Below are positions 1 through 28,604 of a DNA stretch of 28,604 bases, in pieces. The notes beneath the pieces were generated by a model. It did not search any database. It was not told the origin of the DNA and worked only from the letters and a program-made list of their open reading frames with translations. Both the position numbers and the translations under genes were made by a program. The stretch is from a virus. How positions within the stretch are numbered: the stretch's first letter is position 1; each line of letters begins with the position of its first letter. Location: the IMG/VR virus record IMGVR_UViG_3300011115_000367, positions 1 through 28,604 of that record; one strand, 5' to 3'.

Positions 1-2
1 CC

Positions 3-239
3 GACCATATCGACACTTATATTAACTGCACCAAAGGTATTTTGGCTAATGGCATAACTGTTACGCTGGATAATTCGATGGTAGTGGTTAACCCTTATGT
101 CAATGTGCGCCACAAGACTATGACGCTTATTCTTCAGCTAATGAATGAACTAGGCTTAACTCCTCGGAGCCGCTTGGCGTCAGGTAAAGTTGAGTCGGAA
201 AGTGAAGTGGCTATCTTTATGCGAGGCCCAGAAGGTTGA
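3..239 (+). CDS. Terminase small subunit, C-terminal part (P27-like)
   Basis: The reading frame is already open at the left edge of the window, so only about the last 78 residues are present and the true start lies upstream. The C-terminus has the pattern seen in P27-type small terminases: a hydrophobic strand, then a helix ending in LGLTPRSR. Small terminases recognise the packaging site and recruit the large subunit. The stop overlaps the TTG start of the large terminase by four bases (TTGA), which suggests translational coupling and supports the assignment. A TTG within the frame at 42 could give a short ORF, but the frame clearly continues upstream of it. The family call rests mostly on the C-terminal motif and the position before terL. 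Confidence 0.75.
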   Translation, partial: DHIDTYINCTKGILANGITVTLDNSMVVVNPYVNVRHKTMTLILQLMNELGLTPRSRLASGKVESESEVAIFMRGPEG

Positions 240-1903
240 GTTGGGAAGATGGTGTACTGTACGCAAAGGCTGTAGCGCGGGGTGATGTAAGCGTATGCAC
301 AGACATACGGCTTTCCTGTCAGCGGTTTCTCAATCAGTACGAAAACCAAGAATGGGAATGGGAGTTCGATGCTCGTTATGTCGAGCACGTCTTAGGATTC
401 GCGTCTCGTCTCGTTCATACCAAAGGACCACTAGCTGGTCAGCCAATCGTACTCGCTCCATTCCAAGAACTTCTGATCTGCGCGGTCTACGGCTTTCGTA
501 AGAAGGGCGATAGAAAAAAGCGAATGGTGACGGATGTAATACTATTCATCCCACGCAAGTCTGGGAAGTCTACGCTCACCGCAGTGATCGCACTTTATGA
601 ACTGGTCTGCGGAGAGAAGGGTTCTGAGGTCTTTACTGTCGCAACCAATAGAGAACAAGCCACAATCGTTTTTGATGCAGCCAAGGGCTTCATAGAGAGT
701 ATGGAGAACCCTCTAATGGCTAATCAGTTCGTGGTGAGCAAGTATGAGATAAAAAGAAAGGGCGATACACAGTCGATGTTTAAGGCATTGTCGCGAGATA
801 CCAAAAAGACGGGCGATGGAAAAAACCCTTCATGCGTTATCGTAGATGAAGCGGCACAGGTACTCGACCGAAATACTATTGAAGTATTACATTCTGGGAT
901 GGTGGCAAGAAAAAACCCATTGCGGATATATATTACAACAGCGTCATTTACTAAAAACACAAAGTTCCACGAGGACTTGGTGATGTATAAGTCGATGCTG
1001 CACGGAGACGCTGTAGATAACCCACGATGGTTCGGTTTGCTCTATGGACTAGACCTACAAGATGACTGGCACGATCCGGCAACTTGGGGGAAAGCTAACC
1101 CAATGCACGGCGTATCAGTATTTGAAGAAGCAATCAAACAACGAGCCGAAGAAGCAAGCCACAAACCAGCGGCACTTAATGAGTTCCTATGCAAGACGCT
1201 GAATGTCTTTGTATCTGCCAACACCGCGTGGATCGACCGCCAGCATTGGGACGATCCGATATGTATTAAAGAACCTAGACCAGAACCCGAAGCCGTGTTT
1301 ATGGGATTCGATCTTGCAGCCACGCGAGATCTGAACGCGGTCTGTACTCTGAAGCGGTACGGGGAATCAGACTTTGACGCGGAGTGGAAATTCTTTCTTC
1401 CAGAAGCGGGTCTAGCCCTAATACCTAATCACTACCAAGATATATTTAGAGTCGCTATTGCCAGCGGGATACTACAGATCACAGAAGGTAACGTGATGGA
1501 CGATAGAGAAATCTCCGACTACATCAAATCTCAGTGCGAGATATATGATGTGAAAGAGGTGGGCTATGATGCTTATAACGCGGCCTCGATTGTAGCTAGG
1601 CTGCATGATGCTGGCGTACCAGTGAAGAAGGTAGGACAGGGGATGGGCGTATTAAATAACCCTTCCAAGTTCATTGAGCGAATGATTATGAGCAAGCAGA
1701 TAACCCATAGAGGGAATCCTTTTGTCGGTTGGCAGCTAGGGAACTGCGAAGTCTACACGGACGTAAATTCAAATATAAAAGTAAGGAAGAATGAGGCTGA
1801 CAAATCGGCGAAGGTAGATGGTATCATCGCTTTAATTATTGCGGCGCATTGTGCATTAGATAACCCATTCGTTTCAAATAGCTTCGGTTTCAGAAGTTTT
1901 TGA
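236..1903 (+). CDS. terL: Terminase large subunit (TerL, Terminase_1 type)
   Basis: This 555-residue packaging motor pumps DNA into the prohead and cuts concatemers. The N-terminal ATPase has a Walker A-like PRKSGKST at about 106-113, Walker B CVIVDEA at about 200-206 and a coupling motif ITTAS at about 233-237. The C-terminal RuvC-like nuclease shows three spaced acids: D359 in GFDLAATRD, D445 in VGYDAYNA and D528 in KVDGI. Length and motif order fit the HK97-like Terminase_1 family. The start is TTG at 236, overlapping the small terminase stop. It is followed by the portal gene after 31 bases, the standard packaging order. No intein or interruption is visible. Confidence 0.97.
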   Translation: MSWEDGVLYAKAVARGDVSVCTDIRLSCQRFLNQYENQEWEWEFDARYVEHVLGFASRLVHTKGPLAGQPIVLAPFQELLICAVYGFRKKGDRKKRMVTDVILFIPRKSGKSTLTAVIALYELVCGEKGSEVFTVATNREQATIVFDAAKGFIESMENPLMANQFVVSKYEIKRKGDTQSMFKALSRDTKKTGDGKNPSCVIVDEAAQVLDRNTIEVLHSGMVARKNPLRIYITTASFTKNTKFHEDLVMYKSMLHGDAVDNPRWFGLLYGLDLQDDWHDPATWGKANPMHGVSVFEEAIKQRAEEASHKPAALNEFLCKTLNVFVSANTAWIDRQHWDDPICIKEPRPEPEAVFMGFDLAATRDLNAVCTLKRYGESDFDAEWKFFLPEAGLALIPNHYQDIFRVAIASGILQITEGNVMDDREISDYIKSQCEIYDVKEVGYDAYNAASIVARLHDAGVPVKKVGQGMGVLNNPSKFIERMIMSKQITHRGNPFVGWQLGNCEVYTDVNSNIKVRKNEADKSAKVDGIIALIIAAHCALDNPFVSNSFGFRSF

Positions 1904-1934
1904 TGTAATATCAGGGAAATTCGCGGGGGTTTCG

Positions 1935-3329
1935 ATGGGAATACTAGACATTTTCAAGAGTAAAGCCACGCTCCAAAAGGAAGCTAATACAGTTCTAGGG
2001 CAATTACAATTAGGTAATCAGGTTGTTTACGCTACCGCAGGTCAGCAGTCCACTTCATCGCAGCTACTCTATGTAACAACCAGCAGCACTACGGTCGCAG
2101 GTCGCGTTATAGATGTGTCCGCACTGACGCGGAACTCGACGGTTATGAGTTGCGTTGGCGTTAAGGCTCGGTCGCTGGCTCAATGCTCTCTGTCTGTAAT
2201 GTCTAAGAACGATGACGGCACTTTTACTAACGCTCTCACTGATCCGAATATAGGAAATAGAGAGAAGGCTAAAGCTAAACAAGTATTGGGGCTTTTAACC
2301 AACCCTAATAACTTTCAGAGTCAGTACGAGTTCTGGTATCAGTGGTGTATGTGGCAAGACATAAGCGGCGAGTCGTTCACGCTATGGTGGAGAAAAGACC
2401 AGAAGGATAGTCTATCTACTCCGCTAGAAATGTATATGCTGGATTCGACCCTCATTACGGTTATTCTGAATCCTACCCGATACCCTTCATACCGTCTATC
2501 TACTCCGTCCTACGGGTTCAGCAAAGATCAGCCGCTAGAATCTCATCAAGTGATGCACATTAAGGAAGCCCCGTGGCAGGGATCGTCAGGCTTTAACAAG
2601 GGCATCCTAGCGACCGAGTTAGTCGCACTCGATCAAGATATAGACGTTTATGCAAACTTCATTATGCAGAACGGCGCAAAGCCCTCCGGCATATTTACTA
2701 CAGATCAAGTTATCCCAGATGCCAAGTACAAAGAAGTAGCAAGCCGTCTTAAAGAGACTTGGAACGCAATGACGGGCAGTAGGAATACAGACTTGAGTAA
2801 AGCAGGTCAGGGAATGCTACTAGATCAGGGAATGCAATATACCCCGGTTGATATGTTAACTCTGCAAGATGCTCAGACTGCCGAATTAAAGATTCAGACT
2901 ATGAAGCGTATATGCGGTCTATTCGGTGTCCCTCCGCAAATGCTAGGGGTATCAGACGGGAAGTTCAATAACACGCAGACGCTACTGGATGAGTTCTACA
3001 AGACTACTATGTATCCGATGATTATCAACATAGAGCAAAAGTTGAAACAGCATCTATTAAAGGGCTATCCTAACCTTTCGATCCGATTTGATACAAAAGA
3101 CTTTTTAAAGGGTGCAGCCCTAGACCAGATGAATTTTGTGGTAGCCGGTGTCTCTAGTGGAATATTCACTCCGAATGAAGCGCGGGAATATTTGAATATG
3201 GATATGGTCGCTGGTGGAGATCAGTTAACACAGAACTCAAGTGGTGGTATGATAGCCGGAACAAGTCCACAAGATACAGGTGGTGGTGGTGGAAACCAAA
3301 CGAGTAAAATGAACATAGGAAAAACATGA
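1935..3329 (+). CDS. Phage portal protein (HK97 family)
   Basis: This 464-residue protein would form the dodecameric ring at the unique capsid vertex through which DNA passes. It has typical portal features: an N-terminal MGILDIF start, conserved QYEFWYQWCMWQDISGE around 130-146, a central helical region, and the KRICGLFGVPPQMLGVSDG motif around 320-338 that marks HK97-type portals. The C-terminal tail is rich in Gly, Ser and Thr. A G-rich ribosome binding site precedes the ATG. The stop overlaps the next small ORF by ATGA. It lies between terL and the protease, the normal HK97-like order. Confidence 0.96.
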   Translation: MGILDIFKSKATLQKEANTVLGQLQLGNQVVYATAGQQSTSSQLLYVTTSSTTVAGRVIDVSALTRNSTVMSCVGVKARSLAQCSLSVMSKNDDGTFTNALTDPNIGNREKAKAKQVLGLLTNPNNFQSQYEFWYQWCMWQDISGESFTLWWRKDQKDSLSTPLEMYMLDSTLITVILNPTRYPSYRLSTPSYGFSKDQPLESHQVMHIKEAPWQGSSGFNKGILATELVALDQDIDVYANFIMQNGAKPSGIFTTDQVIPDAKYKEVASRLKETWNAMTGSRNTDLSKAGQGMLLDQGMQYTPVDMLTLQDAQTAELKIQTMKRICGLFGVPPQMLGVSDGKFNNTQTLLDEFYKTTMYPMIINIEQKLKQHLLKGYPNLSIRFDTKDFLKGAALDQMNFVVAGVSSGIFTPNEAREYLNMDMVAGGDQLTQNSSGGMIAGTSPQDTGGGGGNQTSKMNIGKT

Positions 3330-3526
3330 GCATCCTCGATACGATACTAGGTTTTTTTGCTAAACAAGTACGGAAGTCGGAAGTAATTGTTCCGATTACT
3401 CTTGAGAAGCCACATACAATAAAAGATAATAATCAATCTATAAATAATGGGGCAGTCAATGAAAAATCTGATGCTAGTTTGCGAAGCGAAACTAAGCCTA
3501 GACGAAAGCGAGTCAAGCAGCAATAG
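3326..3526 (+). CDS. Small basic protein between portal and protease
   Basis: This 66-residue ORF has no recognised family. It starts within the portal stop (ATGA overlap), the usual arrangement for coupled genes in this phage, which argues that it is translated. The N-terminus is a short hydrophobic helix (MSILDTILGFFAKQ) and the C-terminus is strongly basic (KPRRKRVKQQ). Its last 68 bases overlap the start of the protease gene in another frame. It could be a small head-assembly factor, or only a translational bridge that brings ribosomes to the protease start. Its function is unknown. Confidence 0.5.
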   Translation: MSILDTILGFFAKQVRKSEVIVPITLEKPHTIKDNNQSINNGAVNEKSDASLRSETKPRRKRVKQQ

Positions 3527-4241
3527 AGGCTCTATAGAGGCTCGTGCTACTACTTGGGGTGCGAGAGAAGGGCTAGACGGACGGCGATTTAATTATCAGC
3601 CGGAGGGCTTTGCTCAATGGGCAGACGAATTCTCCAAAGCGGACAAACCGCTTCCTATGTTCTTAAACCATAACGACAGCGGTATGCCTGTCGGTCAGTG
3701 GAACGAATTTACTTTTGATGAAGAAGGCATGACAGCTAAAGGCCAAATCTATATGAATACGGTCGGTGGCTCTGATCTTCATTCCGTATTAAAAGAATCT
3801 CCCAATATGTTCGGCGGTGTCTCTGTCGGTGCATTTGCTGAAGAAGCCGCGCTGGTCGATGAAGAAGGCAATCCCACTAAAGAATCCGATGGATACTTCA
3901 GAATAACTAAGGGTGGCTTGCGTGAAGTCTCTGTCGTAATGTATCCCAATAATCCAAGTTCTGAAATCAGTAGGCTAGAGGCGTTTGATGCCGAAGGCCA
4001 TTTATTGATTAGAGTAATCGAAAAGACTCTGCGGGAAGCAGGGTTAACGCGAAAAGATGCGACCACCGCGTCTTTGGTTTTTAAGAGAGTAGTCGAGGCG
4101 CGGGAAGCCCTCAACGAAGCTCTTGATCCTCAACCAAATCAGGGGGAGCCTGACGCGGTGGCAACAAAGCAAGCCGACGAAATTCTTAAAGCTCTAAAAG
4201 AGCGGGAATTACTGAAGGCATTATCCCAACGTCTTAAATAA
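3459..4241 (+). CDS. Prohead maturation protease (S78 family)
   Basis: Head-maturation proteases of this type cut the N-terminal delta domain off the major capsid protein inside the prohead. From the ATG at 3459 the protein has 260 residues. The likely catalytic His is H71 in LNHNDSGMPVGQW, Ser is S122 in GGVSVGAF, and the supporting Glu is E156 in LREVSVVMYP; all match the family's spaced motifs. The C-terminal third is charged and helical, as expected for a fused scaffold segment. I prefer 3459 over the ATG at 3447 because GGGG lies seven bases before it. The gene ends 10 bases before the first capsid gene, which has a protease-dependent type of N-terminal arm. Confidence 0.93.
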   Translation: MKNLMLVCEAKLSLDESESSSNRGSIEARATTWGAREGLDGRRFNYQPEGFAQWADEFSKADKPLPMFLNHNDSGMPVGQWNEFTFDEEGMTAKGQIYMNTVGGSDLHSVLKESPNMFGGVSVGAFAEEAALVDEEGNPTKESDGYFRITKGGLREVSVVMYPNNPSSEISRLEAFDAEGHLLIRVIEKTLREAGLTRKDATTASLVFKRVVEAREALNEALDPQPNQGEPDAVATKQADEILKALKERELLKALSQRLK

Positions 4242-4251
4242 GGAAATTAAA

Positions 4252-5595
4252 ATGAACGAAGTAATCGAGAAGCTAGACCATATCGAAGCAGCTAACACCG
4301 CCAAGATCGAAGAAATCAAGAGCGAAGTAAATGTATCTTTGGAAGCTGTACGCGCCGAGGTCGATGAGAAAGTAGCAGCCCTAGAAGCTAAGGTTGCATC
4401 TATCCAAATCCCTTCGATCATTCAGCCTAAAGCTAAGACCGTTTCGCAAGATGTGAACCGCAGAGTTAAGGAACAACTGAGCGACTTCGTAAAGTCTAAT
4501 AGCCGGATGGAAAAAGAGATCAGCCTATTCGAGAGCGATTCGCAGTATGACGCTTTCTTAAAAGAAGCCGCTGGTCTACAGGGTTCTGGTGCAGGGGTCG
4601 GTGGTCGTACTGCATACGATCCTGTATTTGTTGCATTGCGTTTGGCTAATCCTATGCGCGGCGTATCTCGTACCGTTGCTACTGATGGCTCTACATATCA
4701 ATTTCGCGCGAAAATTGGCAATTCTGCGCCCGCGTGGGGCTATCCTATCCAGAACAACGGAGCCGCAACCACAGTCGCAACCAATATCTGGCAACTGACT
4801 TTGCAAGATATTAACGTACAGTTCCCATTGCGTACCGCTGCACTGGACGATATTGACGGTCTGGAAAGCAATGTAGTCTCAGATATGTTGGTCGAGTTCT
4901 CGGAGCAAGAAGGAATCTCAATGATCCAGAATGATGACCAAAGTTCTGATGCTGGTGTTATCGCTGCTACTGGCGGTATCAATGGCTTGCGCGGTCTGAA
5001 TCAATACGCTGGTGGATCGGGGGCATACGCTGGTGGTGTAACCACTACCGCTGCATACGGAAATAGCGGAACAGGCTCTAGCAGTGGATTGTCTAGCATC
5101 GCTACCTACGATCAGTTAGTAACGAATGGCAACACCGCTGGCGCAGCTAACATCCAGTACAAAGACGTTATTAACTTCATCTACGCTTTGCCACAACAGT
5201 ATTGGACAACCTCTGCCCGTTTCGTTATCAATCCAATCTTGCTTTCACAGATTCGCGGATTGACCGATGACAACGGCACACCAGTATTCGAGCGTATGAG
5301 TCCTCTGGAAACAGACGGAATCGTAGGCCGCTTATGTGGATTTGATGTTGTTGTTAACAAGTATCTTGATACTCCTAGCTACGCTGGAGTAGACAAGCCT
5401 GATCTGTTCCCAATGTATTTTGGTGACTGGTCACGCGGTCATACCATTGTTGATCGTATGAACATGATTATGCGGAGATACGACCAGTCACTCCCCGGAT
5501 TTATAACCTTTTATGGTGAAAAGCGTCTTTGCACCAGTGTTGTTGATCCTTTCAGCATCATTCGTTTCCGTTCTACCCATACGGCTAACGACTAA
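4252..5595 (+). CDS. Major capsid protein 1 (HK97 fold, with N-terminal arm)
   Basis: This is a 447-residue HK97-fold capsid protein. Residues 1-55 form a charged, heptad-like coiled coil and residues 60-108 a linker, resembling the delta domain that acts as scaffold and is removed by the protease. The folded shell domain starts near GSGAGVGGRTAYDP (about 111-124) and includes LDDIDGLESNVVSDM and the C-terminal block LPGFITFYGEKRL. An AAGGA ribosome site precedes the ATG. It is followed by a second, paralogous capsid gene. The folded parts match along their whole length; for example, DIDGL and SM..N.DQ are shared. Capsid identity is very likely; the exact cleavage point is not visible. Confidence 0.95.
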   Translation: MNEVIEKLDHIEAANTAKIEEIKSEVNVSLEAVRAEVDEKVAALEAKVASIQIPSIIQPKAKTVSQDVNRRVKEQLSDFVKSNSRMEKEISLFESDSQYDAFLKEAAGLQGSGAGVGGRTAYDPVFVALRLANPMRGVSRTVATDGSTYQFRAKIGNSAPAWGYPIQNNGAATTVATNIWQLTLQDINVQFPLRTAALDDIDGLESNVVSDMLVEFSEQEGISMIQNDDQSSDAGVIAATGGINGLRGLNQYAGGSGAYAGGVTTTAAYGNSGTGSSSGLSSIATYDQLVTNGNTAGAANIQYKDVINFIYALPQQYWTTSARFVINPILLSQIRGLTDDNGTPVFERMSPLETDGIVGRLCGFDVVVNKYLDTPSYAGVDKPDLFPMYFGDWSRGHTIVDRMNMIMRRYDQSLPGFITFYGEKRLCTSVVDPFSIIRFRSTHTAND

Positions 5596-5601
5596 GAATG
5601 C

Positions 5602-5621
5602 GCGGGGGAGAAATCCCCCGT
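5602..5621 (+). terminator. GNRA-loop hairpin between the two capsid genes
   Basis: A perfect 7-bp GC-rich stem (CGGGGGA with TCCCCCG), extendable by one G-U pair, is closed by a GAAA tetraloop. It lies seven bases after the capsid 1 stop and just before the leader of capsid 2. Only a short mixed T-run (TCTTTCC) follows, so it could be a partial terminator, or a stabiliser of the 3' end of the upstream message that sets the ratio of the two capsid proteins. Confidence 0.55.
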
Positions 5622-5645
5622 CTTTCCAATTTAAAGGAAACTCAC

Positions 5646-6686
5646 ATGAGCCAAATTCTCGAAGCAATCAAGACAGCGTTGGCCGACGGGGTTCGGGCTG
5701 ATGTAAGTTTGAAAGAAGCAGCCGGACTGACTGGTTCCGGCACTGGTGTCGGCGGTCGCGTTATCTATGACCAAGCCTTTGCCCCATTAAGATATGGCAA
5801 CCCCTTTCGTCTGTGTGGAGTTCGTGAAATAACCACCATCGGATCGGAAGAAGCCTTTGTAGTCAAGACAGGTAACGCTACAGTAATCCAGACCAGCACT
5901 ACGAATCCGTGGGGCTATGGGATAAAGAATGATGTGGGCGATTACGAAACCGCCTTCTGGCAAATATCACAAAAATCAATTAATGCAGTGGTGCCGATTC
6001 GGACTGCTATTCTGTCAGATATAGATGGGCTGGATGAAAGCATTGTTTCGGATATAGCTTTAGAATTCGCGCAGCAAGAAGCCTTGTCGATGATGTTAAA
6101 TAATGACCAAGCAAGTGGAGCGTCGACACCGCAGACGGGACAGACCGACGGATTGCGTGGGCTGAACTTATACGCTGGGAGTACATCAGCGGCATCGTTC
6201 GGCACAAGTGGATCAGCAGTTACGAATGGCCGCCATACAATGCTACAAACCGCTGCGGCGTCAAAGACTGTTGTTACTTATGATGACTTGACCGCTTTAG
6301 CTTCCGCGCTACCCGCTCAGTATTGGATGAGTCCTTGTACCGCGTGGATGATGCACCCGAATACCATCCAACTGTTCCGGCAATTAAAAGATACGTCTGG
6401 ATTCCCTGTTCTGTTTGAATCGGGAGATGATGACGGTGGTTCGCTATGTAGTATCTTTGGATTCCCGGTCATCCCAAATCCTTATATGAGCCAATATGGG
6501 GCGAATACCTATCCCATTTATCTTGCGGCGTGGGATAACTTTATGACTATCGCAGATAACGAGATGATGAGTATCCAGCGTCTTGAGCAATATCAACCCG
6601 GATTCATTTCTCTGTACGCTGAGAAGCGGGTATGTTCAACCGTTCGTGATGTGTTCGCGGGTGTGCGTGTAGTCTGTCCGGCGTAA
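5646..6686 (+). CDS. Major capsid protein 2, arm-less paralogue (HK97 fold)
   Basis: This 346-residue protein is a second HK97-fold capsid protein, paralogous to the gene just upstream. Shared blocks include LKEAAGL.GSG.GVGGR, NP.R, RTA.L.DIDGL, VSD...EF..QE..SM..NDQ, NGLRGLN/DGLRGLN.YAG and PGF...Y.EKR.C.TV. The shell domain begins at about residue 30, against about 111 in paralogue 1, so the scaffold-like coiled coil is absent. I choose the ATG at 5646 because AAAGGA stands eight bases before it; the upstream ATG at 5598 would run through the hairpin. It may form mixed capsids with paralogue 1, make another lattice position, or be a minor form. It is intact, with no sign of decay. Confidence 0.9.
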   Translation: MSQILEAIKTALADGVRADVSLKEAAGLTGSGTGVGGRVIYDQAFAPLRYGNPFRLCGVREITTIGSEEAFVVKTGNATVIQTSTTNPWGYGIKNDVGDYETAFWQISQKSINAVVPIRTAILSDIDGLDESIVSDIALEFAQQEALSMMLNNDQASGASTPQTGQTDGLRGLNLYAGSTSAASFGTSGSAVTNGRHTMLQTAAASKTVVTYDDLTALASALPAQYWMSPCTAWMMHPNTIQLFRQLKDTSGFPVLFESGDDDGGSLCSIFGFPVIPNPYMSQYGANTYPIYLAAWDNFMTIADNEMMSIQRLEQYQPGFISLYAEKRVCSTVRDVFAGVRVVCPA

Positions 6687-6696
6687 GGAGTTAGCT

Positions 6697-7359
6697 ATGG
6701 CAGTCGAGAATATGACGCTATCGGAGTTCTTCGGGTCAAACCGAAATCCGTATAACTATGCGAAAGTAGAACAGATAGCGAGGGATACCACTACTCAATG
6801 GCTAACGCTTGAGGAGATCACTCAACAGCTAAACTTGTTCCAAGACGAATCTCAGGACGCTTATCTTGAGAGTATCGAACTAGCAACTCGATTCGCCATT
6901 GAAGATTATTTAGGTATGGCTATATTCAGTACGCAATTCAGAGTGTATTACGGTAATTCTGGCGTGTATGGTTCTGCACTTTATCTCGACTTGCCGGAAG
7001 TATCAATTGGATCGGCGGGTGTAACGCTGAACTCGGTGGTTTATTACGGAGTGGAAAGTAATGCACCAATTACTCTGGCAGCGGGTAACTATTTCTACGA
7101 TCAGACAGGGAATAGAGTTGTGGTATCAGCAATACCGACCACGCTTAATCAGACCATAGACAATCCAATCATCGTTACTTACACCCAGAATTCTAACCCT
7201 ATGGCTTTCTATCCAGTAGTCAAACAGGCTGGATTGATGCTGCTTACTCACCTTTATAACAATAGAAGCGCGAGTTCTACGGGTGAAATTAATCCGGCTG
7301 TAATGATTAGTTGGGGCGTGGATACTTTGTTGCGTCCCTATAAACCACTCGTGATGTAA
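6697..7359 (+). CDS. Head-tail connector (gp6-like adaptor)
   Basis: This 220-residue protein sits directly after the capsid genes. The segment WLTLEEITQQLNL..DESQDAYLESIELATRFAIEDYLG (about 35-75) matches the first helices of HK97 gp6-like adaptors, which form the ring under the portal. The C-terminal helix KQAGLMLLTHLYNNR also fits that family. The central beta-rich region (about 80-165) is larger than in HK97 gp6 and resembles extended adaptors in related phages. A strong AAGGAG ribosome site precedes the ATG. The stop and the next start overlap as TAATG. Confidence 0.88.
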   Translation: MAVENMTLSEFFGSNRNPYNYAKVEQIARDTTTQWLTLEEITQQLNLFQDESQDAYLESIELATRFAIEDYLGMAIFSTQFRVYYGNSGVYGSALYLDLPEVSIGSAGVTLNSVVYYGVESNAPITLAAGNYFYDQTGNRVVVSAIPTTLNQTIDNPIIVTYTQNSNPMAFYPVVKQAGLMLLTHLYNNRSASSTGEINPAVMISWGVDTLLRPYKPLVM

Positions 7360-7703
7360 TGACTATAGTCCGCTATGAGAACCTCACGATTAATAACGTC
7401 ACCAACGGGGTTGATACCGTTGGCGAATACACGACCACGATTACTCCGTGGTTCGAGACGCGAGGGCTTGTGGCTGACGTAGCTAATTCATTACGGATAA
7501 GCGAGAGATATAGAGTCTATCAAGACTTAGTAAAGATCACGGTTAACTACACTCCGAACAATAAAGAGATCGTAGATAATCAGAATTTGTTTAGTATTAC
7601 TTGGCGCGGATTTGATTGGAGAATTACGGACATTAGGGAATCGAATGATCGGATGAAGGTGACTTATATCTGTTACCGCAACGACCCGGAGACACCCGTA
7701 TGA
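7359..7703 (+). CDS. Head closure / head-tail joining protein
   Basis: This 114-residue protein has an all-beta composition with the segment RISERYRVYQDLVKITVNYTP followed by FSITWRGFDWRITDIRES and a final strand. This is the pattern of SPP1 gp16 / HK97 gp7-like head closure proteins (Phage_H_T_join), where a conserved W.G..W.I..I precedes the last strands. These proteins form the stopper ring between adaptor and tail. Gene order (adaptor, closure, tail terminator, tube) supports the call. It overlaps its neighbours at both ends (TAATG and ATGA), so the three connector genes are probably translated together. Confidence 0.82.
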   Translation: MTIVRYENLTINNVTNGVDTVGEYTTTITPWFETRGLVADVANSLRISERYRVYQDLVKITVNYTPNNKEIVDNQNLFSITWRGFDWRITDIRESNDRMKVTYICYRNDPETPV

Positions 7704-8122
7704 CAACCCAGAATAACCCGTATGTGTACGCCCAAGCTATACAGTATCAACTTGCAGCGATTGTCGACCCCGTTCCAGTCTATGCAAACTTTAATCGGAA
7801 CTGGGCAACAGAAGAAAAGTTCATAACGTGGCAACTGCGGAACGTCCATCAGCCCGTGTACACTGGACAGACTCAGGATAATAAAGGTATCGACACCCCG
7901 ATCTTTCAGACCTCGATATTCTGTAAAGCTATGACAGACGCTTTTAGTCTGGGTAATACGATACTGCAAGAATTGCACGGCTACTCGGGATTATTCGGTA
8001 GTCTGGCAGAAGGATTTTTCATTGCTAAAGCAGACGTTCATTGGTTGTACAATACCTATGACAACGAGCTTGGTATGAATCAAATTATACTAGATGTAAA
8101 AATGGACATTCCAACTTCATAA
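7700..8122 (+). CDS. Tail terminator / tail completion protein
   Basis: This 140-residue protein starts inside the stop of the head closure gene (ATGA). It has the features of lambda gpU / DUF3168-like tail terminators: an N-terminal helix (YVYAQAIQYQLAAIV), a strand segment IFQTSIFCKAMTDAFSLGNTIL, and a glycine-containing turn followed by a final beta hairpin ending NQIILDVKMDIPT. Tail terminators cap the tail tube and join it to the head. The position immediately before the tube gene agrees. Sequence similarity in this family is always weak, so the role rests on fold-like pattern plus order. Confidence 0.72.
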   Translation: MTTQNNPYVYAQAIQYQLAAIVDPVPVYANFNRNWATEEKFITWQLRNVHQPVYTGQTQDNKGIDTPIFQTSIFCKAMTDAFSLGNTILQELHGYSGLFGSLAEGFFIAKADVHWLYNTYDNELGMNQIILDVKMDIPTS

Positions 8123-8159
8123 GACAAAATTTCTTAACTCTTAATTTAAAGGAATTATT

Positions 8160-8684
8160 ATGGCACTGATTAATAAAATTTTACCCGGATACACAGCAAC
8201 CCTCTGGATGCAAGAGGCTGCAACTCCTACACCGTTTTCTATTGCTCATCTTTCAACGTGGACAGGTTGGGTAGAAGAAATCGTAGGAACTTCTGCTGGC
8301 GGTAACGGCACTACAGGTATGGCGGTTCCTGTTGAGGCTGTACCTGCTTTCGGTGCGGATGATGCTGTAGCTGCTTACTCGGTAGCTGGCGCAAGAACAG
8401 GCGCGAAGGTCACGACGCAAAATCAAGTAACTTCATTAACGGTTACTTCTGCTTGGAATCCTGCTGACGTGGCACAATTGCAAATCCGTGAAGATGGATA
8501 TGGCGGTACAATTGTTCGCACCTATGTGGTCGCAGTCTATGACGGCACCGATACTGTCGCTTATGCCTTCAATGGTATGGTCGGTGGTTTGAAGTGGGAT
8601 TTACAGCCTAACGCCGAAAGTAAGTTTGAGTTCACTATCCATCCGATTGGTGGATTGAACTACGGCTGGTCTAACAACACTTAA
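8160..8684 (+). CDS. Major tail tube protein
   Basis: This 174-residue protein is rich in beta strands, Gly, Thr and Ala, with few charged residues, as usual for siphophage tube subunits that stack as hexamers around the tape measure. It has its own leader with a strong AAAGGA ribosome site, eight bases before the ATG, and is followed by a tetraloop hairpin, both consistent with high expression. Gene order (after tail terminator, before the chaperone and tape measure) is the standard one. The segment GLKWDLQPNAESKFEFTIHP near the C-terminus looks like a closing strand pair. No Ig-like extension is present. Confidence 0.85.
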   Translation: MALINKILPGYTATLWMQEAATPTPFSIAHLSTWTGWVEEIVGTSAGGNGTTGMAVPVEAVPAFGADDAVAAYSVAGARTGAKVTTQNQVTSLTVTSAWNPADVAQLQIREDGYGGTIVRTYVVAVYDGTDTVAYAFNGMVGGLKWDLQPNAESKFEFTIHPIGGLNYGWSNNT

Positions 8685-8690
8685 AAGATG

Positions 8691-8710
8691 AGCCGCCCTT
8701 CGGGGCGGTT
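8691..8710 (+). terminator. UUCG tetraloop hairpin after the tail tube gene
   Basis: An 8-bp stem (six GC pairs plus one G-U and one A-U) is capped by a UUCG loop, a very stable RNA hairpin, starting about six bases after the tube stop. There is no long T-run after it, so termination would be partial at best. It may mainly protect the 3' end of the abundant tube message and lower expression of downstream tail genes. Its 3' arm is G-rich and lies just upstream of the next start codon. Confidence 0.6.
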
Positions 8711-8719
8711 CTACAATAT

Positions 8720-8944
8720 ATGGCAACAAATAATTCCGCAGCACTCCTCGAATACATAATTCATCAGGCTAACTCAGGCCAAAAAAATTGGTTCTCCCAC
8801 CAGCAACAGCGGATAGCTGGAATCCATCTAGCCTATGAGATAGCTAAGAATCACGCCAACACAATGACCCCGGACGAGGTAGCGGATTACGCCGTTCAAC
8901 TCAATAACGCGATCTATCAAAAACTCGTGGTTAAGGGTGATTAA
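8720..8944 (+). CDS. Small tail-module protein of unknown function
   Basis: This 74-residue protein is mostly helical with a polar face (LLEYIIHQANSGQ, QQRIAGIHLAYEIAKNH, TPDEVADYAVQLNNAIYQ). No family is recognised. It begins 10 bases after the tetraloop hairpin, without a clear independent ribosome site apart from the G-rich hairpin arm. It ends overlapping the next start by one base (TAATG). The intact frame and tight spacing support it as a real gene. A role in tail assembly is only inferred from position. Confidence 0.7.
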   Translation: MATNNSAALLEYIIHQANSGQKNWFSHQQQRIAGIHLAYEIAKNHANTMTPDEVADYAVQLNNAIYQKLVVKGD

Positions 8945-9453
8945 TGGCTTCAGTTAAAATTGCTTTCGTAGGTCACAGAGAACTTCACGAAGTATTCAAA
9001 GAGTTATATTATAACTTTGGGCCTAGAGATCAGAGTCTTATTCTCAGGAAGTCCGTGAGAGAGGCTATGTCGCCCGTTCTCGCTCAAGCTAAGGCGTTAG
9101 TGCCTCGGGACACTGGCGCACTGGCAGCGTCTCTACAGATCGAAGCTAGGAACCCTACGGGTAAGGATAAGCGGTCAAAGTACATAGACCCAAGTGATAC
9201 GGTAATCGGAATAGTGACAACGGCTCCGGGTAAGAAGTTGGCGAAGATGAAATTTAAGAACTTAAAAACAAAGTCTAAGCAAACGGGAGTGAGAAGTGAT
9301 GCAAGAGCAACAGCAGTAGAGTTCGGGACAAAGAATATGGCAGCGACTCCATTTCTACGTCCGGCATTAGAAGGCCAAGCAGGTGCAGTGCTTAATATTT
9401 TATCTACACTAATCGAGCAAAATATGAGGAAGTACAAATCTCGATACATATAA
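8944..9453 (+). CDS. HK97 gp10-like tail completion protein
   Basis: This 169-residue protein has the hallmarks of the HK97 gp10 family: an N-terminal helix-rich region with LRKSVREAMSPVLAQAKALVPRDTGALAASL (about 38-68) and the C-terminal signature VEFGTKNMAATPFLRPAL (about 121-138). Members are neck or tail-completion proteins needed to join heads and tails. In HK97 the gene comes before the tube; here it is after the tube and a small ORF, a modest rearrangement. A basic stretch around 90-115 (KKLAKMKFKNLKTKSKQ) is longer than usual. Family assignment is firm; the exact place in the virion is inferred. Confidence 0.88.
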   Translation: MASVKIAFVGHRELHEVFKELYYNFGPRDQSLILRKSVREAMSPVLAQAKALVPRDTGALAASLQIEARNPTGKDKRSKYIDPSDTVIGIVTTAPGKKLAKMKFKNLKTKSKQTGVRSDARATAVEFGTKNMAATPFLRPALEGQAGAVLNILSTLIEQNMRKYKSRYI

Positions 9454-9464
9454 AAGGACAAGAC

Positions 9465-9932
9465 ATGAATAAGCTAGAGAAGGCATTAGGTTCACAGTTT
9501 GCAAAGCATAAAGAAAGCGTCAGGACTCGTTCATTCACTTTGGGCGGTCATACCTTTAAAGTTAAAGTACCGCTTACAAAAGAATTCGAGGAGATGCAGG
9601 TTCGGATGGAGTTGATAGATGATGAAATCATCGACATTTACTACCAAGACCTGATTAAAGATTTGGAAGAAAGTGAGAGTTGTCATATTACTGAGGACGA
9701 TGTTCTGGTAGATGGTAACTCTATGAAGGCGGCAGCAACGAACAAACGAATATTGGAGCAACGTATTACAGAATTGTTCCGACTATTAGTGCCGGAAGAA
9801 CCTGACTTCGATATGGCTAATATCACTTATCCTATGATAGATGAGTTATTCCCTCTGCCGATCCAGCTACAGGTGATTAAAAGTATCAGCGAGACAGTCT
9901 CCCCCGGATACGAGGAAGCAAAGGGAAAATAA
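9465..9932 (+). CDS. Tail assembly chaperone, short form (gpG-like)
   Basis: This 155-residue acidic, helical protein lies directly before the tape measure gene, where lambda-like phages place gpG. It ends EEAKGK and its last sense codons are GGA AAA followed by TAA. These form a classic heptameric slip site G GGA AAA in the zero frame (see 9923-9929). The short form is expected to coat the tape measure protein during tail assembly and be absent from the finished virion. Ribosome site AAAGGA precedes the ATG. No sequence family is certain; the call rests on position, the slip site and the downstream open -1 frame. Confidence 0.85.
   Translation: MNKLEKALGSQFAKHKESVRTRSFTLGGHTFKVKVPLTKEFEEMQVRMELIDDEIIDIYYQDLIKDLEESESCHITEDDVLVDGNSMKAAATNKRILEQRITELFRLLVPEEPDFDMANITYPMIDELFPLPIQLQVIKSISETVSPGYEEAKGK
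9923..9929 (+). promoter_or_regulatory. Programmed -1 ribosomal frameshift site
   Basis: The heptamer GGGAAAA reads G GGA AAA in the zero frame and fits the X XXY YYZ rule; lambda G/T uses the close relative GGGAAAG. Both tRNAs can re-pair after slipping to GGG AAA. The zero-frame stop TAA follows at once, and the -1 frame is open from here to 10273. A downstream stimulatory structure is not obvious, and lambda does not need a strong one. Confidence 0.88.
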
Positions 9933-10276
9933 CGGGGTCAGTCCGTAGGCAGGTAAAAGCGATGCTTACTGCTAATGGAACTGATCCTGACAGCATAGAC
10001 GAAGAACGCTTTACCGATATTTGTATTATGTATGCCGACGGGCTTATCGGGAATCGTGGGATGTTAGAAGTGCTAGGTTCATTGACTGGCGCGATATATA
10101 ATTACATGAGGTCGGAAAATCAGACCGCTTTTAAACTACAAGACATCATACCGAAGGCGTATGAATATTTATATCCACCGCTAACGAAGGAACAAAAAGA
10201 CGCAGCCGCTAATACGGCTTTACAAAGTTATATGAGATCAGCACCGAACGCACCCAAGAAAATATTTAAGGGGTAA
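9929..10276 (+). CDS. Frameshift extension of the tail chaperone (T domain)
   Basis: After a -1 slip, reading continues as ITGSVRRQVKA and then into the ORF that begins with ATG at 9962, adding 115 residues for a fused product of 270. The domain is acidic and helical with YADGLIGNRGMLEVLG and SLTGAIYNYMRS. In the lambda model the T domain recruits tube subunits while G domains hold the tape measure. The ATG at 9962 has only a weak ribosome site, so expression through frameshifting is more likely than independent initiation. The stop TAA abuts the tape measure start. Confidence 0.82.
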   Translation: MTGSVRRQVKAMLTANGTDPDSIDEERFTDICIMYADGLIGNRGMLEVLGSLTGAIYNYMRSENQTAFKLQDIIPKAYEYLYPPLTKEQKDAAANTALQSYMRSAPNAPKKIFKG

Positions 10277-12226
10277 ATGATGGGAATGTTAGCAAGACTT
10301 GGCGTAGTTCTGGGGCTGGACTCAGCAGAGTTTCAGAAGGGCATCGAGGGTGCTGATCGCAGTCTCGCAAAATTCGCACACAATGCACAGCAAGCCGCGA
10401 CGATAGCAAGTGCTGCTTTCGTTGCAATGACCTATAAGGCGTTATCTTACGGTGACGCTATCTCTGACACTGCCAAAGCCAATGAAGTTGCTGTAGCCTC
10501 TATACTAGCCCTTTCTAAGGGTCTAGCAGAAAATGGGGGTTCAGCCGATAACGCTGGCAAGTTCTTATCCTCATTCTCATCTAAAGTAGGTGAAGCCGCA
10601 CAGGGTTCACTAGGCGCGCAGCAAGCCTTTGGTCGCTTGGGTGTTTCATTAAATGATCTAGCTAAACTCAGCCCGGATAAACTTTTCGACAAGACTCTAT
10701 ATTCTATCGCTGCTATTCAAGACCCAATTATTAGGGCTGCTGCGGGGGTAGAGATGTTCAGCCGAGCAGGTAAGGGCGTAGATTGGATCGGTCTGGCGAA
10801 TGGGACACAGGCAGCGCGGGATAAGTTTAGGGCGTATGCGGCAGCAGTAGAGGAAGCTGGAAGGTTGCATGATGCAATTAATGCAAAACTCGGCCAGACA
10901 ATGTTGATGTTCACTAACGCGGTTATCCCTACGCTTGGGACGCTGTTCGATCACTGGAATAAAAATACTGCGGCGTCCAAATTCTTTTTTGAGAAATTAG
11001 AATGGTTTGTTAAACACTCGGCGATTGGAATAAATACTCTGGCATCAGCAGTCGCTCAACTTGCCGATACTCTAGTATTTATGGGATCGTCACTAGCTAA
11101 AGTATTGGCGGGAGATTTTAAGGGTATCGCTGCCGGATACGATATGTTGAAGGCAAAGAATCTTGAAACGTGGGCGGCAAATCAAAGATTGATGCAAGAT
11201 ATAATGCTTCCAGAAGGGAAGGCTGCTTCTGGTATAGCTGGTACTGGACGATCTGTAACCGCTGCAAAAGACCCGGACGCTGCAAAGGCTCTAGCCCTAG
11301 ATCATCAGATCGGTCTAGCAGAAAGACTGTCGGCAGAATACATAAGGCAGAATAAACTTGCTTTGGATCAAGTAACGACTCGCGCCGAGATAGCTGTTTA
11401 CGCGCAACGCGAACAGAAAGTAAGGATGGATGTTCTTAATGTAGAACAACAACTTAGCAACCAAATCGCGCAAGTAGAATTAAAGATTCTTGACGCTAGA
11501 ATTATGGGCAATGAGAAGCTGGCGGTAGTCCTAGAGCAACAGCGAAACATCATCCAAGAACAGGGAAGGATGTATGTCGAGCAAACTGAGTCTACGATCA
11601 GGAACATACAGGCTCAACAGTATTCATTTTCCTTCGGTTGGGAGAAGTCTTTTAATCAGTTCAATGATGACGCTATGAACTATAGCAAGATGGGAGAGAA
11701 CGCATTTAGCACATTTACCAATACTATCGGATCAGCCATAGATGAGTTCGCAGCTAATGGCAGTTTGTCATTCGGTAAATTTGCTCTTAGTGTTATTGGG
11801 GATATAGCCAAAATGATTGCTAAGTTCTACGCGATGCAGTTAGCAATGATGGCGGTCGGATTTATTACGGGTGCAATAGGCGGGATGGGGAAAACAGGCG
11901 CGTCTGCTGGTATTGGGAAAGGTTGGGATGTGGGCGGCTTTGCCGGAAAGACGATGCTGGCGGCTGGCGGGGACATTAGCGGCCCCGCTATTGTAGGCGA
12001 GAATGGCCCTGAGTTATTCATTCCAAAGGGTAACGGAACTATCATTCCTAATCAGCGTATGGGACAAGCTATGCAGAGTCAACCATCCGTAACTTATAAT
12101 GGCCCTTACATACAGTATATGTCTGCAATAGATACGCAGTCAGCGACACAATTCTTGTCTAAGAATAAAGCGGCGGTATGGTCAGCGAACCAATCTGCAA
12201 ACCGATCCGTTCCAGTGAACAGGTAA
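10277..12226 (+). CDS. Tail tape measure protein
   Basis: This 649-residue protein sets tail length and may enter the host envelope with the DNA. It begins MGMLARLGVVLGLDSAEFQKGI, a common tape measure start, has Ala-rich helices and a coiled coil at about 340-450, a hydrophobic segment at about 513-538 (MIAKFYAMQLAMMAVGFITG) and the conserved C-terminal motif VGENGPELFIPKG at about 573-585. By the usual 0.15 nm per residue rule the tail would be about 95-100 nm long. AAGGGG precedes the start; either ATG at 10277 or 10280 could be used. It directly follows the chaperone pair, as expected. Confidence 0.93.
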   Translation: MMGMLARLGVVLGLDSAEFQKGIEGADRSLAKFAHNAQQAATIASAAFVAMTYKALSYGDAISDTAKANEVAVASILALSKGLAENGGSADNAGKFLSSFSSKVGEAAQGSLGAQQAFGRLGVSLNDLAKLSPDKLFDKTLYSIAAIQDPIIRAAAGVEMFSRAGKGVDWIGLANGTQAARDKFRAYAAAVEEAGRLHDAINAKLGQTMLMFTNAVIPTLGTLFDHWNKNTAASKFFFEKLEWFVKHSAIGINTLASAVAQLADTLVFMGSSLAKVLAGDFKGIAAGYDMLKAKNLETWAANQRLMQDIMLPEGKAASGIAGTGRSVTAAKDPDAAKALALDHQIGLAERLSAEYIRQNKLALDQVTTRAEIAVYAQREQKVRMDVLNVEQQLSNQIAQVELKILDARIMGNEKLAVVLEQQRNIIQEQGRMYVEQTESTIRNIQAQQYSFSFGWEKSFNQFNDDAMNYSKMGENAFSTFTNTIGSAIDEFAANGSLSFGKFALSVIGDIAKMIAKFYAMQLAMMAVGFITGAIGGMGKTGASAGIGKGWDVGGFAGKTMLAAGGDISGPAIVGENGPELFIPKGNGTIIPNQRMGQAMQSQPSVTYNGPYIQYMSAIDTQSATQFLSKNKAAVWSANQSANRSVPVNR

Positions 12227-12229
12227 ACT

Positions 12230-12910
12230 ATGAGCCTTAATACGATCTTAATTAACAGCGAATGGATAGGGATTAATGACCATCGCTTTGTCGGTCAAGT
12301 AGTCAGCCGGAATCAGAGAATATCTACAGCGGAGATTATAACGGTCGTTCCTTTTTCGTTTGAAATGAAGCCTAATAACTACTTGTTCTATAGCAAGAAT
12401 AGAGGGCTACTTAATTCTTTAAGAATCCCCGATAAGTCGCTAGAGCAATACTTGAATTTTGGTGCGACGGGATGGGTCAGCTACATTCAGTATCAGGGCG
12501 ATATGAGTTCGGGTGCTATTGAACTATGCGAATGGAAGATAACATCAGCGGCAAAGGTTCTGGTTCTTGGTTCGCTCCCTAGCATTAGTTCTGCACTTTA
12601 TATAGTTAAGGCCGGAGACTTCTGTCAGGTCGGGAGATATTCTTACATTGCCACAGCAGACGTGGTTAGAGGCTCTGGGTCAACCGTAAATATTCCCGTC
12701 CACCGCAACCTAATCACTCCACTACTCAGCCCCGTAGCGGCGGTTATAGGGCAGTACGGCACAACGGTATCAATGGGCGGCAATTCTTATACAGGCTGCA
12801 CCTTCCCAGTTATCCTTCGGGACTACCCTACATATAATCTTATTCCAATAACGAATGACTCCTTCATTACTTGGAACGGTTCATTCAAAGCCTTTGAAGC
12901 GGTGCTATGA
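12230..12910 (+). CDS. Distal tail / tail tip protein
   Basis: This 226-residue beta-rich protein comes right after the tape measure. N-terminal strands (NTILINSEWIGINDHRFVGQVVSRNQRI) and a C-terminal strand ending TWNGSFKAFEAVL fit distal-tail proteins, which form the ring that starts tube assembly. The middle region (SALYIVKAGDFCQVGRYSYIA) looks like an inserted beta domain. No named family can be assigned with certainty; the role follows from gene order (tape measure, distal tail, second tip protein, hub). It ends in an ATGA overlap with the next gene. Confidence 0.65.
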   Translation: MSLNTILINSEWIGINDHRFVGQVVSRNQRISTAEIITVVPFSFEMKPNNYLFYSKNRGLLNSLRIPDKSLEQYLNFGATGWVSYIQYQGDMSSGAIELCEWKITSAAKVLVLGSLPSISSALYIVKAGDFCQVGRYSYIATADVVRGSGSTVNIPVHRNLITPLLSPVAAVIGQYGTTVSMGGNSYTGCTFPVILRDYPTYNLIPITNDSFITWNGSFKAFEAVL

Positions 12911-13512
12911 ATATTATTCCACCAGTGGTTGGTACTAATAACATTCGGTATGCTGATTTTATTAGGTTGATAACCCCAGAAGAAACATTCTTATTCTCAT
13001 CAGCAGCGGCTCCATTGTTAGTGCCGGAGGTTGATCCAAATCCGTTCTTGGGATTGAGTCAACTGGTCACGGTAGGGGATACCACTAGAGACATTAAAAG
13101 TACCGCTAATGAGACTGTATTTACTCTAGTTGGAATAGACACGGCAATGCTAGGGCTTGTCTTGGGTAAGAATATTAAAGGCTCACAGATCGAGGCGTGG
13201 AAGGGATTTTTCGGCACTGATGGAGTGCTGTTAACAACTGGCGGCACTGGCGGTCTATATCAATACTTTAATGGCTATGTAAGTTCATTCGGCATCACTG
13301 AAGAATGGTCTGAGGAGTTTAGAAGTTATGTGGGGATTATTGCGGTTTCAGCAGCGTCAATACAATTGATCCTACAGAATAGAACCGCTGGAAGGTATAC
13401 CAATAATAATGCGTGGCAGTTCTTCACTCCCAATGATACGAGCATGAATAGGGTGGCTTTCATCACAACGATTAATTATAACTTCGGGAAAGATGCGAAA
13501 GCTACCTCATGA
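12907..13512 (+). CDS. Tail tip / minor tail protein
   Basis: This 201-residue protein overlaps the preceding gene by ATGA. It starts with a short arm, then strand-rich sequence TFLFSSAAAPLLVPE..., a block containing FTLVGIDTAMLGLVLGKNIKGSQIEAWKGF and FNGYVSSFGITEEW, and a C-terminal FITTINYNFG. This resembles the L-like or DUF2163-like proteins found between distal tail and hub genes in siphophages, where they link tube and tip. There is no Cys cluster that would mark a lambda gpL iron-sulphur domain. Function is inferred from order and composition. Confidence 0.6.
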   Translation: MNIIPPVVGTNNIRYADFIRLITPEETFLFSSAAAPLLVPEVDPNPFLGLSQLVTVGDTTRDIKSTANETVFTLVGIDTAMLGLVLGKNIKGSQIEAWKGFFGTDGVLLTTGGTGGLYQYFNGYVSSFGITEEWSEEFRSYVGIIAVSAASIQLILQNRTAGRYTNNNAWQFFTPNDTSMNRVAFITTINYNFGKDAKATS

Positions 13513-13949
13513 TAAGACAGGCTAACAAATTCGATAAAAAAGAAGTTATCGAAATGATGTTAAAGGGAAGGGAAGAAGTAGATATAAACATAATCAATAA
13601 TATGGATAACCAAGAATGGTGGGAGCAGATATTTGATTCCATTCTCGCGGGGAGAGGTTTTATCTTATTAGCAGAAGGGAAAGGGTTGATAATGGGGGTC
13701 AAGACTCCCTCGTTATGGTGCGGGAAAACAATTCTATTATGTTCGTTGGCTTGGTATGTGCAGCCTGAGTTTAGACATACTTCGATAGGGCATAAATTAT
13801 TCTCCTCATTTATGAAGGTTGGGAAAGAATTAAAACAAGCCGGAGCCATATCTCAAATCGTAGTGGGCAAGATGCACAACAGTCCTACTTTGAATTATGA
13901 TCGGCACGGCTTTATTAAAATGGAAGAAACGTGGATAAGCTCGCTTTAA
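13509..13949 (+). CDS. GNAT-like N-acetyltransferase in the tail module
   Basis: This 146-residue protein has a GNAT layout: an N-terminal strand-helix (IRQANKFDKKEVIEMM), central strands with WYVQPEFRHTSIGHKLF (about 82-98) matching motif A where acetyl-CoA pyrophosphate binds (R89-x-x-S-I-G94; the usual Gly/Ala at the fourth position is Ser), and a C-terminal NYDRHGFIKMEETWI like motif B (Y-x-x-x-GF). It starts by ATGA overlap with the upstream tail gene and its last 19 bases overlap the tip protein gene, so it belongs to the tail operon. It may acetylate a tail or host protein; the substrate is unknown. Similar GNAT genes occur in tail clusters of other phages. Confidence 0.75.
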   Translation: MIRQANKFDKKEVIEMMLKGREEVDINIINNMDNQEWWEQIFDSILAGRGFILLAEGKGLIMGVKTPSLWCGKTILLCSLAWYVQPEFRHTSIGHKLFSSFMKVGKELKQAGAISQIVVGKMHNSPTLNYDRHGFIKMEETWISSL

Positions 13950-16900
13950 CTATATTTATATTTATATCTGGCTGCACTTACGTTCCAGAAGCTAACGCCT
14001 TCTTAGCTGCTATCTTTGTTGCTTTAGGAATTGAAGTATCAATGGCGGCGGCAGCAGCGGCTATCGCGGCGTCTACGGCTTTAACAGTAGCATCCTATGC
14101 AATAACGATGGTCGTATCTATGGCTATATCGTTTGCTGTTTCATCCGTAATAGGTGGCCCTAATAGCCCTTCATCCCCTAGTCAGCGCGATCCCGGTAAT
14201 AGAACGCAGATACCACCAGCGACCTCTAATAAACTTCCCGTAGTTTATGGAACCTCGTATATAGGCGGTACTGTTATTGATCTTAGTATTACAGACAACG
14301 ATCAGACAATGTATTACGTCCTAGCTTTGAGCGAGGTGACGAATACAAATCCGGGGCAGACACCCGACACAGTTTCTTTCGGGAATGTTTATTTTGCAGG
14401 AAAGAAGTGCGTATTTGATGCAACAAAAAAATATCAGGTTAACTCTCTGATAGATGAGTCTACGGGGGAATCTGAAACAAATGTGAAGGGGAAGATAAAA
14501 TTTTACTTTTATAGCAACGGATCGAATACCCCCACGAATTCAGATCAGACAGCAATACAGGTGATGTCTAATTCGGCACTCGCTTATCAATGGGATGCTA
14601 CGAAATTAATGACGAATTGCGCTTTCGTTATTATGGTTCTTACATATAGCGTAACAGCAAATATTAGGGGCTTGGTTCAGACCAAGTTCCAAGTAACTAA
14701 TAGCAGACATAAGCCCGGATCATGTCTATATGATTATTTAATTAATACTAGATATGGGGCAGCGATACCAGCGGCGCAAATAGATACGGCAAGTCTTGAC
14801 GCTTTAGATGTTTATTCGGATGAGATGTTCTATTACACAACTTATTCTGGGGTTCTGACAAATCAAACCAGATTTAGATTTGATGGCGTAGCTGATACGC
14901 AACGGGCAATAATGGCAACCCTACAGGACATGACCTCTAGCTGCGATTGCTTGCTAAGATACAATGAAATCACTGCCCAATGGGGCGTGATAGTTCAGTC
15001 TCCATCTTATACGGTGGCAATGGCGATCAATGATAGTAACGTGATCTCTGGTATACAGGTAACTCCTATCGACCTATCAAATTCATTTAACATCGCTGAA
15101 GTTAAGTTCCCAGACAAAGCAAACCAAGATACCTTTAATACTTCTACTTTTGATCTGGCCCAGATTGATCCGGCACTTCTATTCCCGAACGAGCCAATCA
15201 ATAAACAATCGGTTACAGTTCCTTTCTGTAATGATGATGTACGCGCACAGTATCTGGGCAATCGCTTCTTGAAGGCTGCTCGGGAAGATTTACAAGTTAC
15301 CTTATCTATTAATTATGTAGGGCTTCAGTTATCTGCCGGAGACATAATAACCCTTACCAATTTGAATTATGGATGGGTAGATAAGCTATTCAGAACTAAT
15401 AAAGTTACACAGACATTTAAGGATGACGGCTCGATTGTCGTTAACTTGTTGCTGATGGAGTTTAATCCTACAGTCTACGATGATGTGGCTATTACTCAAT
15501 TCCAACCAAGCCCTAATTCCGGCATTGGCGATCCTCTAGTATTCGGAACAGTGCCTCCACCAATAGTTGAGACAGAATACCCGACTGCGGTCAACCCATT
15601 ATTCTTGGTTCAAGTAACGACTCCGGCTGCTGGTATCTCTCAGTATGCAGAACTCTATTACACCGCGTTTGCAAGCCCTACAGAGGCGCAGTTAATCTTT
15701 GCGGGTACTAGCGAGGTGCAAGCTAACGGCACTCCGTGGAATACTAATACAGTCCTCCCCTTAATCTCTCTGGCGGGTATCCCTTCTGGGGATTGGTATT
15801 TCGTCACTCGAATGATGAATAGTCTGGGAGCATCTAGCTTCAGTCTGCCTAGTGCGGTCTTTCATTGGAGGCCCACGACCTTCCAATACTCGGAACAATA
15901 CTTAGTTATCGCTTATGCCGACACGATCACAGGCACGGGCTTCAGTCTAAACCCTCGTAATAAGTTTTACTATGGATTGATTAACCAAAGCAGCATAACG
16001 CCTAGCAACGATCCGGCGGCTTACTCTTGGTATCTAGCTGAACCTGCTTTCGGAACGACTATCTATCCTCTGTATACGAATAGAACGGGTCGCAAAGTAT
16101 CCTTCGATACAGGCTTTGCTATCTACGCTTCCGGCACAGCGGCTTTCGTACCATACGAAACCAATCTATTCGATCCTACTATCTGGGCGGCATTACCTGA
16201 CGATCATAATGTAATTGATTTAGATGTTCGGACGGGTCAATTATTAAAAGTGGGAACCACAAGTACGGGAACAGGAGAAATATTAGTTACCAATAATGAT
16301 GCTGGAATCATAGTGGCTCAACTTGCCCCATATTTGGATTTTGGTGATGGGGTTTATACCTACACTTCTTCTATTGCGACTTTGACCATTGATATTTATG
16401 GGAGGGTGGTAGGCTTTGCTACGCCCGATACTTTTGAGATGACCATATCGACATTTACGGCGACAAGTGGACAGACATTCTTTCCGGTATCTAGGAACGC
16501 GGCATATATAGTTGGGCAATGTTTTGCGTTTAATCAAGGGACATTGTGCGAGACTTCAGAATATACGGATGCTGCTGGTGGGGTGACGTTTGGAACAGGT
16601 ATAGTTTTGAATAACATTATTACTATAATATCCTTTAGATCGACCAATGCCTCTACTGGTTCTTATGCTTCTTTTACTAGGCACACAGCCACCCTTACTG
16701 CTGCGGGGAGTTATACCGTATCTGGGTATACGCTCAATTCTGGATATGAACTTTTATTCTTGAATGGAACGGTAGTCAATGACCAAGATTACGATATTAT
16801 CGGACAAACTATTACAAACTTCCCCAACGTCACTACAGGAACTCTGGATATAATTCAATGGACACCTAATAATTTAGGGGTTCCAAATGGCACTCCCGTT

Positions 16901-17107
16901 AATGGAATCCGTAATACTGTTATCGGACAAACTGCTTACGCCTTTTCATTAACGGTAGATGGATTTAATTTATATTCTAATGGGGTATTGCAAAAGGGTG
17001 GGGTAGATTATACGGCGGTACCGACGGGATATACTTTAGCTAACAATCCGACTACAATCGACACTATACTTTTTCAACAAACATTCGCACGCGCGGGGGC
17101 AGCATGA
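13931..17107 (+). CDS. Tail tip hub / host-specificity protein (gpJ-like)
   Basis: This 1058-residue protein is the largest gene product here. Residues 1-80 are very hydrophobic, with an Ala-rich stretch AMAAAAAAIAAS and helices that may span a membrane. Then comes RDPGNRTQIPPATSNKLPVVYGTSYIGGTVIDLS, the signature start of gpJ-like hubs, followed by beta-rich hub domains to about 520, a fibronectin-like region at about 540-650, and a C-terminal set of short beta repeats with LNG..V.D.DYDI and SNGVLQKGGVDYT. The hub binds the tube end and often the receptor. The start is GTG at 13931, preceded by GGAAG inside the GNAT gene. Residues 12-15 (ISGC) resemble a lipobox. Confidence 0.88.
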   Translation: MDKLALTIFIFISGCTYVPEANAFLAAIFVALGIEVSMAAAAAAIAASTALTVASYAITMVVSMAISFAVSSVIGGPNSPSSPSQRDPGNRTQIPPATSNKLPVVYGTSYIGGTVIDLSITDNDQTMYYVLALSEVTNTNPGQTPDTVSFGNVYFAGKKCVFDATKKYQVNSLIDESTGESETNVKGKIKFYFYSNGSNTPTNSDQTAIQVMSNSALAYQWDATKLMTNCAFVIMVLTYSVTANIRGLVQTKFQVTNSRHKPGSCLYDYLINTRYGAAIPAAQIDTASLDALDVYSDEMFYYTTYSGVLTNQTRFRFDGVADTQRAIMATLQDMTSSCDCLLRYNEITAQWGVIVQSPSYTVAMAINDSNVISGIQVTPIDLSNSFNIAEVKFPDKANQDTFNTSTFDLAQIDPALLFPNEPINKQSVTVPFCNDDVRAQYLGNRFLKAAREDLQVTLSINYVGLQLSAGDIITLTNLNYGWVDKLFRTNKVTQTFKDDGSIVVNLLLMEFNPTVYDDVAITQFQPSPNSGIGDPLVFGTVPPPIVETEYPTAVNPLFLVQVTTPAAGISQYAELYYTAFASPTEAQLIFAGTSEVQANGTPWNTNTVLPLISLAGIPSGDWYFVTRMMNSLGASSFSLPSAVFHWRPTTFQYSEQYLVIAYADTITGTGFSLNPRNKFYYGLINQSSITPSNDPAAYSWYLAEPAFGTTIYPLYTNRTGRKVSFDTGFAIYASGTAAFVPYETNLFDPTIWAALPDDHNVIDLDVRTGQLLKVGTTSTGTGEILVTNNDAGIIVAQLAPYLDFGDGVYTYTSSIATLTIDIYGRVVGFATPDTFEMTISTFTATSGQTFFPVSRNAAYIVGQCFAFNQGTLCETSEYTDAAGGVTFGTGIVLNNIITIISFRSTNASTGSYASFTRHTATLTAAGSYTVSGYTLNSGYELLFLNGTVVNDQDYDIIGQTITNFPNVTTGTLDIIQWTPNNLGVPNGTPVNGIRNTVIGQTAYAFSLTVDGFNLYSNGVLQKGGVDYTAVPTGYTLANNPTTIDTILFQQTFARAGAA

Positions 17108-17685
17108 CAAACGCTTTTAATCTGAGTCAACTAGCAAATAACACGAACTCATCGGGTCAGGTCACTCTAACCACAGGCGTTACGGGAACGCTTCCTGTAG
17201 CTAATGGCGGCACTGGAGTTACTACGTCTACTGGTAGCGGTGCTACTGTACTAAGCACAAGCCCTACTCTGGTTACTCCGCTATTGGGAACCCCTACTTC
17301 TGGTAATTTGGCTAACTGTACTGGAATACCTAACCCCGCAGCATTATCAACCGCAAGCGGTTCCGCCCCGTCTTATTCAGCTCGTGCTTGGGTAAACTTC
17401 AATGGCACTGGTACTGTTGCTATTCGTGCTAGTGGGAATGTGTCTAGTATTACGGATAATGGTGCTGGGGATTACACGATTAATTTTACTACTGCGATGC
17501 CGGATGGAAATTATTCATATAGCGGGGGAGGGCGCCGCAACTCTGTAAACCCCGCGTTTGTCGTTATCATTTCCGGCAGGGGAATGGTCGGCAATGCCCT
17601 AGCTGCATCGCTTCGGTTTGTGACGACAGACCAAGCCGCGACCGCGATGGACATGGAAGACGTGAACGTCAATATTTTCAGATAA
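17104..17685 (+). CDS. Short tail fibre / adhesin protein
   Basis: This 193-residue protein overlaps the hub stop by ATGA. The N-terminal half is low-complexity Gly/Thr/Ser with TLPVANGGTGVTTSTGSG and the module TSPTLVTPLLGTPTSGN, which recurs in the long fibre at 20425-21960. The C-terminal half (WVNFNGTGTVAIRASGNVSSI through ITINF/TTAMPDGNYS) is a domain common at the tips of phage fibres and probably trimerises or binds receptor. Likely a side or tip fibre attached to the hub. No chaperone-type cleavage motif is visible. Confidence 0.8.
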   Translation: MTNAFNLSQLANNTNSSGQVTLTTGVTGTLPVANGGTGVTTSTGSGATVLSTSPTLVTPLLGTPTSGNLANCTGIPNPAALSTASGSAPSYSARAWVNFNGTGTVAIRASGNVSSITDNGAGDYTINFTTAMPDGNYSYSGGGRRNSVNPAFVVIISGRGMVGNALAASLRFVTTDQAATAMDMEDVNVNIFR

Positions 17686-17696
17686 AAGGATAAATC

Positions 17697-18119
17697 ATGG
17701 CAAAAATAATTATATATAACCAAGAAAACGGCAACGCAGCGGTTATGGTTGCTACTACTGAATACCTACAAGACCACACTATTGAGGAAGCTGCTGCCAA
17801 AGATGTGCCTACTGGTGCTGAGTTTCACATTATTGAAGAAGAAGAATTACCACAAGAACACAATGATTTCTTCAATGCGTGGGAAGTAGATAACGGCAAG
17901 ATTCGTATCTGCCATATAAAGGCACAGACAATCACAAAAGACCGCCTACGCCAAGAACGCGCTCCATTGTTAACAGCCCTCGATGTCCAGTACCAACGCG
18001 CTCAAGAAGATGGCAGAGATACCACCATTATCATCTCAGAGAAACAACGCCTCCGTGATGTTACTAAACTAGCAGATACGGCTACAACGCTGGATGAACT
18101 CAAGGCGTTATCAGCATGA
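17697..18119 (+). CDS. Tail fibre assembly-like protein
   Basis: This 140-residue protein follows the short fibre after 11 bases with AAGGAT before its ATG. The C-terminal half, DRLRQERAPLLTALDVQYQRAQEDGRD followed by KQRLRDVTK, matches the shared tail of many small phage proteins annotated as fibre assembly or tail chaperone proteins. The N-terminal half is beta-rich and acidic (FHIIEEEELPQEHNDFF). It probably helps fold or attach the neighbouring fibres. The stop TGA overlaps an ATG that begins a short ORF leading into the structured insert. Confidence 0.75.
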   Translation: MAKIIIYNQENGNAAVMVATTEYLQDHTIEEAAAKDVPTGAEFHIIEEEELPQEHNDFFNAWEVDNGKIRICHIKAQTITKDRLRQERAPLLTALDVQYQRAQEDGRDTTIIISEKQRLRDVTKLADTATTLDELKALSA

Positions 18120-18184
18120 CCATTACCGCGAAAAGATTAAGGGGAAGTATTGTCACTTGGCTTTCTTCCACTTTGTTCCTGTAG
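18116..18184 (+). pseudogene. 22-codon ORF, possible 5' piece of the next gene
   Basis: An ATG at 18116 overlaps the previous stop as ATGA, the junction used by most genes here, and encodes MTITAKRLRGSIVTW... before a TAG at 18182. The downstream gene, read back to the stop at 18309, begins GSVIAVFNKN. Both pieces contain Gly-Ser plus two branched residues, so RLRGS here and GSVIAV there look like the two sides of one N-terminus (MTITAKRLRGSVIAVFNKN) separated by about 169 bases. It may be a gene start cut off by an insertion, or an exon-like segment. Confidence 0.4.
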
Positions 18185-18311
18185 ATTTTGTAGGGAAACT
18201 AGATTAAAATCTGGACATAAGACACAACATGACTGCACGGATTCGCTAGTGAGCGAACCGAATTCCTAGTAAGGAGCAGAGCATGAGAACGGCATCGCAG
18301 CAAAAGGTTAG
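18143..18311 (+). other. Structured non-coding insert in the fibre region
   Basis: No reading frame of useful length crosses this 169-base stretch. Its left edge lies in AAAAGATTAAGGGG (from 18131) and its right edge in AAAAGGTTAGGG (from 18302), a degenerate direct repeat. Inside are several hairpins: GGAAG/CTTCC at 18143-18169, an 8-bp stem at 18182-18213 (TAGATTTT with AAAATCTG, one G-U), and a three-way junction at 18228-18285. Removing 169 bases would join the upstream ATG ORF in frame to the downstream gene. The insert could be a mobile RNA-like element, a relic, or a regulatory leader. Confidence 0.45.
18228..18285 (+). ncRNA. Predicted three-way RNA junction hiding a ribosome site
   Basis: An outer helix pairs CATG (18228-18231) with CATG (18282-18285) and CTGC (18233-18236) with GCAG (18276-18279). 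Inside are a 9-bp hairpin with one bulged A (18238-18260; TTCGCT/AGCGAA, loop AGTG) and a 4-bp hairpin TCCT/AGGA (18264-18275). The segments nest without conflict. The right side contains AAGGAG and an ATG at 18283 that starts a 13-codon ORF ending at 18324, so both ribosome site and start are buried. Folding is by eye; no energy was calculated. Confidence 0.45.
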
Positions 18312-18320
18312 GGTAGCGTC

Positions 18321-18809
18321 ATAGCTGTCTTTAACAAAAACTCCTTATCTCAAGTCAGCGGATTCGACAATCCGATCATCGCTGGCGAACTCGTATATCA
18401 GCAGTCTACCTTCTGGAATCTCACTTTAACTGGTGATGATGGTGTAACGCCTGTCAATCTAGTTGACGCGACCATAGACGCTCAGATCATTCGCAGAACC
18501 TTATCCAATGTGAAGGACTCCCGCTACGGGTTAACCTTCGACATAACGAATTACACTCCTACCCCTACCCCGATCCCTTTGACCATCGTTAATCGTGATG
18601 ATGCTAATGGCTCCTTCACGCTTATCATAGATGATACCTCGTGGGACTTGGTTGATGATGACGCTCAACTGGCTATCAGTTCAATCAATGGCGCGGGATT
18701 CTCAGGCCGGATTAAGATAGGCTTTGTCGCTGCGGGAAGCACTCCGGCAGAGGACAACATTATCTTCCTATTATTTATCGTTCGCAGTGATGGCATTGTT
18801 AAGGTCTAG
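18321..18809 (+). CDS. Tail-associated protein with anomalous start (ATA?)
   Basis: The frame is open from 18312 to 18809 and encodes a coherent beta-rich protein: AVFNKNSLSQVSGFDNPIIAG, FWNLTLTG, ATIDAQIIRRTLSNVKDSRYGLTFDI, a Pro/Thr linker, GSFTLIIDDTSW, GFSGRIKIGF and IIFLLFIVRSDG. Related phage proteins, as I recall them, begin at about AVFNK with a Met. Here that codon is ATA at 18321, and the first ATG, GTG or TTG in frame is GTG at 18510, in the middle of the conserved region. AGGG lies seven bases before the ATA. Either ATA is used, the gene is expressed through the upstream segment, or the start was lost. Position among fibre genes suggests a tail role. Confidence 0.65.
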   Translation: MAVFNKNSLSQVSGFDNPIIAGELVYQQSTFWNLTLTGDDGVTPVNLVDATIDAQIIRRTLSNVKDSRYGLTFDITNYTPTPTPIPLTIVNRDDANGSFTLIIDDTSWDLVDDDAQLAISSINGAGFSGRIKIGFVAAGSTPAEDNIIFLLFIVRSDGIVKV

Positions 18810-18811
18810 CT

Positions 18812-19099
18812 ATGGCGAACATAAAGGTTACAGCAGCCGCGCCTAGTACCTCGGTCACGGTACAGGACGGGAACAATATAACCGCGCAAGTCTCGGGCGG
18901 TAACAATATTAATCTGACTGTCACGCCTACCCCGAAACAAATTATTCAGATTAATCGAGGTGGTGGAGGAAATAACAATCTCATCGCAGGTTATCCCGTG
19001 GTGATGAGCAACATACAATACCGGGATGTTGTGATGTTTGGGTCTAACGAGTGGAACAATATAAATCAAACTGAAATAACCGACGGCGGTAATTACTAA
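18812..19099 (+). CDS. Small tail-region protein of unknown function
   Basis: This 95-residue protein begins two bases after the preceding stop. It has a repetitive beta-like first half (KVTAAAPSTSVTVQDGNNITAQVSGGNNINLTVTP), a Gly-Asn rich turn (INRGGGGNNN) and a C-terminal segment VMFGSNEWNNINQTEITDGGNY. The composition fits a small structural or fibre-linked protein. No named family is recognised. An AAGGAG ribosome site for the next gene begins right at its stop, so it is part of the fibre operon. Confidence 0.7.
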   Translation: MANIKVTAAAPSTSVTVQDGNNITAQVSGGNNINLTVTPTPKQIIQINRGGGGNNNLIAGYPVVMSNIQYRDVVMFGSNEWNNINQTEITDGGNY

Positions 19100-19109
19100 G
19101 GAGATTCAA

Positions 19110-20387
19110 ATGGCAAATAAGATCAGAATTAAACGTAGAGCAAATGGCGGCGGGGCTGGCGCACCCGCTTCACTAGAGAACGCAGAACTAGCCTTTAATG
19201 AACAGACTAATATTCTGTACTACGGTACAGGAACGGGCGGGGCTGGTGGTACAGCTACTAGCATTATTACTATCGGCGGTGATGGTGCTTTTGTAGACCT
19301 CTCCTCAGCGCAAACAGTAGCCGGAGTTAAAACCTTCAGCAGCGAAATCGTTGGCGATATTTCTGGTAATGCTGGAACAGTTACCAATGGCGTTTACACG
19401 ACCGATACTGGAACCGTTACCAACACGATGCTGGCGAATGATTCCATTACAATAGGAACCACAGCAATTGCTTTAGGGGCTTCTGAAACGACCATCGCTG
19501 GTCTAGTTTCTGTTTCTTCTACTGGCTTTACTGGTGCATTAACAGGTAATGCAGATACCGCTACCGCTTTGGAAACAGGTCGCACCATCTCCATCACTGG
19601 TGACATTGCTTATACCTCGGACGCTTTCGACGGTACTGCTGCTGTAACTGGCACAGGCACTCTTGCTACGGTCAATAGCAATGTAGGCACTTACACCAAA
19701 GTAACCGTAAACGCTAAAGGTCTTGTAACTGCTGCTTCTACCGCCTCAATCTCTGATCTGTCAGCACCAACAGGCGATGTGGCTTGGGGAACTTACAAGA
19801 TAACAGGTCTAGGCGATCCTACTGCCGATCAAGACGCGGCTACTAAGTTCTATGTAGATTCAGTCGCTCAAGGACTCAGCCCTAAAGCTGCTTGCGTTGC
19901 TGCTACCGTTTCTAACATTACTCTGTCTGGCGCACAAACCATTGACGGAATTTCAATCACCGCTGGTATGCGTGTTTTGGTTAAGAATCAAACTCTCGAC
20001 CAGAATAACGGTATCTATCAGTGTAATTCTGGTGCGTGGACTCGGACTCCTGATGCTGATACTTGGGCAGAATTAATTTCAGCCTTTACCTTTATTCAAG
20101 AAGGCACAACCCAAGCTGATAGCGGATGGGTATGTACAGTTAATGCTGGTGGAACGCTCGGAACAACTCCTGTTACTTGGGTTCAGTTCTCTGCCGCTGG
20201 CGCATATACCGCTGGCACAGGGCTGACGCTGATAGGTAACGAGTTCTCGATTACTAACACCGCAGTAACCGCGGCAACCTACGGAACCAATGATGGATTT
20301 TATACCACCAAGTTTACCGTGAACGCACAGGGGCAATTAACCGATGCGTCTGACTATGAGATCAATGTAGATGGTGGTTCGTTCTAA
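19110..20387 (+). CDS. Tail fibre protein A
   Basis: This 425-residue protein has AAGGAG before its ATG. The N-terminal KIRIKRRANGGGAGAPASLENAELAFNE with LYYGTG is a conserved fibre attachment-like start shared in weaker form with the next gene (SIKIKRS...LGELAINT..GKLYLKK). The middle is Thr/Gly-rich beta repeats, including SGNAGTVTNGVYTTDTGTVTN, which is paralogous to a block in the next gene. The C-terminal third, from TGLGDPTADQDAATKFYVDS through VKNQTLDQNNGIY to GWVCTVNAGGTLGTTPVTW, is a well-known domain of phage fibre and appendage proteins. Probably a trimeric receptor-contact fibre. Confidence 0.85.
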   Translation: MANKIRIKRRANGGGAGAPASLENAELAFNEQTNILYYGTGTGGAGGTATSIITIGGDGAFVDLSSAQTVAGVKTFSSEIVGDISGNAGTVTNGVYTTDTGTVTNTMLANDSITIGTTAIALGASETTIAGLVSVSSTGFTGALTGNADTATALETGRTISITGDIAYTSDAFDGTAAVTGTGTLATVNSNVGTYTKVTVNAKGLVTAASTASISDLSAPTGDVAWGTYKITGLGDPTADQDAATKFYVDSVAQGLSPKAACVAATVSNITLSGAQTIDGISITAGMRVLVKNQTLDQNNGIYQCNSGAWTRTPDADTWAELISAFTFIQEGTTQADSGWVCTVNAGGTLGTTPVTWVQFSAAGAYTAGTGLTLIGNEFSITNTAVTAATYGTNDGFYTTKFTVNAQGQLTDASDYEINVDGGSF

Positions 20388-20398
20388 TTTTTAACTCC

Positions 20399-20410
20399 GG
20401 CTATATAGCC
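20399..20410 (+). promoter_or_regulatory. Perfect palindrome before the second fibre gene
   Basis: GGCTATATAGCC is a 12-base perfect palindrome between the two long fibre genes. The arm TAGCC recurs right before the next start, where AGCC AAAT GGCT would fold around the ATG at 20425. The two could pair alternatively (GGCTA here with TAGCC at 20417-20421). A weak translational control element is possible; there is no T-run for termination. Confidence 0.35.
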
Positions 20411-20424
20411 TAAAGGATAGCCAA

Positions 20425-21960
20425 ATGGCTAATAGTATCAAGATTAAAAGATCGTCCGTAGCGGCCAAAGTTCCCGTTACGGGTGATCTTGAGTTAGGTG
20501 AGCTTGCTATAAATACTTATGACGGCAAACTCTATCTAAAAAAAGATAACGGTACGGCATCTATCGTTACCGTAAACCCGGGCGGCGGTGGGTCGGGGGA
20601 TGTAGTTGGCCCCGGCTCATCTACCGACAATGCTATAACTCGATTCGACGGAGTGACTGGACTTCTCATTCAGAACTCCACAGCTACGCTAGATGACTCT
20701 GGGGTAGTATCTGTATCAGGCGCGAACATATCGGGGCTTACAGCCTCATCAGCCGTGGCTACAGACGGATCGAAGAATCTTGTAAGCGTAGCGAATACGG
20801 GAACGGGGGCTAATGTTCTAGCAACTTCTCCGACTCTCATCACTCCGGCTCTCGGAACTCCGACTGCTTTAGTCGGGACGAATATCTCTGGCACTGCCTC
20901 TGGTCTGTCAATTGGCGGCAATGCTGGAACGGTTACGGATGGGGTCTATACAACGGACACCTCGACCGTAACCAATACAATGCTGGCGGGGTCGATAGCG
21001 AATAATAAGCTAGTCAATTCTGCGATCACAATCAACGGATCGTCTACAAGTCTTGGTGGTTCGATCAGTGTCGGCACGGTCACTTCGGTTACTGGAACAA
21101 GCCCTATATCATCTAGTGGCGGCGCGACTCCTGATATAAGTATCAGTGCAGCAGGGGTTTCTACCTCTGGCTATCTGAGTGCGACTGACTGGAATACCTT
21201 TAACAATAAAGGCTCAGTAACAAATCTAACTGGCCCAATAACTTCTGTAGGCAACGCCACGAGCATTGCTTCTCAGACAGGAACAGGAAGTACGTTCGTA
21301 ATGAACACCTCTCCTGTATTGGTAACTCCGAATCTCGGCACTCCAACTGCACTGGTCGGGACTAATATCTCCGGCACAGCTACGGCTTTCACTGCCAGCA
21401 ACGTAACAACCAACGCGAATCTTACTGGTGGCGTAACTTCTGTAGGCAATGCAGCCACAGTGGTTACCAATGCCAATCTAACGGGTGGAGTCACCTCTGT
21501 CGGTAACGCTGCTACGGTAATCACCAACGCGAATCTAACTGGCCCAATAACTTCTGTAGGCAACGCTACGAGCATCGCTTCTCAGACAGGAACGGGAAGT
21601 AAGTTCGTAATGGACACATCTCCTGTATTGGTAACGCCTAACCTCGGCACTCCATCGGCTGGTGTTCTAACTAGCTGCACAGGTACGGCAACTGGTCTGA
21701 CTGCTGGAACGGCTACAACTGCGAACGGGGTAGCTGCGGGTGTAGTCGCGGGTAAGATGATATATGATTCATTTACCGCCACAGCACTCCAAACTACTTT
21801 TACTACTTCAGCGACATACATAACTGGTAAGATAGATGTGTATGCGAACGGGGTAAAGATGGTTAACGCTGCTGACGTTACTGTAACTTCTGGGACTTCA
21901 GTAGTATTCGCAACTGGTGTGGCACTTAATACGAGAGTAGATCTAGTCTACCCAACCTAA
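20425..21960 (+). CDS. Tail fibre protein B with repeated modules
   Basis: This 511-residue protein has AAGGAT before its ATG and an N-terminus related to fibre A (ANSIKIKRSSV, LELGELAINTYDGKLYLKKD). The body is built of repeats: TSP.L.TP.LGTP occurs three times (about residues 134, 293 and 396), LTGPITSVGNATSIASQTGTGS twice, and NANLTGGVTSVGNAATV twice in tandem. The C-terminal 70 residues (IYDSFTATALQTTFTTSATY...) form a separate beta domain ending in VDLVYPT, probably the tip. Few charged residues and high Thr/Ser/Gly fit an elongated trimeric fibre. The stop is immediately followed by the ATG of the first lysis-region gene. Confidence 0.85.
   Translation: MANSIKIKRSSVAAKVPVTGDLELGELAINTYDGKLYLKKDNGTASIVTVNPGGGGSGDVVGPGSSTDNAITRFDGVTGLLIQNSTATLDDSGVVSVSGANISGLTASSAVATDGSKNLVSVANTGTGANVLATSPTLITPALGTPTALVGTNISGTASGLSIGGNAGTVTDGVYTTDTSTVTNTMLAGSIANNKLVNSAITINGSSTSLGGSISVGTVTSVTGTSPISSSGGATPDISISAAGVSTSGYLSATDWNTFNNKGSVTNLTGPITSVGNATSIASQTGTGSTFVMNTSPVLVTPNLGTPTALVGTNISGTATAFTASNVTTNANLTGGVTSVGNAATVVTNANLTGGVTSVGNAATVITNANLTGPITSVGNATSIASQTGTGSKFVMDTSPVLVTPNLGTPSAGVLTSCTGTATGLTAGTATTANGVAAGVVAGKMIYDSFTATALQTTFTTSATYITGKIDVYANGVKMVNAADVTVTSGTSVVFATGVALNTRVDLVYPT
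21223..21654 (+). repeat. Long near-identical DNA repeat inside fibre B
   Basis: About 123 bases at 21223-21345 recur at 21532-21654 with roughly a dozen mostly silent differences, offset 309 bases (103 codons, so in frame). Between them lie two tandem copies of a 54-base unit encoding NANLTGGVTSVGNAATV plus a linker. Recombination between copies would shorten or lengthen the fibre in frame. Confidence 0.85.
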
Positions 21961-22194
21961 ATGGATGCTCAAACTCTAATCAATATCGGGGCTGGTGCAA
22001 TACTGGCAACAGTAGGTTGGCTTTGCCGTACTCTATGGGATGCGGTCGAGAGACTCAAGACAGATATTCAGAGAATAGAAGTCTGTCTACCGAGTCATTA
22101 CAGCCGGAAGGATGACATTCAGTGCAGATTCGATAAGATAGATATTACGTTAGAAAAGATATTCTCGAAACTAGATGGGAAAGCGGATAAATGA
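21961..22194 (+). CDS. Small membrane-anchored protein in the lysis cassette
   Basis: This 77-residue protein has one N-terminal membrane segment (about 6-26, LINIGAGAILATVGWLCRTLW) followed by a charged helical tail (VERLKTDIQRIE..., KIDITLEKIFSKLDGKADK) likely to form a coiled coil. It abuts the fibre B stop and overlaps the holin-like gene by ATGA. The layout suggests a lysis accessory or antiholin-type protein, but similar proteins are usually left unnamed and no catalytic motif is present. Confidence 0.7.
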   Translation: MDAQTLINIGAGAILATVGWLCRTLWDAVERLKTDIQRIEVCLPSHYSRKDDIQCRFDKIDITLEKIFSKLDGKADK

Positions 22195-22379
22195 AAAAGG
22201 CTCATCAGTCAAAAACACTCTGGTGGAACGCGGTCTTGATTTTGTCTCTATCTTTAATAGAAATAGCGGCCACCACATTCCAATTCTTTATCTCGCCACT
22301 TGTCTACGCGGGAATGGTCTTTGTTTCCAGTGCTGGCAATATGATTTTGAGATTCAAAACTACCGAACCGATTGAATGA
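22191..22379 (+). CDS. Putative holin (two membrane segments)
   Basis: This 62-residue protein starts with a basic tail MKKAHQSKTLWWN, then has two hydrophobic segments at about 14-31 and 33-51 separated by a short turn, and ends NMILRFKTTEPIE. The start and end resemble the DUF7940 type of phage membrane proteins. Small size, two membrane helices and the position just before the spanin pair and endolysin support a holin that opens the inner membrane at lysis. It overlaps both neighbours by ATGA. Confidence 0.7.
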   Translation: MKKAHQSKTLWWNAVLILSLSLIEIAATTFQFFISPLVYAGMVFVSSAGNMILRFKTTEPIE

Positions 22380-22858
22380 TTCCGTTTTTGTTAGCACTTC
22401 CACTCGCCACTAAAATTGCCGCCGCTATAACGCTCGTGGTTGCATTGTTCGGGGCGGGTGTATATGAAGGTATCAAAATTGGCGAAGCATCCTGTAGAGA
22501 GGCTGTAATTGATTCAGAGAGGCATACGGTACAGGCAATCACAGAGCAGGTGTTGGTTACTGATAAAGTCGTCACGGATTACTCAGCAACTATTGGACAA
22601 GTACAGAAGCGGTCGAGGGAGATATTGAGAAATGCAAAAGTGGACGATAGTATTATTCTGCCTTCTAGCTTTCGGGTGTTCCACGACTCTGCCTCCACGA
22701 ACACCGTTCCCGCACCCACCGACTTTATTGATGCAGCCCCCGTCTCAATTGCATACGTTACCGAAACCATCAACGCCAATTACGGTTCGTGCCACGAAAA
22801 TATCACACAGTTACAGTCTTTGCAGGACTGGATCAGGCAACAGGCTAAAATCGAATGA
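22376..22858 (+). CDS. Rz: Inner-membrane spanin (Rz-like)
   Basis: This 160-residue protein has an N-terminal membrane segment (about 4-27, FLLALPLATKIAAAITLVVALFGAG) and a periplasmic helical part (CREAVIDSERHTVQAITEQVLVTDKVVTDY). Rz proteins pair with an outer-membrane lipoprotein to fuse the two membranes at lysis. The assignment is supported by the lipoprotein gene found in the +1 frame inside it at 22632, exactly the lambda Rz/Rz1 arrangement, and by the neighbouring holin-like and peptidase genes. It starts and ends with ATGA overlaps. Two cysteines (about residues 40 and 142) could form intermolecular disulphides. Confidence 0.82.
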   Translation: MIPFLLALPLATKIAAAITLVVALFGAGVYEGIKIGEASCREAVIDSERHTVQAITEQVLVTDKVVTDYSATIGQVQKRSREILRNAKVDDSIILPSSFRVFHDSASTNTVPAPTDFIDAAPVSIAYVTETINANYGSCHENITQLQSLQDWIRQQAKIE

Positions 22859-22928
22859 AACTCAGCGAACACTTCACACTAGAAGAACTGACTGCTTCAG
22901 AAGCGGCGGCAAGACACGGATGGGATAA
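22632..22928 (+). CDS. Rz1: Outer-membrane spanin lipoprotein (Rz1-like), nested
   Basis: This ORF starts inside Rz in the +1 frame. It begins MQKWTIVLFCLLAFGCSTTLPPR: a signal peptide with a lipobox ending in Cys at residue 16, followed by a proline-rich mature part (PPRTPFPHPPTLLMQPP), the hallmark of Rz1. GAGGGAG lies about nine bases before the ATG. Lambda Rz1 ends within Rz; here the 98-residue frame continues 70 bases past the Rz stop into the peptidase gene, giving a long basic tail. The lipobox (LAFGC) has Phe where a small residue is usual, so processing efficiency is uncertain. It is easily missed by gene callers because of the double overlap. Confidence 0.8.
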   Translation: MQKWTIVLFCLLAFGCSTTLPPRTPFPHPPTLLMQPPSQLHTLPKPSTPITVRATKISHSYSLCRTGSGNRLKSNETQRTLHTRRTDCFRSGGKTRMG

Positions 22929-23289
22929 CACCCCTAATGCTGACCACACCGCTAATCTTATGCGACTGGCGGCTTTCCTAGAGCGAGTTAGGATAGTGCT
23001 AGGGAATAAGCCTATCTCGATTACATCAGGCTATCGCTGCAAGCTGGTCAATGATTCGGTTGGAAGTAAAGATACGAGCCAACACCGCTACGGATGTGCG
23101 GCAGATATTAGAGTGGTAGGCATGACTCCTCGGCAGGTCTGCGAGGCGATCATAAAATCCAAATTAGAATACGACCAAGTGATTTTGGAGTTCTATAGCT
23201 GGACTCACATCTCTATTCCGTTAGTTGAATTCAAGTATCGGAAAGAAGCCCTGATAATAGACCCGTCTGGAACTCGTATTTATTCATAA
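22855..23289 (+). CDS. Endolysin, M15 peptidase family (D-Ala-type)
   Basis: This 144-residue enzyme is a zinc peptidase of the M15A type that cuts cross-links in peptidoglycan. Visible zinc ligands are H77 and D84 in SQHRYGCAADIR and H118 in WTHIS; SGYRCKLVND (about 58-67) is the other conserved block. The size matches a single catalytic domain with no separate wall-binding domain, usual for Gram-negative hosts. No signal peptide is present, so release needs the holin. It overlaps Rz by ATGA and ends the rightward late operon, followed by a structured intergenic region. Confidence 0.92.
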   Translation: MKLSEHFTLEELTASEAAARHGWDNTPNADHTANLMRLAAFLERVRIVLGNKPISITSGYRCKLVNDSVGSKDTSQHRYGCAADIRVVGMTPRQVCEAIIKSKLEYDQVILEFYSWTHISIPLVEFKYRKEALIIDPSGTRIYS

Positions 23290-23293
23290 TAAG

Positions 23294-23325
23294 TTATACC
23301 CGTTTATATCTAAAAACAGGTATAA
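23294..23325 (+). terminator. Hairpin after the endolysin gene
   Basis: TTATACC pairs with GGTATAA and, after one mismatch, GTTT pairs with AAAC, leaving an 8-base loop. It starts five bases after the endolysin stop. Read on the minus strand it carries a T5 stretch inside the loop side. It may end transcripts from either direction, together with the larger structure beside it. Confidence 0.5.
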
Positions 23326-23329
23326 AGAT

Positions 23330-23417
23330 TAAGTCGGGCTAGGAGGACATAGCCGAATACTATTGAGGGGTTTATGCGCCGGGAAGCCCGTTAAACCCCA
23401 ACTAGCTGCCTGACTTA
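23330..23417 (+). ncRNA. Large imperfect RNA structure / rightward terminator
   Basis: A 10-bp closing stem pairs TAAGTCGGGC (23330-23339) with GCCTGACTTA (23408-23417, one G-U) and is followed by TTTATTATTT. Inside is a second hairpin, GGGGTTTA (23367-23374) with TAAACCCC (23392-23399), topped by CGGG AAG CCCG. A competing stem GGCTA/TAGCC (23337-23354) would break the closing stem. An intrinsic terminator for the late operon is the simplest reading. The size and two alternative folds suggest a structured RNA with its own role. It lies between converging genes and holds no ORF. Confidence 0.55.
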
Positions 23418-23421
23418 TTTA

Positions 23422-23949
23422 TTATTTGAATGTGACAACCAATACTACTCGACGCGAGTCGGGCTTGCATGAATCGTGGTTATGATTCTCCCCGGAAAAT
23501 ACTAACCCACGAAACTTCTTCGGATCAACAGAATGGATAATCATGTTATGTTTGTCGTAAATATTAGTAGCACCTTGTGTGTCATTTAGATAGCAGATAA
23601 AAACATTATGCGGAAACTCGTGATCGCGATGAATCGCGACTTTTGTTGATTCCATATAAAAAGTTACATTGATAGCGGCCCTTAATATTGTGGAGTACTT
23701 GATGTTATTTGCTACGCAAAATGAGTTAAAAATCCAGATAGAGAAGTCATAAAAATCCGAATTAATATCTCCTTCTATACATTTATTTTGTGTATTTCTA
23801 TTCATCAATGTATGGCAAAATTGATGTGTGTTCGCAACTTTATCCGCAGAAGTTGTAACTTGGTAAAAAAACGGGAAAGAACTTCCTAATATATAATCCA
23901 CATATTTATTGTGATCTTCTGTAATTATTAAATTTCTTACTAAAAACAT
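23422..23949 (-). CDS. 2OG-Fe(II) oxygenase-like protein
   Basis: This 175-residue protein has the double-stranded beta-helix pattern of 2-oxoglutarate and iron dependent oxygenases. The HxD motif is H107-R-D109 in AIHRDHEFPHNVFICYLND, then GATNIYD, the Pro-Lys-Lys-x-Arg-Gly-Leu-Val-Phe strand at about 143-151, a distal His (H156 or H158) and an Arg (R166 or R167) that would hold 2-oxoglutarate in SRRVVLVVTF. Such enzymes in phages may modify DNA, proteins or host metabolites; the substrate here is unknown. It is the last gene of the minus-strand operon, six bases after the SleB-like gene, and converges with the endolysin gene. Confidence 0.8.
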   Translation of the reverse strand: MFLVRNLIITEDHNKYVDYILGSSFPFFYQVTTSADKVANTHQFCHTLMNRNTQNKCIEGDINSDFYDFSIWIFNSFCVANNIKYSTILRAAINVTFYMESTKVAIHRDHEFPHNVFICYLNDTQGATNIYDKHNMIIHSVDPKKFRGLVFSGENHNHDSCKPDSRRVVLVVTFK

Positions 23950-23955
23950 ATTAAT

Positions 23956-24321
23956 TTATAGATAGAAATGATGGTTGCCACAAGTACGGTAAAAGGGACG
24001 GCCCCATTTTGGATTGACTGTTACGGAATGGAAGTGGGTTGCCGGGAAATCTCCTGACGAATACAGGGCGGTCATAGCTGATCGTTCGGCTTGCTTCCAC
24101 TCCACGCTTTCTTTGTTTGGACGATGCTCTGGCTTTAAAACTTCTCCGTTCATCTTCTGAGGCACCCACGAGAACTGATATGGGGCTAGAATGACTTTCT
24201 TAATATCTCCGTCTTTCATCCGGTTTAATACCACTTGTGCGACTTTGACCTGACAATGCTCCGGCTCTCCACGAGCCTCAAACCATACTGTCATCGTTAA
24301 CCACAATAGCATTTCAGCCAT
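23956..24321 (-). CDS. SleB-like cell wall hydrolase (Hydrolase_2)
   Basis: This 121-residue protein matches the SleB / Hydrolase_2 domain, a lytic transglycosylase-type fold first known from spore cortex lysis. Key blocks are TVWFEARGEP (about 11-20, with the likely catalytic E15), VAQVVLNRM (27-35), YQFSWV (48-53), ATHFHSVTVNPKWG (94-107) and CGNHHFY near the end. No signal peptide is clear, although the first ten residues are hydrophobic. An AGGAGG ribosome site precedes the ATG. The phage thus has two wall enzymes of different chemistry on opposite strands. This one is in the early-type operon and could serve wall remodelling or lysis. Confidence 0.88.
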   Translation of the reverse strand: MAEMLLWLTMTVWFEARGEPEHCQVKVAQVVLNRMKDGDIKKVILAPYQFSWVPQKMNGEVLKPEHRPNKESVEWKQAERSAMTALYSSGDFPATHFHSVTVNPKWGRPFYRTCGNHHFYL

Positions 24322-24337
24322 TCGACCTCCTGAGAAT

Positions 24338-24535
24338 TTACTCGCTAGGTATCCTATGTTTCCGGCCTTTTTTACAGGCTATCATTGCATCCGCGATCCG
24401 ATATGCTGTTTCCGCTATATCCACACAATTCAATTTATCGTGTTCGATCCACTCGCCAGCGATTGCCGACATTGCTAATGCCGCTAGTTCATCTCTGTTA
24501 TCACTATTATTTTTTATAACATCAATCCTTTTCAT
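24338..24535 (-). CDS. Small early protein of unknown function
   Basis: This 65-residue protein is helical with a pattern seen in small phage early proteins: ELAALAMSAIAGEW..., DIAETAYRIADAMIACKKGR. No catalytic motif is visible. It begins inside the end of the upstream small gene (14-base overlap) and ends 16 bases before the SleB-like gene. Function unknown; the ALA..AYRIADAM segment is the only recognisable feature and recurs in many unrelated phage early regions. Confidence 0.65.
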   Translation of the reverse strand: MKRIDVIKNNSDNRDELAALAMSAIAGEWIEHDKLNCVDIAETAYRIADAMIACKKGRKHRIPSE

Positions 24536-24719
24536 TCAACATTTCAAGTGCAATTTCGGTAGCAAAAAGTAGCAATTCATTTTTTGTCCAACCAATTGCT
24601 GGTTGATCGCAATCATCAGCACAATCCCACATAAGCGTAAAAAAATTTCCAGTCACCTCACTGTGAACATAACTTAACCACGCGCATTGCCGAATTTCAT
24701 CATCCGTTAAAGACTTCAT
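24522..24719 (-). CDS. Small early protein of unknown function
   Basis: This 65-residue acidic protein contains three cysteines and many aromatic residues (CAWLSYVHSEV, FFTLMWDCADDCDQPAIGW) and a C-terminal helix ELLLFATEIALEMLNEKD. The CADDC pair might bind metal, but no known motif is complete. Its ATG overlaps the stop of the 39-residue membrane peptide gene (ATGA form) and its end overlaps the next gene by 14 bases, so it is embedded in a coupled operon. Function unknown. Confidence 0.65.
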   Translation of the reverse strand: MKSLTDDEIRQCAWLSYVHSEVTGNFFTLMWDCADDCDQPAIGWTKNELLLFATEIALEMLNEKD

Positions 24720-24835
24720 AACATCAACCCTATTAGATACCCAACGATAACCAAGATCACAATTATTGGAGCCATTGCTAGAAAGACAATCAGACCTTCG
24801 TGAGCCGATAACTTACGTTTAAATTTCGTTGTCAT
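24716..24835 (-). CDS. 39-residue single-span membrane peptide
   Basis: A short gene joins the 101-residue protein gene and the next small gene, with ATGA-type overlaps at both ends, so the chain of coupled starts is unbroken. It encodes a basic start MTTKFKRKLSAHE, a membrane span of about 23 residues rich in Ile, Leu and Val (GLIVFLAMAPIIVILVIVGY) and ends LIGLML. Positive residues before the span predict the N-terminus in the cytoplasm. It could be an early host-membrane effector or an accessory holin; nothing more can be said from sequence. Its short length explains why it is easily missed. Confidence 0.7.
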   Translation of the reverse strand: MTTKFKRKLSAHEGLIVFLAMAPIIVILVIVGYLIGLML

Positions 24836-25137
24836 GCTTTTTCCTCATGAAACAATTTAACGAATGTACTCCATTCGTAGGATTCCCATTCCGTAATCAA
24901 CTTGAAAAAAACTTCCCGCGTTACTAATGAATGACAGTTAGTTTTTGGGTCATTAAAAATAATGTCTATTTTTTTCTTCAATGTTAAATGAAGATTGTGA
25001 GCGTCACGCTCTCTACGAAATTCAAACAACATCCCATCTCTTGCTTTCCAACGCAACGCCGGGAATCTTTTTTGATCCGCTAAAAAATTCTGGGCAGATA
25101 TTTTCCGTTTACCTACCATCACTTCTTCATTAAACAT
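24832..25137 (-). CDS. Early protein of unknown function
   Basis: This 101-residue protein is basic in the middle (KARDGMLFEFRRERDAHNLHLTLKKK) and acidic, aromatic at the end (ITEWESYEWSTFVKLFHEEKA). A GGAAGG ribosome site lies in the end of the upstream nuclease gene, which it overlaps by eight bases. No family is recognised. Its start lies in a G7 run context (C7 on the plus strand at 25145-25151), a possible slippage tract but outside the reading frame of this gene. A role with the upstream HNH-like nuclease is only suggested by coupling. Confidence 0.65.
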   Translation of the reverse strand: MFNEEVMVGKRKISAQNFLADQKRFPALRWKARDGMLFEFRRERDAHNLHLTLKKKIDIIFNDPKTNCHSLVTREVFFKLITEWESYEWSTFVKLFHEEKA

Positions 25138-25405
25138 TTTCCTTCCCCCCCGTAATCAATATTAAATAACTCAATAGCGTTTCCTCGCTGATGCCGTGAA
25201 ATCTCAGAAAGCCTCGACTACCCAAGCCGTGAACTCCTGTTTTGCCTCGATGATGTTCTGGACATAAAGGAATGACAGGAGAGTTCTCACGCTTACCGCC
25301 ATTCCTAATGTGATGAATTTCTGCCGGAGTATCGTACATTTCCTTATGGCGGCACAGGATACATCCCCATTCAACAATCCTCGCGTACTCCTTCTTCCTG
25401 TTCAT
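25130..25405 (-). CDS. Ref-like / HNH-type nuclease
   Basis: This 91-residue protein has the layout of RecA-dependent (Ref-like, phage P1 Ref family) HNH nucleases: C15-x-x-C18 in WGCILCRH, EIHHIRNGG with H31 and H32, VIPLCPEHHRGKTGVHGLGSRGF with C48, H51, H52 and H59, and H70 in the end helix. The Cys pairs and His residues could form a zinc site next to the HNH active site. Such proteins can cut DNA at recombination intermediates. It sits in an operon with RusA and replication genes, and a Rad52-like annealing gene starts just across the divergent promoter, so a recombination role is likely. Confidence 0.82.
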   Translation of the reverse strand: MNRKKEYARIVEWGCILCRHKEMYDTPAEIHHIRNGGKRENSPVIPLCPEHHRGKTGVHGLGSRGFLRFHGISEETLLSYLILITGGKENV

Positions 25406-25746
25406 TGGGTAGACTTCATCTCTAGTCGCGCAGAAGCCTCTAGGCTACGCCAGACTTCGATCTTAGCTTCTGCTGCTACCATCAACCACCGCAGCCTCTC
25501 GTACTCTTGCACCGCTGATGCTAGGGCTTTAATGTGGGCGATGTAATCGGTGTGGGCGTAGGCGTAGCTTTCTTTGGCTGATTCCGTCTTTGCGTCCGAC
25601 TCGATCATTAGCAACGCCTTCTTTGTTTTTCGGTACTCAGTCAGATATAAAACGGTTGCCTTTGCTTCTGCGAGGTCTGTCGAATGGTCGCGTATGAAAT
25701 CAAGTGCTGCAAAAGGGCTGATAATTGGATCAATAGTGTCAGTCAA
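25402..25746 (-). CDS. Conserved phage early protein, unknown function
   Basis: This 114-residue helical protein has DPIISPFAALDFIRDHSTDLAEAKATVLYL, YRKTKKALLMIESDAKTESAKESYAYAH and LASAVQEYERLRWLMVAAEAKIEVWR. I recognise this pattern as a common small protein in replication regions of environmental phages, often beside HNH-type nuclease and replication genes, but without known function. It overlaps the nuclease gene by ATGA and the winged-helix gene by eight bases. The helical, charged makeup would allow a protein-binding adaptor. Confidence 0.75.
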   Translation of the reverse strand: MTDTIDPIISPFAALDFIRDHSTDLAEAKATVLYLTEYRKTKKALLMIESDAKTESAKESYAYAHTDYIAHIKALASAVQEYERLRWLMVAAEAKIEVWRSLEASARLEMKSTQ

Positions 25747-26143
25747 AACTTTCCCCTACTAAGTAGAACTTGCGGTTAGTGGTGCGTCCGTTTCCAGTGA
25801 TGATCTTCTGATCGACGAGGGCTTTTAAGCTACCGCCAAGACTTGAGGGCGAGATAATGTGTCCACCCAAAGCCTTTTCCAGCAACTCTCGACGCTGAAC
25901 CCCCGGCTTTTTGGTTATGTATTTCACTATGTCTCGCATCGCCTCGGTCATTCTTTTACTTGGTCTAGCTCGGCTCTCTCTTTTATAGTCTCTCATCTCC
26001 ATCGTTCGCATAAGCCTAATTCTGTTGGCAGAGTCTCGCTTCTGGCGGTTTAATTTATTGATACTGAGAATCTCATCAGCGATTCCAACAAAAGAACCTT
26101 TGCCAGTCAGGTCGAAGTATTGACCGCCCACAGGGTAAGTCAT
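25739..26143 (-). CDS. Winged-helix DNA-binding protein
   Basis: The 134-residue protein has a basic N-terminal half (MEMRDYKRESRARPSKR) and a C-terminal winged-helix domain at about 65-130: AMRDIVKYITKKPGVQRRELLEKALGG, SSLGGSLKALVDQKIITGNG, then a wing with RKFYLVGE. It may regulate the early operon or assist replication. It overlaps the upstream helicase-loader-like gene by ATGA. No precise family is assigned; the fold inference rests on the helix-turn-helix-wing order. Confidence 0.68.
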   Translation of the reverse strand: MTYPVGGQYFDLTGKGSFVGIADEILSINKLNRQKRDSANRIRLMRTMEMRDYKRESRARPSKRMTEAMRDIVKYITKKPGVQRRELLEKALGGHIISPSSLGGSLKALVDQKIITGNGRTTNRKFYLVGESFD

Positions 26144-26703
26144 GAAAGCCTCATCAACTCAGTCCAGTTATTAATCTGGGGTAGTAGCTTTCTACCGTGA
26201 GTCTCGCTGATTCTACCAAGCCGGATAGCTTCTTTAACGACCGCTTCTCTGCCGTACTTATCATCTCCCAAGCTAGGGAACCACTCGACAGGTCGAGAAG
26301 TCTGACGGGATTCGTTTACAAGACGAGAATAAGATTCTTTGAAGGCCATTCGAGCAGCGACTTGATCGCCTTCATTAAGCAAAGGCTGCGCGGATTGCAT
26401 AGCCGTTAACGTCTCCTGACTCAATACGGCACTGACTGACTCATTGCGAGGAATCATCGCCCACGCTTCATCGGCAGAAGGTCTACCGTCTTGGGCTTGT
26501 ATGATATGAATCAAATCTGAAGGCTTCGGAGCAAAAGGTGAACTTTGAATGTGATATGAGAGAGCATTTTTAAGATCAGAAAACGAATACTTATCCATCG
26601 AGTTCGCCCAGATCATTATGGCTGCGGCTGTAAGTTTCGTTCCGTAGACTTCAAAAGTACCGACCAGCAGGTTATTAAATTCTTTCTTTTCACTCGTTAT
26701 CAT
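26140..26703 (-). CDS. Probable helicase loader-like replication protein
   Basis: This 187-residue protein follows the replisome organiser gene, overlapping it by 14 bases. N-terminal helices (FNNLLVGTFEVYGTKLTAAAIMIWANSMDKYSFSDLKNALSYHI) with PFAPKPSDLIHII resemble the G39P / DnaB-loader inhibitor fold. The middle GRPSADEAWAMIP and the C-terminal GDQVAARMAFKESYSRLV and W..SLGDD are conserved in phage proteins found at this position. Such proteins bring the host DnaB helicase to the origin. There is no Walker motif, so it is not a DnaC-type ATPase. Confidence 0.7.
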   Translation of the reverse strand: MITSEKKEFNNLLVGTFEVYGTKLTAAAIMIWANSMDKYSFSDLKNALSYHIQSSPFAPKPSDLIHIIQAQDGRPSADEAWAMIPRNESVSAVLSQETLTAMQSAQPLLNEGDQVAARMAFKESYSRLVNESRQTSRPVEWFPSLGDDKYGREAVVKEAIRLGRISETHGRKLLPQINNWTELMRLS

Positions 26704-27469
26704 ATATCTCCCCTTCTTCTTGTTGGTCTAGTTTTAAATTGAAAGCATCTACCACCGCCCGATTCTGATCTGCAATAGACAGCCTTTCTACCCTAGTAAA
26801 CGACTTATCACGCCTTACCCAATTACGCCAAGTGGCAAACCAATCAAGTTTAATTCCTTTGCTTCCCGGTTGAGCCTTCCAATAATCATAGAATTGATCG
26901 TATATGGAATGGACTTTATCTGCTGTCAGTTCTGGTCTTTCTAGTATTGCCCAATCGACCCATTCATCAATAATATTGGAATATTTTAGGCGCGAACCGC
27001 GCAAGTCTTTTGACTTAGATTCTTCTGGTTCTGACTTCTGATCTTTAACATCTAACTTCTGACTTCTAACATCTAACATCTGACTTCTGGTATTGCGACC
27101 ATTTAGCGTATCGCTTACCGATTCGCTTTGCGATAGTCCCTTCTTGATTTCATTACCTTTCTTTCCAGCTTCACTCTTTTTTGTATGTTCCGACCGTCTG
27201 GCTAGTAATTCCTTCTCGCAGCGTGGATTACGCCAAACATCCGTTATTTCAAAATGTTGTGCAATCGCTTTGCGTATCGCTAACCATTCACTTTGCGTAT
27301 CGCATAGCGTAAGCCTAGCGAGAACAATATCATCATTCGGCGGGGCTTCGCCTGTAGCAAAGTAGTCGATCAAAAGTAATAGATATGCACCGTGCTGGCT
27401 GCGCGTTAGGCGTCTGGTGTCGGCTAAATAATCGCCGGGGTAAAACTTGAACCACGGAGTTGAACTCAT
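26690..27469 (-). CDS. Replisome organiser / replication initiator (DUF1376)
   Basis: From the ATG at 27469 the protein has 259 residues. The N-terminal domain MSSTPWFKFYPGDYLADTRRLT...HGAYLLLLIDYF is the DUF1376 domain of phage replication initiators. A polar linker contains SQMLDVRSQKLDVKDQK, encoded by 7-base DNA repeats, and the C-terminal domain (WVDWAILERPELTADKVHSIYDQFYDYW, WFATWRNWVRR) resembles the second initiator domain that contacts the helicase loader. I choose 27469 because AAAGGAT lies seven bases upstream and it overlaps the leader ORF stop as ATGA; a longer frame to 27514 exists but lacks family sequence. The gene itself probably contains the origin, as lambda O does. Confidence 0.85.
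   Translation of the reverse strand: MSSTPWFKFYPGDYLADTRRLTRSQHGAYLLLLIDYFATGEAPPNDDIVLARLTLCDTQSEWLAIRKAIAQHFEITDVWRNPRCEKELLARRSEHTKKSEAGKKGNEIKKGLSQSESVSDTLNGRNTRSQMLDVRSQKLDVKDQKSEPEESKSKDLRGSRLKYSNIIDEWVDWAILERPELTADKVHSIYDQFYDYWKAQPGSKGIKLDWFATWRNWVRRDKSFTRVERLSIADQNRAVVDAFNLKLDQQEEGEIYDNE
27031..27086 (+). repeat. Eight tandem 7-bp repeats inside the initiator gene
   Basis: On the plus strand the tract reads as eight heptamers matching CT(A/G)AC(A/T)T with a few changes: CTGACTT occurs three times, CTAACAT twice, CTAACTT, CTGATCT and TTAACAT once each. Because seven is not a multiple of three, all three frames cycle and the protein shows a 7-residue repeat (RSQMLDV, RSQKLDV). Short in-phase repeats inside an initiator gene suggest an origin site (iterons). 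AT-rich DNA (26970-26990) lies beside it. Confidence 0.8.
27106..27303 (+). repeat. Dispersed TCRCTTTGCG / GCGTATCGC repeats, candidate origin
   Basis: TCGCTTTGCG occurs at 27123-27132 and 27265-27274, with a one-mismatch copy TCACTTTGCG at 27288-27297; the last two run on into GCGTATCGC. GCGTATCGC occurs at 27106-27114, 27272-27280 and 27295-27303. The last two full copies are 23 bp apart, about two helical turns. They lie in the region encoding the DUF1376 domain and linker and may be initiator binding sites. Confidence 0.65.
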
Positions 27470-27576
27470 TTCAATATCCTTTGCGGTGAGAGCCGGGAAT
27501 GAACCGACAGGCATACAACCATAGAAAGGGGTAGGCTGTAAGCCCTTATCTCACCGAAAAAAATACTGAATTGCAT
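27466..27576 (-). CDS. 36-residue leader ORF upstream of the initiator
   Basis: The ATG at 27576 is preceded by GGGAG at five bases, a good ribosome site, and the frame encodes MQFSIFFGEIRAYSLP... to a TGA at 27466 that overlaps the initiator ATG as ATGA. That geometry matches the other coupled genes, so it is probably translated. It lies just downstream of a near-consensus promoter and a 5' hairpin. The peptide is short, partly hydrophobic, and of unknown function. It may mainly set initiator expression by coupling or attenuation. Confidence 0.6.
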   Translation of the reverse strand: MQFSIFFGEIRAYSLPLSMVVCLSVHSRLSPQRILK

Positions 27577-27595
27577 AATGACTCCCTCTCTGTTG

Positions 27596-27614
27596 TCGGG
27601 TTCATTAATCCCGA
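27596..27614 (-). promoter_or_regulatory. Hairpin or operator at the predicted mRNA 5' end
   Basis: TCGGG and CCCGA flank a 9-base AT-rich centre. It starts within about one base of the predicted transcription start of the promoter at 27622-27650. As DNA it could be a repressor site; as RNA it would put a stem at the extreme 5' end and protect the message. Confidence 0.5.
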
Positions 27615-27621
27615 TATGAGT

Positions 27622-27650
27622 ATTATGTATTACAACTTCATTCTTGTAAA
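27622..27650 (-). promoter_or_regulatory. Sigma70-type promoter for the replication operon
   Basis: On the minus strand the -35 box TTTACA (27650-27645) and -10 box CATAAT (27627-27622) are separated by exactly 17 bases; each differs from consensus at one position. The -35 box lies in the last codons of rusA. It would transcribe the leader ORF, initiator and all genes down to the oxygenase. Confidence 0.75.
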
Positions 27651-27982
27651 CTTTTAATTTTTACCACACAGGCACCGCCTTTAATAACTGATCCACGTGA
27701 AACCATTAATTGATCTACTTGCGAATCATCATCGAATACAGCAGCAGCCTGTAGAGCATCGAGCAACGGCTTCAAAACATTATCTATGTCCCTACGCCTA
27801 CGATCTGGCGCATGAAGCAGAACTTCTACAGAGACTTTATCAGCACCAAACCTAGCGCGGCGGCTGGCAATGACCACTTCTAGCTTAAAATTATTAGCAG
27901 TCTTGGTAAGGAATCTACTCGACCCGCGAAATCCCCAGTAGGTGTTTACTGACGGGGGGTAGGGTAAATTTAACTCTATCAT
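27638..27982 (-). CDS. rusA: RusA Holliday junction resolvase
   Basis: This 114-residue enzyme cuts Holliday junctions and clears branched DNA before packaging. It begins MIELNLPYPPSVNTYWGFRG, the typical RusA start. The acidic residues match E. coli RusA in spacing: D65 and D67 in RRRRDIDNVLKPLLDAL, D86 in FDDDSQVDQL, and K71 where RusA has its active-site Lys. I choose 27982 over the longer frame to 28078, which would run through the divergent promoter and into the annealing gene; no strong ribosome site is visible before it. Gene order with Ref-like nuclease and annealing protein supports a recombination module. Confidence 0.92.
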   Translation of the reverse strand: MIELNLPYPPSVNTYWGFRGSSRFLTKTANNFKLEVVIASRRARFGADKVSVEVLLHAPDRRRRDIDNVLKPLLDALQAAAVFDDDSQVDQLMVSRGSVIKGGACVVKIKSLQE

Positions 27983-27997
27983 AGTTATAAATTGGGG

Positions 27998-28021
27998 TAT
28001 AATACTTGTAGGCATTTTGCC
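27998..28021 (+). promoter_or_regulatory. Divergent early promoter region with palindrome
   Basis: A perfect -10 box TATAAT (27998-28003) lies 35 bases before the annealing gene start; the -35 region is poor, so an activator may be needed. GGCATTTTGCC at 28011-28021 is an 11-base inverted repeat right after the expected start point, a possible operator. The rusA gene starts at 27982 in the opposite direction, so the region between is shared. Confidence 0.5.
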
Positions 28022-28037
28022 ATATTTGGAGGTTGAA

Positions 28038-28514
28038 ATGGAAAAAATTATAGCCGAACCCGTAACGATGAGAACCAAATTCCCAGATCATCTAATCGGT
28101 AGACTACCAAAACCTACAGCAAAACAGACCGAAGAAGTACGAGCCGACTACACCAAAGGTATTAGATGTGTAGAGTGTGGGGCTTGGCACCATCCGAAAG
28201 TAGTACACCTCGATTATGTAGGTCACGCTGCTTTAACAGATCGGCTTCTCGATGTCGATCCTAGTTGGCACTGGGAGCCGCTTGCGTACGATGAGAACGG
28301 ACTACCCTTTGTAGACTCAGAAGGCGGGATGTGGATTCGACTGACAGTCTTGGGAGTGACTCGCTTGGGTTATGGAGACGCACAGGGAAAGGTCGGGGCT
28401 AACGCCAGCAAAGAACGGATCGGAGACGCTCTGCGAAATGCTGCAATGCGATTCGGCGCAGGTCTTGAACTCTGGCACAAAGGCGTACTTCACATAGAAA
28501 AGGAAACGACATGA
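28038..28514 (+). CDS. Single-strand annealing protein (Rad52/Sak-like)
   Basis: The 158-residue protein has the phage Rad52-like pattern: HAALTDRLLDVDPSWHWEP, GGMWIRLTVLGVTRLGYGDA and KERIGDALRNAAMRFGAGLELWHKG, including the conserved helix with the Arg-Asn-Ala core. It would pair complementary strands during recombination-dependent replication. A CxxC...HH cluster (C44, C47, H51, H52) in the N-terminal part could bind zinc. I choose ATG 28038 because GGAGG lies just before it; an upstream ATG at 28017 lacks a ribosome site. Its stop overlaps the next gene as ATGA. It is transcribed away from rusA. Confidence 0.85.
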   Translation: MEKIIAEPVTMRTKFPDHLIGRLPKPTAKQTEEVRADYTKGIRCVECGAWHHPKVVHLDYVGHAALTDRLLDVDPSWHWEPLAYDENGLPFVDSEGGMWIRLTVLGVTRLGYGDAQGKVGANASKERIGDALRNAAMRFGAGLELWHKGVLHIEKETT

Positions 28515-28604
28515 ACCCGTCATCACAGAACTTTTGGTTACTTGAACAGCTAAAGAAAAAACGCCGGATAACTTCTCTCGACGCAATGTATGAGGCGCAG
28601 TGTA
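28511..28604 (+). CDS. Helix-turn-helix protein, 5' part only
   Basis: A coupled gene starts in the annealing gene stop (ATGA) and runs off the right edge after 31 codons. The visible start, NPSSQNFWLLEQLKKKRRITSLDAMYEAQC, matches the first helices of a small phage helix-turn-helix family (HTH_39-like) in which LL..LK....IT..DA leads into a recognition helix. It is probably a regulator or replication accessory protein; the rest lies outside the window. Confidence 0.6.
   Translation, partial: MNPSSQNFWLLEQLKKKRRITSLDAMYEAQC

Follow-up and report, generated by a model that had tools for sequence, protein, structure and literature searches.

The window, by which we mean the whole stretch of viral DNA that was analysed (28,604 nucleotides of the IMG/VR record IMGVR_UViG_3300011115_000367), carries genes for a terminase, a portal, an S78 prohead protease, two capsid proteins referred to here as A and B, and a head-tail adaptor, all in one direction. 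A and B are neighbours and both reading frames are intact. The features of the locus are the following.

3447-4241, + strand: prohead protease (Peptidase_S78), directly 5' of A; PF04586 at 6.8e-09, PHROG head maturation protease at 7e-13
4252-5595, + strand: A, major capsid protein, 447 aa; PF05065 at 4e-25, TIGR01554 over residues 9-433, AlphaFold2 model, Z of 21 to the GTA capsid
4252-4560, + strand: arm of A, residues 1-103, helical at 2-50, 64-81 and 96-107 in the AlphaFold2 secondary structure, with no counterpart in B
4561-4608, + strand: junction motif of A (KEAAGLQGSGAGVGGR), common to B; probably where the protease cuts or where the mature N-arm begins
5602-5621, + strand: hairpin 3' of the A stop codon, with an 8-bp stem and a GAAA loop, then CTTT; recognised by family comparison
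5633-5638, + strand: ribosome site of B, AAAGGA, from the sequence and a ribosome-site scan
5646-6686, + strand: B, second capsid protein, 346 aa; PF05065 at 1e-22, AlphaFold2 pLDDT 75.1, Z of 23 to the GTA capsid
6697-7359, + strand: head-tail adaptor Ad1, next after B; PHROG at 2e-11 and 2e-9, PF05135

B starts at the ATG at 5646, which has AAAGGA ahead of it and is aligned as the start codon across the relatives. The ATG at 5598 was considered as a start and rejected; it sits at the hairpin, has no ribosome site and is not the aligned start of the relatives.

A and B are paralogues with a predicted HK97 fold. Their sequences share 39% identity over A 100-438 and B 19-341 (E 2e-67), and profile-profile comparison aligns them from A102/B23 to the end with a probability of 100%. 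Both proteins score above the cut-off for PF05065 and for the NCBIfam model TIGR01554 (8e-27 for A and 1e-21 for B). AlphaFold2 models were built with 43 relatives of A and 53 relatives of B, and have a mean pLDDT of 67.8 for A and 75.1 for B. The E-loop hairpin, the spine helix and the P-domain strands of the HK97 fold are found in both models. The best solved structural match for each protein is the capsid protein of the Rhodobacter capsulatus GTA (A: Z 21.1 with an rmsd of 3.7 over 254 residues; B: Z 23.0 with an rmsd of 4.4 over 268 residues); EcCI2, Mycofy1 and HK97 come next. The GTA capsid is also the top profile match for both. Profile match and predicted fold therefore place A and B among the HK97-fold major capsid proteins. 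A sequence-only reading of the window had recognised HK97 shell motifs in both proteins and had called both genes intact; the searches and models agree with it, and structure prediction puts the second protein inside the HK97 fold, not outside.

The two proteins differ at their N-termini. About 100 residues lie ahead of the shared block in A and about 20 in B; the arm difference that had been described from the window is thus real, but the figure of about 30 residues given for B was too high. The median distance to the GG[R] motif is 117 residues for the 235 A sequences that were counted (5-95% range 115-123) and 37 residues for the 265 B sequences (range 34-45), by which measure B does not have a long N-terminal arm. 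The proposal that these phages encode one shell protein with an arm and another that lacks it is well supported as a conserved genetic design. A has the features of a delta-domain-type capsid protein, with a helical arm of ~103 residues and an S78 protease directly upstream. B begins with a short conserved helix (consensus LILEAIKxALxEG), which is followed by the block EASALTGSGSGVGGR, near-identical to that of A. Conservation between A and B peaks at the arm/shell junction, in the motif KEASALTGSGxGVGGR, with 23 of 31 consensus residues identical over A105-135. Consensus identity between A and B is highest in the N-arm (74%) and low in the A-domain (36%). Since the junction motif is kept in B, B probably meets the same protease as A, and the earlier suggestion that B is a form that escapes proteolysis is not supported.

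Relatives were gathered from IMG/VR and metagenome bins, and some of the loci overlap on one contig. At least 591 relatives were found. The phage family is large, mostly uncultured and from freshwater; three source contigs or bins are labelled beta- or related proteobacteria. The order protease-A-B-adaptor is present in 274 of 290 loci, which are all those long enough to include it. The 16 flagged loci consist of 14 contig ends, one locus (L052) in which A is frameshifted and B is kept, and the distant outgroup Bcep176 (L290), which has a single capsid gene. The cultured relative is Methylophilaceae phage P19250A (KX815270), in which the gene order, both capsid genes, the hairpin and the codon contrast discussed below are all found. 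Its A and B are 64% and 51% identical to those of the window, and its B is annotated just as a hypothetical protein.

In a tree of 56 A-B pairs, A and B fall on opposite sides of one long branch with a support of 88. This two-sided split fits a single old duplication that would have given rise to A and B before the family diversified. Rooting the tree with Bcep176 is unreliable because of its very long branch. Strong purifying selection acts on both genes (median dN/dS of 0.083 for A and 0.092 for B), and B evolves faster than A, with a median identity of 0.58 versus 0.67. A pseudogene or a recent duplicate was rejected on the basis of the dN/dS of ~0.09 and the separate groups that A and B form in the tree. 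It was also observed that B has been swapped by recombination in some loci in which the neighbouring head genes are still similar (L270/L158, L120/L129 and L194/L096). For example, L270 and L158 are 82% identical in the protease, 93% in A and 99% in Ad1, yet 68% in B.

Variations in B have been observed among the relatives. In eight loci the B frame extends upstream of the B start by ~100 open codons, which encode a 100-residue domain in frame with B, located as follows.

L040, 995-1294
L041, 5692-5991
L042, 1190-1489
L044, 5692-5991
L079, 153-452
L130, 1326-1625
L189, 4273-4572
L199, 5692-5991

This domain (RGLxWRKEFGRGGTEVGVARARDI...; PHROG 2859) is also found near the N-terminus of the 840-970-residue 'major capsid proteins' of Synechococcus phage S-CBS3 and Roseobacter phage CRP-831, and the PHROG 2859 domain occurs in Vibrio phages too. 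Because the ATG of B itself is kept in the eight loci, two products are possible there. B may have gained a new arm in this subclade, and given the upstream domain it may not be arm-less in every relative. A second variation is a glycine- and threonine-rich insert of ~70 residues in the E-loop of B alone (L076:5923-7173, L078, L081:4863-6107 and L145:6095-7336). The insert is present in two lineages, L076/L078/L081 and L145, was not seen in A, and has no match in Pfam.

The hairpin after A has the stem GCGGGGGA / TCCCCCGT and a GAAA loop in the window. Of 119 distinct 3' ends of A, 92% have a hairpin with at least 5 GC pairs; the corresponding figure is 0-3% for terL, portal, the protease, B and Ad1. 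The mean MFE is -18.4 after A, -3.7 to -7.3 after these five genes and about -2 to -7 after the other head genes as a group. The hairpin 3' of A often has a T-rich tail in the family, and in an RNA alignment (n=36; stems placed imperfectly) its base pairs are maintained despite two-sided changes. A generic terminator scan did not pick up the A-B hairpin in the window because the T-run is short there; it is the family comparison that reveals it. The hairpin remains at the 3' end of A where genes separate A from B (L040, L042, L044, L074 and L120), and a role in controlling the translation of B is therefore less likely. A GC hairpin is also found 3' of another gene, g9 (8160-8684), in ~21% of the relatives, and in the window a stem with 6 GC pairs lies at 8693-8708 after g9. 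The hairpin may indicate that g9 encodes a further abundant protein of the virion, for which the major tail protein is a candidate. Hairpins of this kind are not restricted to the bulk capsid gene, as they are found 3' of T4 gene 24 too and, in this family, after a minority of the other genes.

Codon usage separates A from its neighbours. The mean fraction of C-ending codons is 0.53 for A, 0.36 for B, 0.37 for portal, 0.37 for terL, and 0.36 for Ad1, with protease, portal, terL and Ad1 together spanning 0.35-0.37. The fraction is higher in A than in B in each of the 56 genomes (0.55 vs 0.41 in the window alone). The codon usage of B is indistinguishable from that of the low-copy genes portal, terL, protease and Ad1; among A and its neighbour genes the codon bias typical of highly expressed genes is confined to A. 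B had been credited with a strong ribosome site of its own after a hairpin. The hairpin is there and the AAGGA of the window is decent, but across the family B has weaker ribosome sites, which match over a shorter length than the sites of A. Taken together, the hairpin after A, the codon bias of A and the weaker ribosome sites of B suggest that B is made in small amounts. All three are indirect measures of expression; codon bias and hairpins indicate that A is favoured, and none of the three gives an A:B ratio. These signs of unequal dosage disfavour another suggestion made from the window, a fixed mosaic of A and B in equal doses.

T4 has been said to be the sole characterised virus that uses separate HK97-fold proteins for pentamers and hexamers (PMC12407261). 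The propeptide of its gp23 has 65 residues and that of its vertex protein gp24 has 10 residues (PMC9958956). The arm/no-arm split, which had been called the unusual point of this locus, has a similar counterpart in T4, one that points to a vertex role, which was not among the roles suggested from the window. As in T4, A and B are neighbouring HK97-fold paralogues located 3' of a prohead protease, and the long N-terminus belongs to the presumed bulk protein and the short one to the presumed minor protein, although that of B is only a putative propeptide. The codon contrast is similar (C-ending fraction of 0.53 for T4 gene 23 and 0.37 for gene 24), and a hairpin follows the major gene in both cases; in T4 gene 24 is followed by one too. 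In some relatives A and B are separated by homing endonuclease genes, as T4 genes 23 and 24 are by segD (GIY-YIG). Those in L120, L074, L246 and L275 have a GIY-YIG-like start, and the one in L114 is of the HNH type.

No sequence relation between A/B and gp23/gp24 was detected. The profile of B scored 3 bits against gp24 (E 0.0065) in a search among three sequences only with the filters off, and the hhalign probability was 0.5%. B therefore resembles a gp24-type vertex protein in adjacency, paralogy and a shorter N-terminus, but not in sequence. Because of this the A/B duplication is probably independent of that in T4, which would make the likeness a case of convergence. There are further differences. 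A and B are 39% identical, whereas gp23 and gp24 are 17-20% identical; the only cultured relative with A and B is a siphovirus with a 39-kb genome; and the delta-type arm is fused to the capsid protein itself, the protease and A having no gene for a separate scaffold between them.

A is similar to HK97 gp5 and to the R. capsulatus GTA capsid (rcc01687) in its delta-type arm, its adjoining S78-type protease and its HK97 fold. The heads of HK97 and the GTA use a single capsid protein for both hexamers and pentamers; here, however, there are two capsid genes. A further comparison is the Family 2B encapsulin of Streptomyces lydicus, in which two HK97-fold proteins co-assemble into mixed capsomers with random tiling at ~60:40 (PMC12407261). 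Both systems have two HK97-fold shell proteins, seen there in co-assembly and here as genes, but the encapsulin is a cellular compartment with no portal or maturation. To our knowledge it shows no arm difference of the kind found between A and B. In the literature that was searched, with most subscription journals outside its reach, T4 was the only tailed phage found with two capsid paralogues, and as far as that literature shows the capsid pair found here is undescribed.

What is the role of B? We consider it reasonably probable that B would be a dedicated low-copy subunit of the shell, most likely the vertex pentamer, working like gp24 and independent of T4. The vertex is the most likely position because the second protein of T4 sits there and has a much shorter propeptide (PMC12407261, PMC9958956). 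A would be the bulk subunit, with its N-terminal arm serving as an in-built scaffold that would be cut off by the adjoining S78 protease. The hairpin would stop or protect the A transcript, leaving B and the later genes to be transcribed by read-through at a lower level, and the weaker ribosome sites would reduce B further. Made in much smaller amounts and with no large arm, B would take a dedicated minority place in the shell. If the shell is T=7, an assumption taken from the size of the genome, B pentamers at the 11 non-portal vertices would amount to 55 copies versus ~360 of A. Most of the scaffold would remain with arm-less pentamers, because these would make up only about one in seven or eight subunits of a T=7 shell. 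On this reading we infer from the genes that B is present in the shell, at the vertices and in low abundance, and that both proteins are cleaved.

There are softer signs that fit a vertex role. Some of the T4 mutations that bypass gp24 lie in the A-domain of gp23 (PMC9958956), and it is in the A-domain that the divergence between A and B is high. The E-loop insert found in B alone would also fit. However, a tight fit at the vertex might resist the recombination of B alone seen at some loci.

The other readings of B are less likely. It is possible, at a clearly lower level of confidence, that B would be a minority subunit within hexamers or within both types of capsomer, and that its missing arm would loosen the scaffold and tune curvature or size. 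The N-arm and spine blocks common to A and B could allow co-assembly, and the mixed capsomers and random tiling of the two-component encapsulin show how this might look (PMC12407261). The signals of unequal dosage, however, oppose an equal mix, and the high divergence of the domain at the capsomer centre would, as a softer argument, hamper mixing. Somewhat less likely still is an arrangement in which arm-less and armed subunits would follow a fixed minority pattern within hexamers, the absence of scaffold setting curvature or head size. If true, this would be a new geometry control for an HK97-type shell, unlike that of T4.

Size control had also been proposed from the window. It is possible but doubtful that B is a determinant of head size or shape, for example of elongated heads, acting in assembly and present only in part of the shell or not at all in the virion. 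The two-protein case of T4 does have a prolate head (PMC9958956), and the signs of low B dosage would suit such a role. However, the accessible description of P19250A says no more than that it is a siphovirus, nothing in the sequence favours elongation, and B keeps the full shell fold and the junction motif. It is quite unlikely that B sits solely at the portal vertex and connects the shell to the portal or neck as an adaptor. The B gene does adjoin that of the head-tail adaptor and resembles the adaptor group in codon usage, but B is a full HK97 shell protein and the adaptors of tailed phages have other folds. Gene duplication is common and B is the faster evolving of the pair, but a spare copy with no distinct role is the least credible reading and is largely refuted already by conservation, as B is present in all loci with room for it, has a dN/dS of ~0.09, and has conserved residues and a short N-terminal helix that are particular to it.

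To date, T4 is the only case described of an unequal division of labour in a two-protein shell, and it is likely, judging from the genes, that A and B form a second natural two-protein shell of the HK97 type. If B is a vertex protein, it would be a second and independent case after T4, in a much smaller and simpler phage, and one that spans hundreds of environmental genomes as well as a cultured member. It would then be testable why a shell evolves a corner protein and why the scaffold arm is dispensable there. The 'hypothetical protein' adjoining the capsid gene in these phages would, if this is true, be a structural head gene.
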